From: Actinoplanes subtropicus
GTDB taxonomy: Bacteria; Actinomycetota; Actinomycetes; Mycobacteriales; Micromonosporaceae
Reading direction: 5' to 3'
Assembly (NCBI RefSeq): GCF_000721705.1
Contig: NZ_JOJL01000004.1
Location: 1 to 64,000, forward strand
DNA length: 64,000 nucleotides
Part shown: positions 1 to 64,000 of the stretch, one piece after another
How the letters are laid out: the number at the start of each line of letters is the position of its first letter
Position numbering within the stretch: the first letter of the stretch is position 1
Translations under genes and position numbers: made by a program
The notes under the pieces: generated by a model
The model's database searches: none
What the model was told of the DNA's origin: nothing
What the model saw: only the letters and a program-made list of their open reading frames with translations

Positions 1-175
1 GCGTGGGGCGTGGCCGGTTGGGGCGTGGCCGGTTGGGGCGTGGCCGGTTGGGGCTGGGCTGCGTGGGGCTGGGCTGCGTGGAGCGGGGCTGCGTGGAGCG
101 GGGCTGCGTGGGGCGGGGCTGCGTGGGGCGGGGCTGCGTGGGGCCGGGCCGCGTGGGGCCGGGCCGCATGGGGGA
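1..175. repeat. 15-bp tandem array, about 11 copies
   Basis: GTGGGGCGTGGCCGG-type 15-bp units run from the window edge. The length is a multiple of three, so on the minus strand the array reads as in-frame pentapeptides (AAxPH) at the C-terminal end of the partial gene. Neighbouring units differ in pairs (two ARPH, two APPH, two APLH), which suggests stepwise duplication of adjacent units. Confidence 0.85.
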
Positions 176-428
176 GAGCGTCCTGTTGGGCGGCCGGGGG
201 AGTGCACGGTGGGGTGGCTCGGCCGAGCATTGCCGCGGTCAGTGCCACGATGCCGTCGCCGCCGTGGAGGTCGCGGAGCTTGCGGGAGTGCCGCTGGACA
301 AGGCCCCAGGCGCGACGGCGCTCGTGTTCCCGGCGAAACGCTTCTTTCTCCGGAGAATAACGGCGCGACTTGGTGCGATCGCGCATTCCGGCCAACTCGG
401 CCCTCGTGAATAACCCCAGCTGTCCCAC
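1..428 (-). CDS. Partial hypothetical protein with AAxPH pentapeptide-repeat tail
   Basis: The reading frame opens at a GTG (426-428) with GGGAG about 9 nt upstream and has no stop before base 1, so the gene runs off the left edge. The N-terminal part begins MGQLGLFTRAELAGMRDRT and continues as a charged Arg/Glu/Lys-rich stretch (RREHERRRAWGL, HSRKLRDL), followed by GGDGIVALTAA. From about residue 85 it becomes pentapeptides (AARPH, AAPPH, AAPLH, AAQPH, PATPQ) encoded by the 15-bp tandem array at 1-175. The charged part looks like real coding sequence; the tail probably grew by repeat expansion. I recognise no domain. Function is unknown, and the true C-terminus lies outside the window. Confidence 0.6.
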   Translation of the reverse strand, partial: MGQLGLFTRAELAGMRDRTKSRRYSPEKEAFRREHERRRAWGLVQRHSRKLRDLHGGDGIVALTAAMLGRATPPCTPPAAQQDALPHAARPHAARPHAAPPHAAPPHAAPLHAAPLHAAQPHAAQPQPATPQPATPQPATPH

Positions 429-584
429 ACGAGAATTCTCCCACTTCCGGAAACGCGATGGTAAGCCCGAACGCCTGTTCGATCATGCCAATCTCGCGTT
501 ATACCAAAAGAGAGATCAAACCATTCTCCGAAACCGAACGAGCCCATTACCCAGACCGCGACGGGCCGCACCCACCGTGACCAG

Positions 585-929
585 CCACCCCCGGGCCATG
601 GCGAGCAGCCCGGCCCACGACCCGCCGCGACGGGCGGTGCGTACCGCGGCCGGCCACCCTCGGGCCATGGGGGGCAGCCCGGCCCACGACGCGCCGCGAG
701 GGGCGGCACGTACCGCGGCCGGCCACCCCCCGGGCCGTGGCGGGCAGGCCGGCCCACGACCCGCCGCGACGGGCGGTACGTACCGCGGCCGGCCACCCTC
801 GGGCCATGGGGGCAGGCCGGCCCACGACGCGCCGCGAGGGGCAGTACGTACCGCGGCCGGCCACCCCGGGCCGTCGCGGGCAGGCCGGCCCACGACGCGC
901 CGCGACGGGCGGCACGTACCGCGACCGGC
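585..929. repeat. 68-70 bp tandem array, about 5 copies
   Basis: Units run from CCGGGCCATGG through CCCGGCCCACGAC, the variable CGCCGCGA(C/G)GGG and TACCGCGGCCGGCCACC, with starts about every 68-70 bp. The last copy merges directly into codon 1 of the surviving DUF3500 segment at 930 (the repeat's GGCCACC runs into CACCACCTC), so the array has replaced the 5' part of that gene. The first unit resembles sequence at 39107-39225. Confidence 0.85.
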
Positions 930-1502
930 CACCACCTCGCGATCAACTTCACCTACCAGGACGGCAAGGTCGAAGGCTCCACCCCGTTCTTCCTCGGCGC
1001 CGAGCCGACCAGCTTCACCGACGACGCCCGCACGACCTACACCCCGCTCGCCGTCCAGCACGACAGCATGCTCAAGCTGACCAGCAGCCTGACCGCCGCG
1101 CAGCTGGCCAAGGCGACGCTGTCCGAGTCCTTCGGTGACGTCCTGCTCGGCCCGGGCCAGGACGGCCAGTTCCCCACCACCAAGGAGGGCATCGCGGTCA
1201 GCGAGCTGTCTCCCCAGCAGAAGAAGCTGGTGATGGCGGCCATCCGCCCCTGGGTCTCCAGTGTGGACAACGCCACCGCCGGGTTCCTGCTCAAGACGTA
1301 CGAGAAGGAACTGAACCAGACCTATGTCGCCGTCTCCGGCGGGACCGGTCTGGACACCTAGGGCGACTACGTCCGGATCGACGGCCCGGGGGTGTGGATC
1401 GAGTTCATCTGCCAGAACCGCATCGCGTTCCAGAGCCAGATCCACTTCCACACCGTCTACCGGGATCACACCCGCGACTACGGCGGAGGGTTCTCGTTCT
1501 GA
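930..1502 (+). pseudogene. DUF3500-family gene remnant, 5' lost and nonsense-mutated
   Basis: From 930 the frame reads HHLAINFTYQDGKVEGSTPF and continues through FFLGAEPTSF and MAAIRPWVSSVDNATAGF, which I recognise as the C-terminal part of DUF3500 proteins. Everything upstream is tandem repeat, with no start codon or signal peptide. A TAG at 1359-1361 interrupts the frame in GLDT*GDYVRIDGPG, where family members have a residue such as Gln (a CAG-to-TAG change would fit). The same frame then continues undamaged to TGA at 1500-1502. The gene therefore has two independent lesions. The ATG of the following HupE remnant overlaps its stop, so the two probably formed an operon. Confidence 0.8.
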
Positions 1503-2328
1503 TGATCCGTACCCGCGCTCTTCGCCTGCTGGCCGGGATCGCGGTGGGCGTCCCGGCGGCGCTCCTGCTCGGAGCGTCGCCGGCGTCGGCGCACCCGATG
1601 CTGTTCCCGCTGATCCTGTTGTTGCCGGCGCCGCTGCTGGCGGTCCGGGGCTGTGCCGCTACCGACGCCTGGTCCTACGGACGGCGTGGAGAACCCGGGC
1701 CCCCGCGGGCCGGTGGCGGGGACTGGCCGGGGTCCGGGTCGCCATCGGGTGGATCGGCCGGACCACGCTCGCCTTCACCGCCGGTCACTCGGTTGCGCTC
1801 GCGCTCAGCTCGTTCGGGCGCCTTGACATCCCGGCCTGGCCGGTCGAGGCGTTCCTCGCGGCCAGCATCCTCGTCGGCGCCGTGCACGCGATCCGGCCGC
1901 TGTTCCCGGGGCGGGAGGCCCTCGTGGCGGGGCTGTTCGGGCTCGGGCACGGGATGGCGTTCTCCTTCGTCCTGGCCGAGATGCAGCTGTCCACCGGGCG
2001 GCTCGCGCTCAGCCTGCTCGGCTTCAACCTCGGCATCGAACTCGTCCAGCTGCTGCTGGTCGCGCTCGCCCTGCCCGGCCTGCTGGTGACCGCCCGCCTG
2101 TGGATCGGCCCCAGGCTGCGGGTCGGCGCGGCGCTGGTCACCGCGACGGCGGCGACCGGCTGGCTGGCCGACCGGCTGGGCCTGCCGAACGTGGTGGCCC
2201 GGCTTGCGGACAGCGCCGGGGCACACACGACACCGATGGTGGTGGGGCTGGCCGCGACGGCGGTGCTCGCCGGCGCGTGGATGATCGCCGGCCGGCGCCC
2301 GGGGCGTCAGGCCATCGGCCACTCATGA
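1502..2328 (+). pseudogene. HupE/UreJ_2-type membrane protein remnant with internal deletion and frameshift
   Basis: The start (ATG 1502) gives a good signal peptide ending ASPASAHP, followed at once by MLFPLILLLPAPLLAV. The usual extracellular domain between these elements is missing. Near 1640-1680 the meaningful frame changes: the rest (IGWIGRTTLAFTAGHSVAL, GLFGLGHGMAFSF, GFNLGIELVQLLL) lies in the next frame and runs to 2328. These are the transmembrane motifs of HupE/UreJ_2 proteins, sometimes linked to metal transport. The gene cannot make one continuous protein. It overlaps the 3' end of the convergent ligase gene by 22 bp. Confidence 0.75.
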
Positions 2329-3782
2329 ACGGGCATGTTCTCGTGCATCAGCGGCAGATAGCGGCGCAACATCTCGTGCAGCGCCTGCTGCCGGTCCATC
2401 CCGTCCGCCTCCAGCGCGTGCAACGTACCCACCTGCCAGGAGGCCCCGTTGCGGTGCTTGAGGCAGCGCTGCTCGATGATCCCCAGCAGCCGGTCCCGCT
2501 CCCCGGGCGAGACCCCCCACCGCTCCAGCCCTTGATGGGCCAGCGGCAACAGCCGGCGCAGCACCAGCTCGGTCACCTGGATGTAACCCAGACCCGGCCA
2601 GAACACGCTGGCGTCGATCCCGTGCCGCGCGCAGGCGTGGAAATTCTCCTCCGCCGCACTGAAGCTCATCTGCGTCCACAGTGGCCGCTCCGCCTCGGCC
2701 AGATTCCGGATCAGCCCGTAGTAGAACGCCGCGTTGGCCAGCGTGTCGACCACGGTCGGCCCGGCCGGCAGCACCCTGTTCTCCACCCGCAGATGCGGCC
2801 GGCCCCGCACCACCGCGTAGATCGGCCGGTTCCACCGGTAGATGGTCCCGTTGTGCAGCCGCAGCTCGCTGAGCTCGGGGACCTCCCCCCGCTCCAGGAT
2901 CTCCGCCGGATCGCGCTCGTCGCAGATCGGCAGCAGCGCCGGGAAGTACCGCACGTTCTCCTCGAACAGGTCGAACACCGAGGTGATCCACCGCTCGCCG
3001 AACCACACCCGAGGGCGTACACCCTGTGCTCTTATCTCTTCCGAACGAGTGTCGGTGGCCTGCTCGAACAATGGGATCCGCGTCTCCCGCCACAGCTCCC
3101 GGCCGAACAGCAGCGGCGAGTTCGCGCCGAGCGCGACCTGCACCCCCGCGATCACCTGCGCGGCGTTCCAGTACGACGCGAACTGCGCCGGGCTCACCTG
3201 CAGATGGAACTGCGTGCTGGTGCAGGCCGACTCGGGCGCGATCGTGTCGGTCGTGACGGCCAGCCGGTCCACCCCGTCGATCCGGATGTCCAGATCCTCG
3301 CCCCGGGCCGCGAAGATCTGCTCGTTCAGCAGCTTGTAGCGCGGGTTGGCGGACAACGCGTCCAACGTCATGTGCTCGCGGCGCAGCGTCGGCAGGATCC
3401 CGATCATCACCGTGTGCGCGCCGATCTCCCGGGAATGCTTCTCCGCGTTGTTGAGACTGGCCCGCAGCGTACGCTCGAGGTCGGCATTTTCGTCCCCGGC
3501 CAGGCGGCGCGGCGGCACGTTGATCTCGATGTTGAACTGGCCCAGCTCGGTCTGGAAATCGGGATCGGCGATCGCGCCCAGCACCTCGGCGTTGCGCATC
3601 GCCGGGTTCGCGTCCTCGTCGATGAGGTTGAGCTCGATCTCCATGCCGGTGAGCGGCCGCTCGAACTCGAAGCGGGATTCGCGCAGCATCGCGGCGAACA
3701 CATCCAGGCTCCGGCGGATCTTGTGCCGGTACTTCGCTCGATCCTCTCGGCTGAAGTTGGTCTGCTCGACTTCCTCGCCCAC
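2307..3782 (-). CDS. Glutamate-cysteine ligase family (GCS2) protein
   Basis: The protein is 491 aa from a GTG at 3782; an upstream ATG at 3812 would add 10 residues, but the GTG has a purine-rich GAAGAGG upstream. It carries the GCS2 signature GMEIELNLIDED (about residues 46-57), FNIEINVPPR, CTSTQFHLQV, ANSPLLFGRELWRETRIPLFE and GPTVVDTLANAAFYYGL. GCS2 enzymes join glutamate and cysteine using ATP in the cytosol. Mycothiol-producing actinobacteria usually lack glutathione, so the product may be gamma-glutamylcysteine for another purpose such as ergothioneine-type chemistry, or a different ligation; I cannot tell which. The length is normal for actinobacterial members and the gene looks intact. 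Confidence 0.85.
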   Translation of the reverse strand: MGEEVEQTNFSREDRAKYRHKIRRSLDVFAAMLRESRFEFERPLTGMEIELNLIDEDANPAMRNAEVLGAIADPDFQTELGQFNIEINVPPRRLAGDENADLERTLRASLNNAEKHSREIGAHTVMIGILPTLRREHMTLDALSANPRYKLLNEQIFAARGEDLDIRIDGVDRLAVTTDTIAPESACTSTQFHLQVSPAQFASYWNAAQVIAGVQVALGANSPLLFGRELWRETRIPLFEQATDTRSEEIRAQGVRPRVWFGERWITSVFDLFEENVRYFPALLPICDERDPAEILERGEVPELSELRLHNGTIYRWNRPIYAVVRGRPHLRVENRVLPAGPTVVDTLANAAFYYGLIRNLAEAERPLWTQMSFSAAEENFHACARHGIDASVFWPGLGYIQVTELVLRRLLPLAHQGLERWGVSPGERDRLLGIIEQRCLKHRNGASWQVGTLHALEADGMDRQQALHEMLRRYLPLMHENMPVHEWPMA

Positions 3783-3863
3783 GGCACACCACCTCTTCTC
3801 GAGTGAGTCCAAGTTCGCACACCGGGAAGGTCTGCGCCACAGGTGAAGGGGGTGTCTCGATTT

Positions 3864-4385
3864 TCAGGAAAGCCAGGCCGCGACGATCGCCGCCGCGACG
3901 ACCGTTCCGACGATGGCCTGCAGCAGCAGGGCCGGCCCGAGATGTGACCACATGGTCGGGATTCGCGGCGTGAGCGGCTGCATCGTGGTCAGGTTCACCA
4001 CCTGGATCAGCCGTACGGGCAGCCGAGGGTCTTTCTGCGGCCGGGTCGTGAGCTGCACCAGGTCGCCGCGGTGCAGCGCGGACTGCGGCAGATGGCCGTG
4101 CATCTCGACCTCATACACCTGGCCCAGGTCGTCGCGCACCCGCACCGGGGTCACCAGGAACTCGGGGCCCTTCTTCAGCTCCTTGAAGCTGCGCCGGGCG
4201 CCGCGCATCCGCAGCAGCGAGCCCAGCATCTGGGCGATGCCGGCCGCCAGGAACACCAGCACCAGCACCGGCTGACCGACCTTCACTTCCCGGGTGTACG
4301 ACGTCTGGTAGCCGGCGAAACGGCCGGTGATGACGGGGCTGACGTGCCGGAGGATCTGCTCGCGGTACAGCTCGACCTCGTCCAA
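3864..4385 (-). CDS. Two-helix membrane protein, unknown function
   Basis: I chose the TTG at 4383-4385 because AGGAGGTGATC, a full match to the anti-Shine-Dalgarno sequence, sits just upstream with ideal spacing. An in-frame ATG at 4433 and one at 4583 are alternatives, but both lack such a site. The 173-aa product starts MDEVELYREQILRHVSPVI, has one hydrophobic segment (VLVLVFLAAGIAQML, about residues 35-50), a soluble middle rich in beta-type sequence (VTPVRVRDDLGQVYEVEMHG), and a C-terminal helix (LLLQAIVGTVVAAAIVAAWLS). This suggests a cytoplasmic or external domain held between two membrane anchors. I recognise no family. It is divergent from the baeRF2-like gene. Confidence 0.65.
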   Translation of the reverse strand: MDEVELYREQILRHVSPVITGRFAGYQTSYTREVKVGQPVLVLVFLAAGIAQMLGSLLRMRGARRSFKELKKGPEFLVTPVRVRDDLGQVYEVEMHGHLPQSALHRGDLVQLTTRPQKDPRLPVRLIQVVNLTTMQPLTPRIPTMWSHLGPALLLQAIVGTVVAAAIVAAWLS

Positions 4386-4388
4386 GGG

Positions 4389-4399
4389 GATCACCTCCT
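4389..4399 (-). promoter_or_regulatory. Perfect Shine-Dalgarno site setting a TTG start
   Basis: AGGAGGTGATC on the minus strand pairs with the 16S rRNA 3' end over its whole length, with 8 nt between AGGAGG and the TTG start at 4385. It decides the start of the membrane protein gene against two upstream ATGs. Confidence 0.7.
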
Positions 4400-4487
4400 G
4401 GATGTGTTCATATCGTACGGAGAGCCATCCCATACGTACCGTGAGTGAAAAAGTGAGAACCGGTCCGGAGCGGGTACGCGCAGCACC

Positions 4488-5579
4488 ATGGAGCTGGAAT
4501 ATCTGCGCCCGCTCTTCGCGGGAGACGGCCCCTGGGCGTCGGTCTATCTCGACGCGACCCGGGCCGAGGAGAATGCCGAGCACACCGTCGACCTCCGCTG
4601 GCGGAGCCTCGCCGAGCGGCTGGCCAGGGCGGGCGCCGATCCGGAGACGATCGCGGCGATCGGCGAGGCGGTCCGCGGGTACCCGTACCGCCCCGGCCGC
4701 TACGGGCTCGCGATCTTCGCTCGCGGCGGGGAGGTCGCGCTGGCCGAGCCGCTGCCGGCGCCGCCGGCCACCGACCTGGCCATCTGGGAGCCGTTACCGC
4801 ACGCTATGCCGTTGGTTGCGCTGCGTGGTGAGGAGATACCGTACGTACGGGTGCTCGCCGGCCACAGCGGCGGTGACATCGAGGCCCTCGACGCCGGGGG
4901 AGCGCCCCGCCGGCACACGGTGCGGGGCGCCGACGAGTACCCGATCGCCAAGGTGCGCGGCGGCGGCTGGTCCAACCCGCGCTATCAGCGGGCCGCCGAG
5001 GAGAACTGGAAACGCAACGCCGGCGACGTGGCGGCCGCGGTCGCCGACGCCGCCGCGCAGATCGGCGCCGAGGTGGTGGTCGTGGCCGGCGACCCGCACG
5101 AGATCCCGCTCGTGGTCGGCAAGCTGCCGCCGCGCTGGCGCGACCGGGTGGTCACCACCGGCCAGGCGGGCGGGTCGGGCCGGCTGGACGAGGCCACCGA
5201 GCGGGCGGTCGCCGAGGTCGCCGCGCAGAACATGCGCGCCGCGGTCGACCGGTACGGCAGCCGGTCGCACGCCGACGGCCTCGAGGACGTGGTCGTCCGG
5301 CTCCAGCGCGGCCAGGTCGAGGAGGTGCTGCTGGTCGACAACCCGCACTCGACCGACCGGCTGTTCATCGGCGCCGGCGACCCCCGGCTGATCGCCACCG
5401 ACCCGCGGACCCTGCGCGAATCGGGTGTCGAACCGGTCGAGGTACGCGCCGACGCGGCCCTGCTGCGCGCGGTGGTCGGCACCGGCGCGGGCCTGCTGCT
5501 GGTCGAACCGGCCGAGATCGACCTGGCCCACGGGATCGGGGCGATCCTGCGCTACGGCGACGGGCACAGCGCCGCGTAA
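4488..5579 (+). CDS. baeRF family 2 protein (eRF1-like)
   Basis: This 363-aa protein resembles the bacterial archaeo-eukaryotic release-factor family 2 (Rv2629-like): MELEYLRPLFAGDGPWASVYLDATR at the start, LRWRSLAERLARAGAD, GRYGLAIFARGGEV, a YPIAKVRGGGWSNPRYQ segment before a charged helix (EENWKRNAGDVA), and VVVVAGDPHEIPLVV in the middle domain. The C-terminal third carries EVLLVDNPHSTDRLFIG and GVGAILRYG-like strands, as in eRF1 domain 3. Family members are thought to act on ribosomes or tRNA under stress. That role is inferred from the family, not shown here. It is transcribed away from the membrane protein and stands alone, 74 bp before a Pro/Gln-rich protein gene. Confidence 0.7.
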   Translation: MELEYLRPLFAGDGPWASVYLDATRAEENAEHTVDLRWRSLAERLARAGADPETIAAIGEAVRGYPYRPGRYGLAIFARGGEVALAEPLPAPPATDLAIWEPLPHAMPLVALRGEEIPYVRVLAGHSGGDIEALDAGGAPRRHTVRGADEYPIAKVRGGGWSNPRYQRAAEENWKRNAGDVAAAVADAAAQIGAEVVVVAGDPHEIPLVVGKLPPRWRDRVVTTGQAGGSGRLDEATERAVAEVAAQNMRAAVDRYGSRSHADGLEDVVVRLQRGQVEEVLLVDNPHSTDRLFIGAGDPRLIATDPRTLRESGVEPVEVRADAALLRAVVGTGAGLLLVEPAEIDLAHGIGAILRYGDGHSAA

Positions 5580-5653
5580 ATGCCGAAAACCCCGCGAAGG
5601 CGTACGGCAAGAAGGTGAACTTGACTCGTAAGCCGCGGGGATAGGGGCAGGAC

Positions 5654-7696
5654 ATGGCACCGAAGGCGTTCGTCGACCCGGACAGCGTGCTCGCGCGCAC
5701 CGCCCTCGGCATGCTCGAGGCCCACGGCGGCGGGGCCGGCCCGAGCGAGGGCATGACCGAGTGCCCGGTCTGCGGCGAGCCCCTGCCCTGCCCGGTCGGG
5801 CAGGCCGCCGCCGAGGTCGTCGAGGCGGCCGGCCTGGCGGAGGCCTCGGGGCTGGTGGCGGCCGTGCGTCAAGGGACACCGGGCGGGTACGCGTCGCCGG
5901 TGGCGTTCGGGTCGCCGGTCGAGGCGGGGGTGTCGGTCGAGGAGATGCCGCCGTGGGCGGGGCCGTCCGCCGGGATGCCGGTCCTCGGCGGTGGGGAGCG
6001 GGTGGAGGTGTCGTTCGCGGTTCCGGGGGAGGAGATCTCGGTGGTGGCGGCGCCGCTCGGTGAGCCGTTGTCGCCGCTGGATGGGCCGTATCCGCCGTCG
6101 GCGCTCGATGGGCCGTATCCGCCGTCGCCGCTGGACGAGCCGGCTTCTTCAGACGTTGGGGACTCCTATGGCGGGCTGGCTTCGTCCGATGGTGGGGCGT
6201 CTTTCGGCGAGGCGTCTTCTGGTGGGGAGTCTTTTGGACGGTCGTCTTCTGGTGGGGCGTCTTCTGGTGGGGCGTCTTTTGGAGGGCCGTCTTTTGGCGG
6301 CCCGTCTTTTGGCGGCCCGTCTTTTGGCGGCCCGGAGCAGCCTCACGAGCCGGCTCTTCCGGCGGCCGACTATGAGCCGCCCGGGCCGCGGTTGAGCGGG
6401 CTGACCGCCGCCTCGCTGGACGACAGCTCCTTCACCGAGCAATCGCCGGAGGCGGTGCCGTCGCTCCACGCCGAGCCGCGCCTCCCCGCGATGGAGATGC
6501 CCGAGCCCGCGCCGCCGCCGGTTGCGGACGCCCGGGTCGAGCCCCCGCCGCCGAGCCAGCAACCCTGGACCCCGCCCCCAACGCCGCCCGCAGCCCAGAC
6601 CATGGCCCGCCAGCAGTACCCGTCCGACTCCGACCCGCTGCTCAGCGGCCCGCCGCAGTACCGCCCGCTGGATCGCCCCCTGGACGCCCCGCTCTACACC
6701 CCGGCGAACCGCTCGGCCACGCCACCCGCGCCCCGCCCGGTCGCGCCCATGGCGGCCCGCCCGAGCAGCCCGGCCCCCACCAACGGCACGATGATGGGCC
6801 AGACGCCCCACCTCCAGCAGCCACAGCCTCCCGTCCCGCCGGCGACCTTCGCTCCGCCGCCCGGCCCGCCGGCCCAGCCCCAGCCCCAGTCCCAGCCCCA
6901 GCCCCAGCCCCAGCCCCAGCCCGGTCAGCAGCCGATGCCCCAGAGGCCGCCGGCGCAGCAGCCGACTACTCCGCCGCCCCAGGCGAAGCAGCCGGTCGCT
7001 CAGCAGCCCGTGGCGCAGCAGCCGATCGCTTCGCAGCCCATGGCACAGCAGCCGATGAGTCAGGCGCCGATGACGCCGCCGCCGGGTGGGCAGTCGCCGA
7101 TGGGCCAGGTGCCCGCAGGTCAGCAGGCGCCGATGGGTCAGCAAGCCGCCTCTCAACGGCCCCCGATGGGCCAGCCGCCGACCACTCCCGGCGTCCCGCA
7201 GGCCGACGCGCCCAGCGGCCTCGGACTGCCCCAGCCCGACGCCCCGAGCGGCCTCGGCACCCGCCCGGCCGCCGCCGCGCAACAGCAGCCACCCACGGTC
7301 CCCAGCGCCCCAGCAGCCCGGGCCCTCACGCCGCAGCCGCAGTCCGCTCCCGACCAGAATTTCGGCAACCGCTTCGGCGGCGACGGCGGCGAGGTGCCCA
7401 GCGGCCTCGGCCTGCGCCCGACCCGTGCCCCGCTCGAGCCCCCGCCGCCTGCCCAGGCCGGCCCGCAGCCGCCCGACCAGACCGGCCCGCAGCCGCCCGC
7501 CCAGACCGCCCCGCAGCCCACCATCGGCCAGACCGCCCCGCAGCCCACCGGCCAGACCGCCCCGCGGCAGCCGCCGAACCAGCCGCCCCAGCCGGCCGGC
7601 CGCAGCACCCGCCGCAACCGCCCGCCTCTGGAGCCCCCGCAGATGGGCCAGCTCAACCGCCCGATCGGCGAGAGCGGCCAGGCCCCGAACAACTAG
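5654..7696 (+). CDS. Pro/Gln-rich low-complexity protein with N-terminal CxxC motif
   Basis: The 680-aa product starts MAPKAFVDPDSVLARTALGM and has a short ordered head containing ECPVCGEPLPC (about residues 36-46), which may bind zinc. The rest is disordered. It includes Ser/Gly/Phe repeats (SFGG, SSGGAS, about 185-225), a Pro-rich centre, a (QP)n run near 415-430, QQPVAQQP-type repeats, and PSGLGL repeats (three copies, about 515-600). GGGGCAGGAC upstream of ATG 5654 serves as the ribosome site. There is no signal peptide or membrane segment. I recognise no enzyme domain; a scaffold or cell-envelope-associated role is only a guess. Confidence 0.6.
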   Translation: MAPKAFVDPDSVLARTALGMLEAHGGGAGPSEGMTECPVCGEPLPCPVGQAAAEVVEAAGLAEASGLVAAVRQGTPGGYASPVAFGSPVEAGVSVEEMPPWAGPSAGMPVLGGGERVEVSFAVPGEEISVVAAPLGEPLSPLDGPYPPSALDGPYPPSPLDEPASSDVGDSYGGLASSDGGASFGEASSGGESFGRSSSGGASSGGASFGGPSFGGPSFGGPSFGGPEQPHEPALPAADYEPPGPRLSGLTAASLDDSSFTEQSPEAVPSLHAEPRLPAMEMPEPAPPPVADARVEPPPPSQQPWTPPPTPPAAQTMARQQYPSDSDPLLSGPPQYRPLDRPLDAPLYTPANRSATPPAPRPVAPMAARPSSPAPTNGTMMGQTPHLQQPQPPVPPATFAPPPGPPAQPQPQSQPQPQPQPQPGQQPMPQRPPAQQPTTPPPQAKQPVAQQPVAQQPIASQPMAQQPMSQAPMTPPPGGQSPMGQVPAGQQAPMGQQAASQRPPMGQPPTTPGVPQADAPSGLGLPQPDAPSGLGTRPAAAAQQQPPTVPSAPAARALTPQPQSAPDQNFGNRFGGDGGEVPSGLGLRPTRAPLEPPPPAQAGPQPPDQTGPQPPAQTAPQPTIGQTAPQPTGQTAPRQPPNQPPQPAGRSTRRNRPPLEPPQMGQLNRPIGESGQAPNN

Positions 7697-8273
7697 ACAG
7701 CTTCGCACAGGGTCATGACGTGCACCATCGTGGCGGGCATGCCGACGTGCCGCTCAGCTATGCGGCTCGGCGGTAACCCGGCAACTCGTCGCACGTCGAT
7801 CCGGCAGCCGCTTGGCCGGCGATCCCGCTGCCGATCCATCGGTGTTCCCAGCCCACGGTCGGCCGGCGCTCCCGGCGCGACTCCTCGCTGACGGATCCGC
7901 TACCTCCGCCGCGCCCGGATGCACGCTCCTCGCACCGAACCCTCCAAGATCGACGCCGCCCGCGAGATCTTGAAAAGCGGCTGTTCGGAGCGCGCACTTT
8001 CGCTGCATCGTCTCAGCGAAGGCGCCCGGTGTCACGCCGATATAACCGAAATATCTGGGCAGATCCGACGGCGATCTCAGCGAGGTCCAGCGGCTGGGAG
8101 AGAGCGCCCACAATTTGGGACAGTTGCGCGGCGACCCGGCGCAGCCGCCGTGGAGGACTCGGTGCGTGCCGTGCTTTGCGGACCCGAACAGCGGCGCGTG
8201 CTGCGATCCCCGCGAACCCCGCGCACCCCGGAAGTCGTCCCAGAAGATCGGCCAACAGCGACCCACCCCTCAG

Positions 8274-8318
8274 CCCGCCCTCCCTGAGGGGGAGCCCCCG
8301 TCGGTCATTGTCGCGGAG
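8274..8318. repeat. Dispersed intergenic repeat, copy A
   Basis: The block contains CCCGCCCTCCC, a GGGGG-A-GCCCCC hairpin-like core and CGGTCATTGTCGCGGAG. It matches 25703-25745 with few changes. Each copy is followed about 35 bp later by two TGTGGA boxes at identical spacing, so the conserved unit is about 100 bp long. Confidence 0.7.
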
Positions 8319-8353
8319 GAAGGGGATCTTGGGTGGGAGCGTCGAGGGCGAGC

Positions 8354-8379
8354 TGTGGACAACCCGATTCTGTGGACAA
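8354..8379. promoter_or_regulatory. Two perfect actinobacterial DnaA-box sequences
   Basis: TGTGGACAA occurs at 8354-8362 and again at 8371-8379, same orientation, 17 nt apart. Its complement TTGTCCACA is the preferred DnaA box of high-GC actinobacteria. The pair lies away from any dnaA gene, so a titration or regulatory site is more likely than an origin. Confidence 0.45.
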
Positions 8380-8416
8380 CCTCGCTCGGCCGGGCGGATG
8401 TGCTAACCCCGCCGCG

Positions 8417-9226
8417 TCACATCGCCGTCCCGAGCTGGGTCCAGACCACCTTCCCGTCGCTGACCGGCATGACCCCCCACGCCTCGGTCAGATCCCGTAC
8501 CAGCAGCAACCCCCGCCCGCCCGGCGACGCCGGCCCCGGCTCGGCCGGCTTCGGCAGGCGCCGGCTGCCGTCCCGCACCGCCATGCTGAGCCGGCCGTTC
8601 CGCAGGCCGAACGTGAACTCCATCGTCGTCCGTGCGTGCCGCACCACGTTGGCCACCAGCTCCGAGGCGATCAGCGCCGCCGTCTCCGCCACGTCCGCCC
8701 GCTGCCAGCGCTCGCACGCCTGGGTGACCAACTGCCGCACCTGCCGGCACGCGTCCGGTGCCGGGCGCAGCCGGGCCCGTACCCGGGGCGGTTCGGGTTC
8801 CTTGCGTCCTTCGGCGATCGCCGCGTCGCAGGAGTCCGCGTAGACCAGCCCGGCGCACGAGGGGGCGGCGGAGATCGCGCGCCGCGTTTCCGCGGGTGCC
8901 TCGCACAGGACGATCGGCACGTCGGGCCAGTCCCGGGTCTGGCCGACCACGGCGCCGAGCGCGGCGAGCCCGATCGGGTCGCCGACCCGCAGGGCGGCAA
9001 GGTCGAGCAGCAGGCGGGTGGGCTGGGCGGCGAGGGCTCGGCGTACGGCCTGCTGGAGCGCGTCGCCGGTGATCGCGTCGAGGGTCCCGGTCAGCCGCAG
9101 CACCGCCACGGGCGGCCGGGGCTCCGGCCGGCAGACGAGCTGGCTGGGCAAGCGATCCTCCGTACGCGGGTCACCGAACTGGTGTGCTCTGGTGCCCGGA
9201 GCCCGGCGGGGCCAAACGTCCGACAT
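8417..9226 (-). CDS. STAS domain - HATPase anti-sigma regulator fusion
   Basis: The 269-aa protein joins two domains usually found on separate proteins. Residues about 40-130 are STAS-like (VAVLRLTGTLDAITGDALQQAV, LLLDLAALRVGDPIGLAALG). Residues about 150-265 are an RsbW-type GHKL ATPase (ETAALIASELVANVVRHA = N box, MAVRDGSRRLPKP = G1 box, GGRGLLLVRDLTEAWGV). STAS proteins bind anti-sigma kinases, and the ATPase domain is that of such a kinase, so the protein may regulate a sigma factor or sense a partner. No sigma factor gene is adjacent. The usual phospho-acceptor Ser/Thr of STAS antagonists is not obvious (VGDPIGL). Start ATG 9226 follows GCGGAG. It is divergent from the ABC exporter, 38 bp away. 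Confidence 0.8.
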   Translation of the reverse strand: MSDVWPRRAPGTRAHQFGDPRTEDRLPSQLVCRPEPRPPVAVLRLTGTLDAITGDALQQAVRRALAAQPTRLLLDLAALRVGDPIGLAALGAVVGQTRDWPDVPIVLCEAPAETRRAISAAPSCAGLVYADSCDAAIAEGRKEPEPPRVRARLRPAPDACRQVRQLVTQACERWQRADVAETAALIASELVANVVRHARTTMEFTFGLRNGRLSMAVRDGSRRLPKPAEPGPASPGGRGLLLVRDLTEAWGVMPVSDGKVVWTQLGTAM

Positions 9227-9264
9227 CAGGCTCCGCTCAGCTTCGCCGGGCTACAGTTCCGGGC

Positions 9265-10998
9265 ATGGTCGACGGCCGGGTCGGGTTGCGGGCCCTGACG
9301 CCGTACCTGAATCGTTATCGCGGCACCCTCACGGTGGTCGCGGTGCTCTCGCTGGCCGCGGCCGGTGCGTCGCTGCTGCAGCCGTTGCTGGTGCGGCGGG
9401 TGCTCGACGGCGTGACCGCGAGCCGGGCGATCGCCGGGCCGGTGGCTGTGCTGGTCGGTCTCCTGGTCATCGGGGCGGCGCTGCGCGGCTTCCGGGATTA
9501 CCTGCTGCAGCGCACGGCCGAGGGCGTCGTGCTGACCACCCGGCGGCGGCTCGCGCGGCACCTGCTGCTGTTGCCGATCGCGGAGTATGACCATCGCCGC
9601 ACCGGCGACCTGCTGTCCCGGGTGGGGGCCGATACGACGCTGCTGCGGGCGGTGGTCACCTCGGGGCTGTTCGAGATCGTCACCGGCGTGGTGATGGTCG
9701 GCGGGGCGCTGGTCGCGATGGCGGTGCTCGACCCGCTGCTGCTGGCGGTGGCGGTCGGCGCGCTCGCGGTCGGGCTGTCGGTGGCGGTGCTCGCCTCGCG
9801 CCGGGTGCGCGGGCTCTCCGAGCAGGCGCAGGCCCGGCTGGGCGAGATGACCTCGGCGGTCGAGCGGGCGATCTCGGCGGCGCGGACGATCCGGGCCGGG
9901 CGGGCCGAGGAGCGTGAGGCGGCGACCGTGGCCGAGGGCGCCGAGCAGGCCTACCAGGCGGGCGTCCGGCTGGCCCGGCTCGAGGCGACCGTCGGCCCGG
10001 CGGCGGATACGGCGATCCAGGGCGCCTTCCTCGTGGTGCTCGGCGTGGGCGGGGCGCGGGTGGCCTCCGGCGCGATCGGCGTGGGCAGCCTGGTGGCGTT
10101 CATCCTGTTCTTGTTCTTCCTGGCGATGCCGCTCGGGCAGGCGCTGCACGCGTACACCCAGTTGCAGACCGGGCTGGGGGCGTTGCAGCGGATCGAGGAG
10201 ATTCTCGCGCTGCCGTCCGAAACTGCGGGAGATTCCAGCCGTACGCCCGAAGGCAGCGCGAGCACCCACCCAGCGGTCGCGTTCCACGGGGTTTCGTTCG
10301 CCTATCCCGGCGAGGCGCCGGTCTTGCATGAAGTCAGCTTCGAGGTGCCCCGGGGCGCCCGGATAGCGCTGGTCGGGCCGTCGGGGGCGGGCAAGTCGAC
10401 GATCCTGGCGCTGATCGAGCGGTTCTACGACGTCACCGGCGGCAGCGTGCGGGTCGGCGGGCACGACGTGCGTGACCTGCCGCGCGACGCGTTGCGCGCC
10501 CAGCTGGGGTATGTCGAGCAGGAGGCGCCGGTGCTGGCCGGCGCGCTGCGCGACAACCTGCGGCTGACCGCTCCGCACGCCTCCGACGCCGAGCTGCTCG
10601 CGGCGCTGGCGGAGGTGAATCTCGGCGGGCTGGCGCAACGCTCGCCGGAAGGGCTGGGCGTGCAGGTGGGGGAGGGCGGCGTGCTGCTCTCCGGCGGCGA
10701 GCGGCAGCGTCTCGCGATCGCCCGGGCGCTGCTGACCGGCGCGCCGATCCTGCTGCTCGATGAGCCGACCAGCAACCTCGACGCGCGCAACGAGGCGGCG
10801 CTGCGGGCGGCGATCGCCACGGCGGCCGACCGGCGCACGCTGATCGTGGTGGCGCACCGGCTGTCGACGGTGGTGGATTCCGACCTGATCGTGGTGCTCG
10901 AGGCCGGCCGGGTGGTCGCCGCCGGGCCGCACCGGGAGCTGCTCGACGCCAGCCCGCTGTACCGGGAGCTGGCGACCCATCAGCTGCTGGTGTCGTGA
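9265..10998 (+). CDS. ABC exporter, fused permease and ATPase half-transporter
   Basis: The 577-aa protein has six predicted membrane segments (residues about 15-300) followed by an ATPase domain. Walker A is GPSGAGKS (about 372-379), the signature is LLSGGERQRLAIARAL (from about 474), Walker B is ILLLDEPTSNLD, and the switch is VAHRLSTV. This is an ABCB-type half exporter that would dimerise in the membrane and move lipid, drug or peptide outward. The start at 9265 is placed by TACAGT (9252-9257) seven nt upstream, a leaderless-type arrangement. An in-frame start at 9184 would run into the divergent gene. secA2 follows 36 bp downstream, close enough for co-transcription. Confidence 0.9.
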   Translation: MVDGRVGLRALTPYLNRYRGTLTVVAVLSLAAAGASLLQPLLVRRVLDGVTASRAIAGPVAVLVGLLVIGAALRGFRDYLLQRTAEGVVLTTRRRLARHLLLLPIAEYDHRRTGDLLSRVGADTTLLRAVVTSGLFEIVTGVVMVGGALVAMAVLDPLLLAVAVGALAVGLSVAVLASRRVRGLSEQAQARLGEMTSAVERAISAARTIRAGRAEEREAATVAEGAEQAYQAGVRLARLEATVGPAADTAIQGAFLVVLGVGGARVASGAIGVGSLVAFILFLFFLAMPLGQALHAYTQLQTGLGALQRIEEILALPSETAGDSSRTPEGSASTHPAVAFHGVSFAYPGEAPVLHEVSFEVPRGARIALVGPSGAGKSTILALIERFYDVTGGSVRVGGHDVRDLPRDALRAQLGYVEQEAPVLAGALRDNLRLTAPHASDAELLAALAEVNLGGLAQRSPEGLGVQVGEGGVLLSGGERQRLAIARALLTGAPILLLDEPTSNLDARNEAALRAAIATAADRRTLIVVAHRLSTVVDSDLIVVLEAGRVVAAGPHRELLDASPLYRELATHQLLVS

Positions 10999-11034
10999 CC
11001 CGACTTTCAGCTAAATGAAGTACCGTTGCGCGCC

Positions 11035-13326
11035 ATGGGTGTGTCGACGCGGCTCAAGAGCCGGTTCCGCAAGTTTCTGCAGCGTCCGGGCACTACGGTC
11101 GACCTGGCGCCGTTCACCAAGCGGCTGCCGGCGATCGATGCTCGTGAGGAGGCGCTCAAAGAGCTCGACGACGAGGCGCTGACCGCGGCGGCCGGCGAGG
11201 CGAAGGACTTCACCGAGATCTGCGCGATCGGGCGCGAGGCCGCCTGGCGCGCGCTCGAGCAGCGGCCGTACGATGTGCAGCTCCTCGGCGCGATGGCGCT
11301 GCTCTCCGGCCAGGTCGCCGAGATGGCCACCGGCGAGGGCAAGACGCTCACCGCCACCGTCGCGGCGTACGGGCACGTCCGCCTCGGCCACGGCCCGGTG
11401 CACGTGCTGACCGTCAACGACTACCTGGCCCGCCGCGACGCCGAGTGGATGGAGCCGGTCTACAAGCGGCTCGGCCTCTCGGTCGGCTGGGTCACCGAGT
11501 CGTCCACCCCCGAGCAGCGCCGCGAGGCCTACCTGGCCGACGTCACGTACGTCTCGGTCAGCGAGGCCGGCTTCGACTACCTGCGCGACCAGCTGGTCAC
11601 CGACATCGAGGACCGGGTGCAGCGCGAGCTGGCCACCGCGATCGTCGACGAGGCCGACTCGATCCTGATCGACGAGGCCCGGGTCCCGATGGTCCTGGCC
11701 GGCTCGGTCACCACCGAGGCCGACCCGGTGCACGAGGCCGCCGAGCTGGTCCGCGACCTGCGCGCCGGCAAGCACTACGAGGTGGCCGAGGACGGCCGCA
11801 GCGTCGCCTTCACCGACGCCGGCCTCAAGCTGATCGAGGAGAAGCTCGGCGGCGTCGACCTGTACGCCGACGACCAGGTCGAGCACCTGTCCGCGGTCAA
11901 CGTGGCGCTGCACGCGCACGCCCTGCTGGACCGCGACGTCGACTACATCGTCCGCAACGGCGGCGTCGAGCTGATCGACGAGATGCGCGGCCGGGTCGCC
12001 CAGCGCCGCCGCTGGCCGGACGGCCTGCAGGCGGCCGTGGAGGCCAAGGAGGGGCTGAACGCCACCGCCGAGGGCGAGGTGCTGGACACGATCACCGTGC
12101 AGGCCTACGTCGCGCTCTACCGGACCGTCTGCGGCATGACCGCGACCGCGGTGCACGTCGGCGAGCAGCTGCGCGAGTACTTCAAGCTCGAGGTCGCGGT
12201 GATCCCGCCGAACACCGAGAACATCCGCGAGGACGAGCCGGACCGGATCTACTCGGTGCACGACGACCGCGACCGCGCTCTGGTCGAGGAGATCCAGATC
12301 GCCCACGAGAAGGGCCGGCCGGTGCTCATCGGCACCCTCGACGTGAAGGCGTCCGAGCTGCTGGCCAAGCAGCTGGCCGCGGCCGGCATCCCGTCGAACG
12401 TGCTGAACGCGAAGAACGACGCCGAGGAGGCCGCGATCATCGCCGAGGCCGGCGCGGTCGGCGCGGTCACCGTCTCCACCCAGATGGCCGGCCGGGGCGT
12501 CGACATCCGGCTGGGCGGCAGCGACGAGAAGGACCGCGACAAGGTGGTCGAGCTCGGCGGCCTCTTCGTGATCGGCTCCGGCCGGCACGACAGCCGCCGC
12601 GTCGACGACCAGCTCCGTGGCCGGGCCGGCCGGCAGGGCGACCCGGGCGGCTCGGTCTTCTTCGTCAGCCTCGAGGACGAGCTGATCACCCGGCACGCCG
12701 GGGACGCGCTGCCCACCTCGCCGCGGATGGACATGGACGGCGTCGTGCACGACGACCAGGTGGAGTATGCGGTCGAGCACGCCCAGCGGGTCGCCGAGGG
12801 CGTGAACCACGAGATCCACCGCAACACCTGGCGGTACAGCGTGGTGATCGAGCAGCAGCGCCTGCAGCTGGCCGAGCGCCGGGAGCGGCTGCTCACCTCC
12901 GAGATCGCGGCCATCATGCTGCTCGAGCGCTCGCCGGAGAAGGCCAAGGAGACCGACGAGGACATCCTCTCCGACGCGGCCCGGGCGATCGCGCTCTTCC
13001 ACCTGGACCGGCTCTGGGCCGAGCACCTGGCCTACCTGCAGGAGGTACGCGAGGGCGTGCACCTGCGCGCGCTGGGCAAGCTGGACCCGCTGGACGAGTT
13101 CCACCGGGCCGCCGTCCCGGCCTTCCAGGAGCTGCTGACCAAGGTCGAGGCGCGCACCATCGAGACGTTCGAGGAGACCGACCTCAGCGAGGGCTGGGAG
13201 CCGGAGCGGGCCGAGATCGTCCGGCCCAGCGCCACCTGGACGTATTTGGTGCACGACAACCCGTTCGGCTCCGAACTTGACCGGTTGATTGCCTCGGTGG
13301 GACGCCGCCTGACCGGCGGGAACTGA
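11035..13326 (+). CDS. secA2: Accessory Sec translocase ATPase SecA2
   Basis: The 763-aa protein starts MGVSTRLKSRFRKFLQRPGT and carries SecA motifs: MATGEGKTLTATVAAYGH (Walker A, about 98-105), VLTVNDYLARRDAEWM, IVDEADSILIDEARVPM (DEAD box, about 204), VSTQMAGRGVDIRLGG and GRAGRQGDPGGS. It lacks the C-terminal Zn/SecB-binding tail of SecA1 and has the shortened scaffold typical of mycobacterial SecA2. SecA2 drives export of a subset of proteins through SecYEG. The ATG at 11035 has TACCGT eight nt upstream; a TTG at 11026 is less likely. A strong terminator follows. Confidence 0.92.
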   Translation: MGVSTRLKSRFRKFLQRPGTTVDLAPFTKRLPAIDAREEALKELDDEALTAAAGEAKDFTEICAIGREAAWRALEQRPYDVQLLGAMALLSGQVAEMATGEGKTLTATVAAYGHVRLGHGPVHVLTVNDYLARRDAEWMEPVYKRLGLSVGWVTESSTPEQRREAYLADVTYVSVSEAGFDYLRDQLVTDIEDRVQRELATAIVDEADSILIDEARVPMVLAGSVTTEADPVHEAAELVRDLRAGKHYEVAEDGRSVAFTDAGLKLIEEKLGGVDLYADDQVEHLSAVNVALHAHALLDRDVDYIVRNGGVELIDEMRGRVAQRRRWPDGLQAAVEAKEGLNATAEGEVLDTITVQAYVALYRTVCGMTATAVHVGEQLREYFKLEVAVIPPNTENIREDEPDRIYSVHDDRDRALVEEIQIAHEKGRPVLIGTLDVKASELLAKQLAAAGIPSNVLNAKNDAEEAAIIAEAGAVGAVTVSTQMAGRGVDIRLGGSDEKDRDKVVELGGLFVIGSGRHDSRRVDDQLRGRAGRQGDPGGSVFFVSLEDELITRHAGDALPTSPRMDMDGVVHDDQVEYAVEHAQRVAEGVNHEIHRNTWRYSVVIEQQRLQLAERRERLLTSEIAAIMLLERSPEKAKETDEDILSDAARAIALFHLDRLWAEHLAYLQEVREGVHLRALGKLDPLDEFHRAAVPAFQELLTKVEARTIETFEETDLSEGWEPERAEIVRPSATWTYLVHDNPFGSELDRLIASVGRRLTGGN

Positions 13327-13334
13327 CGAGAAAA

Positions 13335-13372
13335 GATCCCGCGTGGCGCCTTGCGTGCTGCGCGGGATTTTT
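13335..13372 (+). terminator. Rho-independent terminator after secA2
   Basis: ATCCCGCG (13336-13343) pairs with CGCGGGAT (13361-13368), and the hairpin is followed by a T5 run. It lies 9 nt after the secA2 stop. Confidence 0.85.
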
Positions 13373-13658
13373 GCTTCTCCAAAGAAATGTGATGTGGCGA
13401 GCATCTCAGAATTGCCCGAAGAACCACTCTGGCCTGGTCAGACGGGCTCGATCAGTTCGGCAATGTTTAAACAGACTGACAGAAGCCGTTACCGCGATGC
13501 ATTTCCCTCGGTCAAAGCCCATGTGGAACGATTTTCCCACAGTGTGGTTGCCGTCTTGACCCGGCAACAACGGTCGCGGAATTATTCACCGCGAATTTAC
13601 GGAGGGTGATCGGTCGTATACGGTTACCGACCACGCAATTTCAGGGGGCAATCTCACC

Positions 13659-14216
13659 ATGCCGGTAAGCGCTCTGTCGCCTCGTGTCAACCGCCATGCC
13701 ACAGGTCCGGGGCGTGGTAGCTCCGGGCTCCGCCGGCCCGCCGAATCCGCGCTGACCGTCACGGTCGCCATCCCGCTCACCACCGACACCCTCTCGCCGC
13801 AGGCCCACAAGCTGATCGAGGCGGTCCGCGAGCTCGTCGAGATCAGCCAGGGCACGATCACGGTCGAGCCGGCCGTGGCCGCCCCGCTGGAGCGCGACGA
13901 GCCGCCGTCCGGCCCCGAGGTGCGGCTGCTGACCGGGACCCGCCAGGTGCTGCTCGACGGGGAGCCGCTGCCGCTGACCCGGCTCGAGTTCGACCTGCTG
14001 CTGTTCCTCGCCGAGCGGCCCCGCCGGGTGTTCACCCGCGGCCAGCTGCTGGCCGGGGTCTGGGGCTACGAGCACACCGGCGAGCGGACGGTCGACGTGC
14101 ACGTGCGCCGGCTGCGCCTCAAGCTCGGCACCAACCTCCCGATGATCACCACGGTGTACGGGGTGGGCTACCGGCTCTCCGACGACGCGCGGATCGTCAT
14201 CCAGCCGCACGAGTAG
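13659..14216 (+). CDS. Winged-helix DNA-binding protein (OmpR-type effector domain, no receiver)
   Basis: The 185-aa protein has a Trans_reg_C winged helix over residues about 90-180: VRLLTGTRQVLLDGEPLPLTRLE, EFDLLLFLAERPRRVFTRGQLL, WGYEHTGERTVDVHVRRLRLKLG and TVYGVGYRL. The first 85 residues (LTVTVAIPLTTDTLSPQAHKL, ELVEISQGTITVE) are not a response-regulator receiver, so its control does not depend on phosphorylation in the usual way. CAGGGGGCAATCTCACC precedes ATG 13659. The 285 bp upstream are relatively AT-rich and include CGGTCG-N10-CGACC, a possible self-binding site. The product is cytoplasmic and its targets are unknown. Confidence 0.85.
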   Translation: MPVSALSPRVNRHATGPGRGSSGLRRPAESALTVTVAIPLTTDTLSPQAHKLIEAVRELVEISQGTITVEPAVAAPLERDEPPSGPEVRLLTGTRQVLLDGEPLPLTRLEFDLLLFLAERPRRVFTRGQLLAGVWGYEHTGERTVDVHVRRLRLKLGTNLPMITTVYGVGYRLSDDARIVIQPHE

Positions 14217-14226
14217 CCTTCCGGGC

Positions 14227-14859
14227 GTGCGCGTGCGTCCGGTGTCCGTCGAGAATCTCGTCGAGGAGCTCGCGGACGACCTGTCGAGTCGGGAACCTGA
14301 CAGTTACCTCCGGGTCGCGATCGACGGCCCGGCGGCGGCCGAGCCGGGCCGCCTGGCGGACGCCCTGGTGGACCCGCTGCGGCTGCGGGGGCGTCCGGCC
14401 GTACGGGTCGACACCGCCGACTTCCTGCGGCCCGCCTCGCTGCGCCTGGAGTTCGGCCGGGAGAACCCGGACTCGTTCTACGCGGGCTGGTTCGACGAGG
14501 CCGGCCTCGCCCGGGAGGTCCTCGACCGGGCCGGCCCGGGCGGGGACGGCCGGGTCCTGACCCGCCTCTGGAACGCGGCGACCGACCGCTCGGCACGTGA
14601 TTCCTACCACCCCCTCGCTCCCGGATCGGTGCTGCTGGTGAGCGGTCCGCTGCTACTCGGCGGCGCCCTCGCCTTCGATTTCTCGGTGCATCTCGAGCTG
14701 TCCCCGGCGGCCCTGCTCCGGCGCACCCCTCCTGGCCTGCGGTGGACCTTGCCGGCCTTCGATCGGTACGCGACGGAGGTCGATCCCGCGGCCTTCGCCG
14801 ACGTGGTCCTGCGGGTCGACGACCCGAAGCGTCCCGCCAGGGTCGAGGAACGTTGGTGA
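14227..14859 (+). CDS. Uridine-kinase-like P-loop fold protein with degenerate P-loop
   Basis: The 210-aa protein resembles actinobacterial proteins annotated as uridine kinase: YLRVAIDGPAAAEPGRLADAL, VRVDTADFLRPASLRLEFGRENPDSFY, WFDEAGLAREVLDRAGPGG, SVLLVSGPLLLGG. The strand before the P-loop is present, but the loop reads DGPAAAEPGRLADA and lacks the Gly-Lys-Ser/Thr of a working Walker A. Catalysis as a nucleoside kinase is therefore doubtful. The start GTG 14227 lies 7 nt after TAGCCT, whose TAG is also the stop codon of the upstream regulator gene, so it may have its own leaderless promoter. Confidence 0.65.
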   Translation: MRVRPVSVENLVEELADDLSSREPDSYLRVAIDGPAAAEPGRLADALVDPLRLRGRPAVRVDTADFLRPASLRLEFGRENPDSFYAGWFDEAGLAREVLDRAGPGGDGRVLTRLWNAATDRSARDSYHPLAPGSVLLVSGPLLLGGALAFDFSVHLELSPAALLRRTPPGLRWTLPAFDRYATEVDPAAFADVVLRVDDPKRPARVEERW

Positions 14860-15024
14860 CGCGAGTCTGTAGCGGAGTCGACCACTGACAGTTATGCTCC
14901 GGTTACTTTTTTAGCGGAGGCCCGAGTTTGGGACCTCCGGCGGCGGGTATCAAGGGCGCCCACGGTGCGATGGGCATCCCTCGAGGGACCCGCCGGCAGG
15001 GGCAGAGGAAGGGTGGGGGAGCGC

Positions 15025-15441
15025 ATGCTCGTCAATGGAGCGGTGATCACGGGCAAGGGTGCCGCCAAGAGCCGCACGGCGGAAGAGGTCGAGCTGATCC
15101 GGGACATCCTTCGGGGCCGGTACGACGACGCGAACTCCGAGTACGAGGAGGCTCTCGCGGCGTCACACAAGCTCCGGCTGGTCGAGATCGGCGACGCCGC
15201 CGGCGACGACCAGGCCGACAGCGGATCCAAGACGGCCGAGCGCGACGCCGCCACGTCGCTGCTGCGTACTCTGCTGGACCGGCGGACGCAGGCCGAGCAC
15301 GCCATGCAGCGGCTCGAGGACGGGACCTACGGCAACTGCGAGGGGTGCTCGAACCCGATCCCGGTGGAGCGGCTCGAGGTCTTCCCCTCGGCCACCACGT
15401 GCGTCAACTGCAAGCAGAACCGCGAGCGCCGGGCCGGCTGA
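15025..15441 (+). CDS. TraR/DksA-type zinc-finger protein
   Basis: The 138-aa protein has a coiled-coil-prone N-terminal half (AEEVELIRDILRGRYDDANSEY, followed by KTAERDAATSLLRTLLDRRTQAE) and a four-cysteine zinc finger, NCEGCSNPIPVERLEVFPS to TTCVNC, with Cys at about 105, 108, 126 and 129. DksA/TraR proteins insert the coiled coil into the RNA polymerase secondary channel; actinobacterial members may bind polymerase or CarD-like sites. GGTGGGGGAGC precedes ATG 15025, which favours it over an upstream in-frame ATG at 14965. The gene stands alone between the kinase-like gene and DUF72. Confidence 0.85.
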   Translation: MLVNGAVITGKGAAKSRTAEEVELIRDILRGRYDDANSEYEEALAASHKLRLVEIGDAAGDDQADSGSKTAERDAATSLLRTLLDRRTQAEHAMQRLEDGTYGNCEGCSNPIPVERLEVFPSATTCVNCKQNRERRAG

Positions 15442-15507
15442 GACGGACGATCCGGGTCCGCCGCCTCCGGGCGGCGGACCCGCTGTCTCGGGTCTAGCTT
15501 TGATCGC

Positions 15508-16380
15508 ATGGGCACGATCCAGGTGGGCACGGCCTCGTGGACCGACCGGACGCTGCTGGCCTCGGGCTGGTACCCGGTCTCGGCCGACACGCCGGAGAAG
15601 CGGCTGGCCTACTACGCCAGGCAGTTCCCGATCGTCGAGGTCGACTCGACCTACTATGGACCGCCCAGCGAGCAGACCACGAAGCTGTGGGCGCAGCGTA
15701 CGCCGGCCGGTTTTGTCTTCAACATCAAGGCGTTCAGCCTGCTCACCGGGCACCCGACCAAGGTGTCCGCGATCTACCAGGACCTCCGGCCGGAGACGGA
15801 CAAGAAGAACGTCTACCCCGGCGATCTGCCCGCCCAGGCGTACGAGGAGGTCTGGAGCCGTTTTCTGACGGCGCTGGACCCGCTCGCCCAGGCCGGGAAG
15901 CTCGGCGCCGTGCTCTTCCAGTTCCCGCCGTGGTTCGGGATCCGGCGCTCCAACAAGGACCTCATGATCGAGGTGGCGCAGCGGTGCAAGCCGCTGCGGC
16001 CGGTGTTCGAGCTGCGCAACGCCTCCTGGTTCGAGGGCGCGAACCAGGAGGAGACGCTGGACTTCCTGCGGGCGCATGAGATGCCGTTCGTCTGCGTGGA
16101 CATGCCGCAGGGGCACAAGTCGTCGGTGCCGCCGATCGTCGAGGCCACGGCGGATCTGGCGGTGGTGCGCTTCCACGGCCACTCGGAGAAGTGGACCAGC
16201 AAGGACATCCACGAGAAGTTCGGGTACGAGTACTCCCGGAAGGAGCTCGCGGGCTGGGCGCCGCGCCTGAAGGACCTAGCCGATAAATCCGGAAATGTTC
16301 AGGTTTTTATGAACAATTGCTACTCGGACTACGCCCAGCGCAACGCTTCCACCCTCATCGAACTGCTGGATGCCGACTGA
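15508..16380 (+). CDS. DUF72 (YecE-like) protein, copy 1
   Basis: The 290-aa protein shows DUF72 motifs: IQVGTASWTDRTLLASGWYP, YYARQFPIVEVDSTYYGPPS, WAQRTPAGFVFNIKAFSLLTGH, LGAVLFQFPPWF, PVFELRNASWF and VQVFMNNCYSDYAQRNA. The fold is a TIM barrel and the biochemical role is unknown. TAGCTT at 15495-15500 lies exactly 7 nt before ATG 15508, which suggests a leaderless mRNA. Its last 26 bp overlap the end of a second DUF72 gene on the other strand; the two proteins are only distantly similar. Confidence 0.9.
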   Translation: MGTIQVGTASWTDRTLLASGWYPVSADTPEKRLAYYARQFPIVEVDSTYYGPPSEQTTKLWAQRTPAGFVFNIKAFSLLTGHPTKVSAIYQDLRPETDKKNVYPGDLPAQAYEEVWSRFLTALDPLAQAGKLGAVLFQFPPWFGIRRSNKDLMIEVAQRCKPLRPVFELRNASWFEGANQEETLDFLRAHEMPFVCVDMPQGHKSSVPPIVEATADLAVVRFHGHSEKWTSKDIHEKFGYEYSRKELAGWAPRLKDLADKSGNVQVFMNNCYSDYAQRNASTLIELLDAD

Positions 16381-17101
16381 CCTCGACGCCTCGGCGGCGG
16401 GCCATCGCGGCCAGGGCGGTGGCGTCCGCGACTGCCGCGCCGCCGGGGTCGTTGTTGAAGAAGACATACGTACGGTCGAACTGCCCCGCCCGGTCGAGCC
16501 ACGTCCGCAGCGCCGCCCGCCCGTAGCGCGGCCACGGCGCGGCGCGGCCCTCGTGCATCCGGATATATCCGAAGCCGGCGGTCTGCCACAGCGGATTCAG
16601 CGGCCGCCCCTTCCGATCCGCCCAGCACAGCGCCGCACCGTGCTTCTCCAGCACCGCCCGCGTCTCGTCGGTGAACCAGGTCGGATGCCGCGGCTCCACG
16701 GCCACCTCGACGTGCCGGGGGAACTGGGCGAGGGTCTGCTCCAGTGCCGCGGGGTCGCCCTTGAGCGTCGGCGGCAGCTGCAGCAGGACCGGGCCGAGCT
16801 TGTCGGTCAGGCCGGCCGCCCGATCGAGGAACCGGGCGACCGGCTCGGCCGGATCCTCGAGCCGCTTCACGTGGGTCAGATAGCGGCTCATCTTGACCGC
16901 CACCACGAAGTCGTCCGGCGTCCGCGCCCGCCACTGCTCGAAGGTTGACTTCTCCGGCAGCCGGTAGAAGGCGTTGTTCACCTCGACCGTCGCGAAGTTC
17001 TCGGCGTAGCGCTCCAGCCAGAGCCGCTGCGGCAGCTTCTCCGGATACAGCCCGCCGCGCCAGTCCCGATATTGCCAACCCGAAGTCCCGACCATCAACA
17101 C
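16355..17101 (-). CDS. DUF72 (YecE-like) protein, copy 2
   Basis: The 248-aa protein starts MLMVGTSGWQYRDWRGGLYP and contains the family motifs VEVNNAFYRLPEKSTFEQW, FVVAVKMSRYLTHVKRL, GPVLLQLPPTLKG, VEVAVEPRHPTWF and TYVFFNNDPGGAAV. It is shorter than copy 1 and belongs to the more common DUF72 subgroup. It is convergent with copy 1 and overlaps it by 26 bp, so the two transcripts would be antisense at their ends. Confidence 0.9.
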   Translation of the reverse strand: MLMVGTSGWQYRDWRGGLYPEKLPQRLWLERYAENFATVEVNNAFYRLPEKSTFEQWRARTPDDFVVAVKMSRYLTHVKRLEDPAEPVARFLDRAAGLTDKLGPVLLQLPPTLKGDPAALEQTLAQFPRHVEVAVEPRHPTWFTDETRAVLEKHGAALCWADRKGRPLNPLWQTAGFGYIRMHEGRAAPWPRYGRAALRTWLDRAGQFDRTYVFFNNDPGGAAVADATALAAMARRRGVEVSRHPAVR

Positions 17102-17174
17102 GATTCCGGGATACCCGGTTTTGCACGATCAACTCCGGGTACCCGGTGGTGTCCACGAGAGCGAGGAGCTTCCC

Positions 17175-17432
17175 ATGTCACTCAGCGACGACGACATCAC
17201 CGCCACCAGCGCCGCCTCCAGCGAGGGCCCGGCCGACGGCGGCGCCAACCCGTCCGCCCACGACGGTGGCGCGGACGGTGGCGCCGGCGGCGAGGGCCCG
17301 GCGGATGGCGGGGCCAACCCGGCCGGTCACGACGGTGGCGCGGACGGTGGCGCCGGCGGCGAGGGCCCGGCGGACGGCGGCGCGAACCCGGCCGGCCAGG
17401 ACGGCGGCGCGGACGGTGCGGCCCGGCGGTGA
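17175..17432 (+). CDS. Small Gly/Asp/Asn-rich repeat peptide, possible substrate of the JmjC enzyme
   Basis: GCGAGGAGCTTCCC precedes ATG 17175. The peptide starts MSLSDDDITATSAASS and continues with 23-residue repeats of the form EGPADGGANP-x-x-HDGGADGGAGG, encoded by 69-bp units. The annotated frame stops at 17432 (85 aa). One extra base near 17419-17428 causes this: in the next frame the repeat resumes as GGERPANGGANPGGHDGGAD and ends at TGA 17497-17499, 9 bp before the JmjC gene. The gene may be a recent frameshift mutant or an assembly error. A short acidic leader followed by repeated cores beside a modifying enzyme resembles multi-core RiPP precursors, but that is inference. Confidence 0.65.
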   Translation: MSLSDDDITATSAASSEGPADGGANPSAHDGGADGGAGGEGPADGGANPAGHDGGADGGAGGEGPADGGANPAGQDGGADGAARR

Positions 17433-17508
17433 GCGCCCGGCGAACGGCGGCGCGAACCCCGGCGGGCACGACGGCGGCGCCGACGGCCCGGCGGCCTGAG
17501 GGGTCGGC

Positions 17509-18750
17509 ATGACGATCGGGGCGCCGGGCGGTCACAGCCCGGCGCTCGCCCGCTGCGGCCCGGCGCTCGCCCGTTGCGTGACGGTCGAGCCGGAGAAGTT
17601 CGCCGCCGCGCACTGGGGCCGGGCGCCGCTGCTGTCGCATCCCGGGCCGTTCGCCGACCTGCTCTCCCCGGACGCCGTCGACGAGTTACTGAGCCGCCGC
17701 GGCCTGCGTGCCCCGTTCCTGCGCGTCGCCCAGCGCGGCAAGGTGCTGCCCACCGGCCGGTTCACCGGCTCGGGCGGGGCCGGCGCCGAGATCGCCGACC
17801 AGGTACTCGACGACGAGGCGATGCGCCTCTACGCCGGCGGCGCCACCCTGGTGCTGCAGGGCCTGCACCGGATCTGGCCGCCGCTGATCGACTTCGCCCG
17901 GGAGCTGGGCGGCGAGCTGCGCCGCCCGCTGCAGGTCAACGCCTACCTGACCCCGCCCGGCAGCCAGGGCTTCGCCACCCACTACGACACCCACGACGTA
18001 TTCGTGCTGCAGGTCGACGGCGTGAAGCGCTGGCGCATCCACGAGCCGGTCCTCGCCGACCCGATCGAGCGCCAGCCCTGGGGCGGCCGCGCCGACGAGG
18101 TGGCCGCCATCGCGGAGGGCGAACCGGCGATCGACGTGCTGCTCCGCCCGGGCGACGCGCTCTACCTGCCGCGCGGCTGGCTGCACTCGGCCGAGGCGCA
18201 GGAGTCCCGCTCCCTGCACCTGACGATCGGGGTCCGCGCCCTGACCCGGTACGCCCTGGTCGAGGAGCTCCTGACGATGGCCGCCGACGACGCCCGCCTG
18301 CGCGGCACCGTCCCGTACGGCGTGGACGTCACCGACCCGGCCGCCCTCGAACCCATCCTCACCGAGACGGTCGAGGCCCTGCGCGACTGGCTGGCCACCG
18401 CCGACCCGGCCGACGTCGCCGACCGGTTGACCGCCCGCGACTGGCCCGCCGCCCGCCCGGCCCCGATCGCACCCCTGGCCCAGCTGGACTACGCCGCCGA
18501 GCTGACCCCGTCGTCGCTGGTCGCGGTGCGCGAGGGCCTCCGCTGGCGGCTCACCGAGGACGGCCCCGGTCACGTCGTGCTCCACCTGACCGGCCGCACC
18601 CTACGGTTCCCGGCGTCCTGCGCCCCGGCCCTGCGCCTCGTGCTGGCCGGCGCCCCGGTGCGGGTCGCCGACCTACCGCTCGACGACGACGAGGACCGCC
18701 TCGTCCTGACCAGGCGGCTGCTACGCGAGGCCGTCCTGACGCCGGGCTGA
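17509..18750 (+). CDS. JmjC/cupin-type 2-oxoglutarate oxygenase (Cupin_4 family)
   Basis: The 413-aa protein has a JmjC core resembling bacterial ribosomal oxygenases. HYDTHDVFVLQVDGVKRW gives the HxD pair (His158, Asp160), and GDALYLPRGWLHSAEA supplies the distal His226, so the iron triad is complete. NAYLTPPGSQGF and the C-terminal winged-helix-like region also fit the family. Relatives hydroxylate Arg or His side chains of ribosomal proteins using Fe(II) and 2-oxoglutarate. Start ATG 17509 follows GAGGGG; the GTG at 17578 would remove an odd N-terminal CGPALARC repeat. The gene lies just downstream of the repeat peptide, which suggests that peptide as substrate. Confidence 0.8.
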   Translation: MTIGAPGGHSPALARCGPALARCVTVEPEKFAAAHWGRAPLLSHPGPFADLLSPDAVDELLSRRGLRAPFLRVAQRGKVLPTGRFTGSGGAGAEIADQVLDDEAMRLYAGGATLVLQGLHRIWPPLIDFARELGGELRRPLQVNAYLTPPGSQGFATHYDTHDVFVLQVDGVKRWRIHEPVLADPIERQPWGGRADEVAAIAEGEPAIDVLLRPGDALYLPRGWLHSAEAQESRSLHLTIGVRALTRYALVEELLTMAADDARLRGTVPYGVDVTDPAALEPILTETVEALRDWLATADPADVADRLTARDWPAARPAPIAPLAQLDYAAELTPSSLVAVREGLRWRLTEDGPGHVVLHLTGRTLRFPASCAPALRLVLAGAPVRVADLPLDDDEDRLVLTRRLLREAVLTPG

Positions 18751-18820
18751 CCACAGCGCGACGCGGGATTCGACGTCGAGCCTGACCGCAACGAGGCAGC
18801 CGGTCTACATGGTGACCGCC

Positions 18821-18886
18821 CGTGTTGACGTCAATATTGATGCAGTCAACATATCAACCCGGTGCAGTCAACATTCGTCAACATTC
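18821..18886. repeat. Cluster of GTCAACAT/GTTGAC motifs
   Basis: Within about 65 bp the motif appears as GTTGACGTCAA, GCAGTCAACATAT, GCAGTCAACATTC and CGTCAACATTC, in both orientations and much richer in A+T than the flanks. It sits between two convergent genes, where a promoter is not expected. A binding site cluster or terminator-associated element is possible. Confidence 0.5.
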
Positions 18887-19582
18887 TCAGAGGCCGACCG
18901 CGGCGATCACCAGCCCGCCGCTCACCAGACCGGCGATCAGCACCGTCGCGACCGTCGCCGCGTCCAGACCGACCTGGCGACGGTCCGCCACCTTCTTGGC
19001 GGCCACCACCGCGAGCACCGGGCAGGCCAGCAGCACCACCAGCGCCACCACCGGCAACGCGTCCCGCCAGGTGCCGGTCCGCTCGTTGCCGGCTGCCTCC
19101 CGCAGGGCGTGGAAGACCAGCCCCCCAACGACCCCGCTGACCAGCCCGAACAGCGCGAACAGCCCCTTCACCCCGACGTTCAGCGGCCGCTTCGGCGGGA
19201 TGTACTTCACCTTCGCGGCCACCTCCTCGAGGTAGTCCTCGGCCGCCCGCTCGTCGCGCTGCCGCGGGATCGACGCGGCCGGCATCGTCCGCCCGTACCG
19301 CTCGGCCACCGGCCCCACCTTGTGCACGTACTCGGCCCACAACCCGAGCGCCCGCGCATCCACCTGTTCCAGGTCGCGCTGCGCCTGGGCGGCGGCCTGG
19401 CGCGCGGCGGCCAGGCCCTCGTCCGCCTCGCGCACGGCCTGGTCGGCGGCGGCGACCCGGCCGTCGTGCCAGCGCCGCGCCTCGGCGCGCAGGTCCTGGG
19501 CGTCGCTGTCCAGGGTGGTCAGCCGCCGCAGCACGCTGCGGTAGTCGGCGGTCGCGAAATCGGCCGGTTGTACGTCGCTCAT
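18887..19582 (-). CDS. Coiled-coil membrane protein
   Basis: The 231-aa protein has a long N-terminal helix (SVLRRLTTLDSDAQDLRAEA, QAVREADEGLAAARQAAAQAQ), a middle stretch ending KVKYIPPKRPLNVGVKG, and three hydrophobic segments (LFALFGLVSGVVGGLVFHAL, ALPVVALVVLLACPVLAVVA, ATVATVLIAGLVSGGLVIAA). I recognise no family. It lies 83 bp downstream of the FtsK/EccC-like gene on the same strand. With its coiled coil facing the cytoplasm it could be the membrane partner of that ATPase, or it could be under its own promoter near the inverted repeat at 19589-19657. Confidence 0.7.
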   Translation of the reverse strand: MSDVQPADFATADYRSVLRRLTTLDSDAQDLRAEARRWHDGRVAAADQAVREADEGLAAARQAAAQAQRDLEQVDARALGLWAEYVHKVGPVAERYGRTMPAASIPRQRDERAAEDYLEEVAAKVKYIPPKRPLNVGVKGLFALFGLVSGVVGGLVFHALREAAGNERTGTWRDALPVVALVVLLACPVLAVVAAKKVADRRQVGLDAATVATVLIAGLVSGGLVIAAVGL

Positions 19583-19588
19583 CGAGGT

Positions 19589-19657
19589 TTATTCACGACC
19601 TTCCTCGAGTTGCACCTCGCGTAAGTTATGCATTTCGATCGCCACCGTCGTGAATAA
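19589..19657. promoter_or_regulatory. Inverted repeat TTATTCACGAC...GTCGTGAATAA
   Basis: TTATTCACGAC (19589-19599) and GTCGTGAATAA (19647-19657) are perfect 11-bp inverted copies, 47 bp apart, filling the gap between the ATPase gene and the membrane protein gene. This could be an operator with two half-sites or a long-loop hairpin. Confidence 0.5.
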
Positions 19658-19665
19658 TCCTTGAG

Positions 19666-22293
19666 CTATTGTCCGTAGGGGATGATCACCTCGGCGCCTC
19701 GATGCACCGAGCGGTCGAAGTGCAGCGCCCGCCACGGCCGGGGGTACCAGGCCGGCGCGCCGGCGCCGGGATAGTACGCCGCGAGCTCGCTGCCGTGGAC
19801 GTCCAGGGCCACCCACGCGCCGATCGGGTCGGTGCGCGCGGCGTGCCCGCCGAGAGCGTCGCGCAGCAGGCCCGCGCCGCGCCACCAGCCCAGCACGTGG
19901 ATCCGCCGCTCCGGACCCTGCCGGAGGATCGTGCGCAGCTGCCCCGCCGCCGCCGGGCCGCCGGGCAGCGCGTCCGCCGCGTAGATCAGGATGAAGTGCG
20001 GCCGGTCGGCCGGGAACGCGCCGGACGCCTCGGCTGCCGCGTCCTCCAGCAGCCAGTCCGCGTTGTCCGCGTCGTACCAGCCGCATTCGGGCAGCGAGGC
20101 GCACAGGTCGGCGGCCGGCTGCCGGGCGTCCTGGTCCAGGCAGAGCAGCGAGAAGCGGGCGCCGTCCGGCGGGAACTGGGCGGCCAGCGAGCGACCCGCG
20201 GTGGCCAGCACGGCGCACGCCTCCTCGGTGCGGGTCCCGAGGACGGCCAGATTGCGACCAGGAGCGCGGCGCAACACCGTACGCGCAGATCTTGATTGAA
20301 CGTCGATGGTCTCGCCCAGCAGAACCACCGGAGCGGGCGAACCCTCGGCGGGACCCAGGCGGCGGTAATCCGGGCTGTCCGCCAGCCGGGGGCGGGCGTC
20401 GCCGTCGAACAGCCGGGGCGGCCCCTGCTCCTGCGGACGGCTGCGCCACAAGCGGTGCTGCAGCGCGTTCCACCGCTCGCGGTCGCCGGCGGCCGGCACC
20501 CGTACGATCTTGTTGGCCTCGGGCGACCCGGAGTCGGCGTTCACCACCGCGTGGTAGCGGGGCAGCGACTCGGCGGCCGTGTTCGTCTCGGGCAGCACCC
20601 GCCGGGCGCGGGGCAGGGCGAGCCGCAGCGAGAACTGGGCGACCAGCGCCGGCCGCTTCCACAGCGCCTCGATGCCGGAGATGTCCTGGCTGGCCAGGAT
20701 CAGGTGGATGCCCTGCGAGCGGCCCCGGCGGGCCAGGTCTTCCAGCAGGTCGGCGGCCTCGTTGGTGACCGAGTCGTGCCCGGCCAGCAGCACCTGGAAC
20801 TCGTCGATCACCGCCACGATGCGCGGCCACGATCCGGCCGGGTCCTCGGCGCGCAGCTCGGCCAGGTTCGTCACCTCGTACCGTTTCGCCGCGTCGGCCC
20901 GCCGGCGCAGCTCCTCGGCGAGGAAGCGCAGCAGCGCCAGCCCGAACTCCCGGTCGTTGTTGACATTGACGCCGACCAGGCGGACGTGCGGCAGCCAGCT
21001 GGGGTCACGACGGCCCGGGGCGAACCGGGCGAACGACACCCCCTCCTTGAAGTCGAGCAGGTAGAAGGCCAGCTCGTCGGGGGAGTAGCGGGCGGCGAGC
21101 GCACCCATCCAGGCGTAGATCAGGTTCGTCTTGCCGGTCCCGGACGGCCCGGCGATCAGCGCGTGCGGCGGATAGTCCGACAGCGTCACGGTCACCGGCA
21201 CCCCGAGCGGGCTGTCCCCGAGCGGCGCGGTGAGCCCGGTCGCCGAGCTCTCCTTCCACAGCTCCTGCGGGAGCAAGCTGTCCAGCGCGACGGGCGCGGG
21301 CCCGGCAGCCACAGCTTCGGCGATCCGGCGGCAGGCCGCCGCCACGATCGCCTGCGGCGGGCCACCATCCAGCCGTACGGGCAAAGCCCCCGCACTGCTC
21401 ATCCCCGCCCGATCGCCGTCCTGGGCGGTGATGAACTCGATCCCCGGCCCGGCCTGCACCGGCATCCCCTGGATGATCAGGTGCACGCCGGCCGCCGCGC
21501 CGGTGCGCAACAGCCGCTGCACCTGGGTCTGCTCGGGCCGGCTCAGCTCGCCCGCGACCAGCAGCACCGCCACCCGCCACGGCTCCGGCCGCCGGTGGGT
21601 GGCCGCGGCCAGCTCCCGCAGCGACGTGTACTCCCCGGCCAGGACCGTCTCGTTGATCCGGCGTACGTGGTCGACCAGCTCGTTCAGCAGCCCCGGCAGC
21701 CCGCCCGGGCCGACAAAGGTCAGCACCCCGGCCGGTGCGAGCGAGGCGAACCGGGCCAGGCCCCCGCCGAGGTGCTCCGGGTCGTACCCGGTGATGGTCA
21801 GCGCCCCCGGCGCCGCGGTGCCCAGTGCCCGCAGCAGCAGCCCCGCCACCACCTCGTCGCCGAACTCCCGCTCGCCGCGCACCACGATGTGCCCGTGGTC
21901 GAGGAACGGCACCAGCGCCGGCACCTGCTCGGGATGGGGCAGCAGCAGCCGGCCGATCCGCAGCTCGGCCGCGGTCTCCAGCGGCGTGGGCTGCCAGTCG
22001 CCCCAGGGGTCGCCGGCCGCGCCCGGCGCCGCCCGGTCGGCGGCCGCCGCGGCCGCCTCGGCGAACGCGGCCAGGTCCTTGCGGTGCCGGTCGTCGATCT
22101 CGTGCAGCCGGCTGTCGAGCGTCTCGGCGACCTTCTTGCGGCGGGCGATCGCGGCGGCCACCGTCCGTTCCCGGCGGTCGACGGCGGCCTCGTACGCCTC
22201 CCGCGCCGCGGCGAGCGCGTTCTCCGCCACGCCGAGCGCGTGCGAGAGCGCGGCGCGGATGTCCATCACCTGTTGTGCGGTCGACTCAGCCAT
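19666..22293 (-). CDS. FtsK/EccC-like ATPase
   Basis: The 875-aa protein has an N-terminal coiled coil (residues about 10-85), a domain at about 120-330, and an FtsK/SpoIIIE ATPase core with Walker A GPSGTGKT (about 382-389), AFYLLDFKEGVSF, Walker B IVAVIDEF (about 490-497) and GRSQGIHLILASQDISG. A second, weaker ATPase-like module follows near 675: it reads GRNLAVLGTRTEEA, so its P-loop is degenerate. Type VII secretion EccC proteins also combine working and degenerate modules. No transmembrane helix is evident. The gene follows a WXG100-sized helical protein gene and a 295-aa helical protein gene, 17 bp after the latter, so an export or DNA-pumping machine with small partners is plausible. 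Confidence 0.8.
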   Translation of the reverse strand: MAESTAQQVMDIRAALSHALGVAENALAAAREAYEAAVDRRERTVAAAIARRKKVAETLDSRLHEIDDRHRKDLAAFAEAAAAAADRAAPGAAGDPWGDWQPTPLETAAELRIGRLLLPHPEQVPALVPFLDHGHIVVRGEREFGDEVVAGLLLRALGTAAPGALTITGYDPEHLGGGLARFASLAPAGVLTFVGPGGLPGLLNELVDHVRRINETVLAGEYTSLRELAAATHRRPEPWRVAVLLVAGELSRPEQTQVQRLLRTGAAAGVHLIIQGMPVQAGPGIEFITAQDGDRAGMSSAGALPVRLDGGPPQAIVAAACRRIAEAVAAGPAPVALDSLLPQELWKESSATGLTAPLGDSPLGVPVTVTLSDYPPHALIAGPSGTGKTNLIYAWMGALAARYSPDELAFYLLDFKEGVSFARFAPGRRDPSWLPHVRLVGVNVNNDREFGLALLRFLAEELRRRADAAKRYEVTNLAELRAEDPAGSWPRIVAVIDEFQVLLAGHDSVTNEAADLLEDLARRGRSQGIHLILASQDISGIEALWKRPALVAQFSLRLALPRARRVLPETNTAAESLPRYHAVVNADSGSPEANKIVRVPAAGDRERWNALQHRLWRSRPQEQGPPRLFDGDARPRLADSPDYRRLGPAEGSPAPVVLLGETIDVQSRSARTVLRRAPGRNLAVLGTRTEEACAVLATAGRSLAAQFPPDGARFSLLCLDQDARQPAADLCASLPECGWYDADNADWLLEDAAAEASGAFPADRPHFILIYAADALPGGPAAAGQLRTILRQGPERRIHVLGWWRGAGLLRDALGGHAARTDPIGAWVALDVHGSELAAYYPGAGAPAWYPRPWRALHFDRSVHRGAEVIIPYGQ

Positions 22294-22310
22294 CGGGTGT
22301 CAGCATGCTC

Positions 22311-23198
22311 TCATCGGGCGTCGGCGGCCTCGGCGCGGCGCACCGGGTCGGGGGCGTCCGGCTTGAGCGTGGCCGCGTCGCGGCCCAGCCGGGCGAGCAG
22401 CACGCCGGTCAGCACGCTCGCCGTCACCGCGCTGTCGGCCGGGTGCGCGGCCGGCTGCCCCTGGGTCTGCTTGACCGGGGCGCGGCAGATGCGGGCGAGG
22501 AGGGTGTCGAGCACCGCCGGGGAGGTCCCCGGCAGCAGCGAGCGCACCCGCCCGGCCGAGGCCGTCCGCAGCCGCTCCACGTCGTCCGGCCGGGGCTCGT
22601 GGCCGAGCAGGTCGCCGGCCAGCCGGTGCAGCACCGGCGAGGTCACCGCGGACAGCGCCAGCCCGGTGGCCGCGCTGGCGCCGTGCAGGTCGCGCCCCAC
22701 CTTCGCCTTGTCCCCCGCCCGTACGCCGGAAGCGACCTTGCGCAGCAGCTCCGCGGTGTCCTCGGTGGACGCCGGCTTGCTCCTGTCCTGCTGCGGTGCG
22801 GGCTCGCCGGTCAGCTGCGCGACGCGCTGCTGCCACCAGGGCCCGAGCTGCTCGCCCGGCGGCGGCGCTTCCCCATCGGCGGCCTGGACCGCCGGCGGCT
22901 CCAGCCCGGCCTTCCAATCCCGATCCGGCGGCGCCGCGGCGTCGGCGGCCAGGCCGAGCCCGGCCAGGTAGGTGGCGAGCTGGTCCTGCGCCACCCGGAG
23001 CGCGGCGGCGGCCCGCTCGGCGGCCTCCAGGGCATTGCCCAGCTGCGGCACGCCCATCGGGTCCTGCGAGGTCTCGCGCACCCACATGAGCAGCTCGGTG
23101 GCGCCGCGCAGCTTTTCCATCGCCACCGTGACCAGCCCGGTGGGCAACTCGTCGGAGGCGGCGCGAACCTGGGCGCCGAGGTCCTGGATCAGCGACAT
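22311..23198 (-). CDS. Helical protein of the FtsK/EccC-like operon
   Basis: The 295-aa protein starts MSLIQDLGAQVRAASDELPT, with a mostly helical N-terminal third (MEKLRGATELLMWVRETS, LEAAERAAAALRVAQDQLATYL), a Pro-rich linker near residues 85-110, and a second helical region that includes LSAVTSPVLHRLAGDLLGHE. There are no membrane segments, signal peptide or catalytic motif that I can see. Its start is one base after the stop of the 86-aa gene and its stop is 17 bp before the ATPase gene, so translation is probably coupled. It may be a structural or substrate-like partner of the ATPase. Confidence 0.7.
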   Translation of the reverse strand: MSLIQDLGAQVRAASDELPTGLVTVAMEKLRGATELLMWVRETSQDPMGVPQLGNALEAAERAAAALRVAQDQLATYLAGLGLAADAAAPPDRDWKAGLEPPAVQAADGEAPPPGEQLGPWWQQRVAQLTGEPAPQQDRSKPASTEDTAELLRKVASGVRAGDKAKVGRDLHGASAATGLALSAVTSPVLHRLAGDLLGHEPRPDDVERLRTASAGRVRSLLPGTSPAVLDTLLARICRAPVKQTQGQPAAHPADSAVTASVLTGVLLARLGRDAATLKPDAPDPVRRAEAADAR

Positions 23199-23199
23199 C

Positions 23200-23460
23200 T
23201 CAGAGGTTGGCCGTGTAGGTCTGCGCCTGCTCGACGGCGGCCGCCGTCACGCCGATGCACTCCTCGAGCTGCTGGTCGGCCTGGGACAGCGACGCATACG
23301 CCGAGGTCACCGCGTCGTGCCCGCTGCCCTCGAGCGCCGCCGCCAGGCTCTGCTGGGCCTCGCCCAGCTTCTCCCGGGCCGCCTGGATCGCCGCCTGCCC
23401 CTCGCTCACCTGCTGGAGCGCGGCGTCGACCGCCGCTTTGACCTCGGCGACACTGGCCAC
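23200..23460 (-). CDS. WXG100-sized helical protein
   Basis: The 86-aa product starts MASVAEVKAAVDAALQQVSE and is two long amphipathic helices separated by a short turn around LEGSGHDAVTS, ending EQAQTYTANL. Size and helix-turn-helix shape match WXG100/ESAT-6 proteins, but the WXG tripeptide is absent and no other secretion tag is clear. It is the first gene of a minus-strand unit that leads to the FtsK/EccC-like ATPase. It could be a secreted substrate or an adaptor. No identified family can be assigned with confidence from sequence reading alone. Confidence 0.7.
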   Translation of the reverse strand: MASVAEVKAAVDAALQQVSEGQAAIQAAREKLGEAQQSLAAALEGSGHDAVTSAYASLSQADQQLEECIGVTAAAVEQAQTYTANL

Positions 23461-23714
23461 CCGTGCAGCCTCCTGCTGTGCGGAACCCGACTTCGGCCCT
23501 CAGCCTACTGCCCCCTTCCTGCCCCGCTGTCCCCGCACACCCCATTCGCGGGACAGGCCGGAACCCTCACCAAAGCACCGCCGCACACCCCGTCCGCCCA
23601 TCGAGTCCAAGATCCGACCGAGGAGTGAAAATGAGTGAGCGATGGCGCCATCTGCCAGCGACTTGGCGCGATCGGCCACTGCCCCGGGCGGCCCGGGCTC
23701 GTAGCGTCGAGGGC

Positions 23715-24650
23715 ATGACCTGGAGCATCGACGACATCCCCCGGCAGGACGGCCGGGTGGCCGTGGTGACCGGCGCCAACGGCGGTCTCGGCCTGATCAC
23801 GGCCATCGCCCTCGCCGGCAAGGGCGCGCACGTCGTGATGGCCGCCCGCGACCAGAAGAAGGCGGCGGCGGCCCGCGACCAGCTGCTGGCCCGGCACCCC
23901 GGCGCCTCGGCCGAGATCGTCGAGCTGGACCTCGGCGACCTGGCCTCGGTCGAGCGCGCCGCCGGCACCATCCTCGCCGCGCACCCGGCGATCGACCTGC
24001 TGATCAACAATGCCGGCGTGATGGCGATGCCCCCACGGCGTACGGCCGACGGTTTCGAATCTCAGCTCGGCATCAATCACCTGGGCCACTGGGCGCTGAC
24101 CGCCCGCCTGCTGCCGGCCGTGCTGCGCGCCCCCGCCGCCCGGGTGGTCACCCTGACCAGCACCGCGCAGCATCTCGGCCGCCCGCTGAACCCCGAGGAC
24201 CCGTTCCTCGACCGCAACTACAAACCCTGGATTGCGTACGGGAACAGCAAACTCGCCGATCGCCACTTCGCGCAGGGCCTCGACCGCCGGTTGCGGGCCG
24301 CCGGGGTGACCGCCCGCGCGCTCACCGCCCACCCCGGCCTCGCCGACACCGGCCTCCAGTCGCACACGGTCGACCAGGGCGGCGGCGGCCGGCTGGGCCC
24401 GTTCTTCCTGACCCTCACCCGGCGGATCGGCATGACCCCCGACCGTGGCGCCCTGTGCCAGCTGCGCGCCGCCACCGACCCGCACGCGGCCGGCGGCACG
24501 ATGTACGGCCCGCGCTGGACCAGCAGCGGGCCGCCGGTGCGTCGCCGCCTGATCCGGCCGGGCGCCGACCACGCCATCGCCGTGCTGTGGTCGGTCTCCC
24601 GGCGGCTGACCGGCCTCGACATCGACGTGGCCCGGGTCGTGGCCGCTTGA
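23715..24650 (+). CDS. Short-chain dehydrogenase/reductase
   Basis: The 311-aa protein has the SDR features: TGANGGLG (about residues 18-25), NNAGVMAMP (97-100 onward), LGHWALTARLLP, and the active-site pair YGNSK (Tyr about 175, Lys about 179). The fold uses NAD(P)(H), and its length and sequence resemble retinol-dehydrogenase-like SDRs. The substrate is unknown. TAGCGT at 23702-23707 lies seven nt before ATG 23715, so the mRNA may be leaderless. The AraC-type gene overlaps its end by 4 bp, so they probably form one operon. Confidence 0.9.
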   Translation: MTWSIDDIPRQDGRVAVVTGANGGLGLITAIALAGKGAHVVMAARDQKKAAAARDQLLARHPGASAEIVELDLGDLASVERAAGTILAAHPAIDLLINNAGVMAMPPRRTADGFESQLGINHLGHWALTARLLPAVLRAPAARVVTLTSTAQHLGRPLNPEDPFLDRNYKPWIAYGNSKLADRHFAQGLDRRLRAAGVTARALTAHPGLADTGLQSHTVDQGGGGRLGPFFLTLTRRIGMTPDRGALCQLRAATDPHAAGGTMYGPRWTSSGPPVRRRLIRPGADHAIAVLWSVSRRLTGLDIDVARVVAA

Positions 24651-25633
24651 CCGCCGGCCGCTTCGCGCTCAGCCCCGGGACCGTCGCCCTGCTGGCCGAC
24701 GTGGGGGTGCCCGTCCCCGCCGTCCTGCGGGTGGCCGGGCTGCCCGGGGACCTGTTCCTTCGCCCCCAGGTGAATCTGACCGCGGCGCAGCTCTACGGCC
24801 TGTGGACGGCCCTGGAGTCGGTCACCGGCGACCCGGCGATCGGCGCGGCGATGGCCGAGCACATCTCGGCGGAGATCTTCCAGCCGCCGGTGTTCGCCGC
24901 GCTGTGCAGCCCCGACCTGCGGCACGCGGCCGAGCGGATGGCCGCGCACAAGCGCCTGATCGGGCCGCTCACCCTCGACGTGGCGGAGGTCCCGGCCGGG
25001 CTGCGGCTGACCGTTACGTGGCCGGCCGATCCGGCGCCGCCGGCCGGGCTGGTCGCCTTCGAGCTGGCGTTCATCGTGATGCTGGCCCGGCTCGGCACCC
25101 GGGCCCGGGTGGTTCCGGTGGCTCTCACCATGCCGTCCCCGCCGGCCGGCGACGCGTACCGGGATCTGCTGGGGGTGTCGTTCCGGGTGGGCTCGCCGAC
25201 CGGCGTGACCTTCTCGGCGGACGACGCCGCGCGCCCGTTCCTCACCGCCAACGAGGAGATGTGGCGCGTCTTCGAGCCCGAACTGCGCCGCCGCCTGGCC
25301 GACCTGGATCGCGTCGAGTCCACCACGGACCGGGTCCGGGCGACCCTGCTGGAGCTGCTGCCGGCCGGCCGCGCCGACGCGGCGGCCGTGGCCCGGCGCC
25401 TCGCCCTGAGCGGCCGCACTCTGCAGCGGCGGCTCGCCGAGGAGGGCACCACGTTCCAGGGCGTCCTCGACCGTACGCGGCTCGCGCTGGCCCACCACTA
25501 CCTGGACCGGCCGGACATCACGGTGGCGGAGGTGGCCTTCCTGCTGGGGTACGACGAGCCCAGCTCGTTCTACCGGGCGTTCCACCGTTGGTCCGGCACG
25601 ACACCGCAGCAGGCCCGAGCTGTCGCGCCGTAG
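24647..25633 (+). CDS. AraC-family regulator (OruR/ArgR-type N-domain)
   Basis: The 328-aa product begins at TTG 24647, whose TTGA overlaps the SDR stop, so translation is coupled. Residues about 10-200 match the Arabinose_bd-type domain of OruR-like regulators (LPGDLFLRPQVNLTAAQLYGL, HISAEIFQPPVFAALCS). Residues about 240-325 are the AraC DNA-binding domain (VARRLALSGRTLQRRLAEEG, TVAEVAFLLGYDEPSSFYRAF). It probably controls the SDR operon in response to a small molecule. Upstream in-frame starts lie inside the SDR gene and are not supported. Confidence 0.85.
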   Translation: MTAGRFALSPGTVALLADVGVPVPAVLRVAGLPGDLFLRPQVNLTAAQLYGLWTALESVTGDPAIGAAMAEHISAEIFQPPVFAALCSPDLRHAAERMAAHKRLIGPLTLDVAEVPAGLRLTVTWPADPAPPAGLVAFELAFIVMLARLGTRARVVPVALTMPSPPAGDAYRDLLGVSFRVGSPTGVTFSADDAARPFLTANEEMWRVFEPELRRRLADLDRVESTTDRVRATLLELLPAGRADAAAVARRLALSGRTLQRRLAEEGTTFQGVLDRTRLALAHHYLDRPDITVAEVAFLLGYDEPSSFYRAFHRWSGTTPQQARAVAP

Positions 25634-25702
25634 ATGGGGCCGCCGGTCAGTCCCGTGCCGGTTGTCGCGCGTTGGCGGCCCCTCGGATCCGGCCCCTCGG
25701 AT

Positions 25703-25745
25703 CCCGCCCTCCCAGGGGGTGCCCCCGCCGGTCATTGTGGCGGAG
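25703..25745. repeat. Dispersed intergenic repeat, copy B
   Basis: CCCGCCCTCCC, GGGGG-T-GCCCCC and CGGTCATTGTGGCGGAG match 8274-8318. TGTGGACGA (25781-25789) and TGTGGAAAC (25798-25806) follow at the same 17-nt spacing as the perfect boxes of copy A, but are mutated. Confidence 0.7.
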
Positions 25746-25988
25746 AAATCGCGATGGTGCCGTGGGGGATAGGCGTGCCCTGTGGACGACCCGGTGCTGT
25801 GGAAACGCCACGTGATCAGCAGGACGTGTGGTAGTGCACCTGGGTTGCGGACGCCTGCGGGTGGTTGCCCGGGGCGCGACTGCGTGGCGGCGTGCGGTCC
25901 CGGGGTGCCGTGAGGGTAGACCCTGGGCTCCGCCCAGACCCGGCCATCGCTGCAGAGATCTGGCTGGCGTCGTTGTTGCGCTGGGGGC

Positions 25989-26119
25989 GGTGGGTGATCT
26001 CCTTGCGGCGACAACCATAGGGAATCTGATGCTCGGGCGGGAGCGCAACCAAAAACCGGTTGCCCTCCTGCCCGAGCATCAGATGGCGTTCGGCTGCCGT
26101 CGCAAGGAGATCACCCACC
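25989..26119. repeat. Long imperfect inverted repeat (about 62-bp arms)
   Basis: The arms at about 25989-26050 and 26058-26119 read GGTGGGTGATCTCCTTGCG inward through ATCTGATGCTCGGGC to GCAACC, with a short A-rich loop (CAAAAAC). About 52 of 62 positions pair. This could be a miniature transposable element, an RNA hairpin or the end of a decayed element. No coding role is likely, because the same peptide-like text appears on both strands by symmetry. Confidence 0.75.
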
Positions 26120-26690
26120 TTCGGATCGGGGTCGGGGGCGCTTCGCGCCTTGGCGGGGCGGTTGTCGCGGGTGGTTGCCGGCTTGGTTTGCGGCGAACAC
26201 CAAACGCCGCCCTTGGCCGGGCCCAGCCTCGATCTTGGAGAAGTGGGTTCGCGGCAGTCTGCGCTGCGCATCGCTGCTTGCCGGGTTCCGCGACCCTGCG
26301 CTGTGTGCCATCGGCGCACATGCCCAACCCGTCAAGGTCGGCGCCATGCTGCCAAGGGTGAAGCGTCGGCGTTCGCTCCGCGCACGATCTCTTCAGGGTC
26401 GAGCTCGGCGCGCCTGAAATGAGGAAAATGTCAGGGAGCTGCTCAGTATGTGGAAGCCCTGGCCACAATGCGGGAAACATGCGTCAACATGCGGGAGGGT
26501 GCCCGCACTGGGACTGCTCGCGCGCGATGCGGGACCGGCCGCGACGTGTGAACGGCCGGCCCGCCGAGTGTGCATAAGCGAGTGTGAATAAGGCAGCCGA
26601 GTGCGACAGCTCGCAGTGTCCACGGAGGGCCCGTGATCACCCCCGCCAGGTGCACGCCGGGAGCTCCGAGCCGCGCGGGGGCGACAGGTG

Positions 26691-27315
26691 TCAGCTGTTT
26701 GGCGGTGTGGGGCGGGTGGTGGCGACCGCTGCCATCGCGGCCACGGCGAGCAGGGCGGCGAGCGGGGCGAAGGCGAAGCCGGTGCGCACGCTCACGTCGG
26801 TGAGGGGGCCGGCCAGGGCCGCGCCGGTCGCGCTGCCCACCGTGAACGCGGTGAAAATCCAGGCGAACGCCTCGACCGCGGTGCCGGGTGGGGCCAGGCG
26901 GTCGGCCGCCAGGAAGCACGCGGTCAGCAGCGGTGGGAGGCCGGGGCCGCTCACCGCCTGCAGCAGGGTCATCCAAGCGGGTGCGGGGGCCAGCGGCAGG
27001 GGCACGTAGCCGAGGGCGAAGCAGGCGGCCAGCAAGGGCAGGCGGGATGGGCGGCCGGGGCCGGCGCGGGCGTAGAGCAGGCCGCCGATCAGGGCGCCGG
27101 CTGCTTGGCAGGCGAGCAGCCAGCCGATGAGGCCGCGGTTGCCGGCCGCCTCGGCGTAGCCGGTCGGCACGACGGGGATGCTGCCGACGGCGGCGCCGGT
27201 GCAGGCCACGCCCAGCACCAGCACCACCAAGGACGGGACGCGTAGCGGGCCGGCCCAGTGCCGGGAGGACGAGCGGCACCTGGGGCGCGCGCAGGACCGT
27301 CGAGGCTGCGGGCAT
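26691..27315 (-). pseudogene. MFS transporter remnant
   Basis: The surviving C-terminal half (about 185 aa, VVLVLGVACTGAAVGSIPVV, IGWLLACQAAGALIGGLLYA, AFAWIFTAFTVGSATGAALA) covers transmembrane segments 7-12 of a drug-type major facilitator. The start ATG 27315 gives MPAASTVLRAPQVPLVL in another frame, so the first six segments have been deleted and a frameshift near 27250 joins the pieces. It cannot form a working transporter. Confidence 0.75.
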
Positions 27316-27376
27316 GACGGAGGACTCCCGGCTGAGGGAGAAACGAAGGGGGACGCGGAGAAGAGCCCGGGAGCGG

Positions 27377-27490
27377 TCAGGGCGCGAAGTCGCCGCGATC
27401 GTGGTCGTTGCCGTAGCGGGGCAGGTCGGGCGTGACCCAGCGGGCGAGCGCGAGCAGAGCGGCCGCCGAGGCGTACACCCCGAGAATCAC
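27377..27490 (-). CDS. Possible 37-aa single-span protein
   Basis: A GTG at 27490, 9 nt after the NYN gene stop, opens a frame to TGA 27377-27379. The product has one hydrophobic helix (ILGVYASAAALLALARWV) followed by a charged tail (TPDLPRYGNDHDRGDFAP). The tail reads like real protein, but no ribosome site is clear, so translation would rely on coupling to the upstream gene. It is possibly a small membrane protein; evidence is limited to composition and position. Confidence 0.4.
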   Translation of the reverse strand: MILGVYASAAALLALARWVTPDLPRYGNDHDRGDFAP

Positions 27491-27499
27491 CGGGACAGG

Positions 27500-27880
27500 T
27501 TAGCGCCGGGGAACGCTGGACGGGCCGCGGACCTCGCCGCCCAGGGCCAGGACCCGGTCGCGCAGGCCGCGGTCGGCGGTGATGACCACGGTGCGGCGGG
27601 TCGCGGCCTCCGCGCGTACGAGGTCGGCGATCTTGTCGTCGCCGGAGCCGGACGCGCGCTCCACCCGTACCCCGTTCTCGCTTTGCGGAATGTCCCTTGC
27701 CTTGCCCTCGACGACCAGGGTGACCTCGACCGGGCCGGGCAGGTCGGGCAGGCCGGTGGTCAGGACCGACGCCAGGCGGTCGCGGAGCCGGACGGCCGCG
27801 CCGGCGCGGTCGCGCCACCAACCGTCGGGGACGGATCCGACGACGTTGGCCCCGTCGACGATCACGAGCGGTACGGTCAT
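27500..27880 (-). CDS. NYN/PIN-like nuclease-fold protein
   Basis: The 126-aa protein starts MTVPLVIVDGANVVGSVPDGW and carries the NYN-type acidic residues: Asp in VDGANVV, then SGDDKIADLVRAEA and VVITADRGLRDRVLALG. NYN domains are PIN-fold RNases that need metal ions. A typical role is RNA processing, but no partner is evident. ATG 27880 lies 8 nt after TAGGCT (minus strand), leaderless-like. That box is inside the HAIR-like element shared with the clp gene on the other side. Confidence 0.75.
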   Translation of the reverse strand: MTVPLVIVDGANVVGSVPDGWWRDRAGAAVRLRDRLASVLTTGLPDLPGPVEVTLVVEGKARDIPQSENGVRVERASGSGDDKIADLVRAEAATRRTVVITADRGLRDRVLALGGEVRGPSSVPRR

Positions 27881-27884
27881 GAGA

Positions 27885-27905
27885 GTTGAGCCTACCCGTG
27901 TCAAG
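27885..27905. promoter_or_regulatory. HAIR-like element (HspR-type operator)
   Basis: GTTGAGC-N7-TGTCAAG matches the HspR-associated inverted repeat CTTGAGT-N7-ACTCAAG at 5 of 7 positions in each arm, with the correct 7-nt spacer. It lies between the NYN gene and the Clp unfoldase gene and covers the putative -10 box of the former. Confidence 0.5.
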
Positions 27906-28014
27906 TTTTGGTGAGATCGGGGAATCAATCTATGCCGGGGAGCGCTGATAGGGGTCGTGCGGCGCGGGTAAACCGTCCGTACGCAGGCTAGGTAATCGGG
28001 AGAAAAGAAGACTT

Positions 28015-30531
<2,517 letters not shown>

Positions 30532-30616
30532 CGCGCGGCGGACGACCGGCCCCGTAGAGGCCCGGGTTCTCCGCGCCGTCCGAAGAACCAGGCGCCGGTA
30601 GCCGGCACGGCCCCGT

Positions 30617-31609
30617 TCAGCGTCCGCTGAGCGGGGCCAATGCGTCGGGGGACACGCCGAGCTGCGGGTGGTCGACCATCCAATCGACGTACGGCGGATT
30701 GCGGTTGACCGCTTCCTCGTACGCCTCGCGGGCCATCTCCATCAGCCGCGGGGCGCTGCGGGCGGCGGGGGACTCGGGGTGCCAGCCGAGCACCAGGCGC
30801 CAGCGCAGCGGTGCGCCGCGCATCGGCCGGTGGGTGAGCCCGGCCGGCTGCCGGAACGTCGGCTGGCACAGGCCCAGCGCCACCCCCTGCTCGACCATGT
30901 CGACGCAGCTGCGCACGTCGGTCTCGAGCACCCGGCGCGGGGTGAAGCCGGCCCGGGCGCAGGCGGCCGCGAAGCAGTCGGCCAGGCAGCCGTCGCCGGT
31001 CGAGCCGACCCACTGCTCGTCGGCCAGCTCGGCCAGGTCGACGTCGACGTCCTTGGCGCCCGGGTGGTCCTGGGGCATCAGCACGCTGACCGCGTCGACC
31101 GCGATGGTCTGCCAGACCAGGCCGTAGTCGGCCGAGGGGAGCGCGTCGCCGCAGACGCCGACCTGCGCGTAGTCCAGCTTGCCGGCGAGCACCATGGTGG
31201 CCAGCTCGTCGACGTAGTAGGACGCGTGGGTGGTGATCTGGGCGTCCGGCTGGGCGATCGAGAGCCGGTTCACCATCCCGGCCAGGACCGGGCCGCCGAC
31301 CGCGCCGATCCGGTAGCGGCTCAGCTCCTCGGCGCCGGCCGCGCCGGCCAGCCGGGCCGCCTCGTCCTGCAGGCCCTTCATCGCGGGCAACAGCACCCGG
31401 GCCCGGGAGAGGACCAGCTCGCCGAGGGCGGTGGGGCGGGCGCCGCGGCGGTCGCGCTCGAACAGCGGGCCGCCGAGCGTGCGCTCGATCCGCTGCAGCT
31501 GCGCGGTCAGGGCCGGCTGGGCGAGACCGAGCTGCGACGCCGCCTTGGTCACGCTGCCGGTCTCGGCGATGGCGACGACCACCTTGAGATGGCGCAGCTC
31601 CAGGTTCAT
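30617..31609 (-). CDS. LysR-family transcriptional regulator
   Basis: The 330-aa protein has the LysR N-terminal winged helix (LELRHLKVVVAIAETGSVTK, AASQLGLAQPALTAQLQRIE) and a substrate-binding region (about 95-300) with DYAQVGVCGDALPSADYGLV and CVDMVEQGVALGLCQPTF. The TACCGT box 6 nt before ATG 31609 fits a leaderless mRNA. It is not adjacent to a recognisable catabolic operon; the hemerythrin gene lies upstream on the same strand. The effector is unknown. Confidence 0.9.
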   Translation of the reverse strand: MNLELRHLKVVVAIAETGSVTKAASQLGLAQPALTAQLQRIERTLGGPLFERDRRGARPTALGELVLSRARVLLPAMKGLQDEAARLAGAAGAEELSRYRIGAVGGPVLAGMVNRLSIAQPDAQITTHASYYVDELATMVLAGKLDYAQVGVCGDALPSADYGLVWQTIAVDAVSVLMPQDHPGAKDVDVDLAELADEQWVGSTGDGCLADCFAAACARAGFTPRRVLETDVRSCVDMVEQGVALGLCQPTFRQPAGLTHRPMRGAPLRWRLVLGWHPESPAARSAPRLMEMAREAYEEAVNRNPPYVDWMVDHPQLGVSPDALAPLSGR

Positions 31610-31709
31610 AGCGTGACGGTAGGACCTTTATGACATCGAAGGCTAGCCCTGCTGCCTGGTGAAAGATCCAACACTTGTGACAAAACGGTAAACGAACCCG
31701 TCGGTAACA

Positions 31710-32255
31710 TCACAAATCGCTGAAGTACGTCGTACGCCCGGTGACTACATCGCGGAATTTGTCGACCACCGCCACCGCCGGATCGACGATCTTGTTCCAC
31801 GGCGGCGTGGAGGGGGTTCCCGGGTGCGGCCGGGTCGGGGCGGCCTCCTCGGTGGTCTCCACCCGGTTGCCGAGGCGGATCAGGTCGTCGACCGGGACCA
31901 TCTCGGCCAGCACCGGGAAGAGCTCCTCGGTATCCGCGGCCACGTGCCGGCGTACGGCCGCAATCAGGTCTTTGCCGGGACTTTTCATGAGAAGCAGGAG
32001 CTGGTGGTCCTCGGCCAGCTCGCGCGCGGCCAGTTCCTCGCCGCCGGGCACGGCCGTCCTGATCGCCGGGTAGAGGTACTGCTCCTCGGCCGACAGGTGT
32101 CGTGACAATTCGGCAACGAGAACGTCGGTCACCCGGGGGTCGGTGCCGAATCGATCGCAGAGGGACAGCAGGTCACGGTGCTGCCCGGTGAGGACATCTA
32201 TGACGTTACGGCCGGTGGCCTCGCCGCCGACCGGGGGGAGCGGGGGAAGATTCAC
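31710..32255 (-). CDS. Hemerythrin (HHE) domain protein
   Basis: The protein is 181 aa from GTG 32255 (MNLPPLPPVGG). An ATG at 32297 would overlap the divergent promoter region, and GTG 32264 is a third option. The HHE motifs are present: LTGQHRDLLSLCDRF, LSRHLSAEEQYLYPAI, LAEDHQLLLLM and VRRHVAADTEELFPVL, which place His and Glu ligands for a di-iron site. Such proteins bind O2 or NO or act in iron/oxygen sensing. The C-terminal tail (PWNKIVDPAVAVVDKFRDV) is outside the domain. The gene is divergent from the M20 peptidase gene. Confidence 0.8.
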   Translation of the reverse strand: MNLPPLPPVGGEATGRNVIDVLTGQHRDLLSLCDRFGTDPRVTDVLVAELSRHLSAEEQYLYPAIRTAVPGGEELAARELAEDHQLLLLMKSPGKDLIAAVRRHVAADTEELFPVLAEMVPVDDLIRLGNRVETTEEAAPTRPHPGTPSTPPWNKIVDPAVAVVDKFRDVVTGRTTYFSDL

Positions 32256-32317
32256 TGACGACACCGCCCGCCGGTACCCGGGCCGTCGATGTATCAAACA
32301 CCTGGTAAGAAGGGCGG

Positions 32318-33625
32318 ATGGAGACCACCGCCGCCGACGAGGTCACGACCATCTGCCGTGACCTGCTTCGGATCGACACCACCAACACCGGCGACCAGAA
32401 GACGACGGTCGGGGAACGGGCCGCCGCCGAACACGTGGCGGTGCTGCTGGACGAGGCGGGCATCGGCTACGAGCTGCACGAGTCCGCGCCCCGCCGGGCC
32501 AACCTGGTCGCCCGCATCCCCGGTGCCGACCGCGGCCGGGGCGCCCTGCTCGTGCACGGCCACCTCGACGTCGTCCCGGCCGACCCGCGCGAGTGGTCGG
32601 TCGACCCGTTCTCCGGCGAGGAGCAGGACGGCTACCTGTGGGGCCGCGGCGCGATCGACATGAAGGACTTCGACGCCATGATCCTGGCCGTGGTCCGGGA
32701 GTGGAGCCGCACCGGGTACGTGCCGCCGCGCGACGTCGTGCTCGCGTTCACCGCCGACGAGGAGGCGGGGATGGCGTACGGGTCGGGCTTCCTCGTCGAG
32801 AAGCACCGCGACCTGCTCGACGGCTGCACGGAGGCGATCGGCGAGGTCGGCGGTTACTCGTACACGGTCAATGATGATCTTCGTCTCTATCTCGTGCAGA
32901 CCGCCGAGAAGGGGCTCGACTGGCTGCGGCTGCACGCGACCGGCCGGCCCGGGCACGGGTCGTTCATCCACGACGACAACGCCGTGACCGCGCTCGCCGA
33001 GGCGGTCGCCCGGGTCGGCCGGCACCGCTTCCCGGTGGTGGTCACCCCGACCGTGCGGGAGTTCCTGCTGCGGGTCGGCGACGCGCTGTACATCGACATC
33101 GACCCGGAGGATCCCGAGGTCGCGATCGCCAAGCTCGGCCCGATCGCCAACCTGATCGGCGCCACCATCCGCAACACCGCCAACCCGACCCGGCTCGAGG
33201 CCGGCTACAAGGACAACGTCATCCCCGGGCGGGCGTCGGCCACCATCGACTGCCGTACGCTGCCCGGCCAGGCCGAGTCGTTCCTCGCCGAACTGCGCGA
33301 GGTGATCGGCCCCGACGTCGAGATCGAGCACAACCACCGGCAGCCGGCCGTGGAGACCGAGTTCGGCGGCCCGCTGGTCGAGGCGATGGGTGCCGCCCTG
33401 CGCGCCGAGGACCCGGGCGCCCGCACGGTGCCCTACCTGATGTCCGGCGGGACCGACGCGAAGGCGTTCGCCACCCTCGGCATCCGCTGCTTCGGGTTCG
33501 CGCCGCTGCGCCTGCCGCCCGACCTCAACTTCGCCGCGCTGTTCCACGGCATCGACGAGCGGGTTCCGGTGGAGGGACTAAAGTTCGGCGTGCGTGTGCT
33601 CGACCGACTCCTGCGAACCAGCTGA
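32318..33625 (+). CDS. M20-family metallopeptidase
   Basis: The 435-aa protein has the M20 di-zinc motifs VHGHLDVVPAD (about 80), WGRGAIDMKD and TADEEAGMAYGSGFL, together with CRTLPGQAESFLAEL and GGTDAKAFATLGI. M20 enzymes hydrolyse dipeptides or N-acyl amino acids in the cytosol. A similar M20 peptidase exists near this conserved gene block in Mycobacterium tuberculosis (Rv2141c), from memory. The start is supported by TAAGAA 6 nt upstream and by the fit of the N-terminus. It is followed 21 bp later by an acidic protein gene. Confidence 0.9.
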   Translation: METTAADEVTTICRDLLRIDTTNTGDQKTTVGERAAAEHVAVLLDEAGIGYELHESAPRRANLVARIPGADRGRGALLVHGHLDVVPADPREWSVDPFSGEEQDGYLWGRGAIDMKDFDAMILAVVREWSRTGYVPPRDVVLAFTADEEAGMAYGSGFLVEKHRDLLDGCTEAIGEVGGYSYTVNDDLRLYLVQTAEKGLDWLRLHATGRPGHGSFIHDDNAVTALAEAVARVGRHRFPVVVTPTVREFLLRVGDALYIDIDPEDPEVAIAKLGPIANLIGATIRNTANPTRLEAGYKDNVIPGRASATIDCRTLPGQAESFLAELREVIGPDVEIEHNHRQPAVETEFGGPLVEAMGAALRAEDPGARTVPYLMSGGTDAKAFATLGIRCFGFAPLRLPPDLNFAALFHGIDERVPVEGLKFGVRVLDRLLRTS

Positions 33626-33646
33626 ATACCGGGAAGGACCCCATAG

Positions 33647-34318
33647 ATGACCGACCAGAACGCCGAGCTCGACGCTGCTCTCGACGAGGTCGTGGCGGCG
33701 GCGCGGGCGCACCTCACGGCGGTCAAGGCGGCCGCCGGCCGCATCGACGACGACGACGTCTGGCAGGCGTACGTCGCTTTGAACAACGCTTCCTTCGCGT
33801 ACGACGAGAAGCTGCTCGACGCGTACGGCGAGGTCACGCCCTGGGACGTGGAGTCGATCGACCCGGACGAGGCCGACCAGCGCTTCGGCCTGGGCGCCGA
33901 CGGCTTCGACGCGGCCGAGGCGACCGACCCGTACCCGCAGGTGATCTCGGTGCGCCAGCGCCGCGACTACCGGGTGCCCAGCGTGGGCGCGCTGCTGCGG
34001 GTGGCCGACGTGGCCCGCCGCAACTCGGTGCCCGACGACGAGGACGCCGGCGCGGTCGAGACGGTCGGCGAGGCCGTGCTCGAGCTCCTGCAGGCCGGCG
34101 ACGGCTCACTGGCCTCGCTGGACGTGCCCGAGCTGGAGCCGCTCGACGGCCTGCTGACCGTGAGCGAGATCGACCAGCCGCTCGACCTGGAGGCCTTCGA
34201 GGACTCCGACGGAGACGGCCCGTTCCAGCCCCAGGAGGGTGATCTGCTCGTGGGCCGCCTCGACGAGCACCCCTTCCTCCCCGACGAGGAAGAGGATCAC
34301 GCCGGGCACAACCACTAG
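33647..34318 (+). CDS. Acidic conserved actinobacterial protein, unknown function
   Basis: The 223-aa product starts MTDQNAELDAALDEVVAAAR and is rich in Asp and Glu, with an N-terminal helical stretch, a central segment PYPQVISVRQRRDYRVPSVG, and an acidic C-terminus ending EEEDHAGHNH that could bind metal. GGAAGGACC precedes ATG 33647. I recognise no domain and see no membrane segment. It is 21 bp downstream of the M20 peptidase, so it is probably in the same operon. The terminator hairpin at 34332-34366 follows. Confidence 0.75.
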   Translation: MTDQNAELDAALDEVVAAARAHLTAVKAAAGRIDDDDVWQAYVALNNASFAYDEKLLDAYGEVTPWDVESIDPDEADQRFGLGADGFDAAEATDPYPQVISVRQRRDYRVPSVGALLRVADVARRNSVPDDEDAGAVETVGEAVLELLQAGDGSLASLDVPELEPLDGLLTVSEIDQPLDLEAFEDSDGDGPFQPQEGDLLVGRLDEHPFLPDEEEDHAGHNH

Positions 34319-34331
34319 CTGGTAAAACGCC

Positions 34332-34366
34332 GCAACCTGGGCTCTCAGTAACTGAGCCCAGGTTGC
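34332..34366. terminator. Bidirectional terminator hairpin
   Basis: GCAACCTGGGCTC (34332-34344) pairs with GAGCCCAGGTTGC (34354-34366). On the minus strand a GGCGTTTT tail follows, so it should end the DUF5703 transcript. The stop codon of that gene lies in the loop. Confidence 0.8.
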
Positions 34367-34536
34367 GGGTTGCTCTGGATGCGCCGGCGGAGCATCACCT
34401 TGCGGGTGCCGTCCCGGAAGAGCTGCACCCGGGCGAGCTCCCAGCCGGAGAACTCCGCCTGGATGGCGAGCTGCGCCGCCGCGGTCAACTTGTCGACATT
34501 CGAAGGCAACCGCAACGGCGCGTATTCGTAGTCCAT
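34345..34536 (-). CDS. DUF5703 small protein
   Basis: The 63-aa product reads MDYEYAPLRLPSNVDKLTAA, then IQAEFSGWELARVQLFRDGT and RKVMLRRRI, a pattern I recognise as DUF5703. ATG 34536 lies 7 nt after CATATT on the minus strand, a leaderless-type spacing. It is small and basic with no signal or membrane segment. The function is unknown. Confidence 0.8.
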   Translation of the reverse strand: MDYEYAPLRLPSNVDKLTAAAQLAIQAEFSGWELARVQLFRDGTRKVMLRRRIQSNPQPGLSY

Positions 34537-34726
34537 GGCGTCTAATATGCGCCCCTGATCGTCGAGTGGCTACCCTTCGGCGCGCGTTTCAGCGGGGCAG
34601 GATCCGGGCGTTTCCGTTCCGCGCCGTCGGCCGTACGAATCAGCCGAGTCCCCGGTTCGCCGGGGCAGCTGCCTGCGACGCCGGCTCCGACTCCGGCCGC
34701 CGGGCGGGCCCGCGTGGCCGGGTCTC

Positions 34727-35740
34727 CTACTGACCGGCCGGGCCCCAGTTCTCCGGCTCGGGGTAGCCGACGCCCTCGCGTTCCGGGTAGCCCAGGTCGA
34801 TCGCCGACACGTCGTCGAGTGCGGCCGCGATCTCGGCCGGCAGCGTCAGCTCCTCGCTCTGCAGTGCGCCCTGCAACTGGCCGGCCGTGCGGGCGCCCAG
34901 GATCGCCGACGCCATCCCGGGGCGGTCGCGGACCCACGCGATCGCCACCTCGAGCGGGGACACGCCGAGCCCGGCGGCCGCCGTGACCACCGCCTGCACG
35001 ATCGAGGAGCTGCGCGGCTCCAGGTAGGTCTGGACGAAGGGGGCCAGGTGCTCGGTGGCCGCGCGCGAGTCGAGCGGGCGGCCGTTGCGGTACTTGCCGG
35101 TCAGCACGCCTCGGCCCAGCGGGGACCAGGCCAGCAAGCCGAAGCCGAGGGCCGCGGCGGCGGGCAGCAGCTCGCGCTCGATGCCGCGCTCCAGCAGCGA
35201 ATACTCCATCTGCGCCGCGACGATCGGGGCCCGGCCGGGGTAGGCCGCCTGCCACGTCGCGGCGCGTGCGGTCTGCCAGGCGGCGAAGTTGGACACGCCC
35301 ACGTAGCGGACCCGCCCGGACGAGACCGCGTGGTCGAGCGCCCCGAGCGTTTCCTCCAGGGGAGTGACCGCGTCGTAGCCGTGCACCTGCCACAGGTCGA
35401 CGTAGTCGGTGCCGAGGCGGCGCAGCGACGCGTCCAGCGAGCGGAGCAGGTTGCCGCGGGAGCCGTCGCGGCGGCGGTAGCCGTGCGGGGTCAGGCCGGC
35501 CTTGGTGGCGATCACCACCTCGTCGCGCGGGACGAGGTGGTCGAGCAGCGAGCCGATCACCGCCTCGGCGTCGCCGTCGCCGTAGACGTCGGCGGTGTCG
35601 ATCGTGGTGCCGCCGGCCTCCAGATAGAACTTGAGCTGGGCGGCGGCGTCGTCGGGGTCGGTGTCGCGGCCCCAGGTCATGGTGCCGAGGGCCAGCCGGG
35701 AGACCGCCAGCCCGCTTCGGCCGAGCGGTCGCTGCTGCAT
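34727..35740 (-). CDS. Aldo/keto reductase
   Basis: The 337-aa TIM-barrel reductase has a complete catalytic tetrad: Asp48 and Tyr53 (IDTADVYGDG), Lys80 (ATKAG) and His120 (LWQVHGYD). Other AKR elements are YVGVSNFAAWQTARA and SPLGRGVLTGKYRNGRPL. It should reduce aldehydes or ketones with NADPH. The substrate is not apparent. TAAGGT lies 7 nt before ATG 35740. It is divergent from the F420 oxidoreductase gene, 95 bp away. Confidence 0.9.
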   Translation of the reverse strand: MQQRPLGRSGLAVSRLALGTMTWGRDTDPDDAAAQLKFYLEAGGTTIDTADVYGDGDAEAVIGSLLDHLVPRDEVVIATKAGLTPHGYRRRDGSRGNLLRSLDASLRRLGTDYVDLWQVHGYDAVTPLEETLGALDHAVSSGRVRYVGVSNFAAWQTARAATWQAAYPGRAPIVAAQMEYSLLERGIERELLPAAAALGFGLLAWSPLGRGVLTGKYRNGRPLDSRAATEHLAPFVQTYLEPRSSSIVQAVVTAAAGLGVSPLEVAIAWVRDRPGMASAILGARTAGQLQGALQSEELTLPAEIAAALDDVSAIDLGYPEREGVGYPEPENWGPAGQ

Positions 35741-35835
35741 GGGTTGAACCTTATTCAGATGGTGCCACCGGGGAAATGCTCCGAGCAGTCAGTAGGCTGC
35801 CTCATAGGGGATCACTTTGCATCTGGAGGACCACC

Positions 35836-36888
35836 GTGCGGCTCGGACTCAGCCTCGGCTATCAGGCGGCGTGGACCACGCCCGCGGATCATCTGGCGAT
35901 GGCCCAGGAGGCGGATCGGCTCGGCTTCGCGGTGGCCTGGTCCGCCGAGGCGTACGGGTCGGACACGGTCAGCATGCTCGCCTGGATCGCCGGGCAGACC
36001 CGGCAGATCGACCTGGGCGCGGCCGTCATGCAGATCCCGGCGCGCACCCCGGCGATGACCGCGATGACCGCCGCGACGATCGATGCGCTCTCCGGCGGTC
36101 GGTTCCGGCTCGGGCTGGGCGTCTCCGGGCCGCAGGTCTCCGAGGGCTGGCACGGCGTCCGCTTCGGCAAGCCGCTGCAGCGCACCCGGGAGTATGTCGA
36201 CATCGTGAAGCTGGCGATCGCCCGGGAGCCGGTGTCCTACCAGGGCGAGTTCTACACGCTGCCGCTGCCGGACGGGCCGGGCAAGGCGCTCAAGCTGGGC
36301 TTCCACCCGCCGCGGACGCAGATCCCGATCTACCTGGCCGCGGTCGGGCCGAAGAACCTGGAGCTGGCCGGCGAGATCGCCGACGGCTGGCTGGCGATCT
36401 TCTTCGCGCCGGACGCGGCGGGAGAGTACCTGCAGCACATCGAGCGCGGGCGGGCCAAGCGCGGGCTGGGCCTGACCGGCTTCGACGTGGCGCCGAGCGT
36501 GCCGGTGGTGATCGGCGACAACGTGGCCTGGTGCGCCGACGTGATCCGGCCCTACGCCTCGCTCTACGTCGGCGGCATGGGCAGTAAGGACCAGAACTTC
36601 TACAACCAGCTTGCCGTACGGATGGGGTACGCCGACGAGGCCGCCAAGGTGCAGGAGCTGTACCTGGCCGGGAAGAAGGCGGAGGCGGCCGAGGCGGTGC
36701 CGCAGGAGTTCATCGAGCGCACCGCCATCCTCGGCAACAAGATCCAGGTCAAGGAGCGGCTCAAGCAGTACGCGGCGGCCGGCGTGGGGACGCTGTCGAT
36801 CAGCCCGTACGTGGGAGATTTGAAGAGCGGGATCGACACGCTGCGGATCGTGGCCGAGGCGTACGAGGAATCGGGTGTGGCGGAGTAG
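35836..36888 (+). CDS. F420-dependent luciferase-like (LLM) oxidoreductase
   Basis: The 350-aa protein is in the bacterial luciferase-like fold: VRLGLSLGYQAAWTTPADHL, GQTRQIDLGAAVMQIPARTP, FRLGLGVSGPQVSEGWHGVRF and IPIYLAAVGPKNLELAGEIADG. Members of this subgroup use coenzyme F420, common in actinobacteria. GTG 35836 is preceded by TGGAGGACCACC, an almost perfect ribosome site. The next gene starts on the last base of its stop codon, so they are coupled. Confidence 0.9.
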   Translation: MRLGLSLGYQAAWTTPADHLAMAQEADRLGFAVAWSAEAYGSDTVSMLAWIAGQTRQIDLGAAVMQIPARTPAMTAMTAATIDALSGGRFRLGLGVSGPQVSEGWHGVRFGKPLQRTREYVDIVKLAIAREPVSYQGEFYTLPLPDGPGKALKLGFHPPRTQIPIYLAAVGPKNLELAGEIADGWLAIFFAPDAAGEYLQHIERGRAKRGLGLTGFDVAPSVPVVIGDNVAWCADVIRPYASLYVGGMGSKDQNFYNQLAVRMGYADEAAKVQELYLAGKKAEAAEAVPQEFIERTAILGNKIQVKERLKQYAAAGVGTLSISPYVGDLKSGIDTLRIVAEAYEESGVAE

Positions 36889-37562
36889 TGGCCACTGTTC
36901 TTCTGCTGCGGCACGGGCGGACGACGGCGAACGCGAGCGGTCTGCTGGCCGGTCGCCGCCCGGTCGACCTGGACGAGTCCGGATTTAGCCAGGCAAAGCG
37001 GGCGGGTGGCAGGCTATCCGATCTGCCGCTTAAATCGGTCATTTCGTCGCCTTTGCTGAGATGTTTGAACACGGTGAAGGTCGCCCTGCCGGACGCGGAG
37101 ATCGTCGAGGAGGAGGGCCTGACCGAGTGCGGCTACGGCGACTGGGAGGGCAGGCAGCTCAAGGATCTCGCCAAGGAGCCGCTCTGGCAGGTGGTCCAGC
37201 AGCACCCGAGCGCGGCGATCTTCCCGAACGGCGAGGCCATGTCGGACATGTCAGCCCGGGCGGTCGCCACCGTCCGGCGCTGGGACGACAAGATCAGCGC
37301 CGAGCACGGGCCGGACGCGCTCTGGCTCGCCTGCAGCCACGGCGATGTGATCAAGGCCATCATCGCCGACGCGCTCGGCCTGCACCTCGACCAGTTCCAG
37401 CGGATCGTCGCCGACCCGGCCTCGATCAGCGTCATCCGGTACACCCCGACCCGGCCGTTCGTGGTGCGGGTCAACGAGGGCGGGGACCTGGCCGCGCTCG
37501 TACCCACGAAGGCGGAGGCAGCCACCTCCGACGCCGCGGTCGGCGGGGGCGCCGGAGGGTGA
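36888..37562 (+). CDS. Histidine phosphatase (MSMEG_4193-type)
   Basis: The 224-aa product has the RHG motif at residues 8-10 (LLLRHGRTTANASG), a second His-loop (LWLACSHGDVIKAI) and GYGDWEGRQLKDLAKEPLW, typical of the broad-specificity phosphatase/phosphomutase branch. The GTG start at 36888 shares its first base with the stop of the LLM gene. C-terminal residues (AAATSDAAVGGGAGG) are a low-complexity tail. In mycobacteria a similar phosphatase is followed by the DUF3090 gene, as here. Confidence 0.9.
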   Translation: MATVLLLRHGRTTANASGLLAGRRPVDLDESGFSQAKRAGGRLSDLPLKSVISSPLLRCLNTVKVALPDAEIVEEEGLTECGYGDWEGRQLKDLAKEPLWQVVQQHPSAAIFPNGEAMSDMSARAVATVRRWDDKISAEHGPDALWLACSHGDVIKAIIADALGLHLDQFQRIVADPASISVIRYTPTRPFVVRVNEGGDLAALVPTKAEAATSDAAVGGGAGG

Positions 37563-37657
37563 CCGGCGGGTCACCACAGGTCGATCCCATTGCGCCCTAG
37601 GCGAACCCGGGTCGGCGGGGTGAGCGATTGCGGCGGCGGCTCGATAGGGTTGTTCCC

Positions 37658-38260
37658 ATGACCCACCAGGTGCACTCCTTCGAGCCGCCCGAGCGGTTCG
37701 TGGCCGGGACGGTGGGCGAGCCGGGCGACCGCACCTTCTTCCTGCAGGCCCGTGGCGGCGGCCGGGTGATCACCGTCGCGCTGGAAAAGGTGCAGGTGTC
37801 GCTGCTCGCCGAGAAGCTCGAGGAGCTCCTTCTCGAGGCCAACAAGCGGTTCGGGGTCAGCCTCCCCGAGGCGCCGATGGTGCACGGCCCCGACAACGAG
37901 CCGCTGGATACCCCGGTCGACGAGGAGTTCCGGGTCGGCACGCTGGGCCTGGCCTTCGACGTCGACAGCGGCACCGTGGTGATCGAGGCGATCGAGGCCG
38001 GCGAGGCGGAGGTCGAGATCGCGCTCGGCCCCGACGCCCCCGAGGACATCGCCGACGACGACCCGGACGACGATGACGACGACGAGCCCGACGACGACCT
38101 CGACCGGCTCCGCGTGCGCCTGAGCCCCGAGGCCACCCGCGCCTTCATCGACCGCGCCCGCCGCGTCGTCGCGGCCGGCCGCCCGCCGTGCCCGCTCTGC
38201 GGCCAGCCGCTCGACCCGGCCGGCCACCTCTGCCCCCGGCACAACGGCTACCATCGGTGA
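37658..38260 (+). CDS. DUF3090 family protein
   Basis: The 200-aa protein starts MTHQVHSFEPPERFVAGTVG and has the DUF3090 features RTFFLQARGGGRVITVALEK, LEANKRFGV and LGLAFDVDSGTVVIEAIE, then an acidic run (DDDPDDDDDDEPDDD) and a C-terminal CPLCGQPLDPAGHLCPRHNG, a possible zinc ribbon. Function is unknown. TAGGGT at 37645-37650 lies 7 nt before ATG 37658, leaderless-like. It is 7 bp ahead of the SCO1664-type gene. Confidence 0.9.
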   Translation: MTHQVHSFEPPERFVAGTVGEPGDRTFFLQARGGGRVITVALEKVQVSLLAEKLEELLLEANKRFGVSLPEAPMVHGPDNEPLDTPVDEEFRVGTLGLAFDVDSGTVVIEAIEAGEAEVEIALGPDAPEDIADDDPDDDDDDEPDDDLDRLRVRLSPEATRAFIDRARRVVAAGRPPCPLCGQPLDPAGHLCPRHNGYHR

Positions 38261-38267
38261 CCTGCGC

Positions 38268-39083
38268 GTGACCACCGAGCCCGCCGCCGCGCTCGCCGAG
38301 AGCGAGGCCCTCGACCTGCTCCACCACGGGCAGATCGAGATCGAGGGCCGCCTGGTCGACGCGTCCAACACCACGCTGCGGGCCGAGATCACCCTCGACG
38401 GCCTGACCCGCCGCTGCGTCTACAAGCCGGTCCGCGGCGAGCGCCCGCTGTGGGATTTCCCCGACGGGACTCTCGCGGGCCGCGAGGTCTCCGCGTTCCT
38501 GGTCTCCCAGGCGACCGGGTGGGACCTGGTGCCACCCACCATCTTGCGCGACGGCCCGCTGGGCGTCGGCGCCCTGCAACTGTGGATCGACGAGCCGGCC
38601 GACGCCGAGTCGATGATCGGCTTCGTCCCCGCCTACGACGTCCCGCACGGCTGGCTGCCGGTGGCCAACGCCCGCGACGAGGACGGCGACGCCTACGCCC
38701 TGGCCCACAAGGACGACCCGGGCCTGGCCCGCCTGGCCGTCTTCGACGCGGTCATCAACAACGCCGACCGCAAGGGCGGCCACGTCCTCTACCCGGCGAC
38801 CGGCTCGATCCACGGCGTCGACCACGGCGTGAGCTTTCACGTGGAGAACAAGTTGCGCACGGTCCTCTGGGGCTGGACGGGCAAGTCCCTGACCCCCGAG
38901 GCGACCGAGGTCCTGCAGTCACTGAGCGCGGCCCTGGAGGCGCGGCTCGGCGAGACCCTCGAGGAGCACCTCACCCTCTCCGAGGTCCAGCACCTGCGCC
39001 TGCGGGTCCGCCGCCTGCTGAGAGCCGGCCGCTTCCCCAAGCCCCCACAGGACTGGCCGGCAATTCCCTGGCCACCGGTCTGA
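38268..39083 (+). CDS. SCO1664-family protein (PI3K/HipA-like kinase fold)
   Basis: The 271-aa protein starts at GTG 38268 and contains RCVYKPVRGERPLWDFPDGTL, REVSAFLVSQATGWDLVPPT, VFDAVINNADRKGGHVLYP and HGVDHGVSFHVENKLRTVLWG. The NADRKGGH and DHG motifs are those of PI3/4-kinase-like and HipA-like folds, with Asn and Asp as metal ligands. Substrate and function are unknown. It follows DUF3090 with 7 bp between them and runs convergently toward mshC. Confidence 0.85.
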   Translation: MTTEPAAALAESEALDLLHHGQIEIEGRLVDASNTTLRAEITLDGLTRRCVYKPVRGERPLWDFPDGTLAGREVSAFLVSQATGWDLVPPTILRDGPLGVGALQLWIDEPADAESMIGFVPAYDVPHGWLPVANARDEDGDAYALAHKDDPGLARLAVFDAVINNADRKGGHVLYPATGSIHGVDHGVSFHVENKLRTVLWGWTGKSLTPEATEVLQSLSAALEARLGETLEEHLTLSEVQHLRLRVRRLLRAGRFPKPPQDWPAIPWPPV

Positions 39084-39098
39084 GCCCCGCCGCTCAGC

Positions 39099-39239
39099 CG
39101 GCGCAACCGGCCGTGCCCAACCGTGACCGGGCGGCCCCCGGGCCATGGCCGCCCAGCGGAACCAGCCGCCCGGCGCAACCGGCCGCTCCCACCGCGACCA
39201 GGCAGCCCGCGGGACATGGCAGCCCAGCCCGACCACCGA
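39099..39239. repeat. 72-bp direct repeat, two copies
   Basis: CGGCGCAACCGGCCG starts at 39099 and again at 39171, each followed by CCCAMCGYGACC, then a GGGCCATGG or GGGACATGG core. The core resembles the first unit of the array at 585-929. It lies between the convergent ends of the SCO1664-type gene and mshC. Confidence 0.7.
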
Positions 39240-39367
39240 CCAGCGCGAGCCGGGGTCAGAGCTTGATGCCCAGCAGGACCACCGACCAGCGCGAGCCGGG
39301 GTCAGAGCTTGATGCCCAGCAGGACCACCGACCAGCGCGAGCCGGGGTCAGAGCTTGATGCCCAGCA
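39239..39367. repeat. 46-bp tandem repeat, about 3 copies, crossing the 3' end of mshC
   Basis: The unit holds CAGCGCGAGCCGGGGTCAGAG and CTTGATGCCCAGCAGGACCACCGAC. Because 46 is not a multiple of three, each copy is read in a different frame. Each copy carries the same TGA and the LLGIKL codons of mshC, so the array duplicates the gene's 3' end. Confidence 0.85.
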
Positions 39368-40495
39368 GAGCACGGCCGGGGTGTCCAGGTCGTTGCCGAG
39401 GCTCTCGCGCACGGCTGCCAGCAGGCCCTCGCCGGACGGGCCGATGGGGGCCGCCGCGGCCGCCCGCCACCGGGCCAACCTCTCCTGGCCGGCCTTGAGC
39501 ACGTCGTCGGTCCACTCCCGGTCGGCCCGGTAGTGCCCCGACAGCAGACCCAGCCGCACCGCCATCGGGTCGACCCCGTCGGCACGCAACCGGGACACGA
39601 AGACCAGGTTCCCCTTGGACTTCGACATCTTCTCGCCGGCCAGCCCGATCATGCCCGCGTGCACGTAGTGCCCCGCGAACGGCGCCGCCCCCGTCAGCAC
39701 CTCGGCATGGGCCGCCGAGCACTCGTGATGCGGGTAGATCAGGTCGTTCCCCCCGCCCTGCACGTCGATCGTGTCGCCGAGCAGGCCCAGCGCGATCGTC
39801 GCGCACTCGATGTGCCAGCCGGGGCGGCCGGGGCCGAGCTCGCCGCCGTCCCAGGCCGGCTCGCCGTCGCGGGCGCCGCGCCACAACAGCGGGTCGAGCG
39901 GGTCGCGCTTGCCGGCCCGCTCGGGGTCGCCGCCGCGCTCGGCGGACAGGACCGTCATCTGCTCGCGGGGCAGGTTCGACTCGTACCCGAAGCTGGGCGC
40001 CGCCGAGACGGCGAAGTAGACGTCGCCGGTGCCGTCGTCGAGGGTGTAGGCCGCGCCGGCGGCCAGCAGCTCGCGCACGTGCCCGGCGATCGCCGGGATC
40101 GACTCGACCGCGCCCACGTAGTGCTGCGGCGGGATGATCCGCAGCGCCTCCATGTCCTCCCGGAACAGGGCCGTCTCGCGCATGCCGAGAACGATCCAGT
40201 CCTCGCCGTCGCGCTCGGCCCGCTCCAGCAGCGGGTCGTCGATGTCGGTCACGTTCTGCACGTACCGGACCTCGAGCCCGGCGTCCCGCCAGAGCCGGTT
40301 GATCAGGTCGAACGTGATCATCGTGGCCGCGTGGCCGAGGTGGGTCGCGTCATACGGCGTGATGCCGCAGACATACATCGTCGCGACCCCGTCGGGCGCG
40401 CTCGGGGCCGGCGCCCGCCGGGCCGAGTCGAACAGTCGCGGCGCCACCGCGGCACCAGGCAGGGTCGGCACGTCGTGCCCGGTCCAAGCGTCCAT
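39302..40495 (-). CDS. mshC: Cysteine--1-D-myo-inosityl 2-amino-2-deoxy-alpha-D-glucopyranoside ligase
   Basis: The 397-aa protein is MshC, the ATP-dependent ligase that attaches cysteine to GlcN-inositol in mycothiol synthesis. It shows the class I tRNA-synthetase motifs THLGHAATM (HIGH-like) and EKMSKSKGN (KMSKS), together with [26 protein letters not shown] and [11 protein letters not shown]. The C-terminus departs from the family after DLDTPAVL: it reads [21 protein letters not shown] from the 46-bp repeat. Typical members are 410-415 aa, so the last helix appears to be missing and replaced. The catalytic core is complete, so activity is likely. TAGGCT 8 nt upstream suggests leaderless transcription. 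Confidence 0.93.
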
Positions 40496-40714
40496 GGTCC
40501 GAAAGCCTATCGAGCCGGTGTGACAGAAAACCCGCCCTGAGGCTTACCTCACGCCGGGGCCGACCGGGGGCCGCCAGTCTAGACCGTCCTCGAAGCAGCC
40601 GCCGGGTTATCCGGTAAAACTATGCTTTTGTCGTACTTTCTGGAAATCGGCTACTTTTGTCGGCCCACAAGGCCAGACTTTCGGAGGTCCTATTTTCGTT
40701 CGAAAGGAATTATC

Positions 40715-41011
40715 ATGCGACGTCCCGTTATGTACCTCGCTGGCCTGCTTCTGGCCACCGGCGCGAGCCTCGCTCTCGCGGGACCCGCTTCCGCCGCTCC
40801 TTCGCACGACACCAAGTGCCACCACGATCACCAGTACGGTGGGGGCGCCGCCAACGATGGCGACAACTGGGACGGCAACACCCGGGTCATCATCATCCAC
40901 GACGGGGACGACTACCCGTTCGGCGGCGGCTACTACAGCAACCACGAAGGCCACGCCTACGGCCTGATCAACCTGCTCAGCGGCAACGGTGGCGACGGCC
41001 TCAGTCTCTGA
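40715..41011 (+). CDS. Small secreted Gly/His/Asp-rich protein
   Basis: The 98-aa product has a clear signal peptide (MRRPVMYLAGLLLATGASLA ending ASAAPS), then a mature part rich in His, Asp and Gly (DTKCHHDHQYGGGAAND, IIIHDGDDYPFGGGYYSNHEGH). One Cys is present. GAAAGGAATTATC precedes ATG 40715, and the region upstream is AT-rich, with two CTTTTGTCG repeats. It is followed by a strong terminator. A metal-binding or surface role is possible. Confidence 0.75.
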   Translation: MRRPVMYLAGLLLATGASLALAGPASAAPSHDTKCHHDHQYGGGAANDGDNWDGNTRVIIIHDGDDYPFGGGYYSNHEGHAYGLINLLSGNGGDGLSL

Positions 41012-41030
41012 CCGAGGCCGCACGCCGGAG

Positions 41031-41067
41031 GACCCGGGGAGCCCGTACGGGGCCCCTCGGGTCTTTT
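41031..41067 (+). terminator. Rho-independent terminator
   Basis: GACCCGGGGAGCCC (41031-41044) pairs with GGGCCCCTCGGGTC (ending 41063), then TTTT. It lies after the secreted protein gene, and the T-run is the first part of the 23-bp repeat. Confidence 0.8.
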
Positions 41068-41132
41068 GCATGGTCAGGCGAGCGTCTTTTGCATGGTCAG
41101 GCGAGCGTCTTTTGCATGGTCAGGCGAGCGCG
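41064..41132. repeat. 23-bp tandem repeat, 3 copies, at the 3' end of the GntR gene
   Basis: TTTTGCATGGTCAGGCGAGC plus GTC repeats at 41064, 41087 and 41110. Each copy contains the TGA and the last codons of the GntR gene, so the end of that gene has been duplicated twice downstream. Confidence 0.85.
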
Positions 41133-41914
41133 AGACCCGGGTCCGAGTCGGGGGTGTCCGGGACGGGCGCCGGGATCCGGTACTCCTCGGTCAGCGTGGT
41201 CATCGGGCCCGGCCAGGTCGCCTGGGCCACCTCGATCGGCTTGCGGGTCTCGTCGAAGGCCACGTGCAGCAGGTGCAGCACCGGGGTGTCCGGCCGGATC
41301 TGCAGGATCTCCGCCTCGTCCCGGCTCGGCTGGCGGGCGCTGATCGTGTCGGTCGCCGACGCGTACCGTTTGCCGAGCGCCTCCTCGGCCTCCTGGTAGA
41401 GCGGCCGGCCGAAGGCCTCGGCCCGTTCCAGGGACGTCCCGGAGGTCTCGGCCACCCGGAACCACGACGCGCCCAGCTCGACGGTGGCGTCGTCGGTGCG
41501 CACGATGTGCCGCCGCACCAGCAGCTCGGTGCCGTCGCGTACGCCGAACGCATCGGCGACCTCCGGCGGCGCCGGCTCCCGCCCGACCGAGACCAGCTGC
41601 TGCCGGTATCGCGCGGCCAGGTCGGCGTGGTAACCGCGGTGGGCGCCGTACCGCCCCCGGGATAGCCGGTTGAGCCGCCGCCGGGTGCCCCGCACGTACG
41701 TCCCCGACCCCGGCTTGGTGATCAGGATGCCCTCGACCCGCAGCTGGTCCACGGTCCGCTGCACGGTCTGCTTGGCCACCCCGAACATCTCGGCCATCGC
41801 CGGGATCGACGGCAGCCGCTCGCCGGGCTGCCAGTCCCCGCGCCGGATGCGTTCCTTGAGCTGTGCCGCGATCTGCCGATGCGGAAACTCCGCGGCGCCC
41901 GGATTGATGGTCAT
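41120..41914 (-). CDS. GntR-family regulator with UTRA domain
   Basis: The 264-aa protein has a GntR winged helix (about 10-75: IAAQLKERIRRGDWQPGERL, FGVAKQTVQRTVDQLRVEGI, TKPGSGTYVRG) and a UTRA ligand domain (about 95-250: RRHIVRTDDATVELGASWF, RPLYQEAEEALGKRY, ILQIRPDTPVLHLLHVAF). ATG 41914 has CTGGAGGTCGGCG upstream. The palindrome CCTAGGTTCCTAGG is 30 bp before it and should bind the protein, giving autoregulation. No target operon is evident nearby. Confidence 0.9.
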   Translation of the reverse strand: MTINPGAAEFPHRQIAAQLKERIRRGDWQPGERLPSIPAMAEMFGVAKQTVQRTVDQLRVEGILITKPGSGTYVRGTRRRLNRLSRGRYGAHRGYHADLAARYRQQLVSVGREPAPPEVADAFGVRDGTELLVRRHIVRTDDATVELGASWFRVAETSGTSLERAEAFGRPLYQEAEEALGKRYASATDTISARQPSRDEAEILQIRPDTPVLHLLHVAFDETRKPIEVAQATWPGPMTTLTEEYRIPAPVPDTPDSDPGLALA

Positions 41915-41944
41915 CGCCGACCTCCAGCCGAAAGACCCTAAGAC

Positions 41945-41958
41945 CCTAGGTTCCTAGG
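41945..41958. promoter_or_regulatory. Operator-like palindrome CCTAGGTTCCTAGG
   Basis: CCTAGG-TT-CCTAGG is a near-perfect palindrome, with a third CCTAAG on the gene-proximal side, directly upstream of the GntR gene. Likely the binding site of that regulator. Confidence 0.6.
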
Positions 41959-42006
41959 ATGCCGTACGGGACATGGCGCAGCGGACTGCGACACGCCGGG
42001 GAGTGC

Positions 42007-42876
42007 CTACCAGGAACCGGCGGTGGGGCCGGCCGAGCCGCCGCGCCGCCGCAGGTACTTCTCGAACTCGCTGGCGATCTCGTCGCCGGTCAGCGGCTGG
42101 ATGCCCTCGTCGCCGACCCGCTCCTCCAGCTCCCGCACGTACTCACCGAGCTCCGCGTCCTGCTCGGCGGCGGCTCGCACCCGCTTCTCCCACTCGTCCG
42201 CCTCCTCGGCCAGGTCGGTGATCGGCACCGGCAGGTCGAGCACGTCCTCCAGCCGGCTCAGCAGCGCCAGCGTCGCCTTCGGGCAGGGCGGGTTGTTCGC
42301 GTAGTGCGGCACGTGCACCCAGAACGACAGCGCCTCCAGCTCGGCCCGGCCGGCCGCCTCGTGCAGCACCCCGACGATCCCGGTCGGCCCGTCGTACCGG
42401 GTCGGCACCACCTTGTACTTGTCGGCGATGTCGTTGTCGCTGGCCGAGCCGCTGATCGGCAGCGGGCGCGTGTACGGCACGTCGGCGAGCAGGGCGCCCA
42501 GCAGCACGATCCGGTTGACCTCGAGGCTGTGGCAGACCTCGAGGACCTGCTCGCAGAACGTCCGCCAGCGCATGCTCGGCTCGATGCCGCGGATCAGCAC
42601 CACATCCCGGTCGGCGCCGGGCGGGCTCGCCACGGTGAAGCGGGTGGTCGGCCACTCGATCTTGCGGGTCTCGCCCTCGGCCATGGTGATGGTCGGCCGG
42701 CTCACCTGAAAGTCGTAGAAGTCCTCAGGGTCGATGGTGGTGATCTCCCGGGCCTGCCAGACCTGCTCGAGGTGTTCCACGGCCGCGGTGGAAGCGTCCG
42801 CAGCGTCGTTCCAGCCCTCGAAGGCGGCGATGGCCACAGGGGAGCGAAGCAGCGGGAGGCCGTCGAACTCAGTCAT
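42007..42876 (-). CDS. PAC2 family (proteasome assembly chaperone-like) protein
   Basis: The 289-aa protein starts MTEFDGLPLLRSPVAIAAFE and has PAC2 motifs: GWNDAADASTAAVEHLEQVW, FEFQV-like FYDFQVSRPT, IVLLGALLADVPYTRP, GPTGIVGVLHEAA, LSFWVHVPHYANNPPCPKAT. PAC2 proteins in actinobacteria are linked to the Pup-proteasome gene neighbourhood, and the arc gene is in this window. Whether it assembles the proteasome is unproved. TAGGCT lies 7 nt before ATG 42876. The C-terminal half is charged (EEADEWEKRVRAAAEQD). Confidence 0.9.
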   Translation of the reverse strand: MTEFDGLPLLRSPVAIAAFEGWNDAADASTAAVEHLEQVWQAREITTIDPEDFYDFQVSRPTITMAEGETRKIEWPTTRFTVASPPGADRDVVLIRGIEPSMRWRTFCEQVLEVCHSLEVNRIVLLGALLADVPYTRPLPISGSASDNDIADKYKVVPTRYDGPTGIVGVLHEAAGRAELEALSFWVHVPHYANNPPCPKATLALLSRLEDVLDLPVPITDLAEEADEWEKRVRAAAEQDAELGEYVRELEERVGDEGIQPLTGDEIASEFEKYLRRRGGSAGPTAGSW

Positions 42877-43054
42877 GCCTGACAGCCTACGTGCGCCCCG
42901 CCTGCACCACTCGGCGGCCGCGCCACCCCCGCCCCCCATGGGCGGAGATCACCCCAACAAACCGCGGCAAATCAGACGCGAACCACGATCGGGCCAGCCA
43001 TCGTTCACGCGGCCGTGAAAGGATCACCGGGAACCGGCGCGGAGGGGGCACGAC

Positions 43055-43639
43055 GTGGACGCGAGCCACGTGGCGGACGAGCTCGAAGCGGTGATCCTCA
43101 CCGAGGACCAGATCCTGGCCCGGGTCGCCGCGCTGGCCGGGGAGCTGCATCGGGAACTCGCCGGGCGTACACCCGTGCTGGTCGGAGTCTTGGGTGGCGC
43201 AGCCACTTTCACGGTCGATCTCGCGAGGGCCTATCCCGACCAGGTCGAGATCGGCTGGATGGCGATCAAGTCCTACGGCACGCACAACCGCGCGTCCGGC
43301 TCGGTCCGCCTGCTGAAGGACCTGGACGTCGACATCGCCGGCCGCGACGTGGTCATCGTCGACGGCGTGATCGACACCGGCCTCACGATGAGCTGGCTGA
43401 TCAGCAACCTGGCCCAGCGCCACCCCGCGACGATCGCGGTCTGCGCGCTGCTCCGCAAGCCCGACGTGGCCCGCTTCGCCGACACCCCGACGCACATCGG
43501 CTTCGACGTCGGCCCGGGCCTGATCGTCGGCTACGGCCTGGATCACCAGGGCAAATACCGCAACTTGCGCTGCGCGGCCGTCCTTGCTGCCGAAAAACCA
43601 TCGGGGAGTACGAGGCTGACGCCGTCCCCGACCGCATAA
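43055..43639 (+). CDS. Hypoxanthine/phosphoribosyltransferase-family protein
   Basis: The 194-aa protein has the PRTase fold: VLVGVLGGAATFTVDLARAY, DQVEIGWMAIKSYGTHN, and VVIVDGVIDTGLTMSWLISN, the PRPP-binding loop. In HPRT this loop usually reads VEDIIDTG, and here the first acidic residue is retained as Asp with Gly-Val next, so the substrate may differ. The C-terminal end KYRNLRCAAVLAAEK fits HPRT. GGAGGGGGCACGAC precedes GTG 43055. It is in the proteasome/PAC2 neighbourhood. Purine salvage is the default role. Confidence 0.8.
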   Translation: MDASHVADELEAVILTEDQILARVAALAGELHRELAGRTPVLVGVLGGAATFTVDLARAYPDQVEIGWMAIKSYGTHNRASGSVRLLKDLDVDIAGRDVVIVDGVIDTGLTMSWLISNLAQRHPATIAVCALLRKPDVARFADTPTHIGFDVGPGLIVGYGLDHQGKYRNLRCAAVLAAEKPSGSTRLTPSPTA

Positions 43640-43714
43640 CGGCCGCCCTCGCCGTGGCGCATCGGCTGGGTGCAGCTCACCCTCCGCGCGCGGCTGCCGG
43701 GCTGTCCTGCATGG

Positions 43715-44374
43715 TCAGAGCAGCCGCTCCATCACGGCCACATCGCTCAGCAGGTCGAACCCGTTCCGCGCGTACAACGCGATGGCCTGCGTGTTGGCGG
43801 TCTCCGTGCGCAGCGACAGCCGATGCGCGCCGGCCGCCCGCGCGTCGTCGGCGACGTGGGTGAGCAGTGCCCGGGCCACGCCGTGCCGCCGCATGTCCGG
43901 CGCCACATACAGGTCCCGCACCAGCCAGACGGTCCGCAGGGTCAGCGCCGCCGGCACCACCGCGGTCGAGCAGATGCCGATCGCCCGGTCCCCGCGGCCG
44001 GCCGCATAGATCCGCCCCTTCCCGGACAGCACCAGCTCCCGCATCCACGAGGTCACGGCCTCCGGCGCGGGGTTCGCCCCGTAGTGCTGGCGGTATTCGT
44101 CGAAGAGGGCCGCCGCCCCCGCGAGCAGCGGGTCCCCCAGCGCGGTGAGGCACACCACCCGCAGCCCGCCGCCCGCCAGCCCCTGGCTCACCGGCTCCCG
44201 GCCCGCCTGCCCCTGGCCGACCGGCTCCCGGCCCGCCTGCCCCTGGCCGACCGGCTCCCGGCCCGCCTGCCCCTGGCTCACCGGCTCCCGGCCCGACGGC
44301 TGGCCCGCCTGCGCCCGGCCTGCAGGCTGACCCGCCCGCTCTCCAGGCGGCCTCGTGATGTGCTCGCCAGCCAT
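43715..44374 (-). CDS. GNAT acetyltransferase with repeat-rich N-terminus
   Basis: The 219-aa protein is a GNAT enzyme: WLVRDLYVAPDMRRHGVARA contains the acetyl-CoA motif (RxxGxA/G), followed by ARAAGAHRLSLRTETANTQAI and ALYARNGFDLL. It begins with a low-complexity extension (SGREPVSQGQAGREPVGQGQ and similar) of about four 10-residue repeats from a 30-bp array, then LRVVCLTALGDPLLAG. The acceptor is unknown. The extension is unusual for GNATs and may have expanded recently; a shorter start after it is possible. Confidence 0.8.
   Translation of the reverse strand: MAGEHITRPPGERAGQPAGRAQAGQPSGREPVSQGQAGREPVGQGQAGREPVGQGQAGREPVSQGLAGGGLRVVCLTALGDPLLAGAAALFDEYRQHYGANPAPEAVTSWMRELVLSGKGRIYAAGRGDRAIGICSTAVVPAALTLRTVWLVRDLYVAPDMRRHGVARALLTHVADDARAAGAHRLSLRTETANTQAIALYARNGFDLLSDVAVMERLL
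44176..44300. repeat. 30-bp tandem array, about 4 copies
   Basis: CTGCCCCTGGCCGACCGGCT with CCCGGCCCGC repeats at 44176, 44206, 44236 and 44266. Its length is a multiple of three and it lies in the N-terminal coding part of the GNAT gene, where it encodes repeats such as QAGREPVGQG. Confidence 0.85.
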
Positions 44375-44431
44375 AGCGCCATAATTCCGGTCACCGGCGT
44401 AAAGGACCGCAAAAACCCGCATACTGCAACG

Positions 44432-45004
44432 GTGACCACCGCCCGAGCCCGATCGCCGCACCTCGACGAGGTTCTCGGCCCGGCCGACGACACCGTGACG
44501 TTCTTCCAGCCCCGCGCCATGGTCTTCGTGACGATGCTCTGGGTGATCGCCGCCGTCTGGGTGACCGCCCTCGCCCTGCACCTGCTGATCAGGTACGCGA
44601 TCGGCGACGCCCCGTCGAGCAACGCCATCGTCACCTACCTGGAGGCGGCCCTGATCGTCCCGGTGGTGCTGGCCGCCCTCATCCTGCTGCTGGCCTGGCA
44701 GCGCCTGGGCTGGTTGCACAGCTCCATGCACGGCCTGGACTTCGCCGCCACCGGCCGCAAACCGGTCCACCTGCCCTGGGCCGGCGTGGCCACGGTCGCG
44801 CTGCGCCGCTGGGGCCCCTTCACCGAGCTGGTGATCACCCCGGTCGCCGAGGACTTCGCCACGATCGGCGACGCCCCGGGCCGCCGCCCCCGCCTGCGCC
44901 GCCGCGGCGGAGAGGTCTCCTACCTGGTCGACGTGGGCCTCATGTCCCCCGGCCCGGAGGTCCTGCTGGCCGAACTGCACCGCCGCCTCCCCACCAAGGT
45001 CTGA
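44432..45004 (+). CDS. Two-helix membrane protein with PH-like C-terminal domain
   Basis: The 190-aa product starts at GTG 44432, preceded 6 nt earlier by CATACT. It has two transmembrane segments (VFVTMLWVIAAVWVTALALHL, VPVVLAALILLLAWQRLGWLH) and a cytoplasmic domain with the beta-rich pattern seen in bacterial PH/PHb-like proteins (VHLPWAGVATVALRRWGPFT, ELVITPVAEDFATIG, YLVDVGLMSPGPEVLLAELHR). Function unknown. It is divergent from the GNAT gene. Confidence 0.75.
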   Translation: MTTARARSPHLDEVLGPADDTVTFFQPRAMVFVTMLWVIAAVWVTALALHLLIRYAIGDAPSSNAIVTYLEAALIVPVVLAALILLLAWQRLGWLHSSMHGLDFAATGRKPVHLPWAGVATVALRRWGPFTELVITPVAEDFATIGDAPGRRPRLRRRGGEVSYLVDVGLMSPGPEVLLAELHRRLPTKV

Positions 45005-45046
45005 CCCGACCCGCATCAGAACCCGGCACTGCCCGAACCCTCGCCC

Positions 45047-45174
45047 AGCGAGATACTCACCGAGCGAGATACTCACCGAGCGAGATACTCGCCCAGCGAG
45101 ATACTCGCCCAGCGAGATACTCGCCCAGCGAGATACTCGCCCAGCGAGATACTCGCCCAGCGAGATACTCGCCC
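45047..45174. repeat. 16-bp tandem array, 8 copies, at the end of the SRPBCC gene
   Basis: AGCGAGATACTCGCCC-type units repeat 8 times. Because 16 is not a multiple of three, three units encode 16 residues (GEYLAGRVSRWASISL), and the stop sits in the last copies. The array extends the C-terminus of the gene. Confidence 0.9.
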
Positions 45175-45599
45175 GGCATCGGCGCGTCCTCCCGGGCGGC
45201 GACCAGGCAGTCCAGGTAGTACTCCCAGCCCGGGCCGATCTCCCCGGCCGCTGATGTGCTGGTCAGGTGCTGGGTGAAGCGCAGCTCGGTCACCCCCGCC
45301 GTCTCGGTCAGGGTCAGCTCGAGGCGCCAGCGGTCGCTCTCCTCGCCGGCCGAGACCGAGAGGCGGTTCGGGGCGTCGCAGGCGTCGATGGTGAAGTCCA
45401 TCCAGTGCTTGCCCTCCTCGTGGGCCATCTGGACCTTGATGGTGCGGCCGGGCGCGGCGTCGCCCTCCCACGGGCCGAACCAGCGGGCGGTTCGGGCCGG
45501 GTCGGTGAGGCTGGCCCAGACGTCGTCGACGGGGGCGCGGAACGTGCGGGTGAGCACCAGGTCGTTGCCGAACAGGCGGCCGGTGGGGGTCGGGCTCAT
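45057..45599 (-). CDS. SRPBCC (AHSA1-type) protein with repeat-extended C-terminus
   Basis: The 180-aa protein has the START/SRPBCC pattern of AHSA1-like proteins: LVLTRTFRAPVDDVWASLTD, PARTARWFGPWEGDAAPGRT, WMDFTIDACDAPNRLSVSAG, LTLTETAGVTELRFTQHL and WEYYLDCLVAARED. Ligand-binding or stress-related. The family usually ends soon after DCLVAAR-type sequence; here about 40 extra residues come from the 16-bp array (GEYLAGRVSRWASISL). ATG 45599 overlaps the ArsR gene stop by 4 bp, so they are coupled, as in many ArsR-SRPBCC pairs. Confidence 0.85.
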   Translation of the reverse strand: MSPTPTGRLFGNDLVLTRTFRAPVDDVWASLTDPARTARWFGPWEGDAAPGRTIKVQMAHEEGKHWMDFTIDACDAPNRLSVSAGEESDRWRLELTLTETAGVTELRFTQHLTSTSAAGEIGPGWEYYLDCLVAAREDAPMPGEYLAGRVSRWASISLGEYLAGRVSRWASISLGEYLAR

Positions 45600-46027
45600 G
45601 CGGTCTCCCTTTTCGAACTCTTCGAACTCTTCGAGCTTGTCGAGCTTGTCTGATTTGTCGGGCTTGTCGAGCGTGAAGAAGGCTGGGCGCGCCGCTCGCG
45701 CCGGGTGCGGTAGACCTCGGTCTCCAGCGCGTCCAGCCGGTGCTGCCAGCCGGCCGGCCCGGTCAGCCGGGTCAGCCAGCCGGCCAGCTCGGCGAGCGGG
45801 GCAGTGACCAACTCGTAGACCCGGCGGCGGCCGTCGGCGGTGTCGCGGACCAGCCCGGCCTCGCGCAGCACGCGCAGGTGCCGGCTGACCGCGGGCCGGC
45901 TGATCGCGAACCGGTCGGCGATCTGCCCGGCCGACAGCGGCTCGCCGCGCAGCATCAGCAGGATCTCCCGCCGCACCGGATCGGCGATCGCGCCGGCCAC
46001 CTCGTCCACGCCGGGAAGCGTAACCAA
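45596..46027 (-). CDS. ArsR-family regulator
   Basis: The 143-aa protein has the ArsR winged helix (IADPVRREILLMLRGEPLSA, GQIADRFAISRPAVSRHLRV, LREAGLVRDTADGRRRVYEL). No metal-binding Cys pair is seen, so a non-metal signal is likely. The C-terminal tail, including NQTSSTSSKSSKSSKRE, is a 9-bp-repeat-encoded run. The start is a TTG at 46027 in the GCGTAAC-N6-GTTACGC palindrome, so a later GTG may be used. It is followed by the SRPBCC gene with ATGA overlap. Confidence 0.85.
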   Translation of the reverse strand: MVTLPGVDEVAGAIADPVRREILLMLRGEPLSAGQIADRFAISRPAVSRHLRVLREAGLVRDTADGRRRVYELVTAPLAELAGWLTRLTGPAGWQHRLDALETEVYRTRRERRAQPSSRSTSPTNQTSSTSSKSSKSSKRETA

Positions 46028-46037
46028 CGTGTTACGC
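46018..46037. promoter_or_regulatory. Operator-like inverted repeat GCGTAAC-N6-GTTACGC
   Basis: GCGTAAC (46018-46024) and GTTACGC (46031-46037) are perfect inverted copies, with the possible TTG start of the ArsR gene in the centre. The site also lies near the start of the divergent AraC gene, so both may be controlled here. Confidence 0.6.
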
Positions 46038-46067
46038 GTCAGGCAACAGCCCGACTAGCATTGCCGC

Positions 46068-46880
46068 ATGCTGTTGGGGGTGCGCGACGCGCCGCCGGCC
46101 GGGACGCGGGTCGAACGAGCTCCGGCCGAGTCGCTCGCGGGCGCGCTCCTGGGCTACCGCGGCTACCGGGAGTCGGCCACGGTGCCAGCCGAGCGTTGGG
46201 AGACCCCGTCCGGGGAGGTCATCCTGGTCGTCGGCCTGGCGGATCCGTTCCTGGCCCAGGCGTACGCGGGCGCCGGGCGGCCGGCGCCGTTCGGTTCGTT
46301 CGTCGTGGGTCTGCACGAGCGGCCGGTGCACACCGTGTACGAGGGCCGGCAGATCGGCGTTCAGGTGCGCCTCAGCCCGCAGACCGCCGCCGTGCTCCTG
46401 GGCGTGGCGATGCACGAACTGACCAATCGGGTGGTCGGCCTGCGCGATCTGATCGGCGCCGAGGCCGGGCGGTGGCGGGCCGTGCTGGGGGCCGCGGAAG
46501 GCTGGGAGCAGCGATTCGCCGCGTTGGACGAGGTCCTCGGCGAGCGGCTGCGAAGGGCGGGCGGCCGGTCGCCGGCCGTGCGGCAAGCGTGGGCCTCGCT
46601 GCGCCGGGCCGGTGGCGCCGTGCGCATCGGCGACCTGGTCGCCGAGGCCGGCTGCAGTCACCGGCACCTGACCAGGCTGTTCCGCCGCGAGGTGGGGCTC
46701 ACCCCGAAGCGAGCGGCGCGCGTGTTGCGGTACGAGTCCGCGGCGCGGAGATTACGCGGTCATGCGGTTACTCCGGCGGTCGTCGCGGCCGAGTGCGGCT
46801 ACACCGACCAGGCGCACTTGACGCGCGAGTTCCGCCGGTTCTCCGGCATCACGCCGGGTCAATTTTCGACAAGACCCTGA
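46068..46880 (+). CDS. AraC-family regulator
   Basis: The 270-aa protein ends in an AraC DNA-binding domain (about 170-265: VRIGDLVAEAGCSHRHLTRL, FRREVGLTPKRAARVLRYES, VVAAECGYTDQAHLTREF). The N-terminal domain has LGVAMHELTNRVVGLRDLIG and AGRPAPFGSFVVGLHERP, as in many AraC regulators adjacent to VOC or SRPBCC genes. TAGCAT is 6 nt before ATG 46068, leaderless-like. It is followed 44 bp later by the VOC gene on the same strand. Confidence 0.85.
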   Translation: MLLGVRDAPPAGTRVERAPAESLAGALLGYRGYRESATVPAERWETPSGEVILVVGLADPFLAQAYAGAGRPAPFGSFVVGLHERPVHTVYEGRQIGVQVRLSPQTAAVLLGVAMHELTNRVVGLRDLIGAEAGRWRAVLGAAEGWEQRFAALDEVLGERLRRAGGRSPAVRQAWASLRRAGGAVRIGDLVAEAGCSHRHLTRLFRREVGLTPKRAARVLRYESAARRLRGHAVTPAVVAAECGYTDQAHLTREFRRFSGITPGQFSTRP

Positions 46881-46924
46881 CCGCCCGGTCCCGTTACCGT
46901 CCGGGGCCGAAGGGGGTGGTCGAG

Positions 46925-47401
46925 ATGTACGACCCGGCGAGGGGATATCCGGTCGTGGTGCCCTGCGTCCTGTACGACGATCCGGTGGCCGCGGCGGAGT
47001 GGCTCACGACTGTTCTACTGATGCGGCCGGTGGTCCGCGCGGCGCTGCCGGACGGCTGGGTCGGGCACGTCGAGCTCGCGCGCGGCGGATCCATCGTCCT
47101 GCTGGCCCGTAAGGGCGGTATGTTCGCCGGCTCCACCAGCGTGACCCAGGTGTTCGTGGACGATGTCGTGGCCGCCTGCGGACGGGCCGCCGAGGCCGGC
47201 GGTACGGTGCTCGAAGAACCGCGAGAACGACCGTGGGGTGTGCGCGAAGCCGTTCTGGCCGACCCCGAGGGGCAGACGTGGGTGGTTTGCGAGCACCTCC
47301 GGGACACCGACCCGGCCGACTGGTACGGCACCGTTTGGGCCGGCTATTTCCCGTACGGCGGAAGTGGTTTTCCGAAAGTGACCGGCACGCCGGGGGAGTA
47401 G
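46925..47401 (+). CDS. VOC/glyoxalase-fold protein
   Basis: The 158-aa protein has the vicinal-oxygen-chelate pattern: VPCVLYDDPVAAAEWLTTVL, VGHVELARGGSIVLLARKGG, VTQVFVDDVVAACGRAAEAG, and EEPRERPWGVREAVLADPEG. Metal ligands His and Glu may be in VGHVELA and WVVCEHL. It probably depends on the upstream AraC regulator. The last 58 bp overlap the 3' end of the DUF2071 gene on the other strand. Confidence 0.85.
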   Translation: MYDPARGYPVVVPCVLYDDPVAAAEWLTTVLLMRPVVRAALPDGWVGHVELARGGSIVLLARKGGMFAGSTSVTQVFVDDVVAACGRAAEAGGTVLEEPRERPWGVREAVLADPEGQTWVVCEHLRDTDPADWYGTVWAGYFPYGGSGFPKVTGTPGE

Positions 47402-48084
47402 AGGACGCTGACCGGCGGCTCGGTGAAGCGCGGCAGGCCGGTGGCCGGAATCAGGGAGTCGTCGAGGGAGAGCAGCTCGGCGCGGTGCAGTGGCCATTGT
47501 GGATGCTCGTTGGGGAGGTGGATCGTGCGGCCCCAGGCGCGCGTGTGCAGGCCCCATCGGGCGGTGACGAAATGCTCCAGCGGGGTCGGTTCCGCAATGG
47601 TGTCGCCGACGCGCACGGAAAGCGACGAGGCGGCGCCGCGCGGGCCCGGCCAGCGGCGCCGGGACGTGTAGGTGAGGACGTTTCCCGCGCGGTTCATCCG
47701 CATCCGCGCCCACATGTACGGCAATTGCAGCCACGCCCGGGCGGTGAGGACCGGCAGCAGGCGCTCGGCGTCCAGCGACAGGAAGACGACGGCGCGGTGG
47801 CCGTTCTCGTCGACGCTGTAGAGGCGCACATTGGTCTCGTGGAACGTGCCGAGATACGGCACGCCGGGGCCGCTCAGGAAGCCGACCCCCACCATCCGGA
47901 AGGCGATCAGGCCGACGTACGTGACGCCGTCGAGCACGTCGGGCCGGCACCCGGCCGGCAGCAGCGGGGCGACCAGCGCCGGGTCGGCCGGCCAGTGCAG
48001 GAAGGTCAGGTCGGTCCAGCGCTGCACCAGCAGGGACCGGCGCACCGAGCGCGGCGTGGTGGGGGTGATCTCTTCGACCCGCAT
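47344..48084 (-). CDS. DUF2071 (YqjF-like) protein
   Basis: The 246-aa protein starts MRVEEITPTTPRSVRRSLLV and has the YqjF pattern: QRWTDLTFLHWPADPALVAP, LLPAGCRPDVLDGVTYVGLI, PYLGTFHETNVRLYSVDENG and GVVFLSLDAER-like VVFLSLDAERLLPVL. The function is unknown. It follows the phosphotransferase gene by 22 bp. Its 3' end overlaps the VOC gene by 58 bp, convergently. Confidence 0.85.
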   Translation of the reverse strand: MRVEEITPTTPRSVRRSLLVQRWTDLTFLHWPADPALVAPLLPAGCRPDVLDGVTYVGLIAFRMVGVGFLSGPGVPYLGTFHETNVRLYSVDENGHRAVVFLSLDAERLLPVLTARAWLQLPYMWARMRMNRAGNVLTYTSRRRWPGPRGAASSLSVRVGDTIAEPTPLEHFVTARWGLHTRAWGRTIHLPNEHPQWPLHRAELLSLDDSLIPATGLPRFTEPPVSVLYSPGVPVTFGKPLPPYGK

Positions 48085-48106
48085 GGCACGAAGTTACGCC
48101 CTTCGG

Positions 48107-48865
48107 TCACGGGCCGAGATCCCAGAGCAGGCGGTAGTACGCGATCCGCTCCGGGTCCGGGTCGATGCCGTACGTGGCGAAGAACAGCGGCTCCCAGCCG
48201 GGCCCGTAGTTCCAGTCCAGGCTCCACGAGCCGACGGCCAGGTCGGCCCAGCGGTCGGCGACGCCCATCGTGGCCAGGTCGACGTGGCCGGACCAGCGGC
48301 CGTCGTCGCCGATCAGGGTGTTCGGGGCACACGGGTCGCCGTGGCAGACGACCAGCCGGTCGATCGGCGGGGGCGTGGTGGCCCGCCGCCAGGCCTCCTC
48401 GATCGGGAGGTCGCGGTGGATCGGGTCGGCGCCGCTGAGGTCGCGGGGGCTCAGCGAGAGGCGGTGCTCGACGCCCCAGTCGAAGGGACATTCGTCGAGC
48501 GGGAGCGTCTCGTGGAGCTTTTTCAGCCCGTACGCGATCGCTTGGACCGCTTTTTCGGGGTTTTTCCGCCAGAAAGGGTCGACGGCCGAGCGGCCCGGGA
48601 GCGCCTCGGTGATGAGCCAGAAGCCGGTGTCGTCCTCGCCCTCGCCGACCACCCGGGGGACGGGGGTGTAGCGGGCGGCCCAGCGCAGGCGCTCCGCCTC
48701 CTGGCGCAGGGGGAGGCCGCTGCCCGCGGGGGCAAATTTCATGAAAAGTCCGGCGATCTCGTAGGTCAGACCGCCGAGTTGATTGATCCAGACCTGGCGA
48801 AGCGGGCGACCGGCGGCCACCCGGGAAACGGCGGCCGGAACGGGGGACGGCGAAGGCGGCTGCAC
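48107..48865 (-). CDS. Aminoglycoside phosphotransferase-like (APH) protein
   Basis: The 252-aa protein from GTG 48865 has APH motifs: AARYTPVPRVVGEGEDDTGF, WLITEALPGRSAVDPFW, LVVCHGDPCAPNTLIGDDGR (catalytic Asp and Asn) and HVDLATMGVADRWADLAVG. It belongs to the APH(3')-type family, which phosphorylates aminoglycosides, though many relatives have other substrates. An upstream TTG or GTG would add 3-6 residues. It is the first gene of the APH-DUF2071 unit and divergent from the HAD gene. Confidence 0.85.
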   Translation of the reverse strand: MQPPSPSPVPAAVSRVAAGRPLRQVWINQLGGLTYEIAGLFMKFAPAGSGLPLRQEAERLRWAARYTPVPRVVGEGEDDTGFWLITEALPGRSAVDPFWRKNPEKAVQAIAYGLKKLHETLPLDECPFDWGVEHRLSLSPRDLSGADPIHRDLPIEEAWRRATTPPPIDRLVVCHGDPCAPNTLIGDDGRWSGHVDLATMGVADRWADLAVGSWSLDWNYGPGWEPLFFATYGIDPDPERIAYYRLLWDLGP

Positions 48866-48935
48866 GATGAGCAACTCTGCCACTTGCGTCACAGGCCGCC
48901 CCGGAGACCCGACCGGCCGGGGAGAATTGGCGGTG

Positions 48936-49622
48936 ATGAACGCACAACATCCCGCCGCGGTGCTCTTCGACATGGACGGCACGCTGGTGGACAGCGAGAA
49001 GGTCTGGGAGATCGCCCTGCACGAGCTCGCCGCCTGGGCCGGCGGCACGCTCTCGCCGGAGGCCCGTGCCGCGATGGTCGGCGGCAGCATGGCCACCAGC
49101 ATGCGGATCTTCCGGGAGGATCTGGGCCAGCCCGACCGTCCCGAGGAGCCCGACGTCGAGTGGCTGACCACCCGGGTGTTCAACCTGTTCCGCGAGGGCC
49201 TGGTCTGGCGGCCGGGCGCCGCCGAGCTGCTGCGCGCGGTGCGGCTGGCCGGCCTGCCCACCGCGCTGGTCACCTCGACCGGCCGGCAGCTGGTCGAGGC
49301 CGCGCTCGACACGCTGGGCCGGGAGAACTTCGACGTCGTGGTCTGCGGCGACGAGGTCGGCATGCCCAAACCCGACCCGGAGCCGTATCGGACGGCCGCC
49401 ACCCTGCTCGGCGTCCGGATCGAGGACTGCGTCGCGATCGAGGACTCGCCGACCGGCGTGGCCAGCGCGGTCGCCTCGGGGGCGGTCGTGCTGGCCGTGC
49501 CGGCCGAGCTGGAGCTGCCGCCGACCGACGGGGTCCATCTGCGCCGCTCGCTGGTCGGGGTGGACCCCACCTACCTGGCCAATCTATTGATCACTCAGCG
49601 GCTATTGCCGTCAGAACGTTGA
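48936..49622 (+). CDS. HAD-family phosphatase (beta-phosphoglucomutase-like)
   Basis: The 228-aa protein has HAD motifs I-IV: VLFDMDGTLVDSEKVW, LPTALVTSTGRQLVEA, KPDPEPYRTAATLL, and CVAIEDSPTGVASAVASGAV. This fits the beta-PGM/phosphatase subclass. The substrate is likely a small phospho-sugar or nucleotide, but nothing decides it. GGGGAGAATTGGCG precedes GTG 48933 and ATG 48936. Its last 32 bp overlap an FtsX remnant on the other strand. Confidence 0.9.
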   Translation: MNAQHPAAVLFDMDGTLVDSEKVWEIALHELAAWAGGTLSPEARAAMVGGSMATSMRIFREDLGQPDRPEEPDVEWLTTRVFNLFREGLVWRPGAAELLRAVRLAGLPTALVTSTGRQLVEAALDTLGRENFDVVVCGDEVGMPKPDPEPYRTAATLLGVRIEDCVAIEDSPTGVASAVASGAVVLAVPAELELPPTDGVHLRRSLVGVDPTYLANLLITQRLLPSER

Positions 49623-49805
49623 TCCGCGCCGCCCGGATCGAGGGCAGCACCGCGGCGAGGACCCCGACCAGGGCGGCCAGCACCAGGTAGAGAGCCATCC
49701 CGCCGCACGGCACACCAGCTTGTCGATGCCGTCGCCGTGCAGGGCGTGCACCACCGCGGTGCCCAGCCCGGCGCCGACGGCGCGTGCCGCCGTCGTGCTG
49801 TTCAT
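49591..49805 (-). pseudogene. FtsX-type ABC permease C-terminal remnant
   Basis: On the minus strand the frame starts MNSTTAARAVGAGLGTAVVH and continues ALHGDGIDKLV, then shifts by one base (a missing G near GTGTGCCGTGC), after which the adjacent frame reads ALYLVLAALVGVLAAVLPSI, RAARINVLTAIAAE and a stop. These are the last about 70 residues of an FtsX-like permease. The rest of that gene, normally near 850 aa, is missing. It overlaps the 3' end of the HAD gene and cannot work. Confidence 0.75.
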
Positions 49806-49826
49806 CGCTCGCTGCCCCTTTGTGGT

Positions 49827-49850
49827 CCGGCCGGGCATGCGCCCGGCCGG
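49827..49850. terminator. Hairpin CCGGCCGGGC-ATGC-GCCCGGCCGG
   Basis: Perfect 10-bp stem with a 4-nt loop, just upstream of the FtsX remnant's start. Without a T-run it may be an attenuator or the remains of a terminator. Confidence 0.5.
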
Positions 49851-49944
49851 CAGGGACCAGTGTTTCGGCCGTACGGGCGCGGGACGTCCGTCCGAGGTCG
49901 GAGGCAGACGCGGAGATTTCGGTACGGGGATAGCCCCACCCGGC

Positions 49945-49962
49945 CTCAGGGACGACCCTGAG
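49945..49962. promoter_or_regulatory. Inverted repeat CTCAGGG-N4-CCCTGAG
   Basis: A perfect 7-bp palindromic pair with 4-nt spacer, 15 bp upstream of the -35 box of the RHH gene. Likely a regulator binding site for the RHH-DUF4097 operon or the lost ABC genes. Confidence 0.45.
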
Positions 49963-49977
49963 ATGTCACCGTGACGC

Positions 49978-50006
49978 TTGACTGACGTCATCGATGACGT
50001 CATAGT
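49978..50006 (+). promoter_or_regulatory. Promoter with palindromic operator, leaderless
   Basis: TTGACT (49978-49983) and CATAGT (50001-50006) are spaced 17 bp apart. The spacer region holds the palindrome TGACGTCATCGATGACGTCA (49983-50002). The start codon lies 6 nt after the -10 box, so transcription probably begins at or one base before the ATG. Confidence 0.65.
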
Positions 50007-50012
50007 GGTGGC

Positions 50013-50519
50013 ATGGACCTGACGCCCTACCTCGAGACCCTCCGGGCCGACCTGGCCGCCGCCGCGGCGCCCGGTGGGCCGGAGACCACGCGCGCCGCCG
50101 AGATGCTCGGTCACGCGCTGGAGTCGTCGGCCCGGCTGGCGCTGCTCGAGGCGCTCTCCGACGCGGCCGCCGAGATCACCACCCGGCTCTCCGACGCCAC
50201 CGTCGAGGTGCGCCTCCGCGGCCGCTCGGCCGACCTGGTGGTCACCGAGGTCGACGAGCCGGTTTCGGTCGAGCCGGCCGCGCCCGCCGTGCCGCCGGCG
50301 GTCGACGGGGGCGACCTGACCCGGCTCACCCTGCGCATGCCCGAGGCGCTCAAGACCCACGTCGAGCAGATCGCCGCGGCCGAGGGCATCTCCGTCAACG
50401 CGTGGCTGGTCCGCGCGGTCACCGCGGCGGTCAGCTACCCGCCGCTTCCCCCCACCCCGCCGCCGACGCCTCCGAAAGGTCGTCCCGGCAAGCAGATCAA
50501 GGGCTACTTCCAGGCATAA
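50013..50519 (+). CDS. Ribbon-helix-helix (Arc/HicB-like) regulator
   Basis: The 168-aa protein has an N-terminal helical domain (about 1-70), a linker and a C-terminal RHH motif (LTRLTLRMPEALKTHVEQIA, AAEGISVNAWLVRAVTAAV). RHH proteins bind palindromes as dimers. The palindrome in its promoter, TGACGTCATCGATGACGTCA, is a natural target, and its own gene is the first downstream. It is followed 11 bp later by DUF4097. A HicB-type antitoxin role is possible, but no HicA toxin is seen. Confidence 0.8.
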   Translation: MDLTPYLETLRADLAAAAAPGGPETTRAAEMLGHALESSARLALLEALSDAAAEITTRLSDATVEVRLRGRSADLVVTEVDEPVSVEPAAPAVPPAVDGGDLTRLTLRMPEALKTHVEQIAAAEGISVNAWLVRAVTAAVSYPPLPPTPPPTPPKGRPGKQIKGYFQA

Positions 50520-50530
50520 AGGAGATCATC

Positions 50531-51346
50531 ATGTACGAGTTCGACCGCTCCACCCCCGTCACGGTCGTGCTGCGCGCGCACGGCGGCGCCGTCGAGATCG
50601 TGGCCGAGGAGCGCCTCACCGCGTCGGTCGACGTCCAGCCGATGGGCGGCAACGGGGCCGACGCCGCACAGCACACCCGGGTCCTGCTGGAGGACGACAC
50701 GCTGCTCGTCCAGGTGCCCGGCGCCGAGGCCTGGTCCTGGCGGCGCAGCCCGAAACTGCGGATCACCGTACGGGTCCCGGCCGGCAGCTCGCTGGCCGGC
50801 AAGACCGCCTCGGCCGACGTGCGGGCGCTGGGCGTCTTCGGCGACGTGCGGCTCGACGTGGCCTCCGCCGACGTCGAGCTGGGTTCGGCGACCGGGGACG
50901 TCTCGCTGGAGGCGGCCAGCGGCGACCTGACCGTGGGACAGGTCGGCGGCTCGCTGCGGGCCAAGTCGTCCTCGGGCGACCTGCGCATCGGTGACGTCAC
51001 CCATGACGTCAACGCCGAGTCGGCGAGCGGCAACATCCGCACCGGCACGGTCGGCGGCTCGGCCCGCGCCCACACCGCGAGCGGCGACATCGAGATCGGC
51101 TCGCTCCGCCAGGGCACGGCCGACATCCGCTCCGCCTCCGGCGACATCACGGTCGGCGTGGCGGCCGGCTCCGCGGTCTGGATGGACGTGAACACCAGCT
51201 CCGGCAAGTCCATCACCGACCTGACCGCCCGCGGCGAGACCCCGCCCACCGACACCCCCGCCGAGCTGGAACTGCGCGTCCGCACCGCGAGTGGCGACAT
51301 CCGCGTCCACCGGGCCGCGTCCGCCCGCCCCGCCGCGGCCGCCTGA
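50531..51346 (+). CDS. DUF4097 beta-repeat protein
   Basis: The 271-aa protein has repeated SGD-containing strands (ATGDVSLEAASGDLTVGQVG, KSSSGDLRIGDVTHDVNAES, TASGDIEIGSLRQGTADIRS), the right-handed beta-helix pattern of DUF4097. It is cytoplasmic, as no signal peptide is found. AAAGGAGATCATC precedes ATG 50531. A second copy of the palindrome, TGACGTCACCCATGACGTCA, lies inside the gene (50992-51011). Function unknown. Confidence 0.85.
   Translation: MYEFDRSTPVTVVLRAHGGAVEIVAEERLTASVDVQPMGGNGADAAQHTRVLLEDDTLLVQVPGAEAWSWRRSPKLRITVRVPAGSSLAGKTASADVRALGVFGDVRLDVASADVELGSATGDVSLEAASGDLTVGQVGGSLRAKSSSGDLRIGDVTHDVNAESASGNIRTGTVGGSARAHTASGDIEIGSLRQGTADIRSASGDITVGVAAGSAVWMDVNTSSGKSITDLTARGETPPTDTPAELELRVRTASGDIRVHRAASARPAAAA
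50992..51011. promoter_or_regulatory. Second operator-like palindrome inside DUF4097
   Basis: TGACGTCACCCATGACGTCA matches the promoter palindrome at 18 of 20 positions. It lies in codons GDVTHDV of DUF4097 and could be an auxiliary site for looping. Confidence 0.4.
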
Positions 51347-51444
51347 TGTTACCGCTGTTCAGCCGGCTGATGCTGCCGGCGTTCAGCCGGCTGCTGATCC
51401 TGCACCTGCGTATCCAGGCCACTGCCATGAAAGAGGGTTCCTGA
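51346..51444 (+). CDS. Possible 32-aa peptide, TGATG-coupled
   Basis: ATG 51346 overlaps the DUF4097 stop as TGATG, and the frame stops at 51442-51444. The product has two LPxFSRL repeats (MLPLFSRLMLPAFSRLL) and a basic tail. It could be a real coupled peptide or a translated remnant; the only evidence is overlap. Confidence 0.35.
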   Translation: MLPLFSRLMLPAFSRLLILHLRIQATAMKEGS

Positions 51445-51593
51445 TGCAACCCGACCAAGTCCTCGGCCTCGAGTTGTGCGCCCGGCGCGTGCGCCAGCAC
51501 CTCCCGGCCGAAACCCACACCCGCGCCGGCCGGCGCACCCCGCCGGAGTGGCCCCGGAACCGAGGCCCGACCGCCGACCCCCGGCGTCGCTGA
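51444..51593 (+). CDS. Possible 49-aa Arg-rich peptide, TGATG-coupled
   Basis: ATG 51444 overlaps the previous stop as TGATG and has GAGGGTTCCTG upstream. The product starts MQPDQVLGLELCARRVRQHL and is Arg- and Pro-rich, with no known domain. A strong hairpin follows, so it is probably the last translated piece of the operon. Confidence 0.4.
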   Translation: MQPDQVLGLELCARRVRQHLPAETHTRAGRRTPPEWPRNRGPTADPRRR

Positions 51594-51602
51594 CGGCGCC
51601 AT

Positions 51603-51639
51603 CGGCGAAAGCCCGGTGCACCCCACCGGGCTTTCGCCG
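51603..51639. terminator. Perfect 16-bp hairpin terminator
   Basis: CGGCGAAAGCCCGGTG (51603-51618) pairs with CACCGGGCTTTCGCCG (51624-51639) over 16 bp with a 5-nt loop. It lies between the convergent ends of the RHH-DUF4097 operon and the CHAT operon. No T-run, but the stem is long. Confidence 0.75.
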
Positions 51640-51698
51640 TGCGCGCGTGACGCGTCCGGAACGAGGCGCCGAATTCCCGCCCGGCTTCGGGCCGGCAA

Positions 51699-52025
51699 CT
51701 AACGCTGCGGCCCGTCGCTCATCGGCGCCCCGGCGTCCAGGTCGCCGAGATCGGCTGCCCCCATCACGGCTGCCGTCTTCTTCCGGCCGTTGAGAGCCAG
51801 GAACAGCAGGAAGAACGCGGCGAGCCCGGCCAGCAGCCCGATCGAGTACCACCCGAAGGCGTCGCCCTGGTGCGGGTCGAACAGGCCGGTCACCGCGGCG
51901 CCGCCGATGGCGCCGACCACGGTCGCGATGTCGGTCACGGCCGTCTTCCTGGTCCGCACCAGACTTCGGTACGTGAGGTAGCCGACCGTGACGCCGAAGC
52001 AGCAGGCGCCCACCGACATGACCAT
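51699..52025 (-). CDS. Small two-helix membrane protein of the CHAT operon
   Basis: The 108-aa protein starts MVMSVGACCFGVTVGYLTYR and has hydrophobic segments at about 1-18, 32-48 (IATVVGAIGGAAVTGLF) and 60-80 (WYSIGLLAGLAAFFLLFLAL). It ends in a charged tail (NGRKKTAAVMGAADLGDL). It is 3 bp downstream of the second CHAT gene. No family is recognised. Its small size and helices make a membrane effector or anchor possible, but this is inference. Confidence 0.75.
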   Translation of the reverse strand: MVMSVGACCFGVTVGYLTYRSLVRTRKTAVTDIATVVGAIGGAAVTGLFDPHQGDAFGWYSIGLLAGLAAFFLLFLALNGRKKTAAVMGAADLGDLDAGAPMSDGPQR

Positions 52026-52028
52026 GAG

Positions 52029-54086
52029 TTACTCCTGTCCGGCCACCGACGGCCGCAGAGTGAGGTTGGCGAAGCTGTATGCGGTGTACGCGAGTCCGAT
52101 GACGTTGCCCCGTGCCAGCATCGCCCAGCGGGTCGCGTGCAAGGCGACCCCCAGCGACTGCCCGTCGAGCAGGCCGGCCAGCAGTTCCTCCATCACCCGT
52201 CCGGCCAGTCCCTGCTCGACCGTGATCTCGGTGCCGACCACTCCCGAGGCACCCGCCCATTCGGTGAAAGCCGGCACAAAAGCGTTCAGTGTCCCGCTGG
52301 TCGCTTCGGCCGTGTGGCAGCCGTTGAGCAGGACGAGCGGGCGGCGGGACGACCAGTGCGGATCGGGCCACACGGTGCGGGCCCACATGGTGATGTCGAG
52401 CGGCTGCACGGTGTATCCGCCCAGGTCGAGGTAGCGGTCGGCGGCCGCGCCCGGGCTGCGCCGGTCGTATCCGCAGTGGCAGTAGAAGTAGACGACATCC
52501 ATTGCCTCCGGACCGAGCAGGGCCGCGAGCTGTTCCGGACGGGCGGCCGGAGGCCGGCGCAGGGCCGGGTCGGGCAGGCGGGCTGAGAGCCGGGTGAAGT
52601 GCTGCTCGGTGAGCTTCGCGTCGAGTGATCCGCCGACCGCGGCCAGCACCGTGACAGCGTCCCCGGCCGGCCCGACCACGGCCGCCAAGTCCCGTCCCAC
52701 GGTCGGCGGCTGTTCGAGCAGGCAGGACAGACCCCAGAAACCGTACGGGCAGAGCACGTCGCCCCGGCCGCGGTGGGTGTCCTCGTGGGGGCACAGCGGC
52801 GGAATCGGTCCACTGTGGTTGCCGCCCGGCCCGAATTCCCGCACCGCCGGGCAGACCTGGTAGCGCTCCGGATCCGAGCCGACCGGCAGATCGTAGATCA
52901 GCGACCACAGCATGGCGTGCTCGTCGAAGCGGTCGTCGACGATCTGGATCACGGGTGGCCGGCCGCGCACCCGAGCCTCGTGACGGATCAACGCCGGCAG
53001 CGTGAAGGCGACGGTGTTGTCGCTGCCGGGCGGCCGGAACAGCGCCGTGTAGAGCTCGGCCCCTTCCCGGGCGAGACGACGAAGATCTTTCTCGTACGCG
53101 TCGTAGTCCTTGTCGAAAGCCTCGCGGCCGGCGCCGTACCGTGACAGCAAGGTGTCTCCGCGGCGTTCGAAGTGGCTGTTGAAAAGGGCCGTGCGGGCAT
53201 TGAAGGCGGACGTGTCGGCCGCCCCCGCTCCGATCGCGAACGGGTTGTCCAGAAAGCCGGTGCCGTTCACCAGGACGCGTCCGGACCCGCCCGACGCCAC
53301 CACCGAGGCGGTCCGCCCGGCCAGTTTGCCGAGGTCGTTGAAGCTGCTGGTGAGTCGTCCGGCAAGCCACGCGTGCGGGGCCCGCAACGGTTCCCCGGAG
53401 GGCAGGTGCAGGCGCACCGCCACGACGGCGGCGGCCTGGTGATAGACCACGAGCTCGCCGTCGACCGCCGCCGGCTCTTCCGGCGTACGCCAGGGAAAAC
53501 GCACCCACCGCTGAGGGATGCACCCGACGTCGTGCGGTCCGTCGGGAGTGCAGCCGCAATGGAAGCTCTCGCCCGCGGGGCCGAGGAAGAACGGCACCGT
53601 CCGGGCACGGGTCTGACTGCCGAGAAACAGGACCGCTCGCAGCCAGAGGCCGCCATCCGGAAGTAGCTCGTCCGGCCACCGGGCCTCGGTGTCCGGCAGC
53701 AGACTGTCCGGCTGGTGCGGACCGATGTTGAGCAGCACCTCGTATTCGGTGGCCGGGAACAACCGGGACGCCGCCGTGTCCGCGCCGGCCCGAGCGACCA
53801 GCGTGTTGACCGATCGCGCCGGCGGCCCGGAGGCCGGCTCGTCAACCGGGGTGCCGCGCGTGCCCCAGGCTCCCGGATCGAGCAGCGGGCCGAGCCGCTC
53901 CTGCACCGCCGAGTGCCTGAGCAGCACCGCCAGTACCCGGGCAGTCGAGACCGGGTCCGCGTCGTCCAGGCCGGCCAGCGCATCCAGCAACCGCGGTTCG
54001 ACATCGGCCCAGTCGTCGTCGACCAGCTCGGGCAGGTGCGGCCAGATCAGGTCGACCGCCCACCGCAGCCGGTCCGATTTGATCAT
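52029..54086 (-). CDS. CHAT-domain caspase-like protease
   Basis: The 685-aa protein has a C-terminal CHAT domain. The catalytic His537 lies in VVYFYCHCGYD and Cys590 in LVLLNGCHTAEATSG; FTEWAGASGVVGTEITVEQ follows, as in CHAT proteases. The N-terminal 350 residues contain WPHLPELVDDDWADVEPRLL, an acidic alpha-helical region, and a middle part with FPATEYEVLLNIGPHQPDSL that I cannot assign. It starts 3 bp after the TPR-CHAT gene stop and is followed by the membrane protein gene. CHAT proteases are often activated by partners to cleave a specific target. Confidence 0.85.
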   Translation of the reverse strand: MIKSDRLRWAVDLIWPHLPELVDDDWADVEPRLLDALAGLDDADPVSTARVLAVLLRHSAVQERLGPLLDPGAWGTRGTPVDEPASGPPARSVNTLVARAGADTAASRLFPATEYEVLLNIGPHQPDSLLPDTEARWPDELLPDGGLWLRAVLFLGSQTRARTVPFFLGPAGESFHCGCTPDGPHDVGCIPQRWVRFPWRTPEEPAAVDGELVVYHQAAAVVAVRLHLPSGEPLRAPHAWLAGRLTSSFNDLGKLAGRTASVVASGGSGRVLVNGTGFLDNPFAIGAGAADTSAFNARTALFNSHFERRGDTLLSRYGAGREAFDKDYDAYEKDLRRLAREGAELYTALFRPPGSDNTVAFTLPALIRHEARVRGRPPVIQIVDDRFDEHAMLWSLIYDLPVGSDPERYQVCPAVREFGPGGNHSGPIPPLCPHEDTHRGRGDVLCPYGFWGLSCLLEQPPTVGRDLAAVVGPAGDAVTVLAAVGGSLDAKLTEQHFTRLSARLPDPALRRPPAARPEQLAALLGPEAMDVVYFYCHCGYDRRSPGAAADRYLDLGGYTVQPLDITMWARTVWPDPHWSSRRPLVLLNGCHTAEATSGTLNAFVPAFTEWAGASGVVGTEITVEQGLAGRVMEELLAGLLDGQSLGVALHATRWAMLARGNVIGLAYTAYSFANLTLRPSVAGQE

Positions 54087-54089
54087 TGC

Positions 54090-57000
54090 CTACGCGCCGG
54101 TCAGGGCGAACGCCGCCCACCAGAACGGATGGGCGAAGTCCCGGGCGTCGCCGCGGCGGATCACGGTGACGGTGAAGAACTCAGCCGCCGCCGATCCGCT
54201 CGCCCGCGAGGCGTCCAGGCCAGGCAGCTGCTGGTGGAAGTAGGCGGCCTTCTCGCCGTTGGTCGTGTCCCGCAGCCACCGTTGCGCCTGACGCAGGGCC
54301 GCCGCTGGGTCGCCGAGCTCGTGCCAGAGGGTGTGGAACCGTTCCATCAGCATCGCCGTCGCGACGTCACTGACCGTCCACAGCGAAGCGACGATCCCGG
54401 CGAATCCGGCCTGCAGCAAAGCCGTCGGCAGCGACACCGATTCGTCCGGGAGCGAGAGGCCGATCGCGCCGGTCTCGCAGGCCGAGAGGCAGGCGAGGCG
54501 GGCCGGCGGGAGGCGCCGGTCGAGCAGGTCACCGACCGAGAGCCACTGGTCGCCGGCCAGCAGCAGCCCGCTGCGCAGCGGGGCGGCCCAGTCGGTGCGG
54601 CCATGACAGGAGAGATGCACGACGCCCGATCCCGGCAGCCGGTCGAGGACCGCCTCGCGGGTCGCCTCGGTGCCGGTGAGCACCACCGGATCGGCGAACA
54701 TCCCGGCCACGGCGGCTACCTCGATCGCCGCCGCGGGCAGGGGCGACGCGGTGACGGGGGCCGGTTCGGCCACCGCGAGCAGCGTACCGCCGGAGGCGCC
54801 CGGCACGCCCCGGCGAGCGATCGTCGCAACTCGGATCGAGGGGGCGTAGGAGAGAACCAGGTCGTCCAGCGCACAGCGGATGCCGGTTGGCGCGTCCGGG
54901 TCCTCGACCTGCGCGGCGTGCCACGGAAACAGCGCGAGCAGGCCGCCCGGGATGAGCGTGGCCGCGGTCGTGCCCCGCTCCCGCAGCAGGTCCAGCAGGG
55001 GACCCATCGCGCGCCGCCAGAGCTCCCGCCCGGTGCTCTCGAGCGCGTCGAACCAGCGGTCACGGCCCTTCCCCGGGTCGTCGATCCAGCCCGCGTAGGC
55101 CGCGGTCCAGCCGTCCGGGCCGATGAGCAGGTCGCGGACGGTGACGGCGTCCAACTGGTCCAGCCACACCGCCTCCACCGCGGGCTGCGCCGCCTCGGGC
55201 TGGGCGGCCGCGGGCTGGGCGGCCGCGGGCTGGGCGGCCGCGGGCTGGGCGGCCGGGGTGAGCAGCAGGGCGACGCCGCCGTCCCGCGTGCTGATCAGGT
55301 AGACCACCGGCGGACCGCCCGCCCCGGCCAGCCAGCCGGCGATGTCGGCCCACGTCGGCGCGACCAGGAACCTCTCGTAGCCGGGCACCGCGCGAACCGC
55401 GGTGACCGCCCGCCGGTGGCTGTCCCGGGCCTGCCTGGCCCGATCGCCCGGGTCGCCGCCGGACCGTTCCAGCGCCTCGATCCGGTCCAGCTCGCGCACT
55501 GACCCGGTGTACTGCCGGAAGATCTCCGGATGGTCCTGCCAGAGTCGGTCGAGCTCGGCCCGGTCGCGGCCGAGCACGCCGCCCAGCGCCCGTGCCCGCG
55601 ACCGTTCCAGCAGCGCGACCGCGTCGCCCGGACGGCCGGCCTGGGCGAGCGCGTAGCCGGCCAGCAGCCCGGCGTGCGCGATGCGGGCCAGCGCGCTGTC
55701 CCGGTGGGCCAGGGTCAGCTGCGTCTCGTAGAGCTCGTCGAACGATCGCATGGCCCGCTCCAGGGCCTCGGCCGCGCCGGCCCAGTCGTCCTGCAGCGAG
55801 AGCAGCTCGCCGAGGCCGGCCGCGGCGATCGCCGTCCGCTCGGCCGAGACCCCGTCCCGGCCGAGGATCGCGGTGTAGCACCGGGTGGCCGCCGTGGCGT
55901 CGGCCGGCTCGGCACTCTCCCCGAAGCGCAACCGGTGCGCGTCGCCCAGGGTGAGCTGCTGCCAGACCAGCTCGGCCGGCGGCAGGTGCGGCGCCTGCTC
56001 CGCCGCCGAGGCGGCGGCGACCGCTGCCGCCAGGTCGTCGGACGAGTGGCCGGTCGCCTGATGCCGCTGCATCAGCGTTCCGGCGAGTTCGAGCTGCGCC
56101 GCGACCCAGCTCAGCGAACGTGGCTGGGGAACGTCGAGGGCGGCCCGCAAGGCGTCGACCGCGGCGGTCAGGTCTCCGGTGTCGTTGGTGATGCGGTGCC
56201 GGAGACTGAGAGTGGCGGCCAGGTCGCCGTGCCACCGCACCCACTTGGCGGTGCCCGCACCGACGGTGGCGAGCGCCTGGCGCCGCAGCGCGAGGGACTC
56301 CTCCACCGCGGTCAGATCGAAACTGTCGGCGTACCGCAGGTCGAGGGCCCCGCTGAGGGTCGCGGCCAGGTCGCCGGCACCGGCCGAACCGTCCGCCACG
56401 ACCGCGAGTGCATCCCGTAGCGACTCGATTGCGGCATCGAGGTCGGCGTAGTCACCGGTGATGTGATAGCGGGTGATCAGTGTCTCGCCGAGTGCACCGA
56501 TGGCCGTCGCCCGATGCTGTGCGTCGGCGGTCCGCACCGCCTCGCGCAGGCAGTCCAGCGCCAGCTCGATGTCGGCCGGCGCGGCGGTGCCCGCGTAGCG
56601 GGTCCGCTGGACCAGGCCGACCTGGATGAGCGCCGGCACCCGCTGCCGGGAGCCCGTCGGCAGCTCGGCCAGCAGCTGCTGGCCGAGCTCGGCGGCGGCA
56701 TCCAGGTCGGTCGGGTCGGCGGCGGCCTGGAACCGGTTCTTGAGGAGCCCGACCAACCCGTTCGTGGCCACCAGCCAGGCCGTCGACCCCCGCGGTGCCC
56801 GCGCGGCCGCCGCCCGGTAAGCGGTGATCCCGGCCTCCAGGTCGGCCGTGTCGCCGAACCGGTCGGCCAGCAGCCCGAGCGCGCTCCCGAGATTGACCTG
56901 GGCGTTCGTCCACGCCGGCGACCCGGGCGGCAATGCCCGCAGAGCCTGCCGCTGGGCGCTGACCGCGTCCAGCAGGTCCTGCCGGTCGCCTCGGAGCTGG

Positions 57001-57728
57001 AACCGGTTGTTCAGAGCGTTGCCGAGGTTGGACATCCACCGTGCCCACGACTCACTGCCGGGGGTGCCGGTCGCGACGGCAGCCCGCTGCGCGGCGACCG
57101 AGTTGTCGAGATCGGCCGGGTCGTGGCCGAACTCGAAGCGCGCCCGCAGCGCGATGCCCAGGTTGGCGGCGGCGTCGGCCCGGCTCTGCGGGCTACCCGC
57201 CGAGCGGGCCTGCCGGCCCAGACACTCGACCGCCTCGTCGAGCGCGGCCGGATCGCCGGCCGCCTGATGACGCTTGTAGAGCGCGAGTCCGTAGTTGTTC
57301 CGGATGATGTCGCTGGTTTCCCGGTCCAGCTGACCGCCCTCGGCCGCCTGCTGGTACGCCGCGATGGCGAGATCCAGATCGGAAAGCCGGCCGGTCTCTT
57401 CGAACAGGTGCAGGGCCGCCAGGGCCAGATCGGCGGAGACCGAGTCGCGGATCGGCCCGCATTCCGGCATCTCGAGCGCGGCGACCAGGCAGGTGACGGC
57501 GGCGGTCAGATCGTCGATGCCGCCACCGGCCACGTAGCGGGCGTCGAACGCGTTTCCGAGCTGCACCCGGGTGTCCATCAGGGTCAGCGGGTGGGCCTGC
57601 ACGCCAGGCGTCTGAAATACCTGGATCCACTTCTCGACCGCGACCGACCAGGCCGCCAGGGAGCCGGTCTGCTGGGCATTCGCACTGGCCGCGACGGCGA
57701 CGTCGTAGGCCCGCAAGGGAAGCGTCAT
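54090..57728 (-). CDS. TPR-CHAT caspase-like protease
   Basis: The 1212-aa protein begins MTLPLRAYDVAVAASANAQQ. Residues about 1-750 are a series of TPR-like helical repeats (LGNALNNRFQLRGDRQDLLD, LGQQLLAELPTGSR), followed by a linker with an AAQPA repeat (about 840-860). The CHAT domain is C-terminal, with His1042 in VVHLSCHGRTD and Cys1084 in LACLSACETGAIG. TPR-CHAT proteins (for example the Craspase partner in type III-E CRISPR) are activated by a target-recognition partner; no CRISPR array is present here. The gene heads the operon and probably senses a partner protein or peptide. Confidence 0.9.
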   Translation of the reverse strand: MTLPLRAYDVAVAASANAQQTGSLAAWSVAVEKWIQVFQTPGVQAHPLTLMDTRVQLGNAFDARYVAGGGIDDLTAAVTCLVAALEMPECGPIRDSVSADLALAALHLFEETGRLSDLDLAIAAYQQAAEGGQLDRETSDIIRNNYGLALYKRHQAAGDPAALDEAVECLGRQARSAGSPQSRADAAANLGIALRARFEFGHDPADLDNSVAAQRAAVATGTPGSESWARWMSNLGNALNNRFQLRGDRQDLLDAVSAQRQALRALPPGSPAWTNAQVNLGSALGLLADRFGDTADLEAGITAYRAAAARAPRGSTAWLVATNGLVGLLKNRFQAAADPTDLDAAAELGQQLLAELPTGSRQRVPALIQVGLVQRTRYAGTAAPADIELALDCLREAVRTADAQHRATAIGALGETLITRYHITGDYADLDAAIESLRDALAVVADGSAGAGDLAATLSGALDLRYADSFDLTAVEESLALRRQALATVGAGTAKWVRWHGDLAATLSLRHRITNDTGDLTAAVDALRAALDVPQPRSLSWVAAQLELAGTLMQRHQATGHSSDDLAAAVAAASAAEQAPHLPPAELVWQQLTLGDAHRLRFGESAEPADATAATRCYTAILGRDGVSAERTAIAAAGLGELLSLQDDWAGAAEALERAMRSFDELYETQLTLAHRDSALARIAHAGLLAGYALAQAGRPGDAVALLERSRARALGGVLGRDRAELDRLWQDHPEIFRQYTGSVRELDRIEALERSGGDPGDRARQARDSHRRAVTAVRAVPGYERFLVAPTWADIAGWLAGAGGPPVVYLISTRDGGVALLLTPAAQPAAAQPAAAQPAAAQPEAAQPAVEAVWLDQLDAVTVRDLLIGPDGWTAAYAGWIDDPGKGRDRWFDALESTGRELWRRAMGPLLDLLRERGTTAATLIPGGLLALFPWHAAQVEDPDAPTGIRCALDDLVLSYAPSIRVATIARRGVPGASGGTLLAVAEPAPVTASPLPAAAIEVAAVAGMFADPVVLTGTEATREAVLDRLPGSGVVHLSCHGRTDWAAPLRSGLLLAGDQWLSVGDLLDRRLPPARLACLSACETGAIGLSLPDESVSLPTALLQAGFAGIVASLWTVSDVATAMLMERFHTLWHELGDPAAALRQAQRWLRDTTNGEKAAYFHQQLPGLDASRASGSAAAEFFTVTVIRRGDARDFAHPFWWAAFALTGA
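55190..55258. repeat. 15-bp tandem array inside the TPR-CHAT gene
   Basis: GGGCTGGGCGGCCGC-type units repeat about four times and encode AAQPA repeats near residues 840-860, in the linker between the repeats and the protease domain. Confidence 0.8.
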
Positions 57729-58227
57729 GCCACACCCCGTTCGAGCATGGAACCTTCGAGCACGTGTTCTTTCAGCACGGACCGATGGATCGAGCGTGGC
57801 ACCCCCGCTCGCGGCGGACATCGCCTGAACCGGTAGTGCCGAGGTCCGATGGCCGACACGTCAGGCAACGGGAACGGACCGGCCGCCGCGGTTCCTGGGC
57901 CGGCCGCCGCACCCCGAAGCCCGACGGCCGGAACGCCCCTTGCGGTGCGGGCGGCTCATCCGCGCCGCCCGGACCGCTGGCCGGCTGCTGGCCAAACCCG
58001 GCGACCCCGAGCCCTCGGCATCGGCGATGAGAACCTGGAGCGCGCGTGGGCCATGCCGCGCGTGGGCGTGGGCGTGGCGCGCGCGGGGCGTGGGCGTGGC
58101 GCGCGGGGGCGTGGCGCGCGGGGGGCGTGGCGCGCGGGGGCGTGGCGCGCGGGGGCGTGGCGTGGCACTGGGGTTCGGGGTGCCGGCCCGGCCTGTGGCC
58201 GCCGTCGCCTGCGGCTGCCCGGGCTGG
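57729..58227. other. 500-bp region without a supported gene
   Basis: Open frames exist on both strands but are shaped by the GC-rich repeat. No ribosome site or family resemblance supports them. Contains the promoter region of the TPR-CHAT operon on its left. Confidence 0.5.
58054..58165. repeat. GC-rich tandem repeat downstream of the LuxR-type gene
   Basis: GCGTGGCGCGCGGGGGCGTG and close variants (GCGTGGGCGTGG) repeat about seven times, directly downstream of the 3' end of the response regulator gene. Confidence 0.75.
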
Positions 58228-58926
58228 TCAGGCGCCGGGTTTGACGAGGCCGGTCTCGTAGGCGAGGACGACCGCCTGGGTGCGGTCGCGCAGGCGCAGC
58301 TTGGTCAGCACGTGGCCGACGTGGGTCTTGACCGTGGTGTCGCTGACCTGCAACGCCGCGGCGATCTCGGCGTTGGAGTGACCGCGGGCCACGTGGACGA
58401 GGACCTCGCGTTCCCGGTCGGTCAGCGTGTCGAGCTTGGCGGTCACGGTCGTCTCCGGGGCGGGCAGCGCCTCGGCCACCCGGGTGAGGATGCGGGCCAG
58501 CACACCCGGGCTGATCACCGCGCCGCCCGCCGCCACCGCCCGCACGGCCGAGACGACCTCCGCGGGTGGTGCGTCCTTGCACACGAACCCGGCGGCCCCC
58601 GCGGCGATCGCCCCCAGCACCTGCTCGTCGGCGTCGTGCGCGGTCAGGATCAGCACCCGCACCGGCAGCCTCGCCGACGTGACCGCCCGCGCGACCGCGA
58701 GCCCGTCCAGCCGGGACAGCGGTATTTCGGCGATCAGCACGTCGGGCAGCAGCCGCCGGGCCAATTCGACCGCCTCGGCGCCGTCCCCCGTCTCGCCCAT
58801 GACGACGATCTCCGGTCCGCCGCCGTCCGCGTGCGTCGCCAGAACCATACGCAGGCCGGAGCGGTGCATCGGCGCCGGGTCGGCCAGCAGCACCCGCAAC
58901 GGCCGCTCGCCCCTCGTCCCGCTCAC
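58228..58926 (-). CDS. LuxR/NarL-type regulator with degenerate receiver
   Basis: The 232-aa protein has an N-terminal receiver-like domain and a C-terminal LuxR helix-turn-helix (LTDREREVLVHVARGHSNAE, IAAALQVSDTTVKTHVGHVL). The receiver departs from the family: the usual acidic pair reads ADPAP (Asp16 followed by Pro), and the phospho-acceptor position reads Glu67 in DVLIAEIPLSRLDG instead of Asp. The Lys near FVCKDAPP is kept. It may be always active or respond to something other than phosphate. No kinase is adjacent. The GTG at 58926 is the most likely start. Confidence 0.85.
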   Translation of the reverse strand: MSGTRGERPLRVLLADPAPMHRSGLRMVLATHADGGGPEIVVMGETGDGAEAVELARRLLPDVLIAEIPLSRLDGLAVARAVTSARLPVRVLILTAHDADEQVLGAIAAGAAGFVCKDAPPAEVVSAVRAVAAGGAVISPGVLARILTRVAEALPAPETTVTAKLDTLTDREREVLVHVARGHSNAEIAAALQVSDTTVKTHVGHVLTKLRLRDRTQAVVLAYETGLVKPGA

Positions 58927-58953
58927 CGCGCGCCTCGCCCCCTCAGCCTCGCC

Positions 58954-59005
58954 CTCTCGGTCCCGCCTCTCGGTCCCGCCTCTCGGTCCCGCCTCTCGGC
59001 TCCGC
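58954..59005. repeat. 13-bp tandem repeat, 4 copies
   Basis: CTCTCGGTCCCGC repeats at 58954, 58967, 58980 and 58993 between the LuxR-type gene start and the RecB-like gene stop. Not a multiple of three; it lies outside the supported coding sequence. Confidence 0.85.
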
Positions 59006-59036
59006 GTGTCGGCCCCGCCTCCGGTCCCGCCTGGCG

Positions 59037-60182
59037 TCACCCTAGGCGATCGTCGTCGGCGGGGGTGAGGTCGACGCTGACCGGCTCGTCGGCCGGGAAC
59101 GGCGGTGGCGTGCCGCCGAACTCGGGGCACAGAGCCCGGTGGCTGCACCAACCGCAGAGCCGGCTGGGTTTGGGGCGGAAGTCCTGCTCGCGTTTGGCCC
59201 GCTCGATCGCCTCGGACAGGGCGACCAGGGTGCGCTCGAAGCGCTCCAGCTCGTCGGCGTCGGGGCTGTAGTCGCAGACCTCGGCATCCTTCAGGTAGAG
59301 CAGGCGCAGCACCCGCGGGACGACGCCCCGGGTGCGCCACAGGACCAGGGCGTAGAACTTCAGCTGGAACAACGCCCGGCCCTCGAACGCCTCGCGCGGG
59401 GCGCCGCCGGTCTTGTAGTCGACCACCCGCAGGTCGCCGGCGGGGGAGACGTCGAGCCGGTCGATGTAGCCGCGGATCAGCAGCGTGTCGTCGACCATCG
59501 TGGAGATCAGCGCCTCGCGCTCGGCCGGTTCGAGGCGCCGCGGGTCCTCCACCGCGAAGTAGCCGTCGAGCAGGGCGGTGGCGCTGCCCAGGAACGCCGC
59601 CAGCCGGGCCGCCTCGTCGACGGCCGGCACGTCGATCAGCGCCGGCTGCCCGGTGGCATCCGCCTCGGCGAGCAGGGCGGCGGGGTCAAGGCGGGGCTGA
59701 AGGGCGTCACCGGCGGCCGCAAGGCGCGGCTGGGGGGCAGCCGCGCCCAGACTGAGGGCGGCGGAGGGCGCGCCGAGTGCGGGGGCGGTGGCGTCGACGG
59801 GCGCGTCGGGCGCTGGGCCGGCGGCGTCGAGGGGCGCGCCGGGGGCGCGGGTCGGGCGTCGCGGGGCGGTGGCGGCGGCGAAGATGGCGGCCAGCTCGGG
59901 TTCGGCCTCGAGGAGCGCGGCCCAGGAGGGCTCGACCAGGGCGGCGGCCGCGGTCGGCGTGCGCTCGGCGGCGGGCAGGTCGAAGAGGCGTTCCAGGACG
60001 GCGTGGACCAGGGTGCCTCGTACCTGATCGGCCGTCGGCTGCTCTTGAAGTTTGTCTATGGTGCGGAAACGGAACAGCAGCGGGCAGGTCTTGAAGTCGG
60101 CCGCGCGGGACGGCGACAGCGAGGGGCCGGCGAAGGGGAGGGCGGAGCTTGCCGGAGAGCCGGGGGCCGTCTGTGCCGTCAT
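59037..60182 (-). CDS. RecB-like PD-(D/E)XK nuclease
   Basis: The 381-aa protein has the RecB-family core: GTLVHAVLERLFDL (about 55), LLIRGYIDRLDVSPAGDLRV and VVDYKTGGAP (the D-x-K pair), and a C-terminal CGWCSHRALCPEF, a Cys cluster typical of iron-sulfur RecB-type nucleases. An Ala/Pro-rich insert (about 105-170, ATAPRRPTRAPGAPLDAAGP) is unusual. It is similar to Rv2119 of M. tuberculosis, also next to trmI. ATG 60182 has TAGCCT 7 nt upstream. Its role is DNA repair, inferred from the family. Confidence 0.88.
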   Translation of the reverse strand: MTAQTAPGSPASSALPFAGPSLSPSRAADFKTCPLLFRFRTIDKLQEQPTADQVRGTLVHAVLERLFDLPAAERTPTAAAALVEPSWAALLEAEPELAAIFAAATAPRRPTRAPGAPLDAAGPAPDAPVDATAPALGAPSAALSLGAAAPQPRLAAAGDALQPRLDPAALLAEADATGQPALIDVPAVDEAARLAAFLGSATALLDGYFAVEDPRRLEPAEREALISTMVDDTLLIRGYIDRLDVSPAGDLRVVDYKTGGAPREAFEGRALFQLKFYALVLWRTRGVVPRVLRLLYLKDAEVCDYSPDADELERFERTLVALSEAIERAKREQDFRPKPSRLCGWCSHRALCPEFGGTPPPFPADEPVSVDLTPADDDRLG

Positions 60183-60257
60183 GCCAAGAAGGCTAGGGCA
60201 GGGGTACGACGAAACGGCATGGCGACCCGGCGGCGGCGGGTCCGTAGCATCGTCGGC

Positions 60258-62331
<2,074 letters not shown>

Positions 62332-62414
62332 CGTTACCCGGCCGAGCGATGTGACTACGCCCGGTCCGGTCGGGTAGCTTCCTTGGGGGCAGCTCGGCAG
62401 GGCAGGAGGATCGG

Positions 62415-63014
62415 GTGGGCACGATGAGTTCTCCACCGTTCGGTGGCAGCAACGAGATGCCGGCGGTGTTCCCCGACTGGTCGCCGTACCAGGACCTGGA
62501 CTCCGCCGCCCGGGCCTACCTGCGCGACCCCGAGGTCGCGCTGGACGCGCTGTTCGGCGTGCTCCGCGGTGCCTCGGTGCTGTGCTTCACCCTGGAGCGC
62601 TTCGTCAACGAGGTGAACGGCGTCTGGCAGGAGGTCGTCATCTGCGACGGCAGCCGCCTGGTGCTCTGGCACGGGGAGGACGTGGCGCCCGGCGACGGCC
62701 CGGTCGGCTCGATGACCTCGTCGCTGCGGGTGGTGCCGCTCTCCACGGTCACCGAGGTGGGCTGCCGGCGCCGGCTCACCCGCACCTCCAACGGCCAGGC
62801 CCGGGTCGACAGCATCGACGTCTACCTGCTGCTCAGCTCGATCGACGACGCGGTGCCGCCGCCCGGGCTGGACGAGGGCGAGGGCCGGCCGACGGTCCGG
62901 CACGACGCGCTGCGCTTCGGCAAGACGCTCGACGACGGCGGTCCGGGGCAGATTGCCCGGCTTGAGGAGTTTTCCAGGGTTGTGGCGTCTTTGGTGGGCC
63001 GGCCGACTTTGTAA
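62415..63014 (+). CDS. Conserved hypothetical between trmI and arc
   Basis: The 199-aa protein starts at GTG 62415, preceded by AGGAGGATCGG. It contains FVNEVNGVWQEVVICDGSRL, VLWHGEDVAPGDGPVGSMTS, VVPLSTVTEVGCRRRLTRTS and DSIDVYLLLSSIDDA, which suggest a beta-rich fold. No known domain is recognised. It lies between trmI and arc, where actinobacteria usually carry small conserved genes. The function is unknown. Confidence 0.75.
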   Translation: MGTMSSPPFGGSNEMPAVFPDWSPYQDLDSAARAYLRDPEVALDALFGVLRGASVLCFTLERFVNEVNGVWQEVVICDGSRLVLWHGEDVAPGDGPVGSMTSSLRVVPLSTVTEVGCRRRLTRTSNGQARVDSIDVYLLLSSIDDAVPPPGLDEGEGRPTVRHDALRFGKTLDDGGPGQIARLEEFSRVVASLVGRPTL

Positions 63015-63539
63015 AGCCCCGCGTCGCCGTTGTGACATTTACCGCCAACTCGGGCCGGGCCGCATTGCTTGGCGCGGGGAAAACGCGTACGGCAGAAGGG
63101 GTTTGTCAGTCGGCGTCCGGACCGGCGATCTCGACCTCGTCCGGCGCCCGCAGAACGTGGAAGCTCTCCCCGGGGCTGTCTCCGCGGCGTCGACCAGCTC
63201 GAGCCGGAGACGGGCCGGTACCACCATGCGCTCTCCGGGGATCGCAGCAGCTCACCGCCCGGATCCCCGGCGCGCTCCAAGATCTCCGGCGGGGAGCCCG
63301 CCGCCGGCGCGGAGATCCCGGCCCGGTCCGGCCCGCGACCGGCCGGCGACGGCCCGCGGCCCCACCACGAACCTCCCGGAAACGGTGCCGGACGACCGTA
63401 CGGGATGCCACCGACAACCAACTTGCGCGTACTGACCGAATGGATCAAGACTCGGTGACGAGGGTGTTGCACCGGTCGAAATCCGGCCCGCAGCAGCTAG
63501 TGTTATCGCAAGACGTTCGAGCCCCCGGGGAGGTGGGAC
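63015..63539. other. 525-bp region before arc, with a possible eroded gene
   Basis: The minus strand around 63106-63253 reads MVVPARLRLELVDAAETAPG, then after a one-base shift GESFHVLRAPDEVEIAGPDA and a stop at 63106-63108. Codon use looks coding-like, so a dead small gene is possible, but no family is recognised. The right end, with TAGTGT and a GGGGAGG site, holds the arc promoter. Confidence 0.35.
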
Positions 63540-64000
63540 GTGGCACGTAGCGACGAGGCGGATTCACGCGCCGCACGTTGGGAGAAAGAGGCCAACGATC
63601 TCTCCAGCCAGGTCGCGTTCCTGCAGGAGGAACTGGCCCTGGTTAGGCGGAAGTTGACCGAGAGCCCACGACACGTCCGGCAGCTCGAGGAACGGCTCGC
63701 GGCAACGCAGGCGCAGCTGGCCCGAGTGACCGAGAACAACGACCGGCTCGTGGCGACCCTCAAGGAAGCCCGGGCCCAGATCGTCACTCTCAAGGAAGAG
63801 ATTGACCGCCTTGCCCAGCCGCCCAGCGGCTACGGCGTATTCCTGACCGCCCACGAGGACGGCACGGTGGACGTGTTCACCGGCGGCCGCAAGCTTCGGG
63901 TGGCGGTCTCGCCGTCGCTCGAGGTGGAGGAGTTGCAGCGCGGGCAGGAGGTGCTGCTCAACGACGCGCTCAACGTCGTCGACGCGTTCGGCTTCGAGCG
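63540..64000 (+). CDS. arc: Proteasome-associated ATPase ARC/Mpa (partial)
   Basis: The visible part (about 153 residues) starts at GTG 63540 after GGGGAGGTGGGAC. It has an N-terminal coiled coil (KEANDLSSQVAFLQEELALV, ARVTENNDRLVATLKEARAQ, LKEEIDRLAQPPSGYG) followed by the first OB-fold segment (GVFLTAHEDGTVDVFTGGRK, LRVAVSPSLEVEELQRGQEV). This is the layout of ARC/Mpa, whose coiled coil binds Pup and whose AAA ring feeds the 20S proteasome. The AAA domain lies beyond the window. Confidence 0.93.
   Translation, partial: MARSDEADSRAARWEKEANDLSSQVAFLQEELALVRRKLTESPRHVRQLEERLAATQAQLARVTENNDRLVATLKEARAQIVTLKEEIDRLAQPPSGYGVFLTAHEDGTVDVFTGGRKLRVAVSPSLEVEELQRGQEVLLNDALNVVDAFGFE

Follow-up and report, generated by a model that had tools for sequence, protein, structure and literature searches.

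A CHAT protease gene paired with a small membrane protein gene in Actinoplanes subtropicus and in several bacterial phyla

Gasdermins are membrane executors activated by protease cleavage. Bacterial and fungal protease-gasdermin pairs encode the membrane executor beside interchangeable proteases, CHAT proteases included (PMC12881547). The EACC1-caspase systems are described as two-gene membrane-associated conflict systems prevalent in actinobacteria, with a small, strongly conserved transmembrane protein encoded beside a caspase with variable modules that include EF-Tu (Kaur et al. 2020, eLife 9:e52696, System 4, PMC7159879). We analysed a window, i.e., the whole stretch of 64,000 nucleotides from A. 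subtropicus, carrying a three-gene cassette whose plan resembles that of the EACC1-caspase conflict systems but uses different proteins.

The three genes lie head to tail on the minus strand with gaps of 3 bp, and the open reading frames and their spacing agree with the initial annotation. The first (54090..57821) encodes a TPR-CHAT protein of 1243 aa (P0001) with a C-terminal CHAT peptidase domain; the start proposed earlier, at 57728, yields 1212 aa, as long as the database copy P0100. It is followed by the gene for CHAT2, of 685 aa (P0002; 52029..54086), and by that for a 108-aa membrane protein (P0003; 51699..52025), with GGAG a few bases 5' of its start, within the end of the CHAT2 gene. 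The Pfam CHAT profile (PF12770) matched TPR-CHAT with an E-value of 5.6e-52 (177 bits versus a cut-off of 24) and CHAT2 with 1.6e-9 (38.1 bits versus 24). Both have the intact catalytic pairs that had been reported, His1042/Cys1084 counted from 57728 (His1073/Cys1115 in the 1243-aa form) and His537/Cys590, respectively, and with scores above the cut-off and dyads present both belong to the CHAT peptidases. Relatives at E <= 0.001 exist for all three proteins: 322 besides itself for TPR-CHAT and 38 for CHAT2, each from about 8,000 candidates scored, and 58 for the small protein, including one at 97% identity. Among the best 120 of its 322 relatives, the closest to TPR-CHAT is 40% identical. The window's genome (11.3 Mb) contains nine CHAT matches.

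We compared these proteins with the closest described systems. Like the EACC1-caspase systems, the cassette combines a small conserved membrane protein with a caspase-superfamily peptidase whose family is fused to exchangeable modules, EF-Tu included. However, EACC1 is described with one transmembrane helix and alpha+beta extensions, whereas three helices are predicted in the small protein; the caspase (C14) of those systems precedes a variable C-terminal module, whereas CHAT2 has its CHAT domain at the C terminus and varies at the N terminus; and an additional CHAT gene may occur at CHAT2 loci, unlike in their two-gene plan. PF19953 (EACC1) was not found in P0003 at E-values up to 10, with filters that drop most matches above 0.1, and the N terminus of one CHAT2 relative (P0006) gave a sub-threshold EACC1 match (12.3 bits versus a cut-off of 23.6, E 0.17). 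Lacking a PF19953 match and having the wrong domain order, the cassette was not assigned to the EACC1-caspase systems. The protease-gasdermin pairs share the gene-pair plan, but the small protein, a helical membrane protein of 108 aa, matched no gasdermin profile and, with a weak query model (pLDDT 65), no Foldseek target at E <= 0.001; membership was rejected here as well. The profile of Csx29, the TPR-CHAT protein of Craspase (NF041237), gave P0001 34 bits versus a cut-off of 300 and did not match P0002, which does not qualify either protein as Csx29. SAVED-CHAT acts through a downstream caspase cascade. Its CHAT domain (PDB 8tl0) is similar to that of CHAT2 (Foldseek E 4.5e-7, profile E 0.0059), but profile searches found no SAVED domain in CHAT2. 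A likeness to CATRA systems appears in two CHAT2 relatives with an N-terminal CATASP domain, P0032 (31.7 bits) and P0038 (28.5 bits, just below the cut-off of 29); P0001 to P0003 themselves had no CATRA or CATASP match at E-values up to 10 and were not placed in that group. The PADLOC 2023 models gave no match to the three proteins at E-values up to 1, and no description of the CHAT2-small protein pair was among the open-licence PMC papers listed.

The N-terminal half of CHAT2, initially left unassigned, resolves in a structure model with a pLDDT of 84.9 into a helical segment (residues 4-74, within a variable helical N terminus spanning 1-88), a beta-rich domain (91-286) with C177xC179...H185...C189, and the start of the peptidase unit. 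The latter is separase/Csx29-like and two-part, with C412, C432, H438 and C446 in addition to the dyad. The beta-rich region, the peptidase and invariant cysteines are constant in the family, and the N termini are exchangeable: caspase, LRR, LysM, CATASP and a complete EF-Tu that keeps its GTPase motifs were found across relatives. A C14 domain is additionally present in two of the listed relatives, P0005 and P0013. One CHAT2 gene is frameshifted near its end (L003) and another is split in two open reading frames (L040); both were kept uncorrected.

Searches with the small protein only yielded 28 distinct loci, window included. Excluded from the analysis were probable chance matches (L011 and L012, which match partially over 40 residues within other genes, and L053, E 8.5e-4), duplicates (L067, a copy of L066, and L110, the same as L010) and an IS-bounded fragment (L068). 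A CHAT2 relative adjoins the small protein in 24 of them (23 of 27 without the window), and in two more the neighbour is another caspase-fold domain protein. The small gene lies after or before the CHAT2 gene or converges with it. Besides Actinomycetota, MAG contigs of Acidobacteria and Planctomycetota carry the pair. What is conserved as a unit is CHAT2 together with the small protein, its constant partner. The latter is rare (5/249 genomes of the order, 12/67 of the genus), and being rare and linked to CHAT2 it is not a common unrelated membrane protein. The recurrence of a protease and a membrane protein side by side in several phyla suggests a so far undescribed protease switch at the membrane, probably one of defence or self-destruction; we consider a membrane-linked switch of this kind, acting in defence or cell death, the most likely interpretation. 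In full, we read the cassette as a membrane-linked caspase-fold switch in which CHAT2 has a swappable N terminus, the small protein is the likeliest target and TPR-CHAT is an optional activator, and we give this reading as a whole a probability of roughly 0.4.

The structure prediction proposed with the initial annotation for the small protein gave helices at residues 2-24, 29-48 and 54-87, in the weak model mentioned above. Two arginines, R20 and R24, are conserved, and the loop between TM1 and TM2 is positive in 47/47 sequences. Of 300 locus pairs, 295 show higher conservation of the small protein than of the CHAT2 body, and the two genes co-diverge pairwise. These conserved charges and the co-divergence would also suit a role as membrane anchor or sensor, in which the small protein would dock CHAT2 and activate it upon membrane perturbation, the cut substrate lying elsewhere. 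There is a precedent in EACC1, for which such a role at the perturbed membrane was proposed and which is likewise a small conserved transmembrane protein beside a module-swapping caspase, EF-Tu included (PMC7159879). We regard this as a possible, tentative alternative. However, the small protein also stands beside a C14/astacin gene (L009) and a TPR-CHAT gene (L052), which would be unexpected for a CHAT2-specific anchor, though at two loci. Orphan small proteins, found at L010 and L119, fit a dormant substrate and equally an anchor.

The small protein might instead be an inhibitor, or immunity partner, that restrains the protease, so that its loss would be toxic. At L119 CHAT2 was deleted naturally and the small protein kept, as an antitoxin could be, and the dyad is retained in the CHAT2 proteins linked to it. 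No small protein was seen, however, at 16 of the 42 CHAT2 loci, and none is detectable at ten CHAT2 loci where the dyad is intact and the sequence extends to either side, close relatives L121 and L122 included (L059, at a contig edge, was left out of the ten). Unless other inhibitors substitute, an active protease can therefore be tolerated in the absence of the small protein, and we consider inhibition very unlikely.

The three genes are absent from all ten congeneric loci examined and look like a single insertion in this genus. A perfect 16-bp inverted repeat, a putative terminator (51603..51639, arms 51603-51618 and 51624-51639), probably marks its left edge, since hairpins read by eye stand at the matching place in three congeners (L091, L092 and L094). 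On the conserved left flank, plus strand (50013..51346), are a HicB-like gene (50013-50519) and a DUF4097-like gene ending at 51346, both named by eye and both present in 8/10 congeneric RecB loci. The right flank, likewise conserved, on the minus strand (58228..60020, names also by eye), carries a LuxR-type response regulator (stop at 58228), found in 8/10 congeneric loci, and a RecB-family exonuclease, matched in 19/20 genomes; these two genes are outside the cassette.

The proposal of a three-gene module held for the pair only, TPR-CHAT being no obligate member. A second CHAT gene, of varied type and position, adjoins CHAT2 in at least nine of 42 loci. This is a minimum, since distant CHATs escaped the in-house profile (those of L065, L116 and L117 came from Pfam or record annotation) and the scan covered part of the neighbours; L004 and L005 also carry degenerate CHAT2-like fragments, at 5.9-6.2 kb, which were left uncounted. 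As no second CHAT was seen at the other 33, TPR-CHAT was rejected as an obligate third member and is an optional partner. In L052, the TPR-CHAT protein encoded next to the small protein lacks a cysteine where the catalytic one would align, and no histidine could be aligned in the second CHATs of L066, L116 and L117; a second active protease is therefore not general. TPR-CHAT could be a passenger captured with the pair and sharing no function with it. Its kind is common, as the genome's nine CHAT matches and the more than 300 relatives illustrate, and in several of the nine second CHATs a catalytic residue could not be aligned. Against this, the genes are spaced by 3 bp in one operon and share an insertion, and unrelated types and layouts of second CHAT occur beside CHAT2 well above chance, which a hand estimate from nine CHAT genes in 11.3 Mb, ignoring tandem duplication, puts below 1% per locus. 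We find the passenger explanation rather doubtful.

The distribution of the pair bears on its role. Most named hosts are actinomycetes, many of them filamentous, and at L035 a HisKA_3 kinase (Pfam) and a regulator similar by BLAST to the window's LuxR-like one precede the pair, as might be expected if, rather than defending a filamentous, sporulating host, the system served that host's development or programmed cell death. Yet it is patchy within the genus, has plasmid copies in Streptomyces and Rhodococcus and occurs on contigs of other phyla, so an accessory conflict gene fits better and a developmental role appears quite unlikely. A single scan of viral contigs with A1 and a single search of phage records with P0003 gave no match, leaving a phage or viral origin unsupported.

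In the mechanism that we infer for the membrane-linked protease switch, from protease activity and activation order to the target and the defence or cell-death role, CHAT2 would be a separase/Csx29-like cysteine protease whose exchangeable N-terminal module sets what triggers it, and the three-helix protein would be its constant membrane partner. TPR-CHAT would be a second, optional protease working with CHAT2, most likely as upstream sensor or activator. A threat signal would activate the protease or proteases, leading to cleavage of a target at the membrane. The likeliest target would be the small protein, converted by the cut from a dormant membrane protein into a membrane-damaging one, so that the cell stops. 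A bolder version, in our view unlikely, would see in the small protein a new family of membrane executors that proteases trigger, the helical counterpart to gasdermin, common to CHAT2, TPR-CHAT and C14 modules across phyla, with CHAT2 as exchangeable-sensor protease (EF-Tu as bait) and TPR-CHAT upstream in a two-step cascade ending at the membrane.

Naturally lost dyads and the L119 deletion of CHAT2 that spared the small protein are natural controls. The constant CHAT2 body with swapped N termini (LRR, EF-Tu, caspase, CATASP, LysM) offers a ready panel for the study of protease sensing. Should the small protein prove to be an executor or switch for caspase-fold proteases, cell death would have a component that is not a gasdermin, is conserved over phyla with only about 108 residues and is easy to test.

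The cassette lies on the minus strand and comprises the genes for TPR-CHAT (54090-57821; 1243 aa, or 1212 aa from a start at 57728), CHAT2 (52029-54086; 685 aa) and a 108-aa membrane protein (51699-52025). The open reading frames confirmed this order and the 3-bp gaps of the initial annotation, and alignment likewise bore out the intact His/Cys dyads that it had assigned to both CHAT proteins. The CHAT domain was recognized by Pfam with 177 bits in TPR-CHAT and 38 bits in CHAT2 (cut-off 24). TPR-CHAT matched Csx29 of NCBIfam below threshold (34 bits, cut-off 300), Pfam matches of the small protein were all sub-threshold, and a PADLOC search with the three proteins gave no match.

We searched for the small protein alone in genome contigs (12 loci, 10 kept), in the order (5/249 genomes positive), the class (4/394, one of which, at E 8.5e-4, was discarded), the genus (12/67) and plasmids (1 record). 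Merging these searches yielded 28 distinct loci, window included; independent events are fewer, as L004/L005, L114/L115, L116/L117 and L118-L120 are kin. The expectation that CHAT2 and the small protein co-occur elsewhere held: a CHAT2 relative adjoins the small gene at 24 of the 28 loci (window, L001-L008, L033, L034, L035, L040, L051, L063, L111-L118, L120), or 23/27 with the window excluded. The weakest pairing is L040, where CHAT2 is split and 0.8-0.9 kb from the small gene, and three loci are on MAG contigs (L006, L007 and L008; two Acidobacteria and one Gemmataceae, a family of Planctomycetota) for which misbinning is possible. L064 and L066, found by the CHAT2 search and outside the 28-locus count, also carry the pair. 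Gene order varied among 25 tabulated loci: in 15 the small gene lies downstream of CHAT2 on the same strand, in 6 it comes before CHAT2, and in 4 the two genes converge.

At L052, a convergent TPR-CHAT gene, whose product retains the His but lacks an aligned Cys, takes the place of CHAT2. Similarly, an astacin and a C14 caspase replace CHAT2 at L009 (Polymorphobacter, Sphingomonadales). In this Polymorphobacter glacialis locus (L009:9989-12467), the small-protein relative comes first, then the astacin (M12A) plus Peptidase_C14 caspase gene. No caspase-fold peptidase was seen in the viewed sequence around the small protein at L010, nor near that of L119. The latter is syntenic with L120 of a congener, with DNA 88-94% identical on either side, and lacks approximately 1.8 kb spanning most of the L120 CHAT2 gene, so that L119 has the small protein only and L120 has both.

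Over all model columns, the small protein exceeded CHAT2 in conservation in 298 of 300 locus pairs (25 loci); the figure was 295 against the CHAT2 body alone and 288 against its peptidase part. Small proteins averaged 47% identity and CHAT2 bodies 29%. Their distances correlate (r 0.73; 0/5000 permutations), host kinship being ignored in this test. Sequence search returned 58 relatives of the small protein, and ten positions are invariant in the 47 aligned: G15, G41, G42, V45, T46, F49, F57, Y60, G63 and L64. A weak structure model (pLDDT 65) predicts helices at 2-24, 29-48 and 54-87, with all ten positions within them or at their ends. As the TM1-TM2 loop has a net positive charge in 47/47 sequences, it is suggested to be cytosolic.

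CHAT2 relatives, many of them distant, were found in 17/249 genomes of the order, 6/394 of the class and 15/67 of the genus. We viewed 42 CHAT2 loci with their flanks (window, L001-L008, L033-L042, L051, L059-L066, L111-L118, L120-L125); the small protein is present in 26 and absent in 16, with L059 uninformative as it begins at a contig edge. All 25 small-protein-linked CHAT2 proteins readable as one ORF have both catalytic residues, and split CHAT2 of L040 has one on each piece. Among CHAT2 proteins without the small protein, the dyad is intact in 11, Ser replaces the Cys in L036, Arg replaces the His in L037, the related L038 and L039 lack a Cys at the aligned position and their His is uncertain, and L062 is unreadable at the His. 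It is suggestive only that these residues are intact beside the small protein and sometimes lost without it. In Streptomyces massasporeus, CHAT2 is fused to a complete EF-Tu with its GTPase motifs kept, possibly a bait or sensor, and a Streptomyces coeruleorubidus protein has about the same length and start (L004:6769-9975, L005:6781-9975).

Among the neighbours scanned, those at L039 and L042 included, a second CHAT gene lies beside CHAT2 in at least 9 of the 42 loci. It is TPR-CHAT in the same operon in the window, a divergent 1110-aa ORF in L001, one of two divergent CHAT2-like genes in L041, a tandem gene in L061, and a convergent gene for a 2591-aa protein in L122. L065 has an annotated CHAT gene, a 477-aa gene and CHAT2; L116 and L117 have CHAT, a 467-468-aa gene, CHAT2 and a convergent small protein; and in L066 the gene is divergent, with CHAT at residues 203-348. 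The 467-477-aa proteins (L065:2484-3914, L116:12583-13983, L117:5708-7111) start similarly (...ESFDSTRATA...), and the two of three scanned had no Pfam match. The set of two CHAT proteins and a small membrane protein, deemed unusual in the initial annotation, thus recurs in five of the nine loci (window, L001, L066, L116, L117), with second CHAT proteins that differ in identity, layout and perhaps activity: the second CHAT aligns at both the His and the Cys in the window, L001, L061 and L122, but at the Cys alone in L066, L116 and L117. Elsewhere in the window's genome, a CHAT-rich stretch (L126, G000:C2:305000-324900) has three CHAT matches by Pfam and two ORFs by our in-house profile.

Flanking genes, named by eye and some absent at some loci, are kept across the genus: HAD, HicB-like and DUF4097-like on the left, LuxR, RecB and M50 on the right. 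A gene starting MDLTPYV that adjoins CHAT2 in Streptomyces plumbidurans (L002:5883-7357) resembles by eye the HicB-like one. The cassette is absent at all ten congeneric loci examined (L089-L098). In L091-L094, the DUF4097-like gene faces LuxR at 0.2-0.9 kb; by eye, L092 and L094 show a short ORF followed by a hairpin, from which the LuxR stop is tens of bases away, L091 has approximately 0.3 kb after the hairpin, and L093 has approximately 0.9 kb of other sequence. In the window, the short ORF and hairpin (51603-51639) are followed by the three cassette genes and then the LuxR stop, making the DUF4097-LuxR distance 6.9 kb. The simplest reading is that the three genes arrived in one event. The interval is variable, since two other genes separate LuxR from the left-flank genes in L095, L096 and L097. 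A GC-rich short tandem repeat (CGCGCGCCACGCCCC-like by eye) lies between LuxR and the cassette (58060-58180).

When nine proteins, either neighbours or relatives, were run against PADLOC, three gave matches: an ankyrin protein at L033 (PDC-M72A, E 7.6e-49), an AbiGi-like gene near L063 (E 2.9e-6) and the Hen1 methyltransferase part at L034 (mad2, E 1.4e-9), where the RNA-repair genes Hen1 and Pnkp immediately precede the pair (L034:3349-10121). LRR-CHAT2 and the small protein lie near an ankyrin-repeat protein in two differing layouts (L033:4959-10557, L064:3576-9033), one on a Rhodococcus aetherivorans plasmid. No description of the pair was found in the literature searched; CATRA is mentioned in passing in the parts available of two papers (PMC12657218, PMC8195603). 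In their System 4, Kaur et al. 2020 describe a small conserved membrane protein with a caspase-superfamily peptidase and as many as 50 interchangeable modules, among them EF-Tu (PMC7159879). The CHAT2 pair shares this plan of a small conserved membrane protein adjoining such a peptidase with swapped modules. However, it is not a member of System 4, because the small protein there is EACC1, a different protein, and the modules come after the caspase, whereas those of CHAT2 are N-terminal. One CHAT2 relative, P0006, has a sub-threshold EACC1 match (PF19953; 12.3 bits, E 0.17) at its N-terminal residues 112-171, which hints at a link between the two systems.

The small protein may be the executor. 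The grounds for this reading are that its conservation falls within helices, that it is also paired, at two loci, with caspase-fold genes other than CHAT2, and that there is a fungal precedent of a TPR-bearing CHAT protease that activates a gasdermin (PMC12881547). It is nearly as likely to be an anchor or sensor, a reading that draws on the proposal for EACC1 in PMC7159879. The favoured account of the whole cassette is a protease switch operating at the membrane, in which the exchangeable CHAT2 module would do the sensing, CHAT2, plus the second CHAT if present, would do the cutting, and the small protein would act within the membrane.
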